Assembly (NCBI GenBank): GCA_021816765.1
Contig: JAKAXB010000013.1
Location: 1 to 62,081, forward strand
DNA: 62,081 nt
Reading direction: 5' to 3'
Source of the DNA: Natronospirales bacterium
GTDB lineage: Bacteria > Pseudomonadota > Gammaproteobacteria > Natronospirales > REEB76
Shown here: positions 1 through 62,081 of the stretch, one piece after another
How positions within the stretch are numbered: position 1 is the first letter of the stretch
Layout of the letters: each line of letters begins with the position of its first letter
The notes under the pieces: generated by a model
The model's database searches: none
What the model was told of the DNA's origin: nothing
Seen by the model: the letters and a program-made list of their open reading frames with translations, nothing else
Made by a program: the position numbers and the translations under genes

Positions 1-135
1 GCGTGGGTCAGCGGATTCCATCAGGGCCAGCGGGTTCCGACCTGCACAACAGGCCGGATATAAAACTGCAGCCTATCTGTCCCAACACACCAAAAACGTC
101 CTTGGCAAACGGGAGGCGTCCATATAATTTCCGTC

Positions 136-1683
136 ATGAAAACCCGGCTTCCCGTCCTGCTCATCGCTCTGTTCCTGAGTCTCACCGCGGTGGCGCAAAC
201 ACCGGCGCCGCCCGCCGGCCTCAATGCCTATGTGCACAAGGCCATGGCCCAGTGGCAGGTGCCGGGGCTGGCGGTGGCCATCGTCAAGGACGGCAAGCTG
301 GTGTTCGCGCGCGGCTACGGGGTGCGCGAACTGGGCAAGCCCGGGAAAGTGGACGCAGATACGCTGTTCACCATCGGCTCCGTGTCCAAGCAGTTCACGG
401 TGGCCGCCCTCGGCACCCTGGTCTCCTCCGGCAAACTCACCTGGGATGCGCCGGTGACCGACTACCTGAAGAATTTCCAGCTCGGCAGCGCCTATGTCAC
501 GCACAACATCATGCTGAGCGATCTGCTCAGTCACCGCAGCGGCTACTGTGATCCGCTGTGGATGTGGTACACGTCCGACGACACCGCCGCCAACGTGATC
601 CGGCGGTTGCGTTACCAGAAGCCCGACTACGGCTTCCGGGCGCACTTCTGCTACAACAACACCATGTACTTGGCGGCCAGCCTGTTCATTCCCGCCATCA
701 CCGGCGAGAGCTGGAACTACTACGTCACACAGCATCTGTTCACGCCGCTCGGCATGACGCGCACCGATACCACGGAAGCGGCCGTGGAGGCCGCAACCAA
801 CGCCGCGCTGCCGCACGCGAAAATAGACGGCAAGGTCGTGGTCATCAAACGCTACTGGGCGAACAATATGGATGTGTTCGCGCCGGTGGGCGGCATCAAT
901 TCGAGCGTCAACGACATGAGCCACTGGCTGGAGATGCTGCTGGCCGACGGCAACTATGACGGCAAGACGGTAGTGGACCCCGCCGTGATCCACACCATGG
1001 AAACGCCGCAGATGATCATCCCGGCGCACAACTGGATCGGGGACTGGATGCGCACGCAGACACCGGACAGCCATTTCTACGCCTACGGCTTCGGCTTCAT
1101 GCTCCAGGATTACGGCCAATACAAGCTGGTCTGGCACGCGGGCGACATCAACGGCTTTGCCACGGCCATGGCGCTGGTGCCGTCCGAACACCTGGGTGTG
1201 ATCGCACTCTCGAACCTGGACCAGAATCGCGCGCCGGAAGGCGTGGTGTTCCACGTGCTGCAAGATTACCTGGGGCTTGCGCACTATGATGTCAGCCAGG
1301 CCATGTACGTTTACAAGCAGAAGGAAAAGGCCAAGGACAAGGCGGCCATGGATAAGCTGGCGGCCACGCGCCAAAAAAATGCGCGTCCGCCGCGGCCGCT
1401 CTCGGCCTATACGGGCCAATACCGGGACAAATTCTACGGGACGGCGCATGTCACCGAAGAGAACGGGCATCTGGTTCTACAACTCGGCAACCCGAGCTTC
1501 ACGGGCGATCTCGAGCCCTGGCACGACAACACCTTCCGCGTGACCTGGCGTGACCGCTATTACGGCAGGAACTACGTGACCTTCGATCTCGATGCGTACG
1601 GCCAACCCGACAGGTTGAGTTTTGCGCTCCTACCCATGCATTACCAACGGGTGGAGAAGCCGGCGGCTGGCGCATCGCAGTAG
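136..1683 (+). CDS. Serine hydrolase, beta-lactamase/penicillin-binding-protein fold
   Basis: A 515-residue exported serine hydrolase of the class C beta-lactamase-like family (Pfam Beta-lactamase). Residues 1-20 form a signal peptide ending near TAVAQ. The three active-site motifs are visible: S82-V-S-K85 (nucleophile and general base), Y173-N-N175, and H334-A-G336, which replaces the KTG box as in many esterase or D-aminopeptidase members. The C-terminal ~120 residues resemble the lipocalin-like extension found in such proteins. It is probably a periplasmic peptidase or esterase; the substrate cannot be read from sequence and true beta-lactamase activity is not implied. The next gene, also an exported hydrolase, lies about 120 bp downstream on the same strand. 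Confidence 0.85.
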   Translation: MKTRLPVLLIALFLSLTAVAQTPAPPAGLNAYVHKAMAQWQVPGLAVAIVKDGKLVFARGYGVRELGKPGKVDADTLFTIGSVSKQFTVAALGTLVSSGKLTWDAPVTDYLKNFQLGSAYVTHNIMLSDLLSHRSGYCDPLWMWYTSDDTAANVIRRLRYQKPDYGFRAHFCYNNTMYLAASLFIPAITGESWNYYVTQHLFTPLGMTRTDTTEAAVEAATNAALPHAKIDGKVVVIKRYWANNMDVFAPVGGINSSVNDMSHWLEMLLADGNYDGKTVVDPAVIHTMETPQMIIPAHNWIGDWMRTQTPDSHFYAYGFGFMLQDYGQYKLVWHAGDINGFATAMALVPSEHLGVIALSNLDQNRAPEGVVFHVLQDYLGLAHYDVSQAMYVYKQKEKAKDKAAMDKLAATRQKNARPPRPLSAYTGQYRDKFYGTAHVTEENGHLVLQLGNPSFTGDLEPWHDNTFRVTWRDRYYGRNYVTFDLDAYGQPDRLSFALLPMHYQRVEKPAAGASQ

Positions 1684-1803
1684 CAGGCAGCGGGACAAGT
1701 CCCCGCGGGCGCCACGCATGGTCGGCTTCATATCCGGCCACGGCCGGTGGTTTCGTGCCACAATTCAGGCCCGCCCGTAAAGCTCTTCCAAAAGGAGGAT
1801 TCC

Positions 1804-3828
1804 ATGAAGCGTCTCGCATGCTTTTATCTGCCGGTTGTTCTTTTGGGGTTTGCTCCCGCAGCTGTCATGGCAGCCGCCAAAACGATCCAGCTGCAGGACT
1901 ACCGGGCGCTGGTGCGGATCGAATCGCCGGAATTCTCGCCCGACGGCAAGCAGATCGCGTTCCTGACGGTCCGGCCGGACTTCGTGCACGACCGTTATGA
2001 CGCGACGCTGCGGGTGATGGACATCACGGGTGGTAACTCGCACGCGCTGGTGCGCGGGATGCGCGACTTGAAGATGCCGCGCTGGTCGCCGGACGGACAC
2101 ACCCTGGCCTTCCTCGCGAAGGTGGGCAAGCAGAAAGCGCAGATCTACGCGGTGCCGGCCGCGGGCGGCACGCCGGAGGCACTCAGCGATGCGGACAACG
2201 GCGTGCAGCAGTTCGCCTGGAGTCCGGACGGCAAGATCATCGCCTACGTGACGCCGGACGATTCACCCCTGAGCAAAAAGGAGCGGCGCACTCATCATGA
2301 TCTCTTCACCATCCACGACGACGACTACCTGATCACCAAGTCGCCCGTGCCCGCGCACATCTGGCTGCTCTCGGTGGAAAGCGGCAAGGTACGCCAACTC
2401 ACTCACGGTTCCACCAGTGTACTGGAGGCCGCGCCGCCGTTTGGCGGAGGGGTCTCGGCGCCCGCGTGGTCGGCGGACGGCCGTTGGATCGTGTACACCC
2501 GGCAGGCCGATGCCAATGACAGCGACTCGGACCGGACCCGCATCGTGGCGGTGGATGTCGCGACCGGCGACGAGCATCCGATTACCGACAAACTCAGCTA
2601 TGAGTACACGCCGCGCTTTGCACCCCGGGGCGACGCCATTGCTTATCTATATCCACATGGACCTGGTCCGGTCAGCGACATGGATATTTTCGTGGGCTCT
2701 CCCGCAGGCGGCACGGCGCGCGATGTCAGCGCCGACCTGGACCGCGATCTGCTTCCTGACTTCGCCTGGCTGCCTGACGGCCGCACCGTGGTGGTGATGG
2801 CTGATGACCACGTGGGGGTCAAGCTCTATGTGCAGCCGCTGCACGGCAGGGGCCATGCCCTCAACCTGGACGGGCTGGATGCGCTGCACGTGACCGCATC
2901 GCCCCAGGGCGCGCTCGCGGTCGTCGCCGACAGCGCCACGCAGGCGCCGGAACTGTATCTGCTGCGCATCGTGGACAGCCGGCCGGTGCGTCTCACTGAC
3001 TTTAATCACGGTTTCGATGCTTATGCCTATCCGCGCAGTGTTGAGGTCAAATGGCACGCGCCGGACGGCCAGATGGACGATGGCATCCTGACCTATCCGA
3101 TTCATTACACCACCGGAAAGAAATATCCGCTGGTGGTCTGGGATCACGGCGGGCCGGAAGCGTCTTCAAGCGAAGGTTTCGACACCAACGAAATCGGACC
3201 GCTGCGCGATCTGTTCGCGGCGGACGGTTACCTGGTATTCGAGCCCAATTACCGCGGCAGCGATAATCTGGGCAACGCCCACGAGCACGCCATCTACCGC
3301 GATCCCGGCAACGGCCCGGACAGCGACGTGATTTCCGGCATCCGGATGGTGGAAAAGCAGGGCATCGTGGACGAGTCGCGCATCGCCGCGGTGGGCCATT
3401 CCTACGGCGGCTACATGACGGGCTGGCTGATCTCGCACCAGCACTTCTGGCGCTGCGCGGTGGTGGCCGACGGCGCGGTGGACTGGACCGAGGAATATGA
3501 ACTCTCCGCCGCCGGCAACCTGGCCTGGACGCGCGACTCGCTGGGAGGCAGCCCGTGGGACAAGGGCAGCGCCGCGCTCTATCGCAGCGGCTCACCCATT
3601 ACCTATGCCGGTCAGATCACCACGCCGACGCTGATCCTCTCGGGCACCGACGACACCACCGTGCCGATTACCGAATCGTTCGCGCTCTACCACGCGCTTG
3701 CCAGCCGGCACGTACCGGTGAAGTTCATCGGCATCCCCGGCGCGCACCATTCACCCCAGGATCCGGTGCACCGCGAGCTGTACTACCGCGCCATCAATAG
3801 GTGGGTGGTGAAGTACCTCGGTTCGTGA
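1804..3828 (+). CDS. S9 family prolyl oligopeptidase-type peptidase
   Basis: A 674-residue exported peptidase. The start at 1804 is chosen because a strong AAAGGAGG ribosome site lies just before it and a signal peptide (to about residue 22) follows; a longer frame begins at 1747. The N-terminal ~380 residues carry repeated WSPDGK/SPDG motifs of a TolB/PD40 beta-propeller. The C-terminal alpha/beta-hydrolase domain has the nucleophile elbow GHSYGG with Ser533, an acid in SGTDDTTVP (Asp616 or Asp617) and a His in GAHHSP (648/649). The family (dipeptidyl-peptidase IV or acylaminoacyl-peptidase-like) removes short N-terminal peptides; exact specificity is unknown. It probably acts in the periplasm on peptide nutrients. 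Confidence 0.9.
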   Translation: MKRLACFYLPVVLLGFAPAAVMAAAKTIQLQDYRALVRIESPEFSPDGKQIAFLTVRPDFVHDRYDATLRVMDITGGNSHALVRGMRDLKMPRWSPDGHTLAFLAKVGKQKAQIYAVPAAGGTPEALSDADNGVQQFAWSPDGKIIAYVTPDDSPLSKKERRTHHDLFTIHDDDYLITKSPVPAHIWLLSVESGKVRQLTHGSTSVLEAAPPFGGGVSAPAWSADGRWIVYTRQADANDSDSDRTRIVAVDVATGDEHPITDKLSYEYTPRFAPRGDAIAYLYPHGPGPVSDMDIFVGSPAGGTARDVSADLDRDLLPDFAWLPDGRTVVVMADDHVGVKLYVQPLHGRGHALNLDGLDALHVTASPQGALAVVADSATQAPELYLLRIVDSRPVRLTDFNHGFDAYAYPRSVEVKWHAPDGQMDDGILTYPIHYTTGKKYPLVVWDHGGPEASSSEGFDTNEIGPLRDLFAADGYLVFEPNYRGSDNLGNAHEHAIYRDPGNGPDSDVISGIRMVEKQGIVDESRIAAVGHSYGGYMTGWLISHQHFWRCAVVADGAVDWTEEYELSAAGNLAWTRDSLGGSPWDKGSAALYRSGSPITYAGQITTPTLILSGTDDTTVPITESFALYHALASRHVPVKFIGIPGAHHSPQDPVHRELYYRAINRWVVKYLGS

Positions 3829-3954
3829 GCGGTGCTTGCGCCAAACTTTGATATTTACACTCGGAAGCTGCTCCTGTTGAAATAATGAGGTGGTTAATCC
3901 CTTTTGCAGTGCTATCTTTAATCATCGGGGCGAGGCCACGGGCAGGAGTAGCAG

Positions 3955-5022
3955 ATGGCCAGGAACATCGCGATCTTTGCGGACGGCACCTGGGAGAACA
4001 ATGAGGCGGCCAATCCCACCAACGTGGTGAAACTGCACCGGGCGCTGCTGCCGAAAAATAAAAAGGGTAATCGGCAACTATCCTGTTACCAGATCGGGCT
4101 CGGCTCGGAAGGCTGGAAGGTGTGGCGCCTGCTGAGCGGTGCCACCGGCGCGGGCCTGAGCGAAAACGTCCAGGATCTTTACGGTTATCTGGTGCTGAAT
4201 TACCAGCCTGGCGACAAGTTGTATCTCTTCGGTTTCAGCCGCGGCGCCTATACGGTGCGTAGCCTCTCGGGTCTGATCCGGAGCTGCGGCATCCTGCGGC
4301 CGGAAAATTTCGAGCGCATCGAAGAAGCCTATGCACGCTACATCGAGCGTGGAATTGAAACCCATCCGCGCGCGGTGCGCTCGCGCAATTTCCGCCAGGC
4401 CTATGCCTGGCCGGAATTCGCGGAGCCGGACGATTTCGTCATTCATTGCATCGGAGTGTGGGACACGGTGGGTTCCCTCGGCATTCCCGGTACCGGCGTG
4501 GAAAAACTGGTGGAGCGCTTCCACGACACGGATTTGAGCACCTTTACGCACTACGCCTTCCAGGCGCTGGCGGTGGACGAACGCCGCAGCACCTTCGTGC
4601 CGTGCGTGTGGACGCAGCAGCCTGGTGCGCCGGCAACCCAGGTGCTGGAGCAGGTGTGGTTCGCGGGCGTGCACTCCGATGTGGGCGGAGGCTACCAGCA
4701 GGACGGTCTGTCCAACGACACCCTCGCCTGGATGTGGCGGCGGGCGGAGCAGGCGGGTCTGGCGCTGGACCAGAAGCAGTTCCCGGCACGCAACCCCTTC
4801 GATACCTTGCACGACTCACTGACCGGAGTGTTCAAAGTGCTGAGCTGGTTCCACAGCGGCCGGCGCAAGATTATTTTGCAACAACCTCCATCCGCGCCCG
4901 CCACCAACCAGGGCGTGCACGAATCGGTGAAAGCGCGCTTTGGCAAAGCGGTGTTGCGATACCGGCCCAAAAATCTGCTGGCCTATCTGCAGGATCCACG
5001 TTCCGCGTATATCGGTGATTAG
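3955..5022 (+). CDS. DUF2235 alpha/beta hydrolase (Tle1-like phospholipase fold)
   Basis: A 355-residue protein with no signal peptide. It opens with the ADGTWEN motif typical of DUF2235, has the nucleophile elbow GFSRGAY with Ser95, and later the GVHSDVGGGY block that carries the acidic and histidine region of the family. DUF2235 includes the type VI secretion phospholipase effectors Tle1 but also many stand-alone hydrolases. No VgrG, PAAR, Hcp or other secretion gene is nearby, so an effector role is not supported here. GCAGGAG precedes the start. The next gene, a small exported protein, starts 33 bp downstream and may be co-transcribed. Confidence 0.8.
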   Translation: MARNIAIFADGTWENNEAANPTNVVKLHRALLPKNKKGNRQLSCYQIGLGSEGWKVWRLLSGATGAGLSENVQDLYGYLVLNYQPGDKLYLFGFSRGAYTVRSLSGLIRSCGILRPENFERIEEAYARYIERGIETHPRAVRSRNFRQAYAWPEFAEPDDFVIHCIGVWDTVGSLGIPGTGVEKLVERFHDTDLSTFTHYAFQALAVDERRSTFVPCVWTQQPGAPATQVLEQVWFAGVHSDVGGGYQQDGLSNDTLAWMWRRAEQAGLALDQKQFPARNPFDTLHDSLTGVFKVLSWFHSGRRKIILQQPPSAPATNQGVHESVKARFGKAVLRYRPKNLLAYLQDPRSAYIGD

Positions 5023-5055
5023 AGCAGCATCCGAATGGCTGAAGGAGTTTAAGTC

Positions 5056-5703
5056 ATGAACACAGCAAAACTGTATATAGCTTGTGTGCTACTGGCAGCC
5101 GTACTGGCACTGGGGTTGTGCACGGGATCCTCCGCGGCAACGCCCGCTGCGGTCACCGATGCCAGGCTGATGCGGGAGTCCTTCCGGCAGTTCGACCAGA
5201 ATCTCAAGGGCGGCTGGCGGACACTGCAAGTGCAGCGCGATTATCTGGGTGCGGCGCATGCCATGCTCGAGTATCTGTCGGTGCATTCGGCGATATTGAA
5301 GCCATGGCAAAAGGATTCCTTGGCCTTTCACTTGGGCCATGTTTACGCCTTGGCCGGCAAGCGGCAGGAGGCCATCCATTGGTTCCAGAAATCAATAGCT
5401 GATCATCGGATGGGTAATCCTGCGTATACGGAATCCTTTATCGCTTTTCTTGAGAATGACAAGCCAGCACTGCTGGCGGATCGTCACACGTTAGCGACGA
5501 CTAATCCAGGGCCCTGGCGCGCCGAGGACTTGAGAGAAATGGATGCCATGCTGGATTATTTCGGCGACCCCTTCGAAGCCGCTTGGAGTGCGTTGATGTG
5601 CCATAGTCCAGCTGCCGAAGGGACCGGCGCCGCCTGGTTTTCCTATTGCAAGGCCATCGATGCCAAATACCGGCGTCTGTATGCGAAGCACGGGATAAAA
5701 TAA
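5056..5703 (+). CDS. Exported hypothetical protein with TPR-like helices
   Basis: A 215-residue protein I do not recognise. Residues 1-27 form a signal peptide (hydrophobic core VLLAAVLALGL, likely cleavage after SSAA). The mature part is helical; residues ~90-115 (LGHVYALAGKRQEAIHWF) read like one tetratricopeptide repeat. It is preceded by AAGGAG and starts 33 bp after the DUF2235 gene. A periplasmic immunity or partner role for that hydrolase is conceivable, but this is only inferred from position. Confidence 0.65.
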   Translation: MNTAKLYIACVLLAAVLALGLCTGSSAATPAAVTDARLMRESFRQFDQNLKGGWRTLQVQRDYLGAAHAMLEYLSVHSAILKPWQKDSLAFHLGHVYALAGKRQEAIHWFQKSIADHRMGNPAYTESFIAFLENDKPALLADRHTLATTNPGPWRAEDLREMDAMLDYFGDPFEAAWSALMCHSPAAEGTGAAWFSYCKAIDAKYRRLYAKHGIK

Positions 5704-5771
5704 TCTCCCCCACGACTTTGATATAACCCTTTTACTGTTTTTGTTCATTCCTCAATTTAGAGAGCTGTCGG

Positions 5772-6650
5772 GTGAAAGCAGCACCTTACGCACGCGTTCT
5801 TGCCCTGACGGCGTTGACCATGGTGGCCTTTGCTGGTAATTCCCTGCTGTGCCGGGCCGCGCTCGGACACACCCACATTGATGCCACCAGCTTCACCACC
5901 ATCCGCTTGATCTCCGGCGCGCTGGTGTTGTGGCTGATCACATGCCTGCGGCGCGGTACACGCAGCGGCAGGGGCAACTGGCGATCGGCCTTGGCGTTAT
6001 TCATTTACGCCGCCGGTTTTTCCTATGCGTATCTGAGCCTGCCGGCATCCAGCGGCGCTTTACTGCTGTTCGGCGCTGTCCAGGCCACCATGATCGGTTA
6101 TGGAATCTGGAGCGGCGAACGCCTGCGGTATCTTCAACTCGCCGGACTAATTCTGGCTTTCGCAGGGCTGATCGGTTTGTTGCTGCCGGGCGTCACGGCA
6201 CCGCCGCTGTTCGGTTCCCTGTTGATGCTGGGCGCCGGCGTGGCCTGGGGCATCTACTCCCTGCGCGGCAGGGGCGCGGGCGATCCCATTGCGGTGACCG
6301 CGGGTAATTTCCTGCGCACGGTGCCGATTGCGATAATCTTGAGCGCATTCACGTTCAAGGGAATAGCCATGGATGCCGACGGATTCGGGTATGCGGTGGC
6401 GTCCGGTGCGCTGGCCTCCGGACTGGGCTATACGCTTTGGTACACGGTGTTACCGGCCTTGAAAGCCACACGCGCCGCCAGCGTGCAACTCAGCGTGCCG
6501 GTGATCGCCGCCCTGGGCGGCGTCTTGTTTCTGGATGAGCACCTCAGCCTGCGCTTGGTGTTGGCATCCGTCGCCATCCTGGGCGGGATCGCGCTGGTGA
6601 TCCTGGAAAAACGTACCGCCAACGGCGGCCGACCAATCAACGCTGAATAG
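5772..6650 (+). CDS. EamA/DMT-superfamily transporter
   Basis: A 292-residue inner-membrane protein with about ten hydrophobic helices arranged as two EamA repeats, the usual build of drug/metabolite transporters (RhaT/YdcZ-like exporters). The N-terminal repeat opens with AGNSLLCRAAL and the second ends with GGVLFLDEHLSLRL, which matches the typical conserved end of EamA domains. The start is GTG at 5772 with only a weak ribosome site. Substrate is unknown; members export amino acids or related metabolites. It stands alone, with 68 bp before it. Confidence 0.88.
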   Translation: MKAAPYARVLALTALTMVAFAGNSLLCRAALGHTHIDATSFTTIRLISGALVLWLITCLRRGTRSGRGNWRSALALFIYAAGFSYAYLSLPASSGALLLFGAVQATMIGYGIWSGERLRYLQLAGLILAFAGLIGLLLPGVTAPPLFGSLLMLGAGVAWGIYSLRGRGAGDPIAVTAGNFLRTVPIAIILSAFTFKGIAMDADGFGYAVASGALASGLGYTLWYTVLPALKATRAASVQLSVPVIAALGGVLFLDEHLSLRLVLASVAILGGIALVILEKRTANGGRPINAE

Positions 6651-6808
6651 CAATAAATTACACAGCCTCTGATACAGTAGGGCAGAGATGAAACCGGTGC
6701 GGGCGCACTATCGCGCATTCAACCTCGAGCATCGCGTCGCAGGAAAACTTGTCCGACGGTGGTGCCAATGGACGAAAATGGGATAACCACTGTATGGAAG
6801 GCCAGGTC

Positions 6809-7461
6809 ATGAATGATAAAGCTGTCGAGAATCCATTGAGCCGCGTGTTGAAAGTGCGCCGCCATAACCGCGGGCAGGTTATAAAGCGCTGCATCATGTG
6901 CATCGTGCCATTTCTCTTGCTGGCGGTGGTCGCGACACCGTCGCAGGCGGCTCAACCCAAGGCGGCGGGCACGCCTGAGAAGGCGCCCGAGTGGGTGTAT
7001 CCGCTCATACCCGGATTCGGCGGCGTGCATCCGCGCCCCGATCTGCCGGTGCGGCCCGACCCCTCCGTCAATTACAAGATATTTGTGGATGTGGTCAGTC
7101 ACAACAGGGATCCGGCGGGACGATTTGAAGGCCTGCAGCGCCTCGCACGGCTGGTCAATCTGATGGCTTACGCCAAGGTTCCGCCCCAGCACGTGCATAT
7201 CGTCGCATTACTCGACGGCGAGTCGGCAATGGCAGCGGTGAACAATGACTTTTACCGAAAGAACTTCAAGGGAGACAATCCGAATCTGGCCCTGGTGCAG
7301 GCGCTGAAAAAAACGGGAGTTGAATTGCTGATCTGCAGCCAGGGGCTGGTTGAAAATGGAATGCCCGACAGCTGGTGAGCCCGGGTGCGACGGTGACCCT
7401 GTCGGCTTTGACCGATGTGGTGGTCTACGGCCGGCGTGGTTGTATCTACATGCAGTTGTAG
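6809..7461 (+). pseudogene. DsrE-family protein, frameshifted near its 3' end
   Basis: An exported DsrE/DsrF-like protein. The first frame runs from ATG 6809 (GGAAGG upstream) to TGA 7376-7378, with a signal peptide ending near TPSQAA and the family core (KIFVDVVSHNRDP, RLARLVNLMAYAKVPPQHVH, VELLICSQGL). That frame ends early after MPDSW. From 7369 the other frame continues without a gap as QLVSPGATVTLSALTDVVVY and stops at TAG 7459-7461; this is the expected DsrE C-terminus. A single missing base near 7365-7370 explains the break. It is either a recent frameshift mutation or a sequencing error. Full length would be about 217 residues. DsrE-like exported proteins have no firm function. Confidence 0.75.
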
Positions 7462-7579
7462 CGCTGCCGTACCGATGAGTGCAGTTTTGGCGTCACATAT
7501 GCCAAATTACTGGCTCGCTCGCATGAATGCCCAACCGATTCAACGCGGATATTATGTTCGCTGAGCTTGAAGAACGATA

Positions 7580-8332
7580 ATGCAGGCAACAGGCGTGCGT
7601 GCGGTCTGGTGGGCAGTCAAATCAGTGATGCTGATCCTGGTTCTGTCGATATTATGCTTCGGTATACTCATTTGGAAGGCAAAACCGCTTGCTGCCGCTG
7701 TCTGCCCGGGATGTTATGGGTTTGAGCGGATTGGAAGCGGCATTTATGTGCAACACGGGATGTCCATTGCACAACAATCGCTGGCAAAGCGCATGCTGGC
7801 ACTTGCAGACGATCGCATTCTGGAATTCTACGGCGGAATCGAATATCACCCGCGGATGTTGATCTGTGCAACACAGGAGTGTATCGGCAGACTTGGTGGA
7901 GGCGATGCGGCCAGCGGTTCAGTCGGAGCATTTGTGCTTCTGCTAGGCCCCAAAGGCATCAATGTGATTGAAATCTCGCATGAGTTGTCTCTCATCGAGG
8001 TTTCAGGCCGCATCGGCCTATATCATTCAATCATGGGCACGGTTCCGGCCTGGTATGAAGAGGGTGTGGCTGTGTTGGTATCGGATGATCCGGAGTTTAT
8101 CGCACCGGTACGCGCTAACGTGGATCGCTGTCTGGCTGATCCAGCCGGAATCTTACCTGTGGATATGACGAAATGGCTTGATGAAGCAGACGAGTATCCG
8201 TTCATTTATGCGCAAGCTGCCTGTCGTGTGGACCAATGGATGCTGGCAAGAGGCGGGAGTTCCGCCGTCAGCCGATTGCTGGCGCGGGTCGCGAGAGGTG
8301 AAACATTTGAGAGTGCCTATAGCGAACATTAG
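7580..8332 (+). CDS. Membrane-anchored peptidase-like protein with degenerate zinc motif
   Basis: A 250-residue protein of unknown function. Residues ~12-34 form one N-terminal membrane helix, so the rest is probably periplasmic. Residues 134-138 read HELSL followed by IEV, and further on PAWYEEGVAVLVSDD (Glu160/161) resembles the second zinc-ligand helix of gluzincin (MA-clan) peptidases. A functional gluzincin needs HExxH, so the second histidine is a leucine here (codon CTC, one base from CAC). The fold assignment is inference from this layout. GC content is a little lower than that of neighbouring genes. The family may be a non-catalytic relative. Confidence 0.6.
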   Translation: MQATGVRAVWWAVKSVMLILVLSILCFGILIWKAKPLAAAVCPGCYGFERIGSGIYVQHGMSIAQQSLAKRMLALADDRILEFYGGIEYHPRMLICATQECIGRLGGGDAASGSVGAFVLLLGPKGINVIEISHELSLIEVSGRIGLYHSIMGTVPAWYEEGVAVLVSDDPEFIAPVRANVDRCLADPAGILPVDMTKWLDEADEYPFIYAQAACRVDQWMLARGGSSAVSRLLARVARGETFESAYSEH

Positions 8333-8420
8333 GATCAGGGGGCGCCGAAGAGCAGGGTACGAATATCAGTACTGGCATTCCAGGCATTTTCAGATAGCAC
8401 AGTCGGGTTAGGAGCGGGCA

Positions 8421-8924
8421 ATGGCTGTAGCAGAGAATTTTACATTCGAAGGCGGCTGCACCTGCCGCGCGGCGCGTTATCGCATGATCAGCAAACCGCT
8501 GTTTGTGCATTGCTGCCATTGCCGCTGGTGCCAGCGTGAGACCGGGGCCTCGTTTGCGCTCAATGCCATGATCGAAGCGGACCGGGTGATGCTGCTGAAG
8601 GGCGAGGTGGAAATCGTCAACACGCCGTCCAACAGCGGCAAGGGCCAGAAGATTGTCCGCTGCCCGGTGTGCCGTATCGCGCTGTGGAGCAATTACGCCG
8701 GGGCGGGGGATGCGATCCGCTTTGTGCGGGTCGGGACGCTGGATGAGCCGGATCGCCTGCCGCCCGACATCCATATCTTTACTTCATCCAAGCAACCCTG
8801 GGTCGTGCTTCCAGCCGATGTGCCTGCGGTGGCCGAATATTATGATCGCAAAGCATACTGGCCCAGGGAAAGTCTTGAACGCCGGGCGGCTTTGCTGGCC
8901 GCTGTCTCCAAACAGCAAGGCTGA
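8421..8924 (+). CDS. GFA family (CENP-V/glutathione-dependent formaldehyde-activating-like) zinc protein
   Basis: A 167-residue protein of the GFA/CENP-V fold. Zinc-binding cysteines are clear: C13 and C15 (GGCTCRA), C31/C32/C34/C37 (HCCHCRWCQRETG), and C81/C84 (RCPVC). The QRETGASFALNA segment is a family signature. Despite the name, most members lack proof of formaldehyde-related activity, so only the family is assigned. It is probably cytosolic and stands alone. A second, broken member of the same family lies at about 14.0 kb. Confidence 0.85.
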   Translation: MAVAENFTFEGGCTCRAARYRMISKPLFVHCCHCRWCQRETGASFALNAMIEADRVMLLKGEVEIVNTPSNSGKGQKIVRCPVCRIALWSNYAGAGDAIRFVRVGTLDEPDRLPPDIHIFTSSKQPWVVLPADVPAVAEYYDRKAYWPRESLERRAALLAAVSKQQG

Positions 8925-8976
8925 AGCAAAGAGCAATACGGTATAGTAGTTGCATTCAGAAGATCGAGAATGCCGG

Positions 8977-9513
8977 ATGGCCGCCGCTTCACGTCTCGGA
9001 AAACAGATCGCGGAAATCGTTTCTGCTCTGGATGCCGTGAGTATTCCGTTTGCCCTGATTGGCGGGCTTGCGCTGGCGTCGCACAAGGTCATTCGTGCCA
9101 CCCAAGACGTTGATTTGCTCATTGACAGTAATGATGCGGACAGGGTTGATTCGGCGGTGAAGCGCCTGGGATATCGCAATATCCACAGGAGCAGTGACGC
9201 CGGGAATTATCAGCGCGGTGACGAGCGGCTTGATCTGCTTTACGCAAGCCGTGCTCCCGCAAGGCGATTGTTGGCCGCTGCTCCTCGTCAGGAAACCTCG
9301 TTTGGATTGCTCCCGGTTATCGGTCCGGAAGGCTTGATCGGGTTCAAGTTACAGGCCTTGGGGAATGATCCGCGGCGCATCCAGGACATGGCCGATATCC
9401 GGGCGCTGTTGCACGCCAATCGCGCCACACTGAATATGGAAGAAGTGCGGGAATATTTCCATCTTTTCGACCGGGAGCCGCTGCTGGATGAAATCCTCCG
9501 TGAAATCCACTGA
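8977..9513 (+). CDS. Nucleotidyltransferase-fold protein (AbiEii/MNT-like)
   Basis: A 178-residue protein. Residues 27-46 carry the nucleotidyltransferase signature: a GG pair (G29-G30) followed by ATQDVDLLID with D44 and D46 as metal ligands. The rest matches small NTases that resemble the AbiEii toxin or MNT-type antitoxin halves. ATG 8977 is chosen over an in-frame TTG at 8950 because the TTG adds only a poor tail; neither has a strong ribosome site. The next small gene overlaps its end by 26 bp, an arrangement common in two-gene toxin-antitoxin or regulatory pairs. Function is not established. Confidence 0.7.
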   Translation: MAAASRLGKQIAEIVSALDAVSIPFALIGGLALASHKVIRATQDVDLLIDSNDADRVDSAVKRLGYRNIHRSSDAGNYQRGDERLDLLYASRAPARRLLAAAPRQETSFGLLPVIGPEGLIGFKLQALGNDPRRIQDMADIRALLHANRATLNMEEVREYFHLFDREPLLDEILREIH

Positions 9514-9694
9514 GTCAAAGCCCGTCAGTCAGCCCAGGCAACCGTTGGCCGGTGGTGGCGGGTTAGCGCCTACGTCTGCATCCCCGCGTGATCCCTACGC
9601 GGTACTCGATGATCTGATGGTGGTGGTCGAGGCGCTGTGCCCGCGCTGGCCGGCACGCGACATGTTCAAGGACGGCGGTGACTTCCGGCTGTGA
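9488..9694 (+). CDS. Small hypothetical protein overlapping the nucleotidyltransferase gene
   Basis: A 68-residue frame whose first 26 bp overlap the end of the nucleotidyltransferase gene in another frame. The N-terminal half is Ser/Pro/Gly-rich and looks disordered. The C-terminal half (DPYAVLDDLMVVVEALCPRW then FKDGGDFRL) looks like a genuine small folded segment. Translational coupling to the upstream gene is likely. It may be the partner of the nucleotidyltransferase; no family is recognised. Confidence 0.5.
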   Translation: MKSSVKSTESKPVSQPRQPLAGGGGLAPTSASPRDPYAVLDDLMVVVEALCPRWPARDMFKDGGDFRL

Positions 9695-9783
9695 AAACAA
9701 GGTTTCCTGCCCGCGACTTGTTTTTTCCACGACGGGAAAGACTATGGTTGTGACAACCGCATGCCTTGACTGACTGCTGTGGC

Positions 9784-9984
9784 ATGTCTGTGAACAGCAC
9801 CGAGACCGTTGATATCCAGTGCCCCTATTGCGGCGAGACTGTCGGGATCATCGTGGATTGCTCCGTGGAGAATCAGAATTATATAGAAGACTGCCAGGTG
9901 TGCTGCCGGCCCATCAACCTGGCGGTGGTGATTGACGGAGAAGGGGTACCGGTCGTCGAAATCTCGCAGGAAGACGAGGTGTGA
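9784..9984 (+). CDS. CPXCG motif-containing cysteine-rich protein
   Basis: A 66-residue zinc-ribbon protein. C13-P-Y-C16-G and C37-Q-V-C40 give two CxxC knuckles, and the acidic tail EISQEDEV is usual for this widely conserved small family. ATG 9784 is used; an in-frame TTG at 9766 would add six residues. The function of the family is unknown. Confidence 0.75.
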   Translation: MSVNSTETVDIQCPYCGETVGIIVDCSVENQNYIEDCQVCCRPINLAVVIDGEGVPVVEISQEDEV

Positions 9985-10093
9985 GGTTTTAGACCGGGAG
10001 AGCGTGGCGTATAGCGAAGCACAGGTTCCTGAACGGGCGGGGTGCCGCTACGCCGACCGCAGGTGGTTCCAGCAGATTGTCAGCGGTGTCGTT

Positions 10094-10252
10094 TCAGGAC
10101 TGACCGCTTTCGTCTTTCGGGAGCACGGCGCCGTCGTCCTCCGGCGATTTGGCCGCATTCTTGGCCTGCTTCTTCAGGCGCTTGTCTTCCTGCTTCTTTT
10201 TTCTGGCCAGATCTCGCTGGCGTTTGTCGTACTTGTAGTTAACCTTGGCCAT
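10094..10252 (-). CDS. Small highly charged Lys/Arg-rich protein
   Basis: A 52-residue gene on the minus strand, starting MAKVNYKYDKRQRDLARKKK and ending KDESGQS. AGGAAGG sits seven bases before the ATG. The N-terminal ~35 residues are a strongly basic, helix-forming stretch; the tail is acidic and polar. I recall similar short lysine-rich proteins in other proteobacteria but know of no proven role; a nucleic-acid or ribosome-associated protein would fit the charge. It lies between the CPXCG gene and cbpA. Confidence 0.6.
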   Translation of the reverse strand: MAKVNYKYDKRQRDLARKKKQEDKRLKKQAKNAAKSPEDDGAVLPKDESGQS

Positions 10253-10424
10253 GGGTATTCCTTCCTGCGGATGCCGCAGTATAAGGCAAGCATCGGCTCA
10301 AGGGGACTTTGCCCGGCAAACATGCCGGTTGCGCATGCTCCGGTATAGGCTAGAGCCACGTTCAGGCGGTATATTGTGAGTTTGCCGCATCCGGTTGGTT
10401 GAACCACCAGTTGGCGAATCCACA

Positions 10425-11387
10425 ATGAAATACAAAGACTATTACGACGTGCTCGGTGTGAAACGCGGCGCCGGTGAGGCGGATATCAAGGCGGCTTACC
10501 GCAAGCTGGCGCGTAAATACCATCCTGACGTTTCCAGGGAAGCGGATGCGGAGGTGCGCTTCAAGGAGATCGCGGAGGCCTATCAGACTCTCAAGGATGC
10601 GGAGAAGCGCGCGGCTTACGATCAATTGGGTCAGCAGCAGCCCGGACAGGATTTCCGGCCGCCGCCGGATTGGCAGAAGCAGTACGGCGAAACGCAGTTT
10701 GCGTTCGACGACATTGATCTGGCTGACCTGTTTGCCGGTCTGCGCGGCGGCAGGCAGCACTCCGGGCAGGCGCGCGCGAACATGCCGATGCCGGGACAGG
10801 ATTACGAAATCCCGGTGAGCATTACGCTCGAGCAGGCGTATCGCGGCACCGATGTGGACCTGGACCTGAGTATGCCGGAATACGCTGCGGATGGAGCGCT
10901 GCGCCGGGTGCCGCGTACCTTCCGGGCGCACATCCCCAAAGGCGCCACGGACGGACAACGCCTGCGCGTGCCCGCCAAGGGTGGCAAGGGACTGAACGGC
11001 GGCCGCGACGGCGACCTGTACCTCAATATCACTCTGCACCCGCATTCCGTCTTCCGCGTGAGCGGTCACGATCTGTATATGGATCTGCCGCTGGCGCCAT
11101 GGGAGGCGGCGCTGGGTGCCAGCATCGAGGTGCCGACGCCCGGCGGTCTTGTCCGGCTCAAGGTATCCCCGGGAACCCGGGCCGGTCAGCAACTGCGCCT
11201 TCCGAAGCGCGGGCTGCCCAGGCCGCGCAGCGGCGAAGGCGATCTTTTCGTCATCGTGCAGATCGTGATGCCGGGTACCATGAGCGAAAAGGAACGCGTT
11301 CTTTACAAACAGTTGGCGGAAGCGACGAAATTCGATCCGCGCACACAGTTCAGGCAGGAGGTGAGGAATGAGAACAGAACTCACTGA
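10425..11387 (+). CDS. cbpA: Curved DNA-binding protein / DnaJ-class co-chaperone CbpA
   Basis: A 320-residue DnaJ-family protein. The J domain occupies residues 1-70 with the diagnostic HPD at 33-35, which stimulates the ATPase of DnaK. A G/F-poor linker follows, then the two beta-barrel substrate-binding domains of DnaJ C-terminal type (residues ~115-300), with no zinc-finger, as expected for CbpA. The start at 10425 is chosen because MKYKDYYDVLGV is the family N-terminus. In E. coli CbpA also binds curved DNA and is inhibited by CbpM, whose gene follows with a 20-bp overlap. Confidence 0.93.
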   Translation: MKYKDYYDVLGVKRGAGEADIKAAYRKLARKYHPDVSREADAEVRFKEIAEAYQTLKDAEKRAAYDQLGQQQPGQDFRPPPDWQKQYGETQFAFDDIDLADLFAGLRGGRQHSGQARANMPMPGQDYEIPVSITLEQAYRGTDVDLDLSMPEYAADGALRRVPRTFRAHIPKGATDGQRLRVPAKGGKGLNGGRDGDLYLNITLHPHSVFRVSGHDLYMDLPLAPWEAALGASIEVPTPGGLVRLKVSPGTRAGQQLRLPKRGLPRPRSGEGDLFVIVQIVMPGTMSEKERVLYKQLAEATKFDPRTQFRQEVRNENRTH

Positions 11388-11691
11388 AATACTCTGGCTG
11401 GATGAGCACCATGACCTGCCCCTGACAAGGCTGGCTGAACTGTCGGGCCTGTCGGAAGCGGAACTCCGCGAGCTGATGGATTACGGCGTGCTTCCGCCGG
11501 CCGATCCTGGTGCACCGCAATTAAACTTTCACTCCGATTGCATCGTGATCGCAAGGACCGCCTGCCGCTTGCGTGATGAACTTGAGCTGGATGTGCACGG
11601 CCTGGCCTTGATTCTGAGCTTGCTCGATCGCGTGCATGATCTCGAAGCGCAATTGAACGATCTCAGGGCACGGGGTAGCCACGGGGCGTGA
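11368..11691 (+). CDS. cbpM: Chaperone modulator CbpM
   Basis: A 107-residue helical protein of the CbpM/MerR-like family. It overlaps the end of cbpA by 20 bp and carries a GGAGG just before its ATG inside cbpA. Residues 17-40 form the MerR-like helix-turn-helix (LTRLAELSGLSEAELRELMD), and the C-terminal LEAQLNDLRA helix is typical. CbpM binds the J domain of CbpA and blocks both its co-chaperone and DNA-binding activity. Confidence 0.9.
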   Translation: MRTELTEILWLDEHHDLPLTRLAELSGLSEAELRELMDYGVLPPADPGAPQLNFHSDCIVIARTACRLRDELELDVHGLALILSLLDRVHDLEAQLNDLRARGSHGA

Positions 11692-11806
11692 GCAACTTCT
11701 GAGCCATGCGCTTTGCGTGAGACCCTGTCTGCGGATAAAGTGAGGTTATGAGTCGGGCGCCCCGGGCGTCCGGTATGTTTGTTCCACCACCACGAGGAAT
11801 CCCGCA

Positions 11807-13939
11807 ATGTTGCGCACTGTTACGCTTACCCTGGTGGGCGCGCTGCTGCTCGGTGCATCCAGCCTGTCCGCGGCTTCGGAGCCCGCTGCCATGAACCGTA
11901 CCAATCCCCTGCTCACCCCCAGCACGCTGCCGTTCCAGGCGCCGCCTTTCAATAAGATCAAGGACAGTGACTACCTGCCGGCCATCGAGGCGGGCATCAA
12001 GCAGCAGTTGGCGGAGGTCAGGAAGATCTCCGGCAACCCGGCGCCGCCCACGTTCGATAACACCCTGGTGGCGCTGGAGAAGAGCGGCCAACTGCTGAAC
12101 CGCGTGATGGGGGTGTTCAACGGCGTGAGTTCCGCCAACACCGACCCCGCGCTGCAGCAGGTGCAGGAGAAAATCGCGCCGCAACTGGCCGCGGCCAATG
12201 ATGCGATCTTCCTCAATTCCAGGCTGTTCAAGCGCGTGCAGGCCATCTATCAGGAACGCGACCGCCTCAAGCTCAGTCCCGAATCCCGGCGGCTCATCTG
12301 GTATTACCATCAGCAATTCGTGCATGCGGGTGCCCAGTTGGCCGGCGCCGACAAGGCCAGGCTCAGGAAACTCAACGAGGAAGAAGCAGCGCTCCGCGTG
12401 AAATTCATGAACCAGCTCCTGGCCGGCACCCAATCGGCCGCACTGGTGGTGAGCAACAAGGCGGAGCTGGCCGGCCTTTCCCAGGCTGAGCTGGAGGCGG
12501 CGGCCGACGCCGCCCAGGCCCGCGGCCTCAGGGGAAAGTGGCTCATCACCCTGCAGAACACCACCCAGCAGCCGCTGCTGTCGCAACTCACCGACCGTGC
12601 CACCCGCAAGCGGCTTTTCGAGGCTTCCTGGAACCGCACCGAGCGCGGCGGCCCGGACGACACGCGTGCCACCATCGCACGCATCGCCCGGATACGCGCC
12701 GAGAAGGCGCAGCTCCTCGGCTATCCGGACTTCGCCGCCTGGCGGCTGACGGACCAGATGGCCAAGACGCCGGCGAACGTCAACGGCTTTCTTGACAAGC
12801 TGGCGCCCGCCGCCACCCACCGGGCGACCGAGGAGGCGGCCGAACTCCAGCAGATCATTTACAAGGACGGCGGCAAGTTCAAACTCGAACCCTGGGACTG
12901 GGATTTCTACGCCGGGCAGCTGCGCAAACAGAAATACAATCTCGATGAATCGGAGATCAAGCCGTATTTCCAGGTCTATCGCGTGCTGGAGGACGGCGTG
13001 TTCTACGCCGCCCATGAACTCTACGGCGTGACTTTCAAGCGGCGCCACGACATTCCCGTTTACCAGAAGGACGTGCGCGTGTACGAGGTGTACGACTACA
13101 ACGGCAAGCCGCTGGGCCTGTTCTACTGTGACTACTTCAAGCGCGACAACAAGTCCGGCGGCGCCTGGATGGACAACTTCGTGGTGCAGTCGAAGCTGCT
13201 GCACCAGATGCCGGTGATCTACAACGTCGCCAACTTCACCAAGCCGGCGCCGGGCCAGCCCGCGCTCATCAGCTTTGGCGACGTGGTCACCATGTTCCAC
13301 GAGTTCGGCCACGCCCTCAACGGCTTTTTCGCGGATCAGGAATATCCGAGCCTGTCCGGCACCGCCACGGCACGCGACTTCGTGGAATTTCCCTCGCAGT
13401 TCAACGAGCACTGGGCGCTTGATCCCAAGGTGCTGGCCCATTACGCCATCAACTACAAGAACGGCAAGCCCATGTCCAAGGAACTGGTGGACAAGCTCAT
13501 CAACGCCAGGTATTTCAACGCCGGCTACAAGATGACGGAACTGGTGGAAGCCGCGGAACTGGACATGCAATGGCACAGCCTGCCGGGCAGCGCGCCGCTG
13601 CAGAATGTGGACCGGTTCGAAACCAGGGCGCTGGAGCGTACCCACGTCTATCTGCCGCAGGTGCCGCCGCGTTACCGTTCCAGCTACTTCCTGCACATCT
13701 GGGCCAACGGTTATCAGGCCGGATACTATTCGTACCTGTGGACCGCGATGCTGGCGGACGACGGTTATGCATGGTGCGTGCAGCACGGCGGGCTGACCCG
13801 CGCCAACGGCCAGCGCTTCCGCGACTTGGTGCTGTCGCGGGGCAACACAGAGGATTACGCCATCATGTTCCGTAACTTCTACGGCCGCGATCCCGAGATC
13901 GGACCGATGCTCAAGGACCGCGGATTGAGCGGCAGCTGA
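11807..13939 (+). CDS. dcp: M3 family peptidyl-dipeptidase (Dcp-like)
   Basis: A 710-residue zinc metallopeptidase of family M3 (thimet/oligopeptidase). Residues 1-23 are a signal peptide ending near LSAAS, so the enzyme is probably periplasmic. The zinc site is H498-E499-F-G-H502 with the third ligand Glu527 in FVEFPSQ, and the C-terminal region contains the substrate-binding YRSSYF and GYQAGYY segments. E. coli Dcp is ~680 residues and removes C-terminal dipeptides; oligopeptidase A (PrlC) is the alternative, but the signal peptide and NEHW after the third ligand favour Dcp. It stands alone, with a hairpin just after the stop. Confidence 0.9.
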   Translation: MLRTVTLTLVGALLLGASSLSAASEPAAMNRTNPLLTPSTLPFQAPPFNKIKDSDYLPAIEAGIKQQLAEVRKISGNPAPPTFDNTLVALEKSGQLLNRVMGVFNGVSSANTDPALQQVQEKIAPQLAAANDAIFLNSRLFKRVQAIYQERDRLKLSPESRRLIWYYHQQFVHAGAQLAGADKARLRKLNEEEAALRVKFMNQLLAGTQSAALVVSNKAELAGLSQAELEAAADAAQARGLRGKWLITLQNTTQQPLLSQLTDRATRKRLFEASWNRTERGGPDDTRATIARIARIRAEKAQLLGYPDFAAWRLTDQMAKTPANVNGFLDKLAPAATHRATEEAAELQQIIYKDGGKFKLEPWDWDFYAGQLRKQKYNLDESEIKPYFQVYRVLEDGVFYAAHELYGVTFKRRHDIPVYQKDVRVYEVYDYNGKPLGLFYCDYFKRDNKSGGAWMDNFVVQSKLLHQMPVIYNVANFTKPAPGQPALISFGDVVTMFHEFGHALNGFFADQEYPSLSGTATARDFVEFPSQFNEHWALDPKVLAHYAINYKNGKPMSKELVDKLINARYFNAGYKMTELVEAAELDMQWHSLPGSAPLQNVDRFETRALERTHVYLPQVPPRYRSSYFLHIWANGYQAGYYSYLWTAMLADDGYAWCVQHGGLTRANGQRFRDLVLSRGNTEDYAIMFRNFYGRDPEIGPMLKDRGLSGS

Positions 13940-13956
13940 AGACAGTCATTGAGATG

Positions 13957-13979
13957 CGGGCCGGCTTCCTGCCGGCCCG
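13957..13979 (+). terminator. Hairpin after dcp, possible weak terminator
   Basis: A perfect 9-bp GC stem (CGGGCCGGC / GCCGGCCCG) with a TTCCT loop lies 18 bp after the dcp stop codon. It is followed by GCTCTTC rather than a run of T, so it may only slow polymerase or protect the mRNA end. Confidence 0.45.
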
Positions 13980-14037
13980 GCTCTTCAGACAGATGCCGGC
14001 AAGACAGATTTTGAAAGTTCGTCGGGGGTATCGGGAA

Positions 14038-14385
14038 ATGATCCATGAAGGCAGTTGTCCCTTCGGAAAGATTCAGTTACGAAGTGGAAGGTGACTGCAA
14101 GGAAGTGACGGAGTGCAATTGCGCCATCTGCAGCCGGCACGGACACCTGCTGTGGTTCGTGCCGCGCAACAAGCTGCGTCTCCAGACGCCCGAGTCGGAT
14201 CTCGCCCGCTGCACTTTCAACATCCGCAGGATTAAGCATCATTTCTGCCCGATCTGCGGTTGCGCGACGTTCGGCGAAGGTGCCGACAGTCGGGCGCAAA
14301 GATGGCCGCCGTGAGTGTGCGCTGTCTCGATGGGGTGGATCTCGCATCCCTCAGAATCAGTCACTTCGATGGGCAGAGTCTCTGA
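14038..14385 (+). pseudogene. GFA family protein, two frameshifts
   Basis: Remnant of a ~115-residue GFA/CENP-V-like protein. The start MIHEGSCPFGKI is in one frame (ATG 14038). The middle, SYEVEGDCKEVTECNCAICS through HHFCPICGCATFGEGADS, is in a second frame, and the end, KMAAVSVRCLDGVDLASLRI to TGA 14383-14385, is in a third. So one frameshift lies near 14071-14076 and another near 14293-14300. The first zinc pair is also altered: the expected CHCG is CPFG. Two shifts plus a lost ligand point to real decay more than sequencing error. The longest open frame (14045-14314) would encode only the middle part. Confidence 0.7.
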
Positions 14386-14544
14386 GACGTAATCGCATGC
14401 CGTCGTCGTGTGGCCGGGCTTCCCTGGTAGAGGGGTTTACTGATTATGTGATCGAGGCGCCTTGCCCAGTGCAGCAGGCACGCGTCAACTTCATTGGATA
14501 GTCCGCGTTATAGCTCATCAATACCGGGAACCGCAGGAAATGCC

Positions 14545-15456
14545 ATGAACCGGATAACCGCCGCGCTGGTGATCGCAGTCATACTTGCCGGGCCCTTGCT
14601 GGCCATGCCAACCCCGGCCTCGGCGCAGGTCAGCGTCGGTATTTCTGTGCGCATCGGTCCGCCGCCGCTGCCCGTGTATCCGCAGCCGTTTTGTCCCGGT
14701 ATCGGCTATATCTGGACCCCAGGCTACTGGGCTTATGGTCCTTACGGCTATTTCTGGGTGCCCGGAACGTGGGTTTTGGCACCGGCCGTGGGTTTCCTGT
14801 GGACACCCGGATATTGGGGCTGGCATGAGGGTTTTTATTGGTGGCATCCCGGTTACTGGGGTCGGCGCGTCGGCTTTTACGGCGGCATCAACTATGGCTA
14901 CGGTTACGCGGGTGTCGGCTATGCGGGCGGATACTGGCGTGGCCGTGCCTTCTATTACAACCGTGCGGTGAATAACGTGAACGTCACGGTTATTCACAAT
15001 ACCTACAACCGAACCGTGATCAACAATACGGTGAGTCGCGTCAGTTACAACGGCGGTCATGGCGGAATCAACCTGCGGCCGACACTCGGGGAAATGGCCA
15101 TGGCCCGTGAGGAACACATCCCGCCAACCGCCGCGCAACTTCATCAGGAGCGACTTGCCGGCACCCGGCGCACGCAACGGGCGTCCGTGAACCATGGCCG
15201 GCCCAGAATAGCGGCAACCGTCAGGCCGGGAAGGTTCAACGGCCGGGGAGTGACGCGGGCGATCCGTCCCGGATCTGGTTATCGCCCCGCTGCATACAAG
15301 GCTCGCCCGAATCGGGCGGCCTTGCGGCATGAGTATCCGCGCTCCGTGAGGCACGCATGGAATGCACCTGATTTCCGGAAACGCGCTTATTACCCGCATT
15401 CCAGGCGCCGCCGTCAACCCGGCAAAGGCGGTGGACCGCCTTTCTGGTCTGCGTAA
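14545..15456 (+). CDS. Secreted YXWGXW-type repeat protein
   Basis: A 303-residue exported protein with a signal peptide ending near TPASAQ. Residues ~45-130 contain repeated aromatic-glycine units (WTPGYWAYGPYGYFWVPGTW, WTPGYWGW, WHPGYWGRR), typical of proteins annotated as YXWGXW repeat-containing. The following region is Asn/Val-rich (NVNVTVIHNTYNRTVINN), and the C-terminal ~110 residues are very basic (Arg/Pro-rich). ATG 14545 has AGGAA upstream and starts directly at the signal peptide. The function is unknown; the cationic tail suggests binding to anionic surface polymers. It stands alone. Confidence 0.78.
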   Translation: MNRITAALVIAVILAGPLLAMPTPASAQVSVGISVRIGPPPLPVYPQPFCPGIGYIWTPGYWAYGPYGYFWVPGTWVLAPAVGFLWTPGYWGWHEGFYWWHPGYWGRRVGFYGGINYGYGYAGVGYAGGYWRGRAFYYNRAVNNVNVTVIHNTYNRTVINNTVSRVSYNGGHGGINLRPTLGEMAMAREEHIPPTAAQLHQERLAGTRRTQRASVNHGRPRIAATVRPGRFNGRGVTRAIRPGSGYRPAAYKARPNRAALRHEYPRSVRHAWNAPDFRKRAYYPHSRRRRQPGKGGGPPFWSA

Positions 15457-15741
15457 AGCATCTTGTCTGGCGGTGTTTCCCCGCATCGTCCAGGCGTGGT
15501 GCCTTCAGGTTCGATGAAATAACCTTCCGGTAACACACCAGCGCGAGGGGTTGTGGTGTTGTGCGGCGGACAACCAACTGTCACTTGGAGCGTACGGCAG
15601 CCATGCGTTGTGCGCGGTTTCCGGGTGCTCGGCCCAGCCTTTCCCCACGCGTCGGATTTCAGTCTGATAGTGTCCTGATTGACAGTGGCAGGTACCGGTC
15701 CAGGGTCCCAGCCGGCCGGATCCGGTCATTTGCAGTTGAAT

Positions 15742-16518
15742 TTATTCCTGCTTCGCGGAAATTGTCGCGGGGGCAGATTGCATCCGCGCATGTATGCGTT
15801 CCGTTTCGCTGCAGTGTTCCAGGATTTGTGCGCGTACCGCGGCGCACAGGGTGCGGGCGTCGTCGCCGCGCTTGCCGGCAGGGAAAATCGGCTCCAGCAC
15901 TTCCACCCACAGGTTGCCCGGACGCGGCCACCACGTGCCGTCCGGCAGGATATCGCGGCTGCCGTGGATGACCATGGGTACCACGGGGATGCCGGCACGG
16001 GTGGCGGCGATGAATGCCCCCAGGTGGAATGGCCGCAGTCCCGGCTCGCGGCAGAAGGTCCCCTCCGGAAACACCCCCAGGGAAACGCCGTCGCGTGCCA
16101 GTTGGATCAGGCGATTGGCATCATTGCGTGCGGTTTTGGTATCAAAACGCTCCACGAATTCCGAACCCAGCCGCGCCATCAACCGGCCCAGCAACGGCAC
16201 CCGCGTCACCTCGCGCTTGCTGACGAAACCGAAGCGCGGCGGCAGGGCGGCCATAAGCAACGGGCCGTCCAGGTAGCTGGCGTGGTTGCAGGCCAGGAAA
16301 CTGGGTCCCTCAGGGAGGTTTTCGAGACCGCTGACCTTGAGGGGCATGCCGGCCAGCGGGAAAACGATCCGGCCCGCCCGACAAGCCGCCCGCCGCCGCC
16401 GTTCCCGCCCCGGTAGGCAGATCACGCAGACGGCGGCCGGCAGCGCAAACAGCAGGGCGGCGGCCCCCACTCGCAGGGGGAAGAGCAGGCGGTACAGGGA
16501 AGTGAGCAGGTGCCTCAT
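15742..16518 (-). CDS. 1-acyl-sn-glycerol-3-phosphate acyltransferase family (PlsC-like)
   Basis: A 258-residue membrane-associated acyltransferase. The catalytic NHASYLD (H79, D84: the Hx4D motif) and the FPEGTF substrate-binding block are present, spaced as in PlsC. An N-terminal hydrophobic stretch (residues ~12-36) anchors it to the inner membrane. The family transfers acyl chains to lysophosphatidate or other lysolipids. ATG 16518 is chosen; a longer reading from 16557 (TTG) is possible because a GGGGAGGA lies about 21 bases upstream of the ATG. It is transcribed toward the YXWGXW gene and away from xerD. Confidence 0.85.
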   Translation of the reverse strand: MRHLLTSLYRLLFPLRVGAAALLFALPAAVCVICLPGRERRRRAACRAGRIVFPLAGMPLKVSGLENLPEGPSFLACNHASYLDGPLLMAALPPRFGFVSKREVTRVPLLGRLMARLGSEFVERFDTKTARNDANRLIQLARDGVSLGVFPEGTFCREPGLRPFHLGAFIAATRAGIPVVPMVIHGSRDILPDGTWWPRPGNLWVEVLEPIFPAGKRGDDARTLCAAVRAQILEHCSETERIHARMQSAPATISAKQE

Positions 16519-16642
16519 GACCGCGAGCAGTATCCGAATTCCTCCCCGAGCTCGCAAACAGGAGGGAATGCGTTAATATTTGACATAACAATACGAGTTA
16601 TGGCATTGTGAATAAGGTTATATATGCTTAGACTCATTGCAT

Positions 16643-16670
16643 TTGACATGTTATTTGTGTACAAAATAAT
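16643..16670 (+). promoter_or_regulatory. Predicted sigma-70 promoter of xerD
   Basis: TTGACA (16643-16648) and AATAAT (16665-16670) separated by 16 bp lie in an AT-rich stretch just before xerD. The -35 is a perfect match and the -10 matches five of six. The implied transcript would start about 18 bases before the ATG at 16695. Confidence 0.6.
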
Positions 16671-16694
16671 ACCGCCAGCAGGGTGAGGTGCCCC

Positions 16695-17654
16695 ATGTCT
16701 GTATATGTAAACACTGACAAGACGCCACACGATATCCATGCGATGACTCATCACACTGCTCCGACGGAGAGTTCGCGGGAAGTGGAACGCTTTCTCGACG
16801 CCATGTGGAGCGAGCGTGGACTGGCCGATAATACCCTTGCCGCCTACCGCGCGGATCTGGCAGGTCTCAGCCGCTGGCTCGATATGCAAGGCGTATCGCT
16901 TGCCGATGTGGGCCGTGATCATCTGCTGAGCTTCCTCGCCTGGCGTGTGCAACACGGCGCACGACCGCGGTCCACCGCGCGGCAGTTGTCCAGCATCCGT
17001 CGCTTTTATCGTTACATGATACGTGAGGGACATATCAGTGAGGATCCGAGCACGCGCATCGATATGCCGAAGCTCGGCCGTCCGCTGCCCAGGTCCCTCA
17101 CGGAGTCAGAAGTGATTGCCCTGCTCAAAGCGCCCAATGTGGCCGAGTCACTCGGCTTCCGCGATCGCTCCATGCTGGAACTGCTGTATGCCACCGGCCT
17201 GCGCGTGTCGGAGCTTGTCACCCTGCGCATCGACCAGGTGAATCTGCGCCAGGGCGTGGTGCGCGTGCTCGGTAAGGGCAGCCGCGAGCGTCTTGTGCCC
17301 ATGGGCGAAGAGGCGCAAAGCTGGCTGGAGAAATATATCGCCGGCGCGCGGCTGGAAATCCTGGGCGCCCAGCAGACTGATTATCTTTTCCCCACGCGCC
17401 GCAGCGTGCATATGACCCGCCAGGCGTTCTGGCACATCATCAAACGCTATGCAAAGAAGGCGGACATCCATACCGTGCTCTCGCCGCACACGTTGCGCCA
17501 CGCTTTTGCCACGCATCTGCTCAACCACGGCGCAGACCTGCGTGTGGTACAGATGCTATTGGGTCACAGTGATGTGTCCACCACGCAGATTTACACCCAC
17601 GTGGCCCGCGAGCGTCTGAAGGATCTGCATAGCCAGCACCATCCGCGCGGCTGA
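16695..17654 (+). CDS. xerD: Site-specific tyrosine recombinase XerD
   Basis: A 319-residue tyrosine recombinase. The N-terminal SAM-like DNA-binding domain (residues ~25-110) includes the NTLAAYRADL motif, and the catalytic domain has the Arg in ATGLRVSELV, the HTLRHAFATHLL box, LGHSDVSTTQIY and the nucleophile Tyr300. With XerC it resolves chromosome dimers at dif. The start at 16695 has AGGGTGAGG upstream; ATG 16743 would give a 303-residue protein nearer the usual ~298 length, so the first 16 residues are uncertain. No phage genes flank it, and dsbC follows ~110 bp downstream, as in several gammaproteobacteria, so it is the housekeeping recombinase rather than an integrase. Confidence 0.93.
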   Translation: MSVYVNTDKTPHDIHAMTHHTAPTESSREVERFLDAMWSERGLADNTLAAYRADLAGLSRWLDMQGVSLADVGRDHLLSFLAWRVQHGARPRSTARQLSSIRRFYRYMIREGHISEDPSTRIDMPKLGRPLPRSLTESEVIALLKAPNVAESLGFRDRSMLELLYATGLRVSELVTLRIDQVNLRQGVVRVLGKGSRERLVPMGEEAQSWLEKYIAGARLEILGAQQTDYLFPTRRSVHMTRQAFWHIIKRYAKKADIHTVLSPHTLRHAFATHLLNHGADLRVVQMLLGHSDVSTTQIYTHVARERLKDLHSQHHPRG

Positions 17655-17765
17655 TTGCCGCGGTCCGCCCGCTTACTGCCGTCGGCAACAGCGCATATCA
17701 TCCGCAGATGGGAACGCGCAGCCGCAGGCGTTGTCTCAACCAGTCATGGCCAGGTTCAGTTTTCT

Positions 17766-18506
17766 ATGAAAACGCTGTTGACACTGTTGCTTGCCTGCAT
17801 CCTGTCGGGTGCCGCCTGCATCGTGCAAGCGGGTAATGGCGCCGCTGTCGAGGCGCAATTGGCAAAACAACTCGGTCTGCGGGCCGGGGATGTCACCGCA
17901 TCACCTGTCCCCGGTCTTTACCGCATTACCATCGGCCCGCAAGTGGCCTACGTGAGCACCGACGGCCGTTATCTCATTCGCGGCGACATTATTGATATGC
18001 GGGATGGTGACAACCTTACGCTGAGTCAGCGCGCGCAGGCACGGCTGGCCTATATCAAGCAGCTTGGTCCGGCGGACATGATCGTGTTTGCGCCACCCCA
18101 CACCAAGCACACCATTACCGTATTGACCGACATCGACTGCGAGTACTGCCGTATGCTTGAACATGACCGACCCGAGCTCAATGCCATGGGTATTGCGGTG
18201 CGCTATCTTTTCTTTCCGCGCGACGGTGCCGGCTCCGTATCGTGGCAGAAAGCCGTGGCGGTATGGTGTGCGAAGGACCGCAAGGCCGCGTTTGAAGCCG
18301 CCATGCGCGGTGAGCCGGTAAAGAGCGCCAAGTGCAATGCAGCGCCGGTAGCGGCGGGCTATCGCTTCGGCCAGTTGCTGGGCATTGACGGTACGCCAGC
18401 CATCATCACCGATCGCGGCCGGCTGATTGACGGTTACCTGCCCGCCCCGGAACTGGCCTATGCATTGAACCTTCCTTCCCGACCCGCCCGCCATCGCTCC
18501 CAATAG
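17766..18506 (+). CDS. dsbC: Thiol:disulfide interchange protein DsbC
   Basis: A 246-residue periplasmic disulfide isomerase. A signal peptide (to about VQAG) precedes an N-terminal dimerisation domain and a thioredoxin-like domain with the active site C125-E-Y-C128 (E. coli has CGYC). The cis-proline loop IDGTPAII is intact. It shuffles wrong disulfides in exported proteins and is kept reduced by DsbD, which is not in the window. ATG 17766 is used because it begins the signal peptide. It follows xerD, a common arrangement. Confidence 0.88.
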   Translation: MKTLLTLLLACILSGAACIVQAGNGAAVEAQLAKQLGLRAGDVTASPVPGLYRITIGPQVAYVSTDGRYLIRGDIIDMRDGDNLTLSQRAQARLAYIKQLGPADMIVFAPPHTKHTITVLTDIDCEYCRMLEHDRPELNAMGIAVRYLFFPRDGAGSVSWQKAVAVWCAKDRKAAFEAAMRGEPVKSAKCNAAPVAAGYRFGQLLGIDGTPAIITDRGRLIDGYLPAPELAYALNLPSRPARHRSQ

Positions 18507-18540
18507 GGTTTTAACAGCCTTGGGTAAAATGACATTCGAC

Positions 18541-18583
18541 TTGATGCAGATCAAGTGGCCTAGTGCCATATCTATGCGATAAT
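18541..18583 (+). promoter_or_regulatory. FNR/ANR-type promoter of the pseudoazurin gene
   Basis: TTGATGCAGATCAA at 18541-18554 is a perfect match to the FNR/ANR consensus TTGAT-N4-ATCAA. A GATAAT -10 element lies at 18578-18583. With a start near 18590, the site is centred at about -42, the usual position for a class II FNR-activated promoter with no good -35. This predicts induction of the downstream copper protein under low oxygen. Confidence 0.75.
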
Positions 18584-18680
18584 TTATACACAGTATGCGA
18601 ATCATCGCATTCCAAAGCGTCCCCACTCGGTAATTGTGAGCGGAGGCGCCTGCAAATTCTTAATATCACAGGAGACAAGT

Positions 18681-19124
18681 ATGAGTTTCAAAATAGTGTT
18701 CGGTGCGGTTCTGGCCCTGGCCCTGATCGGTGCCAATGCCTACGCCAAGGAATACACCGTCAAGGAGCTGAACACCGGTGCGGACGGCACCTTCGTATTT
18801 CAGCCCGGCTACCTGCACATCCAACCGGGCGATACAGTGCACTTCGTGGCCGTTGATGCCGGGCACGACAGTCAGTCCTATCTGGTGCCGCAGGGCGCCA
18901 AGAACTGGAAGAGCGAGGTCAGCAAGGACATCACCGTGAAGTTCACCCAGGATGGCGTTTACCTTTATGAGTGCAATCCGCACCACATGTTCGGCATGCT
19001 GGGCGTGATCCAGGTAGGCAAGCCTGTGAACAAGCAGGCCGCAGAGGAAGCCGCTGAGAAAATGGAGAAAAAGCAGCTCATGAACAACGGCCGCCTTGAG
19101 CAGTTGATGAAGGAAGTGAAGTAA
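18681..19124 (+). CDS. Pseudoazurin (type 1 blue copper protein)
   Basis: A 147-residue periplasmic cupredoxin. A signal peptide ends near NAYA. The copper ligands have pseudoazurin spacing: H62, C98, H101 and M106. Pseudoazurins carry electrons in the periplasm, typically to copper nitrite reductase or other denitrification enzymes. AGGAGA precedes the ATG. The upstream FNR-type site and downstream terminator suggest a single-gene, oxygen-regulated unit. The C-terminal ~35 residues (from about 113) form a Lys/Glu-rich helical extension, as in the family but rather long. No nitrite reductase is in the window. Confidence 0.9.
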   Translation: MSFKIVFGAVLALALIGANAYAKEYTVKELNTGADGTFVFQPGYLHIQPGDTVHFVAVDAGHDSQSYLVPQGAKNWKSEVSKDITVKFTQDGVYLYECNPHHMFGMLGVIQVGKPVNKQAAEEAAEKMEKKQLMNNGRLEQLMKEVK

Positions 19125-19180
19125 GGTTACAGTCGCTCAGGTGGTCAGGGCATGACCGCCTGAACGGCCGGACAGGTATA

Positions 19181-19211
19181 AAAACGCCCGTCTATTAAAG
19201 ACGGGCGTTTT
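19181..19211 (+). terminator. Bidirectional Rho-independent terminator
   Basis: A 10-bp perfect stem (ACGCCCGTCT / AGACGGGCGT) with an ATTAA loop is flanked by AAAA on the left and TTTT on the right. It lies between the convergent pseudoazurin and fdxA genes and can end both transcripts. Confidence 0.85.
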
Positions 19212-19237
19212 GCTGTGGTGCGCCCGGCATGGGAAAT

Positions 19238-19561
19238 TCAGCGCTCCAGAAGCTTCAATTTATCAGGTTTGCCTTCCCATTCCTTGGCATCCGCAGGGGC
19301 GGGTTTCTGCTGGGTAAGAACCGGCCACTGCTTGGCCAGTGCTGCGTTCATGTCCCGGAAGTGCCGCTGGTCTTCCGGGAGATCATCCTCGGAATAGATG
19401 GCGTTGATGGGGCATTCGGGCTCGCACAGGGTACAGTCAATGCATTCATCGGGATCAATCACCAGGAAATTGGGTCCTTCATGAAAACAATCCACCGGGC
19501 AGACTTCCACACAGTCGGTGTACTTGCACTTGATGCAATTCTCCGTGACAACGAAGGCCAT
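19238..19561 (-). CDS. fdxA: Ferredoxin FdxA, 7Fe-8S type
   Basis: A 107-residue cytosolic ferredoxin of the Azotobacter FdI type. Cysteines at 9, 12, 17, 21 and 25 and at 40, 43, 46 and 50 give one [3Fe-4S] and one [4Fe-4S] site, with the family's typical N-terminus [17 protein letters not shown]. The C-terminal ~50 residues are the usual FdxA extension. GGAGG precedes the ATG. It is an electron carrier; partners are not shown by the context. Confidence 0.93.
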
Positions 19562-19639
19562 GGTTCAATCCTCCGCGGATGAAGGTTGAATGGGTGAGTG
19601 TGCCCCTGATTTTGCCACAAGTGAGCGCAAGGTGCAGGT

Positions 19640-20182
19640 TCAGGGAGCCGTGGTTTTCCGCCAAGTGGTGATGTGGAACCCATAATGACTGTGGCGCCGA
19701 TCCTCGAAGAAGCGCTCCAGCGTGTAGCTCACGCTGGGGAAGGCGATGTCTTCCCAGGGGATCACGCTCTCGGTAAACAGTGCCGTTTCCAGGGTCTCTG
19801 CGCCGATACCAAATTGCCCGCGTCGCAGACGCGCGCGGAACAGAAGGTGCACCTGACTGATGTGCGGCACGTTCACCAGCGTCAGGGGTGCGAGAATTTC
19901 CACCTCGGCCAGTGCTTCTTCCGCGGCTTCACGCATGGCGGCCTGTTCGGTGGTCTCGTTGTTTTCCATGAAACCGGCCGGCAGTGTCCAGTAACCCATG
20001 CGCGGATCAATGGCACGGCGGCAGAGCAGTACTTTGCCGTCCCATTCCGGGACGCAGCCCACTACCAGCTTGGGATTCTGGTAATGGATCATGCCGCAGT
20101 GCGCGCACAGGTAGCGGGGCAGATGGTCATCGGGCGGTACCTTGAGTACCACCTCGTGGCCACACTCGCTGCAGTATTTCAT
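19640..20182 (-). CDS. NUDIX hydrolase with N-terminal zinc ribbon
   Basis: A 180-residue protein with a zinc ribbon (C4, C7, C26, C29) followed by a NUDIX domain. The Nudix box starts at G70 and includes E76, R84, E85, E88 and E89, so the metal-binding REx2EE core is intact, but the usual glycine near its end is L91. The architecture resembles the NADH-pyrophosphatase/NudC-like subgroup but is shorter. Substrate is unknown; nucleotide diphosphates are likely. It lies just downstream of tRNA-Leu on the same strand. Confidence 0.85.
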   Translation of the reverse strand: MKYCSECGHEVVLKVPPDDHLPRYLCAHCGMIHYQNPKLVVGCVPEWDGKVLLCRRAIDPRMGYWTLPAGFMENNETTEQAAMREAAEEALAEVEILAPLTLVNVPHISQVHLLFRARLRRGQFGIGAETLETALFTESVIPWEDIAFPSVSYTLERFFEDRRHSHYGFHITTWRKTTAP

Positions 20183-20213
20183 TGCGTGTTTGGGGTCGCG
20201 ACGTTATGTATGA

Positions 20214-20301
20214 TGGTGCCCGGAGTCGGGGTCGAACCGACACTCCTTTGAAGGGAACGGGATTTTGAGTCCCGCGCGTCTACCAGTTCCGCCATCCGGG
20301 C
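20214..20301 (-). tRNA. tRNA-Leu (anticodon CAA)
   Basis: The minus strand reads GCCCGGATGGCGGAACTGG at the 5' end and closes with TCCGGGCACCA, so CCA is encoded. The long variable arm and the anticodon loop CTCAAAA (anticodon at 20265-20267) identify a class II tRNA-Leu that reads UUG. The T-arm GGTTCGACCCC is intact. Confidence 0.95.
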
Positions 20302-20329
20302 AGGGGAGCTGAGCCTGGAAAAGGCGCAA

Positions 20330-20335
20330 ATTATA
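20330..20335 (-). promoter_or_regulatory. -10 element upstream of tRNA-Leu
   Basis: A perfect TATAAT on the minus strand lies ~29 bp before the mature tRNA 5' end and is followed by a GC-rich discriminator, as in stringently controlled promoters. A convincing -35 is not visible (TTCGAC at 15-bp spacing is the best). Confidence 0.5.
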
Positions 20336-20561
20336 TCAGGCGGGCACGCAGTCGAAGCCATAGGGTATCGCTTCCGGCAATAAGTTTGTGGACCTTCTGT
20401 TCTTGCCGCGACTCCGCGCCTGTTTGCCGTTGCTTCCATGGACATCTTGAGCCGTTCTCAAGCTCCTGTATGCTTTGCCACGGCATGCTGGCGAAGCCTA
20501 CGGGCAAAAGGCGGTAGTGCCTTAGAGATTCCCTCGATCCGGTCAGTATGGGAGATTCGCC

Positions 20562-21496
20562 ATGCAACGTCGCTACGGGTTGTTGATGCCCCTATCCGCT
20601 TTGCTGATAGCCGCTACTTTATATAACGCCGGGGCCTTATTCTTCACGGCCAGACTGCCCATGAACATCGAGCTCGTGGATGGGCATACAGCCGCGATAA
20701 GTCCTCTCCCGGGTACACCCTTGCCCACACCTCTCAAGGCCGGCGATCTTATCGACCTTGGTGCCCTGAATGCGGCAGCACGTGCTGCAATGGATATCCA
20801 TCTCAACGGCCGGACGCTTCCACTGGGACATACCTACGAACTCGTGGTGCGTCGCAATGGCGGGCTTCTCCGGGTTCCGGTCACGACCATCCGGTCTCCG
20901 TCTTCGGCTCAATGGCGGTGGATCGAAGGTACGGCCGTGTTCGTTTCGCTGCTGCTCGGGGTAATGTCACTGCTCCTGCTTTGGTATGGTCGCGACAGGG
21001 TGGCATGGGGTATGGCCATGCCTTCGCACGGCGCTGCGGACATATGCAGGACGTTCCACGCCTGCTGGAGGCTGCGGTCAGGGAGATCCAGAAACACACC
21101 GGCAGCCCCCGCGTTGTTCTGTATGCCGCAGCCGACACCGGATACACCCGCATGAGTCAGTCGCCGGAAGCGCGTTATCCAGAAAAACTTCAGGCGGATG
21201 ATCCCGCCATGGTGGCGATCTGCGCCGAGCATCAGGCGGTCGATCTCGAAGACCTCGATAGCGGCCTCGGGACGGGTGGTTGTGTGTTCCCCGTGATGGT
21301 TCTTGAAGTGCTGCGGGGCGTATTGGTATGCGCCAACCGACCCGGAGAGCGCTATGCTTCAGACGAAAAGAAACTGCTCACACATGTGGCGCGGGAGAAT
21401 GAGGAGTACTTGCGCAGCAGGGTGCGCGGCCAGTTCGACCTCGCGGCGGCCAAGGCGCGGGCGCAGGCGCTGGAACTCGACTGGGCCGGGGCCTGA
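20562..21496 (+). pseudogene. Membrane protein with GAF-like C-terminus, frameshifted and internally deleted
   Basis: Two pieces in different frames appear to belong to one gene. The first (20562 to about 21010) has an N-terminal membrane helix, a periplasmic segment that resembles a short PDZ-like fold, then a second membrane helix ending in LLWYGRDRVAWGMA. The second (about 21050-21496) contains LLEAAVREIQKHTGSPRVVL and a GAF-like region ending LDWAGA. The multi-helix membrane segment expected after WGMA is missing, and another gap seems present near HVARENEEYL. So the gene probably lost internal segments and is not functional. The intact family has no known role that I can name. Confidence 0.6.
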
Positions 21497-21658
21497 TACC
21501 CTGATCTTGAGCAGGCACACACACCCTGGAATTGGTTGCCAGTCCAAGTCATGGCCGAGTTTGAAGGCTGGGTATGTGCATTTGACCACTTAATATAAAT
21601 GAGTGGTCTCAATCATCCTGTCCTAATTGTTAACAACCAGCCCATAGCCACGCTGACA

Positions 21659-23817
<2,159 letters not shown>

Positions 23818-23914
23818 TCCGCCGCCACAGCGGCGCCGGACGTTGTAAAATCCGCACTTTCGTGCCGGGGCGACAGAACCCCGTGCTGTTTCAGCCCTAA
23901 CCCAGGATCATGCC

Positions 23915-24247
23915 ATGAGCTTCTTCATTCGGGATGCCTACGCCGCCGGCGGGACGGCTCCGCAAGGCGGTGACCAGTTTGTCACCATCATCATTTTCGC
24001 CGGTCTCATTGCATTCTTCTGGTTTTTCCTCATCCGGCCGCAGCAGAAGCGCCAGAAAGAACTGCAGAAAATGATTGGCGCCCTCGCCAAGGGTGACGAG
24101 GTGGTGACCAGCGGCGGCGTACTGGGGCGTGTCAAGGAAGTGGGGGATCAGTTCGTCACGCTGGAGGTGGCGCAGGGGGTCGAGCTGCACGTGCAGAAGC
24201 AGTCCGTCTCCGCGGTCATGCCCAAGGGCACCCTCAAGAATCTCTGA
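23915..24247 (+). CDS. yajC: Preprotein translocase subunit YajC
   Basis: A 110-residue single-span inner-membrane protein. The helix (about residues 24-43, VTIIIFAGLIAFFWFFLIRP) is followed by RPQQKRQKE and the cytosolic domain GDEVVTSGGVLGRV. It joins the SecDF complex. It starts 98 bp after tgt and precedes secD by 22 bp, the usual order. Confidence 0.95.
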   Translation: MSFFIRDAYAAGGTAPQGGDQFVTIIIFAGLIAFFWFFLIRPQQKRQKELQKMIGALAKGDEVVTSGGVLGRVKEVGDQFVTLEVAQGVELHVQKQSVSAVMPKGTLKNL

Positions 24248-24269
24248 ACAGCGTCCGCGGATTTTTCTC

Positions 24270-26117
24270 ATGCTGAACCGCTATCCGCTCTGGAAAAACA
24301 TTGTCGTCATCGTGGTGACGGTGCTGGGCATCCTGCTGGCGCTGCCGAACCTGTATGGAGAAGACCCGGCCGTGCAGGTTTCCGAGAACAACGCCCAACT
24401 GACCGGCACCGCCACTATCCAGGTGGAACAGGCGCTGCATGCGGCCAAGCTGCCTTATAAGTCCGCCGTCATCCATGACAACCGCCTGCTGGTACGCTTC
24501 AGTAACACCAACATCCAGTTGCGCGCCCTGGATGTGGTCAAGAAGGCTCTCGGCAGCCACTATTCCGTGGCACTGAATCTGGCGCCGCGCACGCCCAAAT
24601 GGATGCGCGATATCGGCCTGCGGCCCATGGCCAAGGGCCTGGATTTGCAGGGCGGCGTGCACTTCCAACTGCTGGTGGACCTGAACGCCGCGGTGAAAAC
24701 CAAGTTGCAGCGCGACATGACCGACATCCGCGGCGCCATGCGCGACAAACTCATCCGTTATGAGGATGTTTCCCTGTCGGGCGATGCCATCCATATCACG
24801 CTGCGGACGCCGCAGGACGTGTCACAGGCGAAGAAGCTTCTCAGCACCCGATACCCTGAAATGGTCGTCACCGCCGGCGGCCAGGCCAACACACTAGTAG
24901 CCCGCCCGAGCCCTCAGGATTTGCAGCAACTGCGCCAGTACGCGGTGGAGCAGAACATCACCACCCTGCGCAACCGCGTGAATGAACTGGGTGTGGCCGA
25001 ACCGGTGGTGCAGCAGCAGGGCGGCAACAGCATCGTGGTGGAATTGCCGGGCGTGCAGGATACGGCCCGCGCCAAGGAAATTCTCGGCGCCACCGCCACC
25101 CTCGAATTCCGTCTGGTGGATTACACCAATAATGCTTATACGGCCAAGCAGACCGGGCATATTCCGCTGGACGACCAGTTGTTCAAGGATAAGCAGGGCA
25201 ATCCGGTACTGCTCAAACGCGATGTGATCGTGAGCGGCGATCAGCTGGTGGATGCTGTGTCCGGCTATGACCAGCAAAGCGGCACCCCGGATGTGAATGT
25301 GACCCTGGATTCCGCCGGCGCCGCCAAGATGGGCAGGGTCACCCGCGAGAATCTCGACAAGCCCATGGCGGTGCTGTACATCGAGACCAAGACCGAGAAG
25401 ACAAAGGTGAACGGCCAGACCGTGGTGGCGCACAAGAAGGTGTACACCGTCATCAACGTAGCCACCATCCGCGGCATTTTCAGCAGCCGCTTCCAGATCA
25501 GCGGCCTTGCCCAAGATGAGGCCCAGAACCTGGCGCTGTTGCTGCGTGCCGGATCGCTGGCCGCCCCCATGGATATCGTCGAGCAACGCACCGTGGGTCC
25601 GAGCCTTGGCCAGGAGAACATCAAGCAGGGTTTTTATGCGGCACTGCTGGGGTTCATCCTGGTGGTGGTGTTCATCGCCATGTACTACAAGACCTTCGGT
25701 GTCATCGCCGACCTGGCGGTGTTCATGAACCTGGTGATTACGGTGGCGTTGCTCTCGCTCATACAGGCGACGCTCACCTTGCCGGGCATCGCCGGTATCG
25801 TGCTCACGCTCGGCATGGGCGTGGACGCCAACGTGCTGATCAACGAACATATTCGTGAGGAAGTGCGCGGCGGCAACACGCCGCAGGCCGCCATCCACGC
25901 CGGCTACCAGCGCGCCTTCGCCACCATCGTGGACGCACACGTGACCACGCTCACCGCCGCCGTCATGCTGTTCCTGTTCGGCGCCGGGCCGGTGAAAGGC
26001 TTCGCCGTGACCCTGTCACTGGGTATTCTCACCTCGCTGTTCACCGCCATCATGGGTACCCGCTCCATCGTCAACTGGGTGTACGGCGGACGCAACCTGA
26101 AACGGCTGCCGGTGTAA
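24270..26117 (+). CDS. secD: Protein translocase subunit SecD
   Basis: A 615-residue inner-membrane protein with six membrane helices and a large periplasmic P1 domain. Family motifs include DLQGGVHF after the first helix and, in the membrane part, the D-containing GMGVDANVLINEHIREE. With SecF it uses the proton gradient to pull exported proteins through SecYEG. ATG 24270 begins MLNRYPLWKN, the family N-terminus. secF follows after 10 bp. Confidence 0.96.
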   Translation: MLNRYPLWKNIVVIVVTVLGILLALPNLYGEDPAVQVSENNAQLTGTATIQVEQALHAAKLPYKSAVIHDNRLLVRFSNTNIQLRALDVVKKALGSHYSVALNLAPRTPKWMRDIGLRPMAKGLDLQGGVHFQLLVDLNAAVKTKLQRDMTDIRGAMRDKLIRYEDVSLSGDAIHITLRTPQDVSQAKKLLSTRYPEMVVTAGGQANTLVARPSPQDLQQLRQYAVEQNITTLRNRVNELGVAEPVVQQQGGNSIVVELPGVQDTARAKEILGATATLEFRLVDYTNNAYTAKQTGHIPLDDQLFKDKQGNPVLLKRDVIVSGDQLVDAVSGYDQQSGTPDVNVTLDSAGAAKMGRVTRENLDKPMAVLYIETKTEKTKVNGQTVVAHKKVYTVINVATIRGIFSSRFQISGLAQDEAQNLALLLRAGSLAAPMDIVEQRTVGPSLGQENIKQGFYAALLGFILVVVFIAMYYKTFGVIADLAVFMNLVITVALLSLIQATLTLPGIAGIVLTLGMGVDANVLINEHIREEVRGGNTPQAAIHAGYQRAFATIVDAHVTTLTAAVMLFLFGAGPVKGFAVTLSLGILTSLFTAIMGTRSIVNWVYGGRNLKRLPV

Positions 26118-26127
26118 GGGGCGCACC

Positions 26128-27063
26128 ATGGAATTTTTCCACAAGGTTCCACATATCAATTTTCTGGCAGCGCGCAAGCTGGCCATGGGCATGTCGGTGG
26201 TGGTGCTCATCATCGCCATCGTATCGCTCGTCATTCATGGCCTGAATCTGGGCGTGGATTTCACCGGCGGTGTGACCGTGCAGGTTTCCTATCCGCAGCC
26301 GGCCGACCTGCGCCAGATACGCAGCACTCTTTCCGCCGTGGGCTACAAGGATGCCATCGTGCAGAACTTCGGCACCCCCGAGGATGTGCTGATTCGTTTG
26401 CAGCCGAAGAAGGGCGAATCCGGCAAGAACACCGGGGGCGCGGTGATGGACGCGCTGCACAAAGTCGCACCGCAGGTCAAACTGGAACAGGTGAATTTCG
26501 TCGGCCCGGAAGTGGGTAAGGACCTGGCCACCAAAGGCGCGTTGGCGTTCTTCCTTACGCTCACCGGCATCCTGCTGTATATCTGGTTCCGGTTCGAGTG
26601 GCGGTTGGCACTGGGCGGCGTGGCCGCCACCCTGCATGACGTGGTGTTTGTGGTGGGTTTCTTCTCCATTTTCCATCTGGAATTCGACCTTAACGTGCTC
26701 GCCGCAGTGCTGGCGGTCATGGGTTATTCCGTGAACGATACGGTGGTGGTGTTTGACCGCATCCGCGAGGATTTCCGCAAGCTGCGTAAGGGCACGCCCT
26801 TCGAGATCATCAATCTCGCCGTCAACCAGACCCTGTCGCGCACCATTATCACCTCCGGCGTGACGCTGCTGGTGGTGATCGCGCTGCTCATCCTCGGTGG
26901 CCCGGTGCTGCACGGCTTCTCCCTCGCCCTGTTTGTGGGCATCATCGTGGGTACGTATTCGTCCATCTACATCGCCAGTGCCACCGCTCTGATGCTGGGG
27001 GTGAGCAAGAAGGATCTCATGGTCAGAATCAAGGAAGACAGGAAAGTGGATGACATGCCCTGA
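26128..27063 (+). CDS. secF: Protein translocase subunit SecF
   Basis: A 311-residue partner of SecD with six helices. DFTGGVTVQV follows the first helix, and VNDTVVVFDRIREDFR is the conserved membrane motif. A terminator 15 bp after the stop ends the queA-tgt-yajC-secDF run. Confidence 0.96.
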   Translation: MEFFHKVPHINFLAARKLAMGMSVVVLIIAIVSLVIHGLNLGVDFTGGVTVQVSYPQPADLRQIRSTLSAVGYKDAIVQNFGTPEDVLIRLQPKKGESGKNTGGAVMDALHKVAPQVKLEQVNFVGPEVGKDLATKGALAFFLTLTGILLYIWFRFEWRLALGGVAATLHDVVFVVGFFSIFHLEFDLNVLAAVLAVMGYSVNDTVVVFDRIREDFRKLRKGTPFEIINLAVNQTLSRTIITSGVTLLVVIALLILGGPVLHGFSLALFVGIIVGTYSSIYIASATALMLGVSKKDLMVRIKEDRKVDDMP

Positions 27064-27077
27064 GCGGGGCTGTTCCC

Positions 27078-27113
27078 AAACAAAAAGAGCGCCGATGGCG
27101 CTCTTTTTTGTTT
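27078..27113 (+). terminator. Rho-independent terminator after secF
   Basis: The stem AGAGCGCC / GGCGCTCT with a GAT loop is extended by AAACAAAA / TTTTGTTT pairs and ends in a six-T run. It closes the secDF operon. Confidence 0.9.
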
Positions 27114-27119
27114 GGAATT

Positions 27120-27530
27120 TATTTTCCCTTCTCCTCTGGCGGGAGACGACTACAGGGATGTAGGAGGTAGGGCAACGCAGGGAGCAGTTGCCGAGGGTAG
27201 GATGAGAGGGCTTTGTAGGTCGGCAATCCCTTGCCGACATTTTCAATGAGCGGCTCCCGGCAGTATGTAACTCAAGATAGCGGGTTCCCGCACCCGCGGG
27301 CGTGGTACTTTCCTTGTACGAACAAGGAAAGTACCCAAAGGAAATCACCCCTGGGATGCCGGCCCTTCGGGCTGTCCTGCGCGCTTCGCTAGCCGCGGAG
27401 TCGCGCTCACGGGACATCCATGTCCCTTCGCGCGAACTCGCCATCCCTGGCTTCGTCCCTGCGGGCCAACCTTGCTCGCTCCAGTGCTCGGCAGCATCCA
27501 AGGGGGATTACAAGATCAGCAGTAACCGGT
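27120..27530. repeat. Gene-free segment with inverted repeats
   Basis: About 400 bp with no credible gene. Three hairpins are visible: GTCGGCAA/TTGCCGAC (27219-27238), GCGGGT/ACCCGC (27280-27297) and a 12-bp perfect palindromic arm pair at 27305-27334. The stretch from 27305 on resembles degenerate intergenic repeats I recall from other gammaproteobacteria, but a copy-number search is needed to call it a repeat family. The segment stays GC-rich, unlike the AT-richer part that follows. Confidence 0.5.
27305..27334. repeat. Perfect 12-bp inverted repeat
   Basis: GTACTTTCCTTG and CAAGGAAAGTAC pair perfectly around the six-base loop TACGAA. No T-run follows, so it is not a standard terminator. 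Confidence 0.8.
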
Positions 27531-27589
27531 CTAACTTAGACCCGCATTTGCTTCAACATGGGCTGTTGGCCAAAGGCAAGGATAGAAAT

Positions 27590-27763
27590 ATGTCATTTCG
27601 AGACAATGGGTCCTTAGATCAAACTCTTGATGACTGGATTCATAAGATTTATGGTGATAGCAAGGTAGTTTTTGATGCTTGCTCCGAAATCAATAAATTT
27701 TTTATGAAAGTATTCTTTGAGCTAAAGGCTGTATGTTTTTCCGTCTGCAGAAATTGCAAATGA
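27590..27763 (+). CDS. Orphan small ORF in an AT-richer patch
   Basis: A 57-residue frame starting MSFRDNGSLDQTLDDWIHKI and ending CFSVCRNCK. The codon use is clearly more AT-rich than that of the rest of the window. No ribosome site stands out and no family is recognised. It could be a remnant of imported DNA or not a gene. Confidence 0.3.
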   Translation: MSFRDNGSLDQTLDDWIHKIYGDSKVVFDACSEINKFFMKVFFELKAVCFSVCRNCK

Positions 27764-27772
27764 TGGATAGCA

Positions 27773-28564
27773 TTAAATCTCTTTCATTATTGGCTTGAAT
27801 TCCTCGGCCAGCGCCTGATAGATCTTCTCGCCACCGGCGAGGATGTCGCCGTTTTCGGGAAAGCCGGGGTTGCCGTCGAAATGGCCGGTCATGCCGCCGG
27901 CTTCCTGGATCATGAGCACTCCGGCGGCCATGTCCCAGGGTTTCAAGCCCATTTCCCAGAAGCCGTCCATGCGGCCGGCGGCCACGTAGGCGAGATCCAG
28001 AGCCGCGGAGCCGGCGCGGCGCACGCCGGCGGTTTTTCGCATCACCGCTTCAAACATTTTCATATACAGGTTGATGTTGTGATTCTCGCGGAACGGGAAA
28101 CCGGTGCCGATGAGGGCACCATCGAGGGTTTTCAGTGATGTGACGCGCATGCGCCTGCCGTCCACCTGTGCGCCTTCACCGCGGCTGGCGGTGAAGAGCT
28201 CCTGGCGCATGGGGTCATAGATCACCGCGTGTTCGAGCCGGCCATGGTGTTTCAAGGCGATGGAGACGCAGAAGACCGGAAATCCGTGCAGAAAATTGGT
28301 GGTGCCGTCCAGTGGATCAATGATCCACAGGAATTCATCATTATTCCCCTGGGCACCGCTTTCCTCGGCGAGGATGGCGTGATCCGGGTGGGCCTTGTGC
28401 AAGGTGTAGATGATTTCTTCCTCGGCAAGCCGGTCCACCTGGCTCACGAAGTCGTTGTGTTCCTTTGTCTTGATGGTGAGCCTGTCAATGCGGCCTGCAT
28501 GACGGGTGATGATGTCGCCGGCGCGGCGTGCCGCATTGATGGCAATGTTCAACAATGGTTGCAT
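27773..28564 (-). CDS. suhB: Inositol-1-monophosphatase family protein SuhB
   Basis: A 263-residue magnesium-dependent phosphatase. The metal-binding motifs LAEESG, WIIDPLDGTTNF and the later KPWDMAAGVLMIQEAGG are complete. SuhB dephosphorylates inositol phosphates and in E. coli also joins the rRNA antitermination complex. The pairing with the divergent trmJ, with a 111-bp gap, is common in gammaproteobacteria. Confidence 0.94.
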   Translation of the reverse strand: MQPLLNIAINAARRAGDIITRHAGRIDRLTIKTKEHNDFVSQVDRLAEEEIIYTLHKAHPDHAILAEESGAQGNNDEFLWIIDPLDGTTNFLHGFPVFCVSIALKHHGRLEHAVIYDPMRQELFTASRGEGAQVDGRRMRVTSLKTLDGALIGTGFPFRENHNINLYMKMFEAVMRKTAGVRRAGSAALDLAYVAAGRMDGFWEMGLKPWDMAAGVLMIQEAGGMTGHFDGNPGFPENGDILAGGEKIYQALAEEFKPIMKEI

Positions 28565-28675
28565 GACAGTCCCGTCGCCAGCGAAGGCAAAGTGTTGGTT
28601 TCCGGTTAAAGAGCGGGCCGCAACAGTGCGGCAGGGCGCGTAGAATAGCAGAAGCTGAAACTACCCTCCAATTAC

Positions 28676-29419
28676 ATGCCACGCCACATTCGCATCGTGC
28701 TGGTGGAGACCAGCCACCCCGGCAATATCGGTGCCGCCGCCCGCGCCATGAAGACCATGTGTCTCGATGATCTGGTGTTGGTGAATCCCACCGGGTTTCC
28801 CCACACCGAAGCGAGTGCCCGGGCATCCGCTGCCGGCGACGTGCTGGAAAAAGCCCGCGTGGTGCAAACACTGGATGCGGCGCTCGCCGGCTGTGTGCTG
28901 GTGGCCGGTACCAGTGCGCGGCCGCGCGCGTTGGGGCCGACGCCGCTGACACCGCGTGAATGCGTGCAGAAATTGCTTGCGCTATCGCCGCATCAGGACG
29001 TGGCGGTGCTGTTCGGTCGCGAACGCACCGGTCTCACCAACGAGGAGCTTGACCGCTGCCATTACCTCATCAACATTCCTGCGAACCGGGAATATGGCTC
29101 ACTCAATCTCGCCGCGGCGGTGCAGGTGATCGCCTACGAAATCATGCTGGCGGCTGGCATGTCGGGCGCGGCAATGGGATCCAGACCGCCGCATGCCACG
29201 GTGGAAGAGATGGAGAGTTTCTACACTCATCTGGAATCGGCGGCATTGGAAAGCGGCTTTCTCGATCCTGCCAACCCGAAGCACCTCATGCGGCGCCTGC
29301 GGCATCTCTTCAATCGTGCCCAGCCGGACCCAAGCGAGGTAAACATCCTGCGCGGCTTGCTGAGTGCGCTGCAGGATGCCCGGATGCACGCGCGAAAGCG
29401 CGGCCCGCAAATGAACTGA
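28676..29419 (+). CDS. trmJ: tRNA (cytidine/uridine-32-2'-O)-methyltransferase TrmJ
   Basis: A 247-residue SPOUT methyltransferase. Motif 1 (RIVLVETSHPGNIGAAARAM), motif 2 (LFGRERTGLTNEEL) and motif 3 (NREYGSLNLAAAVQVIAYE) are intact and form the knotted SAM site. It methylates position 32 of the anticodon loop. It begins a same-strand run into the cysteine desulfurase genes, as trmJ precedes the isc genes in E. coli. Confidence 0.94.
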   Translation: MPRHIRIVLVETSHPGNIGAAARAMKTMCLDDLVLVNPTGFPHTEASARASAAGDVLEKARVVQTLDAALAGCVLVAGTSARPRALGPTPLTPRECVQKLLALSPHQDVAVLFGRERTGLTNEELDRCHYLINIPANREYGSLNLAAAVQVIAYEIMLAAGMSGAAMGSRPPHATVEEMESFYTHLESAALESGFLDPANPKHLMRRLRHLFNRAQPDPSEVNILRGLLSALQDARMHARKRGPQMN

Positions 29420-29478
29420 CGGCAGGCTTGGTATAATAATGCCTATACTTTCTGGCCGCTGTGCCGCCTCCCTGAATC

Positions 29479-30633
29479 ATGGCCATCTTCCTTGATCACA
29501 ACGCCACTGCGCCGCTGGATGCGCGCGCTCTGGAAGTCATGCTGCCGTGGCTGCAAGGCACGCACGGCAATCCTTCCAGCATCCACCGTTACGGGCGCAA
29601 GGCACGTGCGGCCCTCGACATCGCACGTGCGCAGGTGGCGGCGCTGGTTAATGTGCAGCCGGTGCAGGTGGTGTTTACCGGCGGCGGTACGGAAGCGGAT
29701 AACCTGGCGCTTAAAGGCGTATGCAGCGGCACACCGGATGGACGGGTGCTGGTGAGCGCCATCGAGCACGCGGCCGTCATGGGGCCGGCGGAGGCACTCG
29801 CCGCCCAGGGCTGGCAGGTGCAATATCTGCCTGTGGATAGCGAGGGGCGGGTTGATCCCGCTGCGTTCGAGAAACTGCTGGATGGGAATGTGCGGCTGGT
29901 GTCGGTGATGCTCGCCAATAACGAAACCGGTGCATTGCAGGATGTGAGGGCGCTTGCCGCACAGGCGCAAAAACATGGAGTTTGGGTGCACACGGACGCT
30001 ATCCAGGCGGCAGGCAAGATAGCCGTGGACTTTCAGGCGTTGGGAGTGAATCTCATGACGCTTTCGGCCCACAAGCTCAATGGTCCGCGCGGCGTGGGCG
30101 CGCTTATCGTGGACAAGCGCATGGATATCGCACCGCAGGTTGTAGGCGGCGGCCAGGAACAAGGCCGGCGCGGCGGTACGGAAAATCTCGCCGGCATCAT
30201 CGGTTTCGGCAAGGCGGCGGAGCTGGCGCGGGCCGAGCTTGATACGCGCATGCGGCGGATGCGTGCGCTGCGCGATCATCTGGAGACGGGGCTCAAGCGC
30301 ATTCCCGGCATTCGCATTTTCGCTGCGCGGGCGGAACGCCTGCCCAATACAGTGCAGATCGGCGTGGCCGGGCTGGAGGGCGAATGGGTGGTGATGCAAC
30401 TGGACAAGCGCGGCATTGCGGTGTCCAGCGGTTCCGCCTGTCACAGCGGCAGCGGCAAGCCGAGTCACGTGCTGCGGGCTATGGGCGTGGATGCGGCAAG
30501 TGCGCGCAGCGCGGTACGCATCAGCCTGGGGCAAGATAACACCGAGGATGAGATGCAGGCGCTGCTCGCCGCGCTCACCGCAATTTCTTCAGAACACCGC
30601 AGCACTGGCATGAGCATGATGGAAACGCCATGA
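29479..30633 (+). CDS. Cysteine desulfurase, NifS/IscS family (first of two)
   Basis: A 384-residue PLP enzyme that removes sulfur from cysteine. Lys199 in LSAHKLNG binds PLP and Cys321 in SSGSACHSG is the persulfide carrier. The N-terminus [11 protein letters not shown] and the cysteine loop differ from the downstream IscS, so it is a paralog rather than a recent copy. It ends four bases into iscS (ATGA overlap) and is probably co-translated with it. It occupies the iscR position of classical isc operons; no iscR is visible here. Confidence 0.88.
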
Positions 30634-31796
30634 ACGACAAGATCATCTACCTCGATTACGCCGCCACCACGCCGGTAGATCCGCGGGTGGCGGAGAAGAT
30701 GGCCGGTTGCCTGACTTGCGAGGGCATGTTCGCCAACCCCGCCTCCGCCCATGCGCCGGGGCGTGCCGCACGCGGCATGGTGGAACGTGCACGCGCGCAA
30801 GTGGCAAAGCTGGTGAATGCCGAGCCCGTGGAAATCATTTTCACCTCGGGCGCCACGGAATCCGACAACCTGGCCATCAAGGGCGTGGCGCATTTCTACA
30901 GGGACAAGGGCCGGCACATCATTACTTCGCGCATCGAACACAAAGCGGTGCTGGATACCTGCAAGCAATTGGAACACGAGGGCTTTGAAATCACCCGGCT
31001 GAAACCGGATCAGGATGGTTTGATCCGGCCCGAAATGGTGCGGCAGTCGCTGCGCCCCGACAGCGTGCTGGTTTCCATCATGCATGTGAACAATGAGATC
31101 GGCACGGTCAATGACATCGCCGCCATCGGCAGTATCACCCGCGAGCATGGCGTGTTCTTCCATGTGGATGCAGCCCAGAGTGCCGGAAAAATCCCCATCG
31201 ATCTCAAGGCACTGGACGTGGACCTCATGTCCTTTTCGGGCCACAAGGTATATGGACCCAAGGGCATCGGCGCATTGTATGTATGCCGCACACCGCGCGT
31301 GCATCTTGATCCACTCATCCACGGCGGCGGTCACGAGAGCGGCTTGCGCTCCGGCACGCTTGCCACCCATCAGATCGTCGGCATGGGGGAGGCATACCAT
31401 CTTGCCTGCGAACATCTCACGGAAGAAATGCCACGCATCAGCGCGTTGCGCGTGCAATTGTGGCAGGCGCTGCATGCCGCCATACCCCAGGCGTTGTTGA
31501 ACGGGCATCCGACCCAGCGTGTATGCGGTATCCTCAGTGTGAGTTTTCCCGGCATCGAAGGCGAGAGCCTGCTGTTTTCCTGTCAGGGGCTGGCAGTTTC
31601 CAGCGGATCCGCCTGTACCTCCGCGGACCGGGAACCTTCCTTTGTATTGCGCGCCCTGGGGCGCGATGATCAACTGGCCGGCGCCAGCATCCGTTTCAGC
31701 CTGGGGCGTTTCACCACTGCCGGGGAAGTGGATGCGGCAGTGCGCATCGTGAGTGAGGAATACCGACGTCTGCGGGAGCTGGCGCCGGCGCTGTGA
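30630..31796 (+). CDS. iscS: Cysteine desulfurase IscS
   Basis: A 388-residue PLP enzyme close to E. coli IscS. Lys206 in [11 protein letters not shown] and Cys329 in SSGSACTSA are the catalytic residues; the [14 protein letters not shown]-terminus is typical. It supplies sulfur for iron-sulfur clusters and tRNA thiolation. It overlaps both neighbours by four bases, so the two desulfurases and the IscU-like protein are made as one coupled unit. Confidence 0.93.
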
Positions 31797-32191
31797 ACGC
31801 CATGACAGACGAAGCCGCGGACTACAGCGCCAGGGTATGGGACCATTTTCGCGCACCGCGCAATGCGGGTGTGTTTCCCGCTGGCACGGCGGGTGTCTTC
31901 ACCGGTCGTGCCGGCAGTGCGCACCACGGTCGCGCAGTGGAATGGACGCTGCGCCTGGACGGCTCAGGCCGGGTTGCCGAATGCCGTTATCGGGTTTATG
32001 GCTGTCCCGCCACCATTGCCCTGTGCTCTCTGACCAGTGAAGCGGTGTGGGACATGTCGCGGGGAGAGGCGGCGGCGTACAGCGTGGTAGGGCTGGCGGA
32101 GGAACTGGGGTTGCCGGCGGAAAAGCGTGCCGCCGCCCTGGTGGTGGAGGACGCCCTGCGAGCCGCCCTCACAGGTTACAATGGCGGGTAG
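31793..32191 (+). CDS. IscU-like (NifU N-domain) protein lacking most cluster ligands
   Basis: A 132-residue protein that aligns along its whole length with Isc[25 protein letters not shown], and [21 protein letters not shown]. IscU builds clusters on Cys37, Cys63, His105 and Cys106. Here the Cys37 site is AHHG (His), Cys63 is kept (YGCP), and the HC pair is replaced by AA. So it cannot hold a cluster in the standard way. It may carry sulfur, bind one metal, or regulate IscS. The start is GTG 31793, overlapping iscS; ATG 31802 is an alternative. A canonical IscU must be elsewhere if this route is complete. Confidence 0.78.
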
Positions 32192-32235
32192 TCGCCGCAA
32201 TCGGCGGCCATGGGCAAGCGGAGGCAGGGCTGGAT

Positions 32236-32559
32236 ATGGCGATTACTTTGACGGATTCCGCCGCCCGGCGGGTGAGGAGCTACCTGGAAAAACGCGGTGG
32301 CGGCTTCGGGCTGCGCCTCGGCGTCCGCAAGACCGGTTGCTCCGGTTTTGCCTACGAGGTGGACTATGCGGATGAGGCCGGGTCCGAGGACATAGTCTTC
32401 GAGCAGCACGGCGTCAAGGTGGTCGTGAGCCGCGAGAACCTGTCTTTCCTAGATGGTACCGAGGTGGATTTCGTCAGCCGGGGGCTTAATGAATCTTTCA
32501 AGTTCCATAATCCGAACGTGAAGGACGAGTGTGGCTGCGGAGAGAGTTTTACTGTCTAG
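32236..32559 (+). CDS. iscA: Iron-sulfur cluster assembly protein IscA
   Basis: A 107-residue A-type carrier. The three ligands are C35 (TGCSGFAY), C99 and C101 (DECGCGESF), spaced as in IscA. It accepts or delivers clusters, mainly [4Fe-4S]. ATG 32236 is chosen from the family N-terminus [10 protein letters not shown]. It lies 44 bp after the IscU-like gene; hscB, hscA and fdx do not follow, and ndk comes next. Confidence 0.92.
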
Positions 32560-32754
32560 GCGGATCATTGCTTCGCCCCCGAACCCGCTTATAAATCCGG
32601 TGAATTCAGCCTTTTTCATTGCCTGAGCCGGTCCCGGCCCGGTACACTTGATTTCTGAACCAGCTGGAAACCCGCGGTCCCAGGACCCCGGGAGCCCCGC
32701 CGCGCCGGGGTTCCGGCCATCCTGTCCACCCCTGAGTACCTGGAGTCGAGTTTC

Positions 32755-33186
32755 GTGACCATCGAACGCACCCTGTCCATCGTAAAGCCCGATGGCGTGG
32801 CGAAGAACATCATTGGTGAGGTCTATGCCCGCTTCGAAAAGGCGGGTTTGAAGATAGTGGCGGCGCGCATGCTGCACCTGACCCGCGCCCAGGCCGAAGC
32901 CTTCTATGCGGTGCACCGCGAGCGGCCGTTCTTCAAGCCGCTGGTGGATTTCATGATTTCCGGCCCGGTGATGGTGCAGGTGCTGGAAGGCGAAAACGCC
33001 ATCGCCAGGAACCGCGAGGTCATGGGCGCCACTAATCCGAGAGATGCCAAAGCCGGGACCATCCGCGCGGATTTCGCCAAGACCGTGGACGAGAACGTGG
33101 TGCATGGCTCCGATGCCGCCGACACCGCGCGCCAGGAAATCGCCTTCTTTTTCGCGCGCACTGAACTCTGCCCCCGGACCCGCTGA
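32755..33186 (+). CDS. ndk: Nucleoside diphosphate kinase
   Basis: A 143-residue enzyme that balances NTP and dNTP pools. Phosphate-binding Lys11 and the phospho-accepting His117 in NVVHGSDA are present, with ERPFF and GATNPRDA as further family blocks. The start is GTG 32755. It begins the ndk-rlmN-pilW-rodZ run. The 195 bp before it is GC-rich with several short complementary stretches but no clear promoter. Confidence 0.95.
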
Positions 33187-33192
33187 AACGCC

Positions 33193-34308
33193 ATGAGCGG
33201 CACTGACGCCAAAACGAACCTGCTGAGCCTGGAGCGCCGGGCGCTGGAGGCGTTTTTCGCCGGCAACGGCGAGAAACCCTTCCGCGCGCGCCAGATCATG
33301 CAGTGGATTTATCACCACGGCGTGGCGGATTTCGATGCGATGACGGACCTCGGCAAGCCGCTGCGTGCCTGGCTCAGGGACGGTGCTGAAATCCGCGTAC
33401 CGGAGGTCATCAGCGAGCAGTTCTCGGATGATGGTACGCGCAAGTGGCTGCTGCGTATGGATGCCGCCAACAATATCGAAACCGTGTTCATCCCCGACGA
33501 GGAGCGGGGTACCCTGTGCATTTCATCACAGGTCGGTTGCGCCATGAATTGCAGTTTCTGCGCCACCGGTAAACAGGGCTTCAACCGCAATCTCAGCACC
33601 GCGGAAATCGTCGGTCAGGTGTGGGTGGCAAACCAGCGCCTGGGTGCCACGCCGGGTGTGGAGCGGGCCATCACCAACATTGTGCTCATGGGCATGGGTG
33701 AACCACTCGCCAACTACAGGAATGTGCTGCCGGCACTGGATATTTTTCTGGATGATTTCGGCTATGGTCTGTCAAAGCGCCGTGTGACCCTGAGTACCTC
33801 GGGCCTGGTGCCGAATCTCCTCAAGCTGGCTGAGGAATGTGATGTGGCGCTGGCAGTATCGCTGCACGCGCCCAACGACGCACTGCGCAACGTGCTGGTG
33901 CCCATCAACAAGGTACATCCCCTCGCCGAACTCATGGCGGCCTGCCGCCACTATGTCAGGAGCCAGGATCACCGTCACGTGCATGTCACGTTTGAATATG
34001 TGATGCTGGATGGAGTGAACGACACACTGGAGCAGGCACGTGAACTGGCAGAGCTGGTCCGGGATATTCCCTGCAAGGTCAACCTGATTCCGTTCAATGC
34101 ATTCCCAGGCACGCGCTACCGGCGCTCGCCGCAGCAAGTGATTGACCGCTTCGCCGAATATTTGTGGCAAAAAGGCATTGTCACGGTCACGCGCCGCACC
34201 CGTGGCGATGACATTGATGCAGCCTGCGGCCAGTTGGCGGGCAAGGTACAAGATCGTATCCGCCGCGGAGAACGCAAGACCCGCGGCTCAGTGGAGGTGC
34301 GGGTATGA
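33193..34308 (+). CDS. rlmN: Dual-specificity RNA methyltransferase RlmN
   Basis: A 371-residue radical-SAM enzyme that methylates C2 of A2503 in 23S rRNA and A37 of some tRNAs. The cluster motif C116-A-M-N-C120-S-F-C123 binds [4Fe-4S]; GMGEPLANY is the SAM motif; the resolving cysteine lies in DAACGQLAG near the C-terminus. It starts six bases after ndk and overlaps pilW by four. Confidence 0.96.
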
Positions 34309-35090
34309 GCAAGCTGAGGATTGTGGAATTCCTGGTTGTGGCCGCCCTGTTCACACTCGCGGGTTGCGTAACCACGTCCACCTCGCCGGGCGAAAAGGTC
34401 TCGCTCAAGCAGGCGTCGCAGTACAACGTGGCACTCGGTGTCGCTTACCTGCGCCAGGGCAACCGTGATCTGGCCATGCACAAGCTGCAGTCTGCGATAC
34501 AGCAGAATCCGGATAATGCGGATGCCTACAGTGCCTTGGGGTTGCTGTATGACAGCATTGGAGATACAGATCGCGCCGATGAGGCCTATCGCAAAGCCCT
34601 GAGCAAGGCACCGAGCGACCCGCAAATCCAGAATAACTACGCGGTATTTCTGTGTCAGCACGGCAAACCGCAAAAATCCGAAAAGTATTTCCTGGAAGCG
34701 GCCAAGAACCCCTTCTATCCGACGCCCGAGGCGGCCTATGCCAATGCTGGTGTGTGCGCAAACCGCATTCCAGACCCTGCCGCAGCGGAACAGTATTTCC
34801 GCAAAGCACTGGATATCAACCCGAATTTTCCGGAAGCGCTTTATCAGATGGCGCGGCTAAGTTACGACTACAAGCGTTATCTGGAGGCGCGGGCGTTCAT
34901 CGAACGTTTTGATTCGGTTTCACCACAGTCACGCGCGGCGATTCTGCTGCTTGGCGTGCGTACCGAGCAGGCGCTTGGCAACACCCGGGGCGCAGCCGAG
35001 TACGCGAAGAAATTGCTGAAACTATATCCCACCTCACGCGAAGCACAGCAGTTGGATCAGAGCTACAACCATGCAGGATATTCCGGCTGA
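34305..35090 (+). CDS. pilW: Type IV pilus biogenesis/stability protein PilW (PilF)
   Basis: A 261-residue outer-membrane lipoprotein with lipobox LAGC (Cys21) followed by about six tetratricopeptide repeats (for example [19 protein letters not shown] and [18 protein letters not shown]). It is the pilotin that places the PilQ secretin. The position between rlmN and rodZ is conserved even in species without pili, so pilus production is not proved by it. Confidence 0.92.
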
Positions 35091-36042
35091 AAAAAACCTG
35101 GATGGCGCCGCCGGCAGTCTCGGTGGGACACTGCGCGCCGCGCGTGAGCACGGTGATCTGTCCGTGCACAAGGCTGCCCAGGAGCTGCATGTGGGCGATG
35201 ACATTATCGAGGCATTGGAGCGCGACGATTATACTGCCCTTGGCGCGCCTATTTTTGTGCGCGGCCATCTGCGCAATTATTCCCGCCTGCTGGGGCTGCC
35301 TGAAGATGAAGTGCTTTCTGTGTACGAGCATACGGCCAACAAACTGGTGCCGCCGCCGCTCATTACCCAGCGCCCGGATGGCGGCAATGCGTTCGCACGC
35401 CGTTTTGGCATGCCGGTGTTTTCCGCCGTAATGGCTCTGGCGCTGCTGCTGCTCGCCGTGTCTTGGTGGACACATCGCCCCGCTGAGCGGGTTGCCGCAC
35501 TGAGGCCGCCCGCCGCCTCGATGATGACGAAACCGCCGGTGACGGTGGCAAGCAATCAGCCTGGGCCATTCAGGAGCACGCGTGCGGCCGGAGCGAAAAT
35601 ACCCCGGCCGGGGGCGGCGCGCGCGACCATGGGAAACAAGGCCGGACCGGCTGCCGGGGCCGTGATGCAGCCGCTCGGCCGGGCGGTATCCGGTGCGCTG
35701 GCCGTGATGACACATGTCGCCCCCGCTGAGACACCTGTGGAGCAATCCGCGAGCGGCATGCCGTCTTCCCGCTTCACGCATGTGAAGTTCACGATGAGCC
35801 AGGCGTCCTGGATTGAGGTGTATGACGCAAGCGGCAAGCGGCTTTATTACGATCTGGCGCCGGCCGGCGGCAGCGTGAAGGTGTCCGGCGCCGGGCCACT
35901 GCAGGTGTTCCTGGGCAATGCGCCGGGCGTGAGTATGGAATTGAATGGTCAACCCTTCAACCTGACGCCCTTCACGCGTTCCGACAACACGGCACGTTTC
36001 CGCTTGGGCGAAACCGCTGGCAACGCAAGCCAAACCGGTTGA
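35071..36042 (+). CDS. rodZ: Cytoskeleton protein RodZ
   Basis: A 323-residue inner-membrane protein. Residues ~20-85 form the helix-turn-helix domain that binds MreB ([20 protein letters not shown]), the membrane helix is at ~114-132, and a periplasmic DUF4115 beta domain closes the protein ([17 protein letters not shown]). The linker after the helix is long and Ala/Pro-rich. It keeps rod shape with MreB. Its start overlaps pilW by 20 bp. Confidence 0.92.
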
Positions 36043-36079
36043 AGCAGCGCTACATCATTTAGGCTTTCGGGGTATTTGC

Positions 36080-37351
36080 TTGACGAATCTGATCCAGCCC
36101 ATCCGCGGCATGAATGACATATTACCGGACGCGACGCCGCGCTGGCAGCAGCTTGAAGCGGTGACGCGCGCAATACTTGCGGCTTATGGCTACCGGGAAA
36201 TCCGCACTCCCGTCTTGGAAAGGACTGAACTGTTTGCGCGCGCCATCGGCGAAGTCACCGACATCGTCGAGAAGGAGATGTACACTTTCGATGACCGCAA
36301 TGGTGACAATCTGACGCTGCGTCCCGAGGCCACTGCCGGTATGGTGCGCGCGGGCCTGACGCACGGATTGCTGTACAACCAGGTGCAGCGGCTGTGGTGT
36401 GCCGGCCCCATGTTCCGGCATGAGCGTCCGCAGAAAGGCCGCTACCGTCAATTTCACCAGATTGACGTGGAGGCCTACGGTCTGCCCGGGCCGGACATTG
36501 ATGCCGAACTGATCGTGATGGGGGCGAGGATATGGAAGCGGCTCGGCATCCAGCCGCTGGAGCTGCAGATTAACTCCCTGGGCACGCCTGAGGCACGCGC
36601 AGCCTACCGCACCAAGCTGGTGGATTATCTGCGCCGTCACGAACAGAAACTTGATGAGGACAGCCAACGCCGGCTCGGGAGAAACCCCCTGCGGGTGCTG
36701 GACAGCAAGGATCCCGGGACGCGCGAAATCGTGGCGCAAGCACCGAATCTGCTGGATCATCTGGACCAGGCGTCGCGTGCACATTTCGCTGCGCTCAGAG
36801 CACTGCTCGCCGATGCCGGTGTGGCTTATGTGGTGAACCCGCGGCTGGTGCGCGGACTCGATTATTATTCGCGTACGGTGTTTGAGTGGGTCACCACCCG
36901 GCTCGGCGCCCAGGATGCGGTATGTTCCGGCGGCCGTTACGATGGTCTGGTGGCACAGCTGGGCGGCAGACCGGCATCAGCCATCGGTTTTGCCATGGGC
37001 GTGGAGCGGCTGGTGGCGCTCATGGAAGAGGGGGAGGTGCCCATGCCCGACGCAGCCCCGCACGCTTATCTGGTGCGGGTTGGCGAGCGGGCGGAGCGGG
37101 CCGGCTTTCAGTTGGCGGAAAAGCTGCGCGACGCGCTGCCGCAGCTCAGGCTGGTCATGGATTGCAGCGGCGGCAGCTTCAGCAGTCAATTGAAGCGCGC
37201 CGATAAGAGCGGTGCGCGTATTGCGCTCGTGCTTGGTGAAAACGAGGCACAAGCAGAACAAGTGGGCTTCAAGCCGCTGCGCAACAACGCCGAGCAGGTG
37301 ACCCTGCCCTGGGACGCGGTTGTCCCCCGTCTTGCCCCCTGGCTGGAGTGA
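36080..37351 (+). CDS. hisS: Histidyl-tRNA synthetase
   Basis: A 423-residue class II aminoacyl-tRNA synthetase. Motif 2 ([16 protein letters not shown]), the histidine-specific [15 protein letters not shown] and motif 3 ([11 protein letters not shown]) are present. The start is TTG 36080, which gives [17 protein letters not shown], the family N-terminus; the next ATG would remove essential residues. It lies 37 bp after rodZ, where ispG is usually found. Confidence 0.95.
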
Positions 37352-37400
37352 ATTTTCAAACGTAACACGCGATAGCGTGCTATTTATTCAGGAGTGCCGT

Positions 37401-38093
37401 GTGGACGAGTTTCTTTCCGATAAAGAGCAGGCTGAACGCCTGAAAAAATGGTGGCTGGACAACTATAAGTCCATCCTGGCCGGCATCATTATCGCCATTG
37501 TCATCATATTCGGCTGGCGCTACTGGCAGCACCGGGTACAGACGCGCAGTGTCACCGCCTCGACGCTCTACAGCCAGATGACCGCACTGCTCGCGGCCAG
37601 CAGCGGTCCGCAGGCGTTGCAGATCGCCAATCAGATCATCAATAACTACGGCGATACGCCCTATGCTTCCCAGTCTGCACTGGCCATGGCGCAGTACGAC
37701 GCAGCCACGGGCAAACACGATGCTGCCATGCAAATGCTTGATTGGGTGATCAGCAACAGCAAAGACAACGGCCTCAGGCTATTGGCGCGGCTGCGGCTGG
37801 CACGTGTGAAGCTCACGGTGGACGATCCGCAGGCGGCGCTCACTGCGCTCGCGGGTGTCAAGCCGGGGGGCTTCGCGGCGCTGTATAACGTAGTGCGGGG
37901 TGATGCCTATATGCAACTCGGCAAGTTCAACCAGGCGCGCAATGCCTACCGGCAGGCGCTGAACCAGTGGACGCCTGGTATGGGCGACAAGTCGCTGGTG
38001 CAGATGAAACTCGACGATCTGAATCAGGCGCCTGCCGCCGCGGCAACCCAGGCCCCTGCGGCAAGAACCACAGCCGGAGCAAGCAAACAGTGA
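37401..38093 (+). CDS. yfgM: YfgM family protein (ancillary SecYEG translocon subunit)
   Basis: A 230-residue inner-membrane protein: short cytosolic N-terminus, one helix (about 24-42, SILAGIIIAIVIIFGW), and a periplasmic TPR-like domain. The start is GTG 37401, preceded by AGGAG. YfgM associates with SecYEG and the chaperone PpiD. It overlaps bamB by four bases (GTGA), a conserved arrangement. The C-terminal ~25 residues are Ala-rich and probably disordered. Confidence 0.9.
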   Translation: MDEFLSDKEQAERLKKWWLDNYKSILAGIIIAIVIIFGWRYWQHRVQTRSVTASTLYSQMTALLAASSGPQALQIANQIINNYGDTPYASQSALAMAQYDAATGKHDAAMQMLDWVISNSKDNGLRLLARLRLARVKLTVDDPQAALTALAGVKPGGFAALYNVVRGDAYMQLGKFNQARNAYRQALNQWTPGMGDKSLVQMKLDDLNQAPAAAATQAPAARTTAGASKQ

Positions 38094-39232
38094 AGAAAAT
38101 TCTCGTCCTCTTGACACTTGCGGGGCTGCTCGCTGCCTGCGCCAGCAGCAATGTGCAGCCGCCCGCACCACTGGTAAAATTCACACCGCAACTCAGGGTG
38201 GAGCGGCTGTGGGAGCGCTCCGTGGGAAGTGCGGATGCGATATTGCGGCTTGGCATCGTGCCGGCGAGCGATGGCACGAATGTATATGCCGCCGCTCATG
38301 ACGGCGACATCTATGCCTTTACGCTGCAGAGCGGCCATCAGCTCTGGGAAGTGAGCACCGACCTGTCCCTCTCCGCGGGACCCGGCGTGGGCGATGGAAT
38401 GGCAGTGGTGGCTGGCACCCACGGCACGGTACTGGCGCTGAACGCCGCGAACGGCCGTAAGCTCTGGCAGACGAATGTAGACGGCGAGATCCTCGCTAGC
38501 CCCGCCGTGAGTCAGGCGGCGGTGATCGTGCGTACCACCGACGGTCATATCATCGCACTGTCTTCAGCCGCCGGGCAGAAACTCTGGAGTGTTTCCCACG
38601 AGACGCCGAATCTCATCTTGCGCGGAGCGTGTCCCCCCGTCATCGTTGGCAGCATGGTTCTGGATGGACTGGATAGCGGTGAATTGCTGGCTCTTAATCT
38701 GGCCGATGGCAGTCAACGCTGGTTGACCGCCATTTCCACGCCCACGGGTAGTGACGAGCTGTCGCGGCTTGTGGATATGGATGGGGTACTGGCGGTTGGC
38801 AACAACAATGTTTACGCCGTGACCTATCAGGGACACGTCGCGGATGTCGTGCGCGAAAGCGGGCAGATTCTGTGGTCGCGCGAGATGTCGAGCTACACCG
38901 GCGTGAGCGAGGACGCTACGCACGTGTATGTCAGTGATGTCCAGGGCACGGTCTGGGCCCTGGACAAAACCACCGGCGTGCCGGTATGGATGCAGCCCGC
39001 CATGCGTGCACGCGATCTCACCGTGCCGGTGCCGTATCTCGGCACGGTGGTGGCCGGTGACCTGGACGGCTACTTGCATTTCCTCTCCAAGAAGGACGGC
39101 AGCATCGTGGCACGCTTGAGCCTCGGCAGCGATCCGATTCTGGCGCCGCCCATCGTCGTGAACGGCATACTCGTGGTACTCACCACCAGCGGTGATCTGG
39201 CAGCATATAAAGCGGTGCCGCTCGCCCACTGA
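38090..39232 (+). CDS. bamB: Outer membrane protein assembly factor BamB
   Basis: A 380-residue lipoprotein (lipobox LLAAC, Cys17) with an eight-bladed PQQ-type beta-propeller, seen as repeats such as DGDIYAFTLQSGHQLWEV and HGTVLALNAANGRKLWQT. It is part of the BAM complex that inserts outer-membrane barrels. GTG 38090 is used because it begins the signal peptide; the longer frame upstream has no support. Confidence 0.94.
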   Translation: MKKILVLLTLAGLLAACASSNVQPPAPLVKFTPQLRVERLWERSVGSADAILRLGIVPASDGTNVYAAAHDGDIYAFTLQSGHQLWEVSTDLSLSAGPGVGDGMAVVAGTHGTVLALNAANGRKLWQTNVDGEILASPAVSQAAVIVRTTDGHIIALSSAAGQKLWSVSHETPNLILRGACPPVIVGSMVLDGLDSGELLALNLADGSQRWLTAISTPTGSDELSRLVDMDGVLAVGNNNVYAVTYQGHVADVVRESGQILWSREMSSYTGVSEDATHVYVSDVQGTVWALDKTTGVPVWMQPAMRARDLTVPVPYLGTVVAGDLDGYLHFLSKKDGSIVARLSLGSDPILAPPIVVNGILVVLTTSGDLAAYKAVPLAH

Positions 39233-39323
39233 GCAGGTCTCGCCGTCTTTGGTGGTACGCTAGCCGTGCTCCGGGGCCTGACTGCCCCGGGGTTGTGCCT
39301 GAATCGCGTACACGGATCCCATC

Positions 39324-40718
39324 ATGCTGCCTGTAATCGTGCTTGTCGGCCGCCCCAACGTGGGAAAATCCACGCTGTTCAACCATCTCACGCGGTCCCG
39401 CGATGCACTGGTGGCGGATATGCCCGGCTTGACGCGCGACCGCCAGTACGGGTTTGGCAGGCTGGGGCCGCGTCCGTATGTGGTGGTGGACACCGGCGGC
39501 CTGGACGGCAGCGACGACGGTCTCATGGGCCTCATGGCGAAGCAGACACTCAAGGCGTTTGCGGAAGCCGATGCCGCCATTCTGCTGGTGGACGGCCGCG
39601 CCGGACTCACTGCCGCCGACCAGGTGATCGCCCAGCAGTTGCGCCGCAGCGGCAAGCCGCTGTATCTCGCCGTAAACAAGCTTGAGGGCATGAATGCGGA
39701 AATCGTCACCGGTGAATTCCATGCACTCGGCCTCGGCACACCCCATCCCGTCGCCACCGCCCACGGCAGCGGCATCGAAGATTTGATTGAAGTGGTATTG
39801 ACGGCCCTGCCACCCGACACCGACATTTCTGCTGAAACCGATCAGCGTATCCATGTGGCGGTCATTGGCCGGCCCAACGTGGGCAAGTCCACGCTTATCA
39901 ACCGCCTGCTGGGCGAGGAACGGCTGGTGACCTACGACAAACCCGGCACTACCCGCGATAGCATCTTCGTGCCTTTCGAGCGCGACGCCAAGGCATACAT
40001 GCTCATAGATACCGCCGGTGTGCGTCGCCGCGCACGTGTCAATGACATGGTGGAAAAATTCAGCATCGTGAAAACCCTGCAGGCCATTGACCGCGCCCAG
40101 GTGGTTATCGCTCTCCTGGATGCCCATGAGGGTGTGGCGGAACAGGATGCCTCATTGCTGGGCCTCGCTGTGGATCGCGGCCGTGCGCTGGTGATTGCCG
40201 TGAACAAATGGGATGGTCTCGACAAGAACCAGCGCGACAATGTACGCCGCCTCATAGACCTCAGGCTGCCGTTCCTGGATTTCGCCCGCCTGCATTTCAT
40301 TTCGGCATTGCACGGCACCGGCGTCGGCGACCTCATGGCCTCGGTGGACCACGCTCACGCCGCCGCCAACCGTGAATTGTCCACGCCGGAACTGACGCGC
40401 GTACTGGAGGCGGCGGTGACGCAACATCAGCCGCCGCTGGTGCGCGGCCGGCGCATCCGCCTGCGTTATGCCCACCAGGGTGGACGCAACCCGCCGGCGG
40501 TCGTCGTCCACGGCAACCAGACGGAAGAGGTGCCGGACAGCTACCGCCGTTACCTGGAAAATACCTTCCGCGAGGCCTTCGACCTTTACGGCACGCCAGT
40601 ATGCATCGAATTCCGCACCGGCAAGAATCCCTACGCGGAGCGGCGCAAAAAACTCACTCCCAAAAAGGCCATGGTGGCGCGCCGGCAGCGGCGCATCATG
40701 AAAAAGAAAAATAAATAA
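39324..40718 (+). CDS. der: Ribosome-associated GTPase Der (EngA)
   Basis: A 464-residue protein with two tandem GTPase domains, each with a [10 protein letters not shown]-loop (from residue 9 and about residue 181), DTGG and DTAG switch motifs, and NKxE/NKWD specificity motifs, then a KH-like C-terminal domain. It is needed for 50S subunit maturation. The basic tail ([20 protein letters not shown]) is typical. It starts 91 bp after bamB. Confidence 0.96.
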
Positions 40719-40737
40719 CGCAAAACTCCTCGCGATC

Positions 40738-41220
40738 TCAATGATCGTGTCCGTGGGGTCCGTGCACATGGCCGTGCGTCAGCTCTTCACTCGTGGCATT
40801 GCGCACTTCCACCACCGCCACTTCAAAATTCAATATCTTGCCCGCCAGCGGATGGTTGGCATCCACCGTCACATGCTCCTGATCCACCGCGGTCACAACC
40901 ACTGCATGCGCACCGTGCCCGTCTTCCGTGTGGAAGCGCATGCCCGGCTTGATCTCGTGGGTGGTATCAAACAGCTTGTGCGGCACCTTTTGGCTCAGCG
41001 CCTCATCGCGCGGGCCATAGCCTTTCTCGGGCGGCACCGTCACCTTGATCTGATCACCGGCGTTCTTGCCTTCCAGTGCCTCTTCGAGGCCGGCAATGAT
41101 GCTGCCCGAGCCGTGCAGATAGGCGAGCGGTTCACGACCCGTGGAACTGTCGAGAACGGTGCCGTCCCTGTCCGTGAGCGTGTAATCAATGGAAACCACG
41201 GTGTTTTTCTCAATGTGCAT
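40738..41220 (-). CDS. slyD: FKBP-type peptidyl-prolyl isomerase SlyD
   Basis: A 160-residue cytosolic chaperone and prolyl isomerase. The FKBP part (VSIDYTLTDRDGTVLDSS, YLHGSGSIIAGLEEAL) encloses an insert-in-flap domain, and the short His-rich tail HGHVHGPHGHDH binds nickel. The tail is shorter than in E. coli. It converges with der, leaving only 19 bp between stops. Confidence 0.93.
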   Translation of the reverse strand: MHIEKNTVVSIDYTLTDRDGTVLDSSTGREPLAYLHGSGSIIAGLEEALEGKNAGDQIKVTVPPEKGYGPRDEALSQKVPHKLFDTTHEIKPGMRFHTEDGHGAHAVVVTAVDQEHVTVDANHPLAGKILNFEVAVVEVRNATSEELTHGHVHGPHGHDH

Positions 41221-41294
41221 GCCAGAATCCCGAGAGATAAAAAGAAGGGCGGCATTTTACCCTGCGTCGTGTTTACTGACCAGATTTTTGTCGA

Positions 41295-41323
41295 TTGTCT
41301 TGAATCCATTCATTGGCTATAGT
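41295..41323 (+). promoter_or_regulatory. Predicted sigma-70 promoter of the GNAT gene
   Basis: TTGTCT (41295-41300) and TATAGT (41318-41323) with a 17-bp spacer precede the acetyltransferase gene. The -10 matches five of six, the -35 four of six. Confidence 0.5.
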
Positions 41324-41364
41324 CCACAATCCTTGAGGCAGCTTGTCTTGTAATGGGAGAAGGT

Positions 41365-41814
41365 ATGCTTTCCATTGTCGAGGCGGAGCGCGGTGAGTAC
41401 CGGATATCCACCGATCCTGCCAGACTTGATGCGGTCGCGGTTCAGGCCTATCTCACGCGTTCCTATTGGGCGCAAGGCATACCTCTGGAAACCGTCGAGC
41501 GTGCCTTGCGTAATTCCCTGTGTTTGGGCCTGTACCATCGGGAGGCGCAGGTAGGCTTGGCACGGGTCATCAGCGACTATGCAACATTCGCTTATCTTTG
41601 TGACGTATATGTACTGGAAGATTATCGCGGTAAGGGGTTAGGAAAATGGCTTATGGACTATGTAATGATGCATCCCCAGTTGCAGAACCTGCGCCGCTTC
41701 TCGCTGGCAACCCGCGATGCCCATGACCTCTATCGCCGTTTCGGTTTCCGGCCTCTGGCGCGGCCGGAGCGGGTGATGGAGATACGCAATGACGGCGTTT
41801 ACCAGCAACAGTGA
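41365..41814 (+). CDS. GNAT family N-acetyltransferase
   Basis: A 149-residue acetyltransferase. The acetyl-CoA loop is DYRGKGLGKWLMDYV, and the preceding strand (YLCDVYVLEDYRG) is typical. The C-terminus DLYRRFGFRPLARPERVMEI fits single-domain GNATs that act on small molecules. ATG 41365 has GGAGAAGG just before it; an upstream ATG at 41353 lacks one. Substrate is unknown. The next gene begins 13 bp downstream. Confidence 0.85.
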   Translation: MLSIVEAERGEYRISTDPARLDAVAVQAYLTRSYWAQGIPLETVERALRNSLCLGLYHREAQVGLARVISDYATFAYLCDVYVLEDYRGKGLGKWLMDYVMMHPQLQNLRRFSLATRDAHDLYRRFGFRPLARPERVMEIRNDGVYQQQ

Positions 41815-41827
41815 TTCAGGAGTGGTT

Positions 41828-42724
41828 ATGCAGCTCTCGAAGTTGGTTCGCCCGGCTCAGGTTCTGCTGTGGCTGGGCATATTGGCGGTTTCCGCCAGCG
41901 CCGCAGCGGCACCGGCTAAACCAGCAACCGCGATAGCTGCGCACAGCGCTCGCTCATGGTCTCCTCCCGCCCATGTGGTGGTGGTGATCGAGGAGAATAA
42001 ATCATTCTCGACCATCATCGACAACAAGCACGCGCCGTACCTCAACCAACTGGCGAGGCGAGGCGCTCTGTTCACGGATTCCCATGCGATTACCCATCCG
42101 AGCGAGCCCAATTATCTCGCCCTGTTTGCCGGTACCACGGAGGGGCTCAGGGATGATTCCTGTCCCCACGATTATTCCGGCCCGAACCTGGCCAGCGAGC
42201 TGCTGGCAAAGAAACTGAGCTTTGCCATTTATTCTGAAAACCTGCCGGAAACCGGATTCACCGGTTGCGGCGGCAACGGCGGTCTCTACCGGCGCAAACA
42301 TAATCCGGTGGTGGATTTTCAGGGCGCCAATGTGCCGGCCTCCGCCAACCGTCCGTTCAGCGATTTTCCCGGCGACTATTCCAAACTGCCGACGCTGGTA
42401 TTTGTAGTGCCCAATATGATGAACGATATGCACGATGGCACGATAGCCGAGGGCGATGCCTGGCTTAGGCAGCACCTGGATGGTTATGTGCGCTGGGCCA
42501 CGCGGCATGACGGCCTGCTGATCATTACCTGGGACGAGAGCGATGCCAGCTCGTTCACAAACCGGATTCCCATCATCATCGTCGGTGCCGGTGTAAAACC
42601 AGGGCGCCATGACGAGGAGATTAATCATTACAGCGTGCTGCGAACCCTCGCGGAGATGTATGGCATCAAGCCGATGGGGGAGAGTGCTCAAGCCTTGCCG
42701 ATAAAGGGCGTGTTTCGGTATTGA
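41828..42724 (+). CDS. Exported phosphoesterase (AcpA/phospholipase C-like family)
   Basis: A 298-residue exported protein with a signal peptide ending near ASAAAA. The alkaline-phosphatase-like core shows VVVVIEENKSFSTIID, THPSEPNYLALFAG and LLIITWDESD, which carry the metal ligands and nucleophile region of the phosphoesterase family (Pfam Phosphoesterase), as in acid phosphatase AcpA. It is shorter than true phospholipase C enzymes. Probably a periplasmic phosphatase or nuclease-like esterase. It may be co-transcribed with the GNAT gene. Confidence 0.85.
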   Translation: MQLSKLVRPAQVLLWLGILAVSASAAAAPAKPATAIAAHSARSWSPPAHVVVVIEENKSFSTIIDNKHAPYLNQLARRGALFTDSHAITHPSEPNYLALFAGTTEGLRDDSCPHDYSGPNLASELLAKKLSFAIYSENLPETGFTGCGGNGGLYRRKHNPVVDFQGANVPASANRPFSDFPGDYSKLPTLVFVVPNMMNDMHDGTIAEGDAWLRQHLDGYVRWATRHDGLLIITWDESDASSFTNRIPIIIVGAGVKPGRHDEEINHYSVLRTLAEMYGIKPMGESAQALPIKGVFRY

Positions 42725-42754
42725 TCTGGCGCCCGAAGACTTTAGGTTCGATTT

Positions 42755-43522
42755 TCACTCTTCAAAGATATAACTATCCATGGCGAGCGTGCGGTCGAAG
42801 CTCGCATGCAGCCGTCGTGCCTTGGGACCGCCGGCCCCCAGCGCCGCGAACAGCGGCAGGAAATGTTCTTCCGTGGGGTGATTGCGGGCCGCCTGGGGGG
42901 CGCGCCGACGGTAATCCAGCAACGCCGCGCGGTCGCCGCTGACAAGTGTTGTTTGCAGCCAGGCGGCGAAGTCCTCATACGGCTGATTGTCACCGGCCGG
43001 GTGAAAATATTCCCGCAGATTGTGGGTGGCGCCGCCGCTGCCGACGATGAGCACACCCTGTTCCCGCAGCGGTTTGAGTGCTTCACCGATTTTCAGATGG
43101 TGTGCAGGACCCTGGGACGTTTGCAGCGACAGTTGCAGCACCGGAACGTCGTGTTGCGGGTACATCAGCAGGAGCGGCACCCAGGCGCCGTGATCCAGGC
43201 CGCGGAGCAGGTCCACTGCTGCGGGCGGGCACAGCAGCCCGCCGACCCGCTGTGCGAGTGTGTGATTCCCCGGTGCGGGATAACGCAGATCATAGAGCGG
43301 CGCCGGAAAGCCGTAGAAATCATGGATGGTGCCCGGGTGCGGGGCGCCGGTGACGCGCGGGGTTGGCGTTTCCCAATGGGCGGACAGGATGAGTATCGCT
43401 TGCGGCTTGCCCAGCGATTGACCCAGACCGCGGAGGAAGGGGTGAGCCGGATGGGAGGTGTCCAGCGCCAGCATCGGTGAGCCGTGGGAGATGAACAGGC
43501 TGGGAAATTGCCGTGCAGCCAT
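42755..43522 (-). CDS. LigB-type extradiol dioxygenase (DODA/YgiD-like)
   Basis: A 255-residue member of the class III extradiol dioxygenase family (4,5-DOPA dioxygenase/YgiD group). Conserved blocks are ISHGSPMLAL, LILSAHWET, GLDHGAWVPLLLMYP and GSGGATHNLREY, which hold the iron- or zinc-binding histidines. The family opens aromatic diols; the natural substrate is unknown. It lies four bases downstream of the emrB-like gene on the same strand and may be read from that operon. Confidence 0.87.
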   Translation of the reverse strand: MAARQFPSLFISHGSPMLALDTSHPAHPFLRGLGQSLGKPQAILILSAHWETPTPRVTGAPHPGTIHDFYGFPAPLYDLRYPAPGNHTLAQRVGGLLCPPAAVDLLRGLDHGAWVPLLLMYPQHDVPVLQLSLQTSQGPAHHLKIGEALKPLREQGVLIVGSGGATHNLREYFHPAGDNQPYEDFAAWLQTTLVSGDRAALLDYRRRAPQAARNHPTEEHFLPLFAALGAGGPKARRLHASFDRTLAMDSYIFEE

Positions 43523-43525
43523 GGA

Positions 43526-45076
43526 CTATTCCATGACCATGGACGGTTGTTTTTCACCGGCTTGCTTGCCATATTTCGGCTGCTTCATGAAAAATACCAG
43601 TGGAATCGCCGCCAGGCTGATGATCATCATCAGTTTGAAATCATCATTGAAACTGATCATGGCCGCCTGCCGGGTGATCAGTCCGTTGATGATAGCCAGG
43701 TCATGGGGGTTGTGCAGATTCATCGAGGCCATGGGCGAGAGTGCCATGGCCTGGTTGTAAGGGTTGATATGCGTACCCAGCCCTTCGTGATTGATCTGGG
43801 TGTTGCGGCTCAGCAGGGTAAAGGCGATGGAAATGCCCACGCTGCCGCCGATGTTGCGGATGAGGTTATAGACACCGGTGCCTTCGGTGCGCAGCGTACT
43901 GGGCAGCGTCGAGAAAGTCACGGTCATCAACGGCACCATCACCTGTCCCATGCCCAGCCCTTGCACAAAACCGGTCCAGGTGATGGCCCAGGTGTCAATC
44001 TGGGTGTCGAAGTGGCTCATGAAATACATGGACAGCGCCATGATGGCAAGACCCACCGACATGTTGATGCGCGGATCCATCTTGTTGGACAGCCGACCAA
44101 CGATGATCATGGAAATCATGGTGCCGATGCCGCGCGGCATGAGTACCAGGCCGGTGATGATGACCGGATAATCCAGCAGGTTCTGCACGAAAGGCGGGAT
44201 CAGCGCCATCACCGAAAACAGGCTGATGAAGACGATGAAGCCAACTATATTGCCCAGGACAAAATTGCGATCCTTGAACAGCTTGAGTTCGATATAGGGA
44301 TGCTGTTCCGCGAATGCATGGATGAAGAACAGCCACAAACCGGTGAGTACCAGGGCGAATTCAATGATAATCTCCGCCGAGCTGAACCAGTCCTTTTGCT
44401 GGCCGCGGTCCAGCATCATCTGCAAGGCGCCGATGGCGACGCTCATGAACAGGAAACCCCAGCCGTCGAATGTGCGTGACCTGCTGGTTTGCGTTTCATG
44501 CACATACGCCAGTGTCATGAGCACTGCCAGTACGCCGATGGGGATGTTGATCCAGAATACCCAGCGCCAGGAGTAGTATTCCGTAAGGTAGCCGCCGAGA
44601 GTGGGTCCCAGTATCGGCCCCAGCATGATGCCGATGCCGAAGATGGCCATGGCCATGCCGTGCTTTTCGCGCGGGTAGCTGTCCAGCAGAATGGCCTGGG
44701 AAATCGGCACCATGGAGGCGCCGAACAGGCCTTGCAGCACGCGCAGCAGCACTATTTCGGTAAGCGACGTGGCGGTACCGCACAAGAACGAGGCGGTTAC
44801 GAAGCCCAGCATGCTGATGAGATAAATGCGCTTGCGGCCGAAACGGCCGGAGAGCCAGCCGGTGGGCGGCGTCATGATGGCCGCACCCACGATATAGGAG
44901 GTGAGTACCCAGGATATCTGGTCCTGAGTGGCGGAGAGTGTGCCTTCCATGTCGGGCAGGGCCACATTGGCGATCGTGGTGTCCAGCACCTGCATGAGGG
45001 TGCCCAGCATCACCGCGATGGTGATCATTGCGGTATGCTGTTCACCGCCGACGGGTTTTCGCAGGCTGAAGTTCAT
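43526..45076 (-). CDS. emrB: DHA2-type MFS multidrug transporter, EmrB-like
   Basis: A 516-residue inner-membrane transporter with 14 helices. The family motifs are LDTTIANVALPDM in helix 1, motif A GWLSGRFGRKRIYLISM, and motif C (GIMLGPILGPTLGG) for antiport. It uses the proton gradient to export hydrophobic drugs through EmrA and a TolC-type channel. It starts eight bases after the emrA-like gene and is transcribed with it, away from the tolC-like gene. Confidence 0.92.
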   Translation of the reverse strand: MNFSLRKPVGGEQHTAMITIAVMLGTLMQVLDTTIANVALPDMEGTLSATQDQISWVLTSYIVGAAIMTPPTGWLSGRFGRKRIYLISMLGFVTASFLCGTATSLTEIVLLRVLQGLFGASMVPISQAILLDSYPREKHGMAMAIFGIGIMLGPILGPTLGGYLTEYYSWRWVFWINIPIGVLAVLMTLAYVHETQTSRSRTFDGWGFLFMSVAIGALQMMLDRGQQKDWFSSAEIIIEFALVLTGLWLFFIHAFAEQHPYIELKLFKDRNFVLGNIVGFIVFISLFSVMALIPPFVQNLLDYPVIITGLVLMPRGIGTMISMIIVGRLSNKMDPRINMSVGLAIMALSMYFMSHFDTQIDTWAITWTGFVQGLGMGQVMVPLMTVTFSTLPSTLRTEGTGVYNLIRNIGGSVGISIAFTLLSRNTQINHEGLGTHINPYNQAMALSPMASMNLHNPHDLAIINGLITRQAAMISFNDDFKLMMIISLAAIPLVFFMKQPKYGKQAGEKQPSMVME

Positions 45077-45084
45077 GCTTGCTG

Positions 45085-46146
45085 TCAGTGGGCTGAGGCA
45101 TCGGTCAAGCCGAACAGCGGGTAGTAGTGAGTGTCAATGGTCACTTCTGCGCTCATGCCGGCGCGCAGGTCCGGACCACCGGGCTGGGTGTCAATGAGGA
45201 TGCGCACCGGAATGCGTTGCACCACTTTTACCCAGTTGCCCGTAGCATTCTGTGCCGGCAGTACCGAGAATACCGAGCCGGTACCCGGGGAGATGCTGAC
45301 CACGGTACCTTGCCAAGTGCGCCCGGGGTAGGTATCCACGGTGATTTCTGCCCTGGCACCGACGTGGATGTGGGTCAGTTGGGTTTCCTTGTAGTTTGCG
45401 TTCACCCAGCGCTGGCCGCCCATGACCAGCGCGAATACCGGCCGCCCCGCCGTCACCACGTCGCCGGGCTTTATATTCACTTCCGTCACCACACCGGCAG
45501 CCGGTGCCTTGATGGTGGTGTAGGACAGTTCCAGCCGTGCCCGGTCACGCGCCGCCACAGCTTGCTGGTATGCCGCCTGCCGGGTGATGGGCTGGTCGGC
45601 ATTGCCGCCCAAACCGGCTTCGATTTGCGCAATCTGCGCTTTCAACGCCACGGCTTTCTGTTCCGCTATGGTGAGATTGGTTTTGATGTCATCCAGGCGC
45701 GCAGCGGGGAACACATCGCGTTTTTCAAGATTGGTCTTGCGTTGCACATCGCGCTTCAGGTATGCCACGCTCGCTTCCGCGCCGCGCAACTCTGCCTGTG
45801 CGGCGCGCAGCGCCTGTTTCTGTGAGCGTATCTGGTCACTTACGGTTTTCAGGTCGGCATTGGTCTGATCCAGGGCCAGTTGGAAGGGCTTGGGGTCAAT
45901 TTCGAGCAGCACCTGGCCCGGAGTCACGACCTGATTTTGCACCACGGGCACGGCGATCACGCGACCGGAAATCTGCGGTGCCACGCTGACCTGATTGGCG
46001 TAAATATAGGCATTGTCGGTGCTTTGGTAGCGTGTGGAATGTGTCCAGTACCACAGCCCCAGGATGATGAGCAACAGCGGCAACATCACCATCAGCAGCA
46101 GTCGGCCGGTGCGCGGATTTTTGAACAGACGCTTGAAAGCACTCAT
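45085..46146 (-). CDS. emrA: HlyD-family membrane fusion protein, EmrA-like
   Basis: A 353-residue periplasmic adaptor anchored by one N-terminal helix (LLLMVMLPLLLIILGLWYW). The lipoyl half-motifs (VAPQISGRVIAVPV and IKAPAAGVVTEVNIKPGD) flank a coiled-coil hairpin. It bridges the EmrB-like pump to a TolC-type channel. ATG 46146 is chosen because the start at 46158 has its AAGGG directly abutting; the first four residues are uncertain. The candidate operator at 46182-46198 lies just upstream. Confidence 0.9.
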   Translation of the reverse strand: MSAFKRLFKNPRTGRLLLMVMLPLLLIILGLWYWTHSTRYQSTDNAYIYANQVSVAPQISGRVIAVPVVQNQVVTPGQVLLEIDPKPFQLALDQTNADLKTVSDQIRSQKQALRAAQAELRGAEASVAYLKRDVQRKTNLEKRDVFPAARLDDIKTNLTIAEQKAVALKAQIAQIEAGLGGNADQPITRQAAYQQAVAARDRARLELSYTTIKAPAAGVVTEVNIKPGDVVTAGRPVFALVMGGQRWVNANYKETQLTHIHVGARAEITVDTYPGRTWQGTVVSISPGTGSVFSVLPAQNATGNWVKVVQRIPVRILIDTQPGGPDLRAGMSAEVTIDTHYYPLFGLTDASAH

Positions 46147-46151
46147 GGATT

Positions 46152-46180
46152 TTGACATCCCTTTTGGGCGGTAGCATAAT
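46152..46180 (+). promoter_or_regulatory. Sigma-70 promoter of the tolC-like/tetR/RND operon
   Basis: A perfect TTGACA (46152-46157) and CATAAT (46175-46180, five of six) are 17 bp apart. The start would be near 46187, inside the palindrome at 46182-46198. On the opposite strand TTAGAC and TATGCT, also 17 bp apart, could serve the emrA-like gene with the palindrome in the spacer. Confidence 0.7.
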
Positions 46181-46181
46181 G

Positions 46182-46198
46182 GACTGGACGGTCTAGTC
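46182..46198. promoter_or_regulatory. Candidate TetR-family operator
   Basis: GACTGGACGGTCTAGTC is palindromic except at one pair and the central base, matching GACTRGACNGTCYAGTC. Such short palindromes with TAGAC arms are usual for TetR-family repressors. It overlaps the predicted start of the rightward operon and sits in the leftward promoter spacer, so one repressor could shut both. Confidence 0.65.
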
Positions 46199-46216
46199 TA
46201 ATTTGGCGAGTATCCC

Positions 46217-47575
46217 ATGTCAATCGAAGCACTGCGATTCAGGCATCGTGCACACAAACGAACTCTTGCCGGCATTGGCTTGCCGCTGGTGACGATCATC
46301 ATTTTGCTGGCAGCCGCGCCGGCGTTGTGGGCGGATACCCTGGGTCAGGCCTTCTCGCAGGCCTATAACAGCAACGCTGCGATTCGGGCCCAGCAGGCAC
46401 AACTGCGTGCTTCGGGCTATCAAGTGGACCAGGCCCGAGCGGGCTACAAGCCGCAGATCAGCTTCGAGGCCGGCGTGGGCACCGCCCACAACGACTTGGC
46501 CTCGCCATTTTTTCCCGTGAGCACCTATCCGCAGAACACCAAAACCGCCGGACTCATCATCACCCAGTCGCTGTACACCGGCGGCCGGGTGTCAGCCAAT
46601 GTCAACGCAGCCGAAAACGTCCAGTCGGCACAGCTCGCCAATCTGAACGCCACGGAAGAGCAGGTGTTCTTGAGCGTGGCAACGGCGTACACGGATGTGG
46701 TGCGCGATCAGGCGGTGCTGAAACTCGAACAACACAATGTGAGGGTGCTCGACAAGCAGCTCAGCGCCACCCGGGCGGAATTTGAAAACGGTGAGGTTAC
46801 TCACACCGATGTGGCCCAGGCCGAAGCGCGGCTCGCCGGCGCCGAAGCCTCCCTGATCCGTGCCCAAGGATCACTGGCAGCGTCGCGGGCGGCGTATGTG
46901 CGCGTGGTGGGCGTGGAGCCGGGCACATTGGAGCAGCCTGTCATGCCGGAGGGGCTGCCCGCCACCGAGGCGGAGGCAGCCCAACTCGCGCAGAAGGATT
47001 ACTCGGTACTTGCGGCGCGCTACGCCGAAAACGCCGCACAACAACAGATTGCAGCGGTCAGTGGCAGGCAGAAGCCCACTGTGGCGCTCACCGGGCAATT
47101 GCTGGAAGCCCGCGATCCGGAAATCGGCTTTAGCCGTATAGATACACGCTCCATTATGCTGACCCTTTCCATGCCCATCTACGAGGGTGGCGCACTGGAT
47201 GCGGAGAAACACGCCGCCGAACAGCACGCGGCCGCGAGACACGATGATCTGTTGGACACACAACGTCAGGCCAGACTTGATGCCGTGAACGCCTGGCAGG
47301 CCTATCAAACGGCCAATGCACAGCTGGCCGCGATTCACAGCCAGATACAGGCTGAACAAGTCGCCGCAAGCGGCGTTCGTGATGAAGCGGCGGTGGGCGA
47401 ACGTACCACGCTGGATGTGCTCAACGCCGACCAGGAATTGTTGAATGCGCGCGTGAACCTGGTTCGCGCGCAACGGGATCAACTGGTGGCGGCTTATGCT
47501 CTCAAGGCCGCCACCGGCCGGCTCACCGCGGATGCGTTGCATCTCCCGGATGAAACTGTTTCCCACCAGCCATGA
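46217..47575 (+). CDS. TolC family outer-membrane efflux channel
   Basis: A 452-residue outer-membrane protein. A long signal peptide (to about ALWAD) precedes two OEP repeats rich in coiled-coil helices; DTLGQAFSQAYNSNAAIRAQ is the classical TolC N-terminus and LDVLNADQELLNARVNL the second-repeat signature. Divergent from emrAB, it is the likely channel for the EmrAB pump. It is followed by the TetR regulator 25 bp downstream. Confidence 0.92.
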   Translation: MSIEALRFRHRAHKRTLAGIGLPLVTIIILLAAAPALWADTLGQAFSQAYNSNAAIRAQQAQLRASGYQVDQARAGYKPQISFEAGVGTAHNDLASPFFPVSTYPQNTKTAGLIITQSLYTGGRVSANVNAAENVQSAQLANLNATEEQVFLSVATAYTDVVRDQAVLKLEQHNVRVLDKQLSATRAEFENGEVTHTDVAQAEARLAGAEASLIRAQGSLAASRAAYVRVVGVEPGTLEQPVMPEGLPATEAEAAQLAQKDYSVLAARYAENAAQQQIAAVSGRQKPTVALTGQLLEARDPEIGFSRIDTRSIMLTLSMPIYEGGALDAEKHAAEQHAAARHDDLLDTQRQARLDAVNAWQAYQTANAQLAAIHSQIQAEQVAASGVRDEAAVGERTTLDVLNADQELLNARVNLVRAQRDQLVAAYALKAATGRLTADALHLPDETVSHQP

Positions 47576-47600
47576 TGTGCCGGCGCCACGAGGAAATTGC

Positions 47601-48203
47601 ATGAACCCCGTCCCCGATAATCCGGCCAAGCGCGAAGTCATTCTTGAAGCTGCCAGCAAGATGTTTCTTGAAGTGGGTTTCGGTGCTGCCAGCATGGATG
47701 CCATCGCCAACGAGGCCGGGGTTTCCAAGCAGACGGTTTACAACCATTTCGGCTCAAAGGAGGAACTGTTTGCTGCAATGGTGCGGGGATCGTGCGATCA
47801 GATGATTTTGGCATTTACGGAAGCCACCAAGAACGATAATCCCGAGAAGACACTTCGCACCATCGCCCACCTTTTCATGACGATGATTTCCTCGACTGAG
47901 AAACAGTCCCTGCGCCGCATTCTCATGGCGGAGGCGCCGCGCTTCCCTGAACTTGCGCGCATTTATTACCAATCCGGTCCGGAAGTGACCCGCAAGTTCA
48001 TCGCGGATTATCTGGCCGAGCAGACCCGGCATGGTGTGCTGAGAGTGGACAATCCCCGCATCACCGCGGAACAGTTCTTTGGCATGCTTTACAGTTGCTG
48101 GATGCGAGTGGATTGGGGCATGGAGCCGCCGCCTTCCAGGGAAGTACAGGAGAAATATATAGACAACGCCGTGACCATGATCACGAAAGCCTGCCATGCA
48201 TAA
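47601..48203 (+). CDS. TetR/AcrR family transcriptional regulator
   Basis: A 200-residue repressor. The N-terminal helix-turn-helix spans about residues 11-57 (FGAASMDAIANEAGVSKQTV then YNHFGSKEELF). The C-terminal ligand domain resembles AcrR/AefR-type regulators (TetR_C_7-like, ILMAEAPRFPELARIYY). AGGAAA precedes ATG 47601. It sits between the TolC-like gene and the RND operon and overlaps the next gene by eight bases, so it probably autoregulates the entire island through the upstream palindrome. Confidence 0.92.
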   Translation: MNPVPDNPAKREVILEAASKMFLEVGFGAASMDAIANEAGVSKQTVYNHFGSKEELFAAMVRGSCDQMILAFTEATKNDNPEKTLRTIAHLFMTMISSTEKQSLRRILMAEAPRFPELARIYYQSGPEVTRKFIADYLAEQTRHGVLRVDNPRITAEQFFGMLYSCWMRVDWGMEPPPSREVQEKYIDNAVTMITKACHA

Positions 48204-49773
48204 ACTGCCAATGCGTGCGCCCGGGCAAACAATGAAAGCAGCCCCCGCGTGCCGCGTATTGCGTTTATCGGCAGGCAAGCCGGGCCGGATCGCGGTCATG
48301 GCTCTGTTGCTTGCCGGACTTTCCGCCTGCGCCGTCGGCCCCCGTTACCGGAGGCCGGCACCGCCTGCGGTGAAGCGCTACACCGCTGCGCCGATGGCGC
48401 TTACGCTTTCCCCCGCTCAATCCGTTTCCGGTCTCGCGACCGGCGCGCAGAGATTCTCAAATGGCGCAAACGTCAATCCGGAATGGTGGATAAATTTCGG
48501 TTCGCAGGCCCTGGATGCGCTTGTGACCCAGGCATTGACGCACAATCCGGATCTCACTGCCGCTCAGGCCACGTTGGAGGAAACCCAATATAATTTGCAG
48601 GCGGTCAATGGCATTTTTTATCCGCAGGTAGCGCTGGGATTGGGCGGCGAACGCATTCATACCTCCGGCGCGTCCAGCGGCGGCTTTGCCGGACCCCAGC
48701 TTTATAACCTTTATACCGGTCAGGTATCCGTGAGTTATTACCCGGATGTATTCGGCCTGAACCGTTTGGTGTCGAGAGGCGGGGAGGCGCAGGTGGACGT
48801 CGCCCGGGACCAGTTGCTGGCCGCGCGCCTCATCATCGAAAGCAATGTGGTGAATGCTGCGCTGGATCTGGCTGCGCTTGAGGAAGAAGTGACGGCCACC
48901 AGAAATACCATCGCTGATCAGCAGCGGATTCTCAACCTGACACGCACCCGATACCGGCTCGGCTCCGCTTCACAATTCGACGTACTTACCCAGCAAAGCC
49001 AGCTTGCCAGCACCCAGGCACGGCTCCCGGCGTTGCTGCAGGTACGTGATGCAGAGCGACACTTGCTCGCCACTTATCTCGGCAGGTTTCCCTCCAGAAC
49101 AGGAAGTTTGCAGATACCTGTGCTTTCGAAACTGAGATTACCGGCGAACCTGCCCGTAAGCGTGCCCTCGGCACTGGTACGGCAACGACCGGATATCCTT
49201 GCCGCGGAAGCGCAACTGCGCGCCGCCAATGCCCAGGTGGGCGAACAAGTGGCCCGCATGTATCCGAACCTGCAACTGACGGGCAACTTCGGCAATCAAA
49301 GCAACAATGCAGGTACGCTGTTCGATCCGGCGAGTCGCATCTGGAACCTGGCCGCCAGTATCGTATTGCCGCTGTTCGAGGGAGGCACGCTCGAAGCACA
49401 GAAACATGCTGCGGAAGCGGCCTATCGCGGTGTGTTCGCCAATTACCAGAATACGGTGCTGAATGCGTTCCGCAACGTGGCGGATGTGCTGCGCGCACTG
49501 CAACACGACGCTCTCGTGCTGGATGCCCAGGCGCGTGCAATGCGGGATGCCAGCCGCGCCTTCGCACTGGTGCGTATCCAATACCGGGACGGCGCGGTGG
49601 ATTACCTGAGTCTGCTCACCAGCGAAATTCAGTATGAAAACGCACGCATTGCCTACGTGCAGGCTGAGGCCCAGCGTTATGCGGATACCACGGCCCTGTA
49701 TGTCGCGTTTGGAGGCGGCACGGTGGAACCGCCACCCTCAGACCATTCCATGCCGCCACGCACCCAGCGCTAG
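48196..49773 (+). CDS. NodT-family efflux outer-membrane lipoprotein
   Basis: A 525-residue outer-membrane channel with lipobox GLSAC (Cys45 from this start; Cys33 if ATG 48232 is used). AVGPRYRRPAPP right after the cysteine and two OEP repeats are characteristic of NodT/OprM-type factors. It serves the following RND pump. Its start overlaps the tetR gene by eight bases, so it is translated from the same message. Confidence 0.92.
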   Translation: MHKLPMRAPGQTMKAAPACRVLRLSAGKPGRIAVMALLLAGLSACAVGPRYRRPAPPAVKRYTAAPMALTLSPAQSVSGLATGAQRFSNGANVNPEWWINFGSQALDALVTQALTHNPDLTAAQATLEETQYNLQAVNGIFYPQVALGLGGERIHTSGASSGGFAGPQLYNLYTGQVSVSYYPDVFGLNRLVSRGGEAQVDVARDQLLAARLIIESNVVNAALDLAALEEEVTATRNTIADQQRILNLTRTRYRLGSASQFDVLTQQSQLASTQARLPALLQVRDAERHLLATYLGRFPSRTGSLQIPVLSKLRLPANLPVSVPSALVRQRPDILAAEAQLRAANAQVGEQVARMYPNLQLTGNFGNQSNNAGTLFDPASRIWNLAASIVLPLFEGGTLEAQKHAAEAAYRGVFANYQNTVLNAFRNVADVLRALQHDALVLDAQARAMRDASRAFALVRIQYRDGAVDYLSLLTSEIQYENARIAYVQAEAQRYADTTALYVAFGGGTVEPPPSDHSMPPRTQR

Positions 49774-49791
49774 TCCATCGGAGATTCAGTC

Positions 49792-50898
49792 ATGAGCAGA
49801 TCGGAAAAAAACATCATGCTGCGCACCGCCGTCGTGGCAGTGCTGCTGCTCGTCATCCTGTTCGGCGTTAAGGCCTGGCTTGGCTATCGAGCCCGTGCGG
49901 CATTGGCGCACCGTGGGGCGTTTTCGGTCAGCGTGTCGGCAGCTCCGGTCGGGACTGCCGCTTGGCAGCAGCAGATCCACGCCGTGGCAAACCTGGTGGC
50001 AGTCGCCGGTGTGCATCTCACACCGCAGTTGCCGGGACAGATTACGGGCATCTACTTCCATTCCGGCGAGTACGTGCGCAAGGGCCGGCGGCTGGTGCAG
50101 ATAGATGACTCCAATCAGCGCGCCCAGCTTGCCAGTGATCGCGCTTCGGCGGAGCTTGCGCGTATCAATTATCAGCGCGCCAAAGGGCTCTACCGGGCGC
50201 ATGCCACCAGTCGCGCGACCCTCGACACCGCGCGCGCCGGTTACGCAAACGCCCGGGCCTCCGTAGCCAATGACCGGGCAACCCTTGCCAAGCTTGCACT
50301 GAGCGCACCCTTCTCGGGCTGGATGGGTGTCAGGGAAGTGAGTCTCGGTCAGTACCTCACGCCCGGCACCGAGATCGCCGCGCTCAATGCCTGGGACCCG
50401 TTGCGTGCAGAATTCACCGTGCCGCAAAGCGAACTGGGCCTCATTCATACCGGCCAGAGCGTCGTACTCGGAGTCAATACCTTCCCGGGCAAAGCGTTTG
50501 ATGGCAGGGTCATCGCCCTCAGTTCCGAGGTGGACCCGAGCACCCGCAATATCACCGTGGATGCCACCATTCCGAATCCCGGACATCTGCTGCGACCCGG
50601 CATGTTCGGAGAAGCCGTGCTGCTGGTGGGGGCGGTGAGGAAAGTGCTGGTGGTACCGACAGTGGCCATCACTTACAACACCTTCGGCGACTATGTCTAT
50701 GTGGTCCGGCGGGAACAGCCCAAGGGCGGCAAGCCCATACGGGTGGCGATCGCCACCACCGTCACCACCGGCGAGACCCGCGACGGCATGACGGAGATAC
50801 TCTCGGGCCTCAAGGCCGGAGAAACGGTGGTGACCGCCGGACAGATCAAGCTGCGCAGCGGCATGCCGGTCACCATCGTGCGGTCTGCTGCGCACTGA
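49792..50898 (+). CDS. RND efflux periplasmic adaptor subunit (MexA/MdtA-like)
   Basis: A 368-residue membrane fusion protein with an N-terminal helix (TAVVAVLLLVILFGVKAWL). The lipoyl halves (LTPQLPGQITGIYFHSGEYV and LSAPFSGWMGVREVSLGQYL), a helical hairpin and a C-terminal membrane-proximal domain are all present. It links the NodT channel to the RND pump. It starts 18 bp after the lipoprotein gene and 12 bp before the pump gene. Confidence 0.93.
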   Translation: MSRSEKNIMLRTAVVAVLLLVILFGVKAWLGYRARAALAHRGAFSVSVSAAPVGTAAWQQQIHAVANLVAVAGVHLTPQLPGQITGIYFHSGEYVRKGRRLVQIDDSNQRAQLASDRASAELARINYQRAKGLYRAHATSRATLDTARAGYANARASVANDRATLAKLALSAPFSGWMGVREVSLGQYLTPGTEIAALNAWDPLRAEFTVPQSELGLIHTGQSVVLGVNTFPGKAFDGRVIALSSEVDPSTRNITVDATIPNPGHLLRPGMFGEAVLLVGAVRKVLVVPTVAITYNTFGDYVYVVRREQPKGGKPIRVAIATTVTTGETRDGMTEILSGLKAGETVVTAGQIKLRSGMPVTIVRSAAH

Positions 50899-50910
50899 GC
50901 GGAGACCGGC

Positions 50911-53900
50911 ATGCGTTTCACCGACATCTTCATCCGTCGCCCGGTTCTCGCTACCGCACTGAGCCTCGTGATCCTGCTGCTCGGCCTGCGCGCCTGGACG
51001 GCCATGACGGTGGAGGAGTATCCGCAGGTCACCAGCACGCTGATTACCGTGACCACCGCTTATCCCGGCGCCGATCCGAAGACCGTGCAGGGATTCGTGA
51101 CGGCGCGGCTGGAACAGTCCATCGCCTCGGCTCCCGGTATTGATTACATGACTTCGTCCAGTGCCCAGAGCCTGTCCAGCATCACGGTGTACATGAAGCT
51201 CAATTACGATCCCAACGCCGCTGTGGCGCAGATTCTCTCCAAGGTGCAGCAGGTGCAGAACCAGTTGCCCACCGGCACCCAGTCGCCGGTGATCAACGAG
51301 ACCGTGGGCGACCAGACGGCACTCATGTATCTGGCGTTCTACAGCAAGACCCTTGATCAGCAGCAGGTGAACGATTATGTGCTGCGGGTAGCGCAGCCGA
51401 AAATCCAGGGCGAACCGGGGGTCGGGCAGGCACAGATCGTGCCGGCGGGCACCGGACCCAGCGGCAACAGTTTTGTGCTGCGCGCCTGGCTGGATCCCAA
51501 TAAGCTGGCGGCGTTCAATCTCACGCCGGCAGACGTATCCGCCGCACTCGCCGCCAACAATTTCATCAGCGCCGTGGGGCGGACAAAGTCCGCAAATATC
51601 GCGCGCACCATCGCTGCGGAAACCTCGCTGGACAGTCCCGGTGGATTCCGCCGGATGGTGATCGCGAACCGCGGCAATACCCTGGTGCGCCTGGGGGATA
51701 TCGCCCAGGTAAAGCTCGGCGCCCAGAATTACAACCAGGCGGTATTCTACAACGGCACGCCCGCAGTGTTCATCGGCGTGTTCCCCACTCCCGGTGCCAA
51801 CAGCCTGACGGTGGCAAGCGGCGTGCACCAGGCGTTCGCCGAGCTTACGCACTCGCTGCCGCCCGGTATCCGGGCGGCCATTCCCTATGACGGCAGCGAG
51901 TACATTCAGCGTTCCATACATGAAGTTACGCTGACCATCGCCATCACCCTGGCGGTGGTGGTGGTGGTGATTTTCCTGTTCCTGGGATCCTTGCGGTCGC
52001 TGCTGATACCGGCCATCGCCATTCCCTTGTCGGTGATCGGTGCTGGCACCCTGATGATCGCCATGGGTTACTCCATTAACCTGCTGACACTCTTGGCGGT
52101 GGTGCTGGCGATCGGGCTGGTGGTGGACGATGCCATCATCGTGGTGGAGAACATCCACCGGCACATCGAGGAGGGCAAGCTGCCCCTGCAGGCCGCGCTC
52201 ATGAGCGCGCGTGAGCTGGCTTCGCCCATCATCGTCATGGCCACCACGCTGGCGGCGGTGTTCGCGCCCATCGGCCTTACCGGCGGGCTCACCGGCAGCC
52301 TGTTCTCGCAGTTTGCTTTCACGCTGGTGTTCACGGTGGTGGTCTCGGCGGTGGTGGCGCTCACATTCTCGCCGATGATTTCCTCCAAAGTGCTGCGCCA
52401 CAGCAAACCCCGGGGCCTCGGCCACGCGCTGGATGCCGGCTTCAACCGGCTGCGCCACGCGTATGATCGCTCTCTTGCCGCCGTACTCAAGCAGCGGGCG
52501 GCGGTGCTGGTGGTGGTGGCCGGTGTGCTGATCGCGATCCCGGTGATGTTCCTCGGCGTTCCGGGGGAACTCGCGCCCACCGAGGACCAGGGGCTGATCC
52601 TGGTGTCCGCCACCGGTCCGGCCACCGCCACCCTGGGATATTTGAACAAATATACCGCACAGATTCGCAAGATCTTCGACAGCTTTCCGGAAACCAGGCA
52701 GGTATTCCAGATCAACGGAATATCACTGGGCGGCGGCGGCGGGAACAACGCCGGTATTGACGGCATGAAGCTCAAGGACTGGAGCAAGCGCTCCCGGAGC
52801 CAGATGCAACTTCTGCCGCTGGTGCAGGCCCGGCTCAGCCAGGTCACCGGCCTGCAGGCGGCGGCCTTCCAGAAACCCACCCTGCCGGGCTCGCCCACCG
52901 GCTTCCCGGTGCAGTTCGTGATCACTTCCAGCGGCAATTATCTCAAGATTGATCAGGAGGCAAACACGCTGATCGCCGCCGCCATGAAAAGCGGGTTGTT
53001 TTCCTTCGTCACCAAGGATCTGCGCTACGATAACCCGCAGGTGACGGTGAGCATTAACCGCAACGTGGCGGGCACACTCGGGGTCAGCATGGCTGACATC
53101 GGCCAGAACCTCAGTCCGCTGCTCAGCGGTAACTACGTGAACCGCTTCAACCTGAATGGCCGCAGCTACAAGGTGATACCGCAGGTGCCGGATCGCTTCC
53201 GCGCCGATCCCGCGCTGCTCGGCCGCTATTACGTCCGTAACAGCACCGGCCAATTGCTGCCGTTGTCCACTCTGATTGCCGTGCATACCCGGGTTCAGCC
53301 GGAGTTCCTGCCGCAGTTCCAGCAGCTCAACTCCGCGACCATCGAGGGGGTGATGGCGCCGGGTGTCACCCTGGGACAAGCGTTGTCATACCTCAAGGTA
53401 GAAGCGGAGAAAATCCTGCCCAGTGGCTTCGGCTACGACTACGCCGCCCAGTCGCGGCAGTACATCCAGCAGGGCAACACTTTTCTTATTACCTTCATGC
53501 TGTCTGTTCTGCTGGTGTATTTGCTGCTGGCGATGCAATTCGAGAGCTTCCGGGATCCGCTCATTGTGATGGTGACCGTACCCATGGCCATCTCCGGGGC
53601 ACTGCTATTCATGTATTTCGGCGCCGCCACGCTCAATATTTACACCGAGGTGGGTATCGTCGCGCTGATCGGCTTGATCACCAAGCAGGGCATCCTGATC
53701 GTACAGTTCGCCAACGTGATCCAGGAGACCGAGGGACTGGACCGGCGCGCGGCGGTGCAGAAGGCCTCCAGTATCCGCCTGCGGCCGATCCTCATGACCA
53801 CCGGCGCCATGGTGTTTGGCGCCGTGCCGCTGATCCTGGCCACCGGACCCGGCTCGGTGAGCCGCTTCGACATGGGGCTGGTGATCGCCGCAGGTCTCGC

Positions 53901-54036
53901 CATTGGTGCGTTGTTTTCCCTCTATGTGGTGCCGGTGATCTACACGTATCTGGCCACAGCTAAGAAAGGAATCTCAGAGCCAGCTGCGGGCATTTCTGTA
54001 AACGCTGCGGGTGATAATCACCAGAACACGCCCTGA
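50911..54036 (+). CDS. RND-family multidrug efflux permease (HAE1 type)
   Basis: A 1041-residue inner-membrane pump with 12 helices and two large periplasmic loops, the normal size for AcrB/MexB/MdtB relatives. The N-terminus FTDIFIRRPVLATALSLVIL and the helix-4 segment GLVVDDAIIVVENIHRH with paired aspartates for proton relay are intact. It exports drugs or lipophilic compounds through the adaptor and NodT channel. A bidirectional terminator follows after about 40 bp. Confidence 0.95.
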   Translation: MRFTDIFIRRPVLATALSLVILLLGLRAWTAMTVEEYPQVTSTLITVTTAYPGADPKTVQGFVTARLEQSIASAPGIDYMTSSSAQSLSSITVYMKLNYDPNAAVAQILSKVQQVQNQLPTGTQSPVINETVGDQTALMYLAFYSKTLDQQQVNDYVLRVAQPKIQGEPGVGQAQIVPAGTGPSGNSFVLRAWLDPNKLAAFNLTPADVSAALAANNFISAVGRTKSANIARTIAAETSLDSPGGFRRMVIANRGNTLVRLGDIAQVKLGAQNYNQAVFYNGTPAVFIGVFPTPGANSLTVASGVHQAFAELTHSLPPGIRAAIPYDGSEYIQRSIHEVTLTIAITLAVVVVVIFLFLGSLRSLLIPAIAIPLSVIGAGTLMIAMGYSINLLTLLAVVLAIGLVVDDAIIVVENIHRHIEEGKLPLQAALMSARELASPIIVMATTLAAVFAPIGLTGGLTGSLFSQFAFTLVFTVVVSAVVALTFSPMISSKVLRHSKPRGLGHALDAGFNRLRHAYDRSLAAVLKQRAAVLVVVAGVLIAIPVMFLGVPGELAPTEDQGLILVSATGPATATLGYLNKYTAQIRKIFDSFPETRQVFQINGISLGGGGGNNAGIDGMKLKDWSKRSRSQMQLLPLVQARLSQVTGLQAAAFQKPTLPGSPTGFPVQFVITSSGNYLKIDQEANTLIAAAMKSGLFSFVTKDLRYDNPQVTVSINRNVAGTLGVSMADIGQNLSPLLSGNYVNRFNLNGRSYKVIPQVPDRFRADPALLGRYYVRNSTGQLLPLSTLIAVHTRVQPEFLPQFQQLNSATIEGVMAPGVTLGQALSYLKVEAEKILPSGFGYDYAAQSRQYIQQGNTFLITFMLSVLLVYLLLAMQFESFRDPLIVMVTVPMAISGALLFMYFGAATLNIYTEVGIVALIGLITKQGILIVQFANVIQETEGLDRRAAVQKASSIRLRPILMTTGAMVFGAVPLILATGPGSVSRFDMGLVIAAGLAIGALFSLYVVPVIYTYLATAKKGISEPAAGISVNAAGDNHQNTP

Positions 54037-54077
54037 CAGTTTCCTGATTGTCGGCAGGGGCGAGCATACGTCCAGTA

Positions 54078-54111
54078 AAAAATCAGCCCCGCTTGTGCGG
54101 GGCTGATTTTT
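54078..54111. terminator. Bidirectional Rho-independent terminator
   Basis: A 15-bp perfect stem (AAAATCAGCCCCGC / GCGGGGCTGATTTT core) with a TTGT loop is flanked by A-run and T-run. It separates the convergent RND operon and Bax-inhibitor-1 gene and can stop both. Confidence 0.92.
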
Positions 54112-54127
54112 GTCACTATGCCTGTCT

Positions 54128-54874
54128 TTACCGTCGCGTGTTGCCCAGCAGGCGCAGGATTTCCAGATACAGCCAGATGAGCGTCACCATGAGGGCGAAG
54201 GCGCCATACCATTCCATATAACGCGGCGCACCCGCGGCCGCCTGTTTGGAGATCATGTCGAAATCCAGTATCAGGTTGAAGGCAGCGACGGCCACGATGA
54301 ACAGGCTGATGCCGATGGACAGGCCGGTGTGGCCGAAGAGCATGGACGTGTCCACATGGAACATGCTGACAAGCCAGGTGAGCGCGTAGAAAATCACGAT
54401 ACCGAGGGTGGCCGCGCCCACCATCTTGTAAAGCCAGGGTGTGGCCTTGATGACACCGGTGCGATACAGGATCAGCATCCCTAAGGCCACCGCCAGGGTG
54501 AGCGCGACCGCCTGGATGACGATGCCGGGATATTGGATATTGAAAATCGCCGAAACACCGCCCACCACGAAACCTTCGCAGATGGCGTACAGGGGCGCGG
54601 TAATCATCGCCCAATTGGGCTTGAAGGCCGTGGCGATGCCGAAGATGAGGCCGCCGATGACGCCACCCATCACATAGGGCATGACCGCGGCGCTGTCATG
54701 CGTGACATACAGCCGCGACCAGCACCAGGCGGCGGTAAGCATCACCAGCACCAGCAGAATCAGGCTCTTGCCGATGGTACCGTTGACCGTCATGCGTTCG
54801 CCGGCGATGGCGATGGGGTTCTGGAAAGCTTTGGCCCTGAGGGCGGGATTGCCGGTTTTCATTGGAAGAGGCAT
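54128..54874 (-). CDS. Bax inhibitor-1/YccA family membrane protein
   Basis: A 248-residue inner-membrane protein with seven helices. The family's conserved parts are LYAICEGFVVGGVSAIFN in the middle and FNLILDFDMISKQAAAGAPR near the end, where the acidic residues form the pH-sensing pair of BI-1 proteins. Members form calcium leak channels or regulate membrane protease FtsH. ATG 54874 has AGGAA seven bases upstream. It stands alone. Confidence 0.92.
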   Translation of the reverse strand: MPLPMKTGNPALRAKAFQNPIAIAGERMTVNGTIGKSLILLVLVMLTAAWCWSRLYVTHDSAAVMPYVMGGVIGGLIFGIATAFKPNWAMITAPLYAICEGFVVGGVSAIFNIQYPGIVIQAVALTLAVALGMLILYRTGVIKATPWLYKMVGAATLGIVIFYALTWLVSMFHVDTSMLFGHTGLSIGISLFIVAVAAFNLILDFDMISKQAAAGAPRYMEWYGAFALMVTLIWLYLEILRLLGNTRR

Positions 54875-54992
54875 GGGTATATTCCTGGGTTGAGATACCG
54901 TGATTGGACAGCCTGCCGTCCGCTAAGTTGCGCCACGCCATGTGGCAACGGCAGGTTACACTGTGCATCATTATATAGTGGAGCGGGGCAGC

Positions 54993-57698
54993 GTGGCAGG
55001 CCAACGCCTCTGGCACGAGAGCGAGATTCTCATGGCGCTGGATGCCGGCGCGACGGTGGTAGCAGCCAGCGAGCGGCTGGCCCGGGCCGCGCGGCTGGCG
55101 CATGCGGCACGTGCGCGCACGGCCGAGGTGTGGGAGCGTCCCGCCGTGCTCAGCTGGGGCGTGTTCCTCCAGCGACAATTCTCAGTCTATGAAGAAGCCC
55201 GGTTGCAACCCGGTCCCCGGCTTCTGGGCGCCCATCAGGCGGAAACCCTGTGGGAGACCGTGATCCACGCGGGCCACGACGGTTCCGCGCTGCTGCAACC
55301 GGCGGCCACGGCCCACGCCGCCCACGCCGCCTGGGCTGTGTGTCAGGCCTATGGCATTCCCCTTATCGAGCTGACGCAGGCGGCGGCCGGTGACGACGCG
55401 CGCCAATTCGCGCAATGGGCACAGCATTTCGCACAACGCTGCGAGACACACGGCCTTCTGGATCCGGCGCGCTTGCCGGATTATCTGACAACGCAGCTGA
55501 TAGCTGAAAAGCTGGCAGCCCCGAAATATTGTGTGTTCGCCGGTTTCGAGGAATTCACGCCACAGCAGCAGCGACTGTTGGCTGCGTTGCGTGCGGCGGG
55601 CAGCCAAGTCGAGCAGCTGCCGGTGTCCGGCGAGTGCGCGAACAGCCGTCAACGCATTGCCTGTGGGGATGCGCAAGCGGAGATGCAGGCGGCCGCGCGC
55701 TGGGCACGGGCGCTGCTGGAATGTTCGCCCACCACGCGCATCGGAATCGTTGCCCGGGACCTGACAGAACAGCGCCAGGCATTTGCCCGCACTCTCGATC
55801 AGGTTCTGTGCCCCGGCAGGCTGCCGGGTGATCCATCTTCGCGTCCCTACAACCTCTCCATCGGCCGGCCGCTCGCGGATTGCCCGGTAGTGAGCGATGC
55901 ACTCAACGTACTGCAATCGTTGCGGCGACGCTTGCCGTTTGCACAGGCGAGCCACCTGCTGCGTTCACCATTTATCACGGCCGGTGACAGTGAATCGCCG
56001 GCGCGTGCACGCCTCGAAGTCAGCCTCCGCGACGCCAATCTCGAAGAGGTAGGCCTGGGACGGTTGCTGATGTTGGCGGAGCAAGGCGGTGAAACCCAGA
56101 CATTGAAATCGGCGCTGGAGGCGGTCTTGCAACTGCTGCGCGTCACCCCGGCGCGGCAACTGCCCAGCGCCTGGTCGAAGTCTTTTGCTGCAATACTCAA
56201 GGCATTCCGCTGGCCGGGGGAACGCACCTCCGATGCCGGCGAGTACCAGGCGGTACAGAGCCTGCGCGAAGTGTTGGGAGATTTCGCGCGCCTGGATGCG
56301 GTGTTGCAACCCATCCAGGCGGAGGACGCACTCACGCGTTTCACGCGGCTGGTCTCGCAGCGCGAGTTCCAGCCGGCCAGTGCGGATGTGCCGTTGCAGG
56401 TGCTCGGCATACCGGAAACCGCCGGTCTGCAGTTCGACCACCTGTGGATCATGGGTTTGACCGACGATGTGTGGCCACCAAGTCCGCGTCCCGATCCTTT
56501 CATCCCCTGGACGATCCAGCGGCGTCACCAGCTGCCGCATGCCAGCGCCGCACGTGAACTGGAGTATGCCGTCCAGGTTACGGGTCGGCTCTTAAACTGT
56601 GCTACTGACGTGGTGGTGAGCGCACCACAACGCGATGCGGACACGGAATTGCGCTGCAGTCCGCTGCTGGCGGATATCGAACTGACAGTGCCGGCGCAGT
56701 TGCTGCAAAGTCCGGTGCAGTACTGGCATGACCGCCTGCAGAAAGAGGCTGCCGCGGCCCTCACGGAATTCACGGATGAACAGGGGCCGCCGCTGGCGGA
56801 GGCCGGTATCGTCGCGGGCGGCACCAAGGTGCTGCAGGCGCAAGCGGCCTGTCCGTTCCGGTGCTTCGCCATATATAGGTTGGGCGCGCAGCCACTGGCG
56901 AGGCCGTCGCCCGGACTCAGCCCGATGGAGCGTGGCTCACTGTTGCACGAAGCCCTGGCACGTCTGTGGGAGCGACTCAGGGATCACGCCACTCTCGCGG
57001 GCTTGCCGACTGGCGAGCGTGTGCAGCAGGTCGAAGACTGCGTCACCCAGGTGGTGAACAAGTATGCATCGCGCAATCCCGATGTCTTCACACCGAATTT
57101 CAAGCGGCTGGAACAGGAGCGCCTCACGAGATTGATCGCGGCGTGGCTTGAAATCGAAGCAACGCGCGCCCCGTTCAGTGTCGAGAAGCCTGAGCAGGAG
57201 CGGAGCGTGACGCTAGGCCGTCTCAGGCTCAATACCCGTGTGGACCGCGTTGACCGAATGCCGGGCGGCAGGCACGTGGTCATTGACTACAAAAGCGGTG
57301 AAGCCGACCCGCGCGACTGGCTGGGTGTACGGCCGGATGAACCGCAGTTGCCGATCTATGCGGTGTCGGATCCGCAACTGCCGACGGCGGTGTTGTTCGC
57401 ACAGCTGCGCGCCGGCGATCTGCGTTATCGCGGATTTGCCGAACAGGGCGGGCTGGTGCCGGAGGTCGGAGACTATGGCTCTGCGCGCAAGAAATCGGAT
57501 GACCCGCAAGATTGGCCCGCATTGCTGGCGCACTGGCAAGTCGCGGTGACGGCGCTGGCGGAAGAATTCGTGCAGGGGATCGCACGCGTGGCTCCAAAGT
57601 ACGGCGCCGACACCTGCCGCTACTGCCATCTGCAAGCACTGTGCCGCATCCATGAGCGCGATGCTTTGAGCAGGGAGGGCGATGATGCGCAAGGGTGA
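54993..57698 (+). CDS. AddB-like PD-(D/E)XK nuclease (probable DNA repair protein)
   Basis: A 901-residue protein of the group often annotated as probable DNA repair protein. The C-terminal nuclease has VVIDYKSG (D765, K767) and the iron-sulfur cysteines C620, C875, C878 and C884; the C-x2-C-x5-C tail spacing equals that of AddB. The N-terminal ~500 residues resemble an inactive helicase, with no clear Walker A. It probably forms an AddAB-like complex with the next gene to resect double-strand breaks. Start choice: GTG 54993 has GGAG upstream; ATG 54942 and ATG 55032 are in frame. It overlaps the helicase gene by 17 bp. Confidence 0.85.
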   Translation: MAGQRLWHESEILMALDAGATVVAASERLARAARLAHAARARTAEVWERPAVLSWGVFLQRQFSVYEEARLQPGPRLLGAHQAETLWETVIHAGHDGSALLQPAATAHAAHAAWAVCQAYGIPLIELTQAAAGDDARQFAQWAQHFAQRCETHGLLDPARLPDYLTTQLIAEKLAAPKYCVFAGFEEFTPQQQRLLAALRAAGSQVEQLPVSGECANSRQRIACGDAQAEMQAAARWARALLECSPTTRIGIVARDLTEQRQAFARTLDQVLCPGRLPGDPSSRPYNLSIGRPLADCPVVSDALNVLQSLRRRLPFAQASHLLRSPFITAGDSESPARARLEVSLRDANLEEVGLGRLLMLAEQGGETQTLKSALEAVLQLLRVTPARQLPSAWSKSFAAILKAFRWPGERTSDAGEYQAVQSLREVLGDFARLDAVLQPIQAEDALTRFTRLVSQREFQPASADVPLQVLGIPETAGLQFDHLWIMGLTDDVWPPSPRPDPFIPWTIQRRHQLPHASAARELEYAVQVTGRLLNCATDVVVSAPQRDADTELRCSPLLADIELTVPAQLLQSPVQYWHDRLQKEAAAALTEFTDEQGPPLAEAGIVAGGTKVLQAQAACPFRCFAIYRLGAQPLARPSPGLSPMERGSLLHEALARLWERLRDHATLAGLPTGERVQQVEDCVTQVVNKYASRNPDVFTPNFKRLEQERLTRLIAAWLEIEATRAPFSVEKPEQERSVTLGRLRLNTRVDRVDRMPGGRHVVIDYKSGEADPRDWLGVRPDEPQLPIYAVSDPQLPTAVLFAQLRAGDLRYRGFAEQGGLVPEVGDYGSARKKSDDPQDWPALLAHWQVAVTALAEEFVQGIARVAPKYGADTCRYCHLQALCRIHERDALSREGDDAQG

Positions 57699-60600
57699 TC
57701 ATCTGCCGGTGGATGCCGCGGTGCGCGCCCGCGCCCTGGATCCGCGCCAGTCGTTCATCGTGCAGGCGCCGGCCGGCTCCGGCAAGACCGAACTCCTGAC
57801 CCAGCGTTTCCTGACGCTGCTCGCGGTGGTGGATGAGCCGGAAGAGATCCTGGCCATCACTTTCACCAAGAAAGCCGCCGGCGAGATGCGCATGCGCGTC
57901 GCGCGCGCGCTGGAACTGGATGATGCCCAGGCGCCGGCGGAAGCGCACAAACGGCATACCTGGGAACTGGCGCAACGCGCGCGTGCCCGCGACCGGCTGC
58001 GCGGCTGGAACATCGCGCGCCATCCGGCGCGCCTGCGTATCCAGACCATCGATTCCCTGAATGCCGAGCTCACCCGGCGCATGCCGTTGCTGTCGAAGTT
58101 CGGCACGCAACCGGGGATCGCTGAACGTGCTGAACCGCTGTATCTGGAAGCCGCGCGCCGCACGCTCGCCCTGCTGGAAGACGGTGAGCCGCAGCAGATC
58201 CAGGCCGTGAGCGCCTTGCTGGTGCATCTGGACAACAGTTTGCCGCGGGTGATGCGGCTGATTGCCGACATGCTGCCGCGCCGCGACCAGTGGTTGCAGC
58301 ATGCGCTCGCGCAGTCCGGTGGTTTGAGACGCAAGCAGCTGGAACTCGCGCTGCAGGAAGAAGTGCGCGTGGCGCTGGCGCAGTTGCTGTATGCCATACC
58401 CGCCGATTGCCGTGAACATCTGGCGGAACTGGCGAGCAAGGCCGCCGCAAGCTTGCGCCTTCAATCCGCCACATCGGAGATCGTCGCGTGCGCGGACCTT
58501 AAAACCCTGCCCGGCACGAACCCGGAGGATTCGCCGGCCTGGCGCGGCATCGCCGAGCTCTTTCTCACCGACCGCAATGAGTGGCGCCGGCAGATCAATG
58601 CCAGGCAGGGCTTCCCGCCGGAGAGCCGTAATGACAAGACGCGCGTACAGGAACTGCTGAGGCGTTTCACTGAACTGGAGCCCCTGCGTGACTCGCTCGA
58701 ACGTGCGCGCACATTGCCACAACCGCGTTACCCGGAGAACCAATGGCAGGTGCTGGATGCGTTGTTGAGTCTGCTGCCGCTGGCTGCAGCTCAGTTGCAA
58801 CTGGTGTTCATGGAACACGGCGAAGTGGATTACGCCGAGGTATCCCTGCGTGCCTTGCAGGCACTGGGTACCGAGGATGATCCCACGGACCTGACCCTGA
58901 CCCTGGATCACCGCCTGCGGCATATCCTGGTGGATGAATTTCAGGACACCTCGGTGAACCAGATTGATCTGCTGGCGCGGCTCAGCGCCGGCTGGCAGGC
59001 CGATGATGGCCGTACCCTGTTTCTGGTGGGCGACCCCATGCAATCCATCTACCGCTTCCGGGAAGCGGAAGTGGGCCTGTTCCTGCGGGCAAGGCAGGCG
59101 GGCCTGGGTCAGATAGCGCTCACGCCCCTGACCCTGAGCGCGAATTTCCGTTCCCAGGCGGGATTGGTGCGCTGGTTCAATGACACCTTTGAGCAACTAT
59201 TCCCGCATCAGGATGACATCGCCAGCGGCGCCGTGTCCTATGCCGGGGCAAGCGCGCAATACATGGCGATGGAGGGTGCGGCGGTCCGCATGCATGCGCT
59301 ATTGCAACGCGATTCCGCCAGCGAAGCGGCGCAGGTGACGACCGTTATCGCAGCGGCGCGGGCAGAACGTCCGGATAGGCGCATCGCGGTGCTGGCCCGC
59401 CGCAAGGCCCATCTGGTATTCATCGTGCGCCGCCTGCGATCGCTGCATATCCCCTTCCGCGCGGTGGAACTGGAGAAACTGGGCGACCGGCCGGTGGTGC
59501 AGGATCTGCTGGCCCTGACCCGGGCGCTGCGGCATCCGGCGGACCGGACTGCGTGGCTCGCGAGTTTGCGTGCGCCCTGGTGCGGGCTCAGCCTGTCGGC
59601 GCTGCACGCGCTGGCGGGCCGCGATGAGGCCATGACGATTCCGGAACGGTTGCGTGATGAAGGTCTCATGGCCAGTCTCCAGCCGCAGGTGGATGGGACG
59701 CGTTTCGAATCGGTACGTGGGATCCTGCTGGAGGCGCTTGCCGACCGCCGGCGCGGCAGCCTGCGGGAACAGGTGGAACGGGTGTGGTTGCAACTGGGAG
59801 CGCCGGCCACCCTGAAATTGGCCGAAGATCTGGCGGACGCCGAGGCCTACCTGGAGTTGCTGGAAACATTGGATGACGGCGGCGAACTGCGGGATGAGGC
59901 GGAATTGGAAGCCGCCCTCACGGATCTGTTCGCGCGCCCCGACCCACGCGCGGATGAGTTGCTGCAGCTCATGACCATCCATAAGGCCAAGGGATTGGAG
60001 TTCGACGTGGTGATCGTGCCCGGTCTGGGTGCCGGTCCGGGGAGGCGCGACAAGCCGCTGCTCACCTGGCTGGAACGTCCGCGGCCCACGGGCCGCAATG
60101 ACCTGCTGCTGGCGCCGCTGGAACCCAAGGGCGGCGAGCAAGACCCCATTTACCAGTTCATCCTCTCCCTCAAGCGCGGGCAGGAGCATCTGGAGATGAC
60201 GCGCCTGCTGTATGTGGCGGCTACCCGGGCGCGGGAAAAGCTGCATCTGTTCGGTCATACCACGGTGCGGGAAAAGGACGGCGAACGCGGTCTCGCGGAG
60301 CCGCGCGCCGAATCGCTGCTGGGATTGCTGTGGCCGGTAGTCAGGGGGGATTTCGAAGCGGCTCTCCACCGGCAGGACGCGATGGCGCCGGCGCCGGAGG
60401 AACAATGCACGGTCTCCCTGCCGCTGCGGCGTCTGCGCCCGGACTGGCAGATGCCTGCGCCGGATAGCTCCATTATTTGGCCGGTCGCTGCCGAAACCCT
60501 GGCGGCTGAAGAGCGGGAACTCCTGGAATTCGAGTGGGTCGGGGATACCTTGCGACATGTGGGTAGCGTGGTTCACCGCTTGCTGCAGCGCATCGCCGCG

Positions 60601-61077
60601 GAGGATGCAGCCCATTGGGATGAGCCGCGCGTGCATAAACTGCGACCTCTCTGCGTGCACTGGTTGCGTGAATTGGGAGTCGCGGAAGCAGAACTTGACT
60701 CGGCCATGTCGGACGTATCGCAAGCCGTGTTAACCACCCTCGCGGATGAGCGCGGCCGATGGATTTTGGATAATCGGCATGCGCAGGCGCGCTCAGAATA
60801 CGCGCTGAGCCATTTCGATGGACAGCGCCTGGCCACGGGCGTCATTGACCGCACCTTCGTTGACGAGGACGGGACCCGCTGGATCGTGGATTACAAGACC
60901 AGCCGCCATCGCGGCGGCGATCTCGAGGCGTTTCTGGTGCGGGAGCAGACGCGCTATCGCAAGCAGCTGGATGGTTACGCCAAGCTGATACGCGGCCTGG
61001 AACAACGGCGTGTTAAAGTGGGACTGTATTTTCCGCTGTTGCGGCGCTTCGTGGAATGGGAACCCGCCGATGGCTGA
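57682..61077 (+). CDS. AddA/RecB-like UvrD-type helicase-nuclease
   Basis: A 1131-residue superfamily 1 helicase. Walker A is APAGSGKT (K35, T36), the Walker B region is LVDEFQDTS (D418-E419), and TIHKAKGLEFDVVIVPGLG is motif V. The C-terminus carries a RecB-type nuclease: D1056 in GVIDRTF, D1070 and K1072 in WIVDYKTS. With the upstream AddB-like protein it forms a predicted two-nuclease end-resection enzyme. GGGAGG precedes the ATG. No recC or recD is present nearby. Confidence 0.9.
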   Translation: MMRKGDHLPVDAAVRARALDPRQSFIVQAPAGSGKTELLTQRFLTLLAVVDEPEEILAITFTKKAAGEMRMRVARALELDDAQAPAEAHKRHTWELAQRARARDRLRGWNIARHPARLRIQTIDSLNAELTRRMPLLSKFGTQPGIAERAEPLYLEAARRTLALLEDGEPQQIQAVSALLVHLDNSLPRVMRLIADMLPRRDQWLQHALAQSGGLRRKQLELALQEEVRVALAQLLYAIPADCREHLAELASKAAASLRLQSATSEIVACADLKTLPGTNPEDSPAWRGIAELFLTDRNEWRRQINARQGFPPESRNDKTRVQELLRRFTELEPLRDSLERARTLPQPRYPENQWQVLDALLSLLPLAAAQLQLVFMEHGEVDYAEVSLRALQALGTEDDPTDLTLTLDHRLRHILVDEFQDTSVNQIDLLARLSAGWQADDGRTLFLVGDPMQSIYRFREAEVGLFLRARQAGLGQIALTPLTLSANFRSQAGLVRWFNDTFEQLFPHQDDIASGAVSYAGASAQYMAMEGAAVRMHALLQRDSASEAAQVTTVIAAARAERPDRRIAVLARRKAHLVFIVRRLRSLHIPFRAVELEKLGDRPVVQDLLALTRALRHPADRTAWLASLRAPWCGLSLSALHALAGRDEAMTIPERLRDEGLMASLQPQVDGTRFESVRGILLEALADRRRGSLREQVERVWLQLGAPATLKLAEDLADAEAYLELLETLDDGGELRDEAELEAALTDLFARPDPRADELLQLMTIHKAKGLEFDVVIVPGLGAGPGRRDKPLLTWLERPRPTGRNDLLLAPLEPKGGEQDPIYQFILSLKRGQEHLEMTRLLYVAATRAREKLHLFGHTTVREKDGERGLAEPRAESLLGLLWPVVRGDFEAALHRQDAMAPAPEEQCTVSLPLRRLRPDWQMPAPDSSIIWPVAAETLAAEERELLEFEWVGDTLRHVGSVVHRLLQRIAAEDAAHWDEPRVHKLRPLCVHWLRELGVAEAELDSAMSDVSQAVLTTLADERGRWILDNRHAQARSEYALSHFDGQRLATGVIDRTFVDEDGTRWIVDYKTSRHRGGDLEAFLVREQTRYRKQLDGYAKLIRGLEQRRVKVGLYFPLLRRFVEWEPADG

Positions 61078-61975
61078 GAGCCTCGCGCATTGTCTGGTGG
61101 TGGCGATCTCCTCGCGGGCTCTGTTTGGTCTCGAGGAAAGCCATCGTGTCTTCACCGGGCAGGGGCTTGAAGCCTATTCGCGCTATCAGATCGAGCACGA
61201 AGACGACCTGCTGGAACCGGGAGTCGCGTTTCCATTGGTGAACAAGCTTCTGCGGCTCAACAGCTCCGATCGGGAAAAGCGGGTGGAGGTGATCCTGTTG
61301 TCGCACAACAGCGCCGATACCGGTCTGCGCATCTTCAATTCCATCCAGCATTACCAGCTCGATATCACGCGCGCCGCCTTCACCAACGGCGCGGCCCCGT
61401 GGCGCTACGTGGAACCGTTCAGCGCCGATTTGTTCCTGTCGGCGGAGCCGAAAGACGTGGTGGCCGCCCTGGATGCGGGCCGGGCGGCGGCCGCCATCGT
61501 GCCGTCACGCGCCGAGACCGCCGCCTCCGGGCAGTTGCGCATCGCTTTCGATGGGGATGCGGTGTTGTTTTCCGACGAGGCCGAACGGGTGTATCAGGAA
61601 CAGGGATTGGCGGCCTTTGCGAAGAGCGAGAAAGCCCAGGCCCGGGCGCCGCTCAGCGGCGGACCGTTCAAGAATTTCCTGGCGGCGCTGCAGCGCATCC
61701 AGGCGGACTATCCCCTGGACTCATCGCCGATCCGCACCGCGCTGGTGACGGCGCGTTCCGCGCCCGCCCATGAGCGCGTCATCCGTACCCTGCGTGCCTG
61801 GAATATCCGCATTGACGAAGCCCTGTTTCTTGGCGGGCTGCCCAAGGGCGCATTTCTGAAAACCTTCGGCGCGGATATCTTTTTCGATGACCAGAAAGGC
61901 CATGTGGAAGCGGCCGCCGGTTATGTGGCCACCGGTCATGTGCCCCACGGCGTTACCAATCTTCAAGGCAAGTAA
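61070..61975 (+). CDS. Cytosolic 5'-nucleotidase (NT5C1-like)
   Basis: A 301-residue member of the 5'-nucleotidase family (Pfam 5-nucleotidase, PF06189), related to the cytosolic AMP-acting enzymes. Family blocks include VAISSRALFGLEESHRVF, VEVILLSHNSADTGLRIFNS and ALVTARSAPAHERVIRTLR. It releases nucleosides from nucleoside monophosphates. It overlaps the helicase gene by eight bases, so the three genes form one operon; a role in handling nucleotides freed by resection is possible but only inferred. Confidence 0.88.
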   Translation: MAESLAHCLVVAISSRALFGLEESHRVFTGQGLEAYSRYQIEHEDDLLEPGVAFPLVNKLLRLNSSDREKRVEVILLSHNSADTGLRIFNSIQHYQLDITRAAFTNGAAPWRYVEPFSADLFLSAEPKDVVAALDAGRAAAAIVPSRAETAASGQLRIAFDGDAVLFSDEAERVYQEQGLAAFAKSEKAQARAPLSGGPFKNFLAALQRIQADYPLDSSPIRTALVTARSAPAHERVIRTLRAWNIRIDEALFLGGLPKGAFLKTFGADIFFDDQKGHVEAAAGYVATGHVPHGVTNLQGK

Positions 61976-61989
61976 CAGCGGATCGCTCC

Positions 61990-62081
61990 ATGAATGAACG
62001 TGACAGCTGGCATGAAGAGAAACAATCCGAGTTTCTGTACCGGGTGATCGCGGACTGCGAACCCACGCCGGAGTTACACAC
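61990..62081 (+). CDS. Partial gene at window end, possible ferritin-like/rubrerythrin or VIT1-CCC1 family
   Basis: The first 30 codons of a gene cut by the window edge: MNERDSWHEEKQSEFLYRVI and a short continuation. WHEEKxS-LYRV resembles the N-terminus of rubrerythrin-domain proteins fused to VIT1/CCC1 transporters. The fragment is too short for certainty. It starts 14 bp after the nucleotidase gene. Confidence 0.5.
   Translation, partial: MNERDSWHEEKQSEFLYRVIADCEPTPELH

Follow-up and report, generated by a model that had tools for sequence, protein, structure and literature searches.

How does a 5′-nucleotidase gene come to lie in tandem with a helicase-nuclease pair for DNA double-strand ends? 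This arrangement occurs near the end of the window, by which we mean the whole 62,081-nt stretch of the Natronospirales bacterium contig JAKAXB010000013.1. A sequence-only reading had described an AddAB-like repair pair there and suggested that its neighbor recycles the nucleotides released. Our preferred answer, to which we assign a probability of roughly 0.55, is an addB-addA-nucleotidase operon in which AddAB is the end-processing enzyme in the role of RecBCD and the nucleotidase is an accessory that drains mononucleotides. The AddAB core is ordinary; the interesting part is the recurrent, candidate link between the nucleotidase and end-resecting enzymes.

Organization of the locus

The addB, addA and PF06189 nucleotidase genes run head to tail on one strand and overlap as proposed (Table 1), the nucleotidase opening with an ATG and sharing positions 61070–61077 with addA. 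They had been called fused, a word that suits the overlapping genes and not the proteins, which are separate. We place the start of addB at a GTG, giving a protein of 901 residues; a GTG upstream (54942) and an ATG within (55033) are possible alternatives, and TIGR03623 is matched from 55047 onward. AddA has 1131 residues. A promoter scan gave two sigma-70-like sites in the region against 1.4 expected, and terminators were likewise no more frequent than chance. With one mismatch allowed, the LexA-type box CTGT-N8-ACAG was found at 16 places where 17.4 were expected; the match closest to addB, at 54693, precedes the gene by ~300 bases.

Table 1 Positions of the three genes and of the upstream promoter-like site in the window
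Feature	Position	Strand	Description
Sigma-70-like site TTTTCA-16-TATATT	54856..54883	+	9/12 matches; sole such site before addB on the addB strand; no more than chance
addB-type gene (TIGR03623)	54993..57698	+	helicase-like N-terminal part without Walker A, C-terminal PD-(D/E)XK nuclease; predicted Fe-S cysteines
addA-type gene	57682..61077	+	UvrD-like SF1 helicase, C-terminal PD-(D/E)XK nuclease; 17-base overlap with addB
5′-nucleotidase gene, PF06189 (PADLOC PDC-S08)	61070..61975	+	predicted HAD-type active site; 8-base overlap with addA

AddB and AddA retain the residues of a double nuclease

In a profile search, AddB scored 883.3 bits against NCBIfam TIGR03623 (cut-off 299.6). Its C-terminal nuclease residues are H652, D751, D754, D765 and K767, and the DYK of this site is kept in 95 of 98 aligned relatives. 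The C-x2-C-x5-C tail and upstream cysteine pointed out in the sequence-only reading correspond to C875, C878, C884 and C620; counting partial rows, C620, C875, C878 and C884 are cysteine in 95, 90, 90 and 89 of the 98 relatives. By this sequence criterion the four fit a predicted Fe-S cluster, while a second upstream cysteine, C624, occurs in the window protein alone (1/98). No Walker A motif (G-x4-GK-[ST]) was found in the first 60 residues of AddB or of any of the 99 rows, some of which lack the N terminus. Alignment A1 was built with 24 of the 25 prepared AddB references, one truncated reference being left out, and the AddB tree used 98 of the 99 rows, the short G048 being dropped.

The predicted AddB model matches B. 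subtilis AddB chains best among solved folds (Z 23.3–23.9, root-mean-square deviation (RMSD) 13.9–14.3 Å over 822–830 residues), followed by UvrD (Z 21.5 over 359 residues); with a pTM of 0.65, domain placement in the model is loose. Fe-S cysteines are a feature of B. subtilis AddAB. The window pair has these in common with that enzyme (3u4q, 4cei), together with the overall AddB fold, the AddA helicase-nuclease and the presence of two nucleases, but its AddB is only 14–15% identical in the structural alignment and is shorter (901 versus about 1150 residues). Against the cut-offs for the canonical equivalogs (the TIGR02786/TIGR02784 pair), both proteins fall below, AddB at 66.7 of 486.5 bits and AddA at 216.7 of 860.75.

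The partner is the AddA/RecB-like helicase-nuclease that had been predicted, a UvrD-like SF1 helicase with its helicase domains over cut-off, Walker lysine K35 and a DEFQD motif from residue 418, followed by a C-terminal PD-(D/E)XK nuclease (D1056, D1070 and K1072). One PDDEXK_1 domain over cut-off is present in each of AddA and AddB, and these are the only two such matches in the genome. Motor residues of AddA are kept in 66–70 of 70 relatives and nuclease residues in 67–69, with D1070 and K1072 in 67. Loss of nuclease residues among relatives, which would have spoken against the proposal, is thus confined to a minority: a few AddA relatives (G172, G173 and G037) stop before the nuclease domain. 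Many of PADLOC's UvrD-helicase models, GajB among them, are matched by AddA as well; we treat these as general helicase matches.

AddAB and RecBCD exclude each other in the sampled genomes of the class

RecC gave no match in the window genome, which is 99% complete, while the E. coli control was positive. A RecBCD identity for the pair is therefore ruled out, and the TIGR03623 match and top AddB fold agree with the earlier view that the pair resembles AddAB and differs from RecBCD. In a sample of 274 genomes from the class, TIGR03623 is over cut-off in 99 and RecC in 98, and no genome has both. This exclusion pattern suggests that AddAB does here what RecBCD does in other Gammaproteobacteria. 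Whereas RecC has no active nuclease, the window AddB keeps one that looks active from its residues. If contig ends are counted as misses, 77 of the 99 AddB loci have a downstream, same-strand addA that belongs to the same cluster. Stand-alone AddB was considered for 15 loci without a nearby addA and rejected, as an addA match exists elsewhere in all 15 genomes.

The core is like that of the proteobacterial systems known by TIGR03623 ("probable DNA repair protein") and an AddA partner, and the window protein scores over the curated cut-off; the nucleotidase accompanies only a minority of them. Our search found no open-access paper on TIGR03623 or on a 5′-nucleotidase in an AddAB operon, and one for the cytosolic nucleotidase cN-I with bacterial homologues was also empty.

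The nucleotidase is a recurrent neighbor of addA

The nucleotidase is a plain PF06189 member (438.6 bits for Pfam, 446.7 bits for PADLOC PDC-S08). The putative HAD-type active-site residues D161, D163, T227, K259 and D274 are present in all 79 full-length sequences, and six active-site columns of the family are kept in 77–79. A HAD fold is a candidate for this protein: its model resembles AphA and other HAD phosphatases at Z 8–10 and the motifs correspond, but Foldseek found nothing below E 0.001. Alignment A2 holds 48 of the 79 full-length sequences, and the tree omits five broken or partial ones (G027, G063, G121, G212 and G260).

Both AddB and the nucleotidase were found in 8 of 12 genomes from the genus and family of the window. 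In a search for these two proteins only, the nucleotidase match starts 3360–3420 bases past the AddB match in all eight, on the same contig and strand. More widely, the nucleotidase directly follows addA on the same strand in 18 of the 41 genomes with both genes, representing 15 families of the class, so the arrangement is not peculiar to this genome. Together, the constant spacing in 8/8 and the order in 15 families indicate that it is more than chance. G222, one of the 18, has an additional gene between addB and addA. Counting addA-nucleotidase adjacencies gives 19, one of them (G100) without an AddB match, and in 10 the nucleotidase match overlaps addA or lies within 30 bases of it. In the remaining 23 of the 41 genomes this order is not seen: one is convergent, four have 2–10 kb between addA and the nucleotidase, one (G087) is left undecided by a contig end, and 17 have no linkage in the stretches seen. 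Beside the AddAB of G027 the nucleotidase is broken.

Linked loci are spread over the AddB tree; their state changes 13 times, with at least 8 of these changes forced by starred branches, and is only mildly clustered relative to a shuffled mean of 16.6. Some linked loci also have further downstream genes in common, one of them presumably pyrD, and to this extent the conservation simply reflects common ancestry. As candidates for a conserved small partner encoded behind the nucleotidase we considered, and set aside, three plasmid proteins of ~200 residues without a Pfam match and chromosomal genes at L143, L179 and L188, which where scanned are HAD hydrolases, presumably ThrH-like.

The nucleotidase occurs in 41 of the 99 AddB genomes, mildly above the 30.4 expected (Fisher p 0.004, descent disregarded), and in 32 of 98 RecC genomes, as often as in general (30.0 expected). 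It is therefore not a required part of AddAB. It stands alone in many genomes, which marks it as a helper rather than a subunit, and in one family of the window's own order all four genomes have the nucleotidase but no TIGR03623 match. The nucleotidase is thus a recurrent accessory and not a fixed subunit. A second pairing was seen in family f113, in which it lies directly upstream of recC in all six nucleotidase-bearing genomes, from two genera, so that RecBCD resembles the window system in this neighbor and, by the exclusion pattern, in its presumed cellular role. The taxonomic order of G228 comprises the same 17 genomes as its family.

Alternative explanations

An ordinary AddAB operon could simply carry a hitch-hiking housekeeping nucleotidase, the transcript being common by descent without a functional tie to DNA-end processing. 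We regard this as a tenable account that falls short of even odds. The presence of the nucleotidase in so many RecC genomes and in 11 genomes with neither RecC nor TIGR03623, its mostly unrelated neighbors where unlinked, and the frequent changes of the linked state on the AddB and nucleotidase trees alike all suit it. So does our survey of named loci, where among the best 80 of at least 568 the nucleotidase adjoins the pair in 2 of 58 decidable cases (L221 and L263), contig ends leaving 21 undecided and L266 having no addA. Yet the linkage persists across 15 families despite outer flanks that are mostly different, and apart from addA the nucleotidase is the commonest gene near AddB (18 of 99 stretches; next cluster 8). 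In G037, moreover, addA and the nucleotidase lie together although addB is on another contig away from both, and there is the separate pairing with recC, points that speak against hitch-hiking.

The same genes might instead form a defence module in which AddAB would shred the DNA of an invader while the nucleotidase keeps the freed mononucleotides from being used by it again, a reading modeled on other nucleotide-depletion defences that we consider unlikely. PADLOC treats the nucleotidase family as a phage-defence candidate, PDC-S08, the PDC-S name denoting a single-gene candidate, whereas in the window the gene overlaps addA. The window copy matches this profile, but so did all 48 scanned nucleotidases of the 79, ordinary chromosomal copies included; the model covers the entire family, and its label does not single out the window copy. 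Some plasmid copies have nearby Dsr1 and restriction genes, Hhe and AbiH, SIR2, a PD-(D/E)XK nuclease with restriction genes, a RecB-like nuclease-helicase or a RecD-like helicase; other plasmid copies have no defence or helicase-nuclease neighbors. In one strain survey, PDC-S08 was split evenly between resistant and susceptible strains (PMC10855318). Very improbable, in our judgment, is a polynucleotide phosphatase-like enzyme that prepares 5′ or 3′ phosphates at DNA ends for AddAB. Polynucleotide kinase-phosphatase chains are among the best structural matches of the nucleotidase model (Pnkp1, Z 10.6, 125 residues, RMSD 3.7; T4 Pnk, Z 10.2, 124 residues, RMSD 3.6), but in three of the four alignments to such chains the matched part is the N-terminal half, without the active site, and it is 1rpz, a T4 Pnk chain, that covers the active half, at Z 9.3. 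Scores of AphA-type phosphatases are just as high (Z 10.3), the Foldseek search had no hit below E 0.001, and the family is annotated for mononucleotides.

A model for resection with a nucleotide drain

Under our preferred reading, AddA and AddB, whose family membership and intact motifs are evident, would act together as the helicase-nuclease that processes double-strand ends in this genome. AddA would unwind the duplex and its nuclease would cut the 3′-ended strand, while the nuclease of AddB, with its putative Fe-S cluster, would cut the 5′-ended strand. The outcome would be a 3′ overhang for RecA and the destruction of unprotected linear DNA. The 8-base overlap probably couples translation of the nucleotidase to that of AddA. 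Enzymes of the AddAB class release mostly oligonucleotides, and a 5′-nucleotidase converts (d)NMP to nucleoside, which leads away from re-incorporation into DNA. Both points weaken the recycling idea, as does the uneven presence of the nucleotidase in AddB genomes. Most likely, and this is the least certain part of the model, the nucleotidase hydrolyses 5′-mononucleotides that arise from further degradation of the released oligonucleotides. Hydrolysis would keep these from re-phosphorylation and act as a drain on the local nucleotide supply.

Recurrence of the third gene beside such machines in several bacterial families hints at a common job. A broader and quite speculative proposal, to which we give a low probability, is that PF06189 nucleotidases are a general accessory of DNA-end-degrading machines, joined independently to AddAB, RecBCD and plasmid RecB-like or RecD-like helicase-nucleases; they would starve invaders or damaged forks of mononucleotides, and the window would hold a chromosomal resection-plus-drain module. 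The either-or distribution suggests that a little-studied AddAB replaces RecBCD in about one-third of the sampled genomes. If the link is functional, double-strand-end resection would be coupled to nucleotide-pool control, and the candidate defence family PDC-S08 would gain a partner and a mechanism.

Coordinates of the features at the addAB locus
Feature	Coordinates	Strand	Position
BaxI_1 family gene	54128-54874		Upstream neighbour, divergent from addB
addB	54993-57698	+	Head to tail with addA
addA	57682-61077	+	Shares 17 bases with addB
5′-nucleotidase gene	61070-61975	+	Shares 8 bases with addA
Open frame, ATG at 61990	61990-62081		14 bases past the nucleotidase stop; runs off the contig

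An AddAB pair, probably in place of RecBCD

The window is one entire contig (C9) of a 2.58-Mb, 47-contig, 99% complete genome, and the 3′ end of the cluster therefore lies near a contig end; we take the start of the last, interrupted frame to resemble a ferritin-like/VIT1-type protein. The overlap of nucleotidase and addA described in a sequence-only reading is confirmed (start at 61070, addA end at 61077).

The window AddB scores 883.3 bits against the NCBIfam subfamily TIGR03623, 'probable DNA repair protein' (cut-off 299.6), and far under the cut-offs of the canonical AddB equivalogs; AddA is an AddA/RecB-like helicase under every NCBIfam equivalog cut-off. By Pfam, both proteins carry a PDDEXK_1 nuclease, and AddA has UvrD helicase domains as well. 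The top five solved matches of the predicted AddB model (pLDDT 85.3, pTM 0.65) are Bacillus subtilis AddB chains, also recovered by Foldseek, with UvrD, AdnA and RecC chains ranking behind. The proposed AddAB-like identity is thus borne out, and the core adds a new member to an established subfamily.

Catalytic residues are intact. Of 98 aligned relatives, 95 retain the AddB nuclease residues D765-Y766-K767; counts for the four cysteines, with partial rows included, are 95, 90, 90 and 89. For AddA, compared across 70 proteins, the tested motor residues are conserved in 66–70 and nuclease residues D1056, D1070 and K1072 in 69, 67 and 67. The C-x2-C tail pattern is present in 86/99 AddB proteins, the other 13 being truncated (five), carrying C-x4-C instead (four; genomes G045, G048, G057, G186) or full-length with tail cysteines absent (four; G007, G108, G167, G192). 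Full-length AddB relatives at loci L093, L096, L114 and L120 lack the Fe-S tail cysteines and, judged by sequence, are possible natural losses of the cluster. AddA relatives at L070, L111 and L187 (851–917 aa) stop short of the nuclease domain; at L187 a nucleotidase match starts 29 bases after the short AddA. At 15 loci (e.g., L034, L035, L058) addB has no nearby addA, and since an addA match lies elsewhere in all 15 genomes, the pair can be split.

RecC gave no match in the source genome (E. coli control positive), where AddB and AddA are the only PDDEXK_1 matches. In an even sample of 274 genomes across the class, 99 have TIGR03623 above its cut-off (59 more have weaker matches) and 98 have RecC, one additional weak RecC match falling inside an AddB. 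No genome combines RecC with an above-cut-off TIGR03623 match; 77 lack both, and weak AddB-like matches occur in a number of them. The pair is therefore distinct from RecBCD, as had been proposed, and AddAB probably takes the place of RecBCD in this genome.

The nucleotidase

PF06189 matches the nucleotidase along its length (438.6 bits), and six active-site columns of HAD type are conserved in 77–79 of 79 relatives. Structure prediction gave a confident model (pLDDT 92.6). Solved structures resemble it only remotely, among them HAD phosphatases such as AphA (Z ~10 over ~145 residues); Foldseek with the model returned no match under 0.001, and phmmer no convincing solved relative. Residues 2–145 and 147–296 align separately with phosphatase-type folds, so the model suggests an internal duplication in which the second half alone would be active.

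Recurrent linkage to addA

Of 12 genomes sharing the window's genus and family, 8 have both genes, and in all 8 the AddB and nucleotidase matches are 3360–3420 bases apart; two family f2 genomes show 3457 and 3475 bases. These spacings are between those two matches, addA having been looked for in G000 and G040 alone. G290 (75% complete) and G297 (52%) have the nucleotidase only, G298 AddB only and G296 neither. In family f3 of the same order, all four genomes carry the nucleotidase without any TIGR03623 match; RecC, searched for in G181, is present there.

Across the class, PF06189 is found in 84/274 genomes: 41 with TIGR03623 (30.4 expected), 32 with RecC (30.0 expected) and 11 with neither. 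The nucleotidase directly follows addA on the same strand in 18 of the 41, from 15 families. Fourteen of these come from stretches fetched around addB; the others lie across contig breaks (G088, G092, G248) or have addB on another contig (G037). In one of the fourteen, G222, another gene separates addB from addA. One 67% complete genome (G100) has the linked arrangement without an AddB match, giving 19 places, in 10 of which the addA and nucleotidase matches overlap or lie at most 30 bases apart. The remaining 23 genomes comprise an adjacent but convergent nucleotidase (G115), gaps of ~1.7, 5.1, 7.5 and 9.7 kb between addA and the nucleotidase (G095, G256, G063, G014), a view interrupted by a contig end (G087) and 17 with no linkage within the stretches seen; in one of these, G216, a single contig holds both genes with 22 kb between them.

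In the stretches fetched for the 99 AddB genes, addA is the commonest neighbour (77) and the nucleotidase the next (18: the 14 linked cases, G115 and three farther off); the third-ranked cluster appears in eight stretches at no fixed position. Chance would yield roughly 0.02 such neighbours in 41 genomes, estimated at one gene in ~2,300 with descent ignored. On the AddB tree, approximate given FastTree and long branches, 13 changes are required to explain the linked state (16.6 on average after shuffling), and well-supported branches force at least 8 of them; the nucleotidase tree requires 12, of which at least 3 are forced. An old arrangement with many losses would give this pattern, as would several assemblies. 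The nucleotidase next to addA at L033 is disrupted, reading as two frames with stops; G173, another member of that family, gave no nucleotidase match. At L155 and L158 a gene of one shared cluster follows the nucleotidase; the scanned L155 copy is a YfbR-like 5′-deoxynucleotidase.

RecC, plasmids and phages

In family f113 the nucleotidase occurs in 6 of 17 genomes (L147, L150, G284, G285, G286, G288; two genera), always as the immediate upstream neighbour of recC in the same orientation, with 19–406 bases between matches. The order at L147 and L150 is glutamyl-tRNA-synthetase-type gene, nucleotidase, recC, recB.

The PADLOC-DB model PDC-S08 matches 48/48 scanned nucleotidase family members, so this label marks the whole family rather than the window copy. 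The sole paper naming it in the literature searched reports PDC-S08 as evenly divided between P. aeruginosa strains that resist phage and those that are susceptible (PMC10855318).

Nucleotidase relatives appear in 46 plasmid records and in 3 of 50,697 phage records (DQ115828, MT839593, MT839165), one of them, at 56% identity, in a fragment of cyanophage AS-1. Fifteen plasmid neighbourhoods were opened, 14 of them usable, one lacking annotation. In a tally by annotation, uncontrolled against random plasmid genes, six hold defence, restriction or nuclease genes (with SIR2 and DUF262 counted among them), three others have a helicase or nuclease-helicase nearby, one has a helicase ~5 kb off, and four have none of these. 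Plasmid-borne copies at L304 and L296 lie near SIR2-family genes; L304, which adds an NTP pyrophosphatase and an adenosine deaminase, is a possible nucleotide-depletion cluster.

Possible function

In the AddAB literature, AddB cuts the 5′-ended and AddA the 3′-ended strand until Chi (PMC4824097), and the window enzymes would act likewise. AddA and the nucleotidase would be co-translated and, as the least certain step, the nucleotidase may drain mononucleotides. A functional link, first suggested from the overlap, may underlie the recurrent adjacency; the proposed recycling of released nucleotides, if into DNA, fits the enzyme's chemistry less well than a drain because it removes phosphate. 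No report linking this nucleotidase to end-resection enzymes was found in the open-access literature searched. A recurrent, at times overlapping nucleotidase gene accompanying two different end-resection enzymes is a real but modest pattern.
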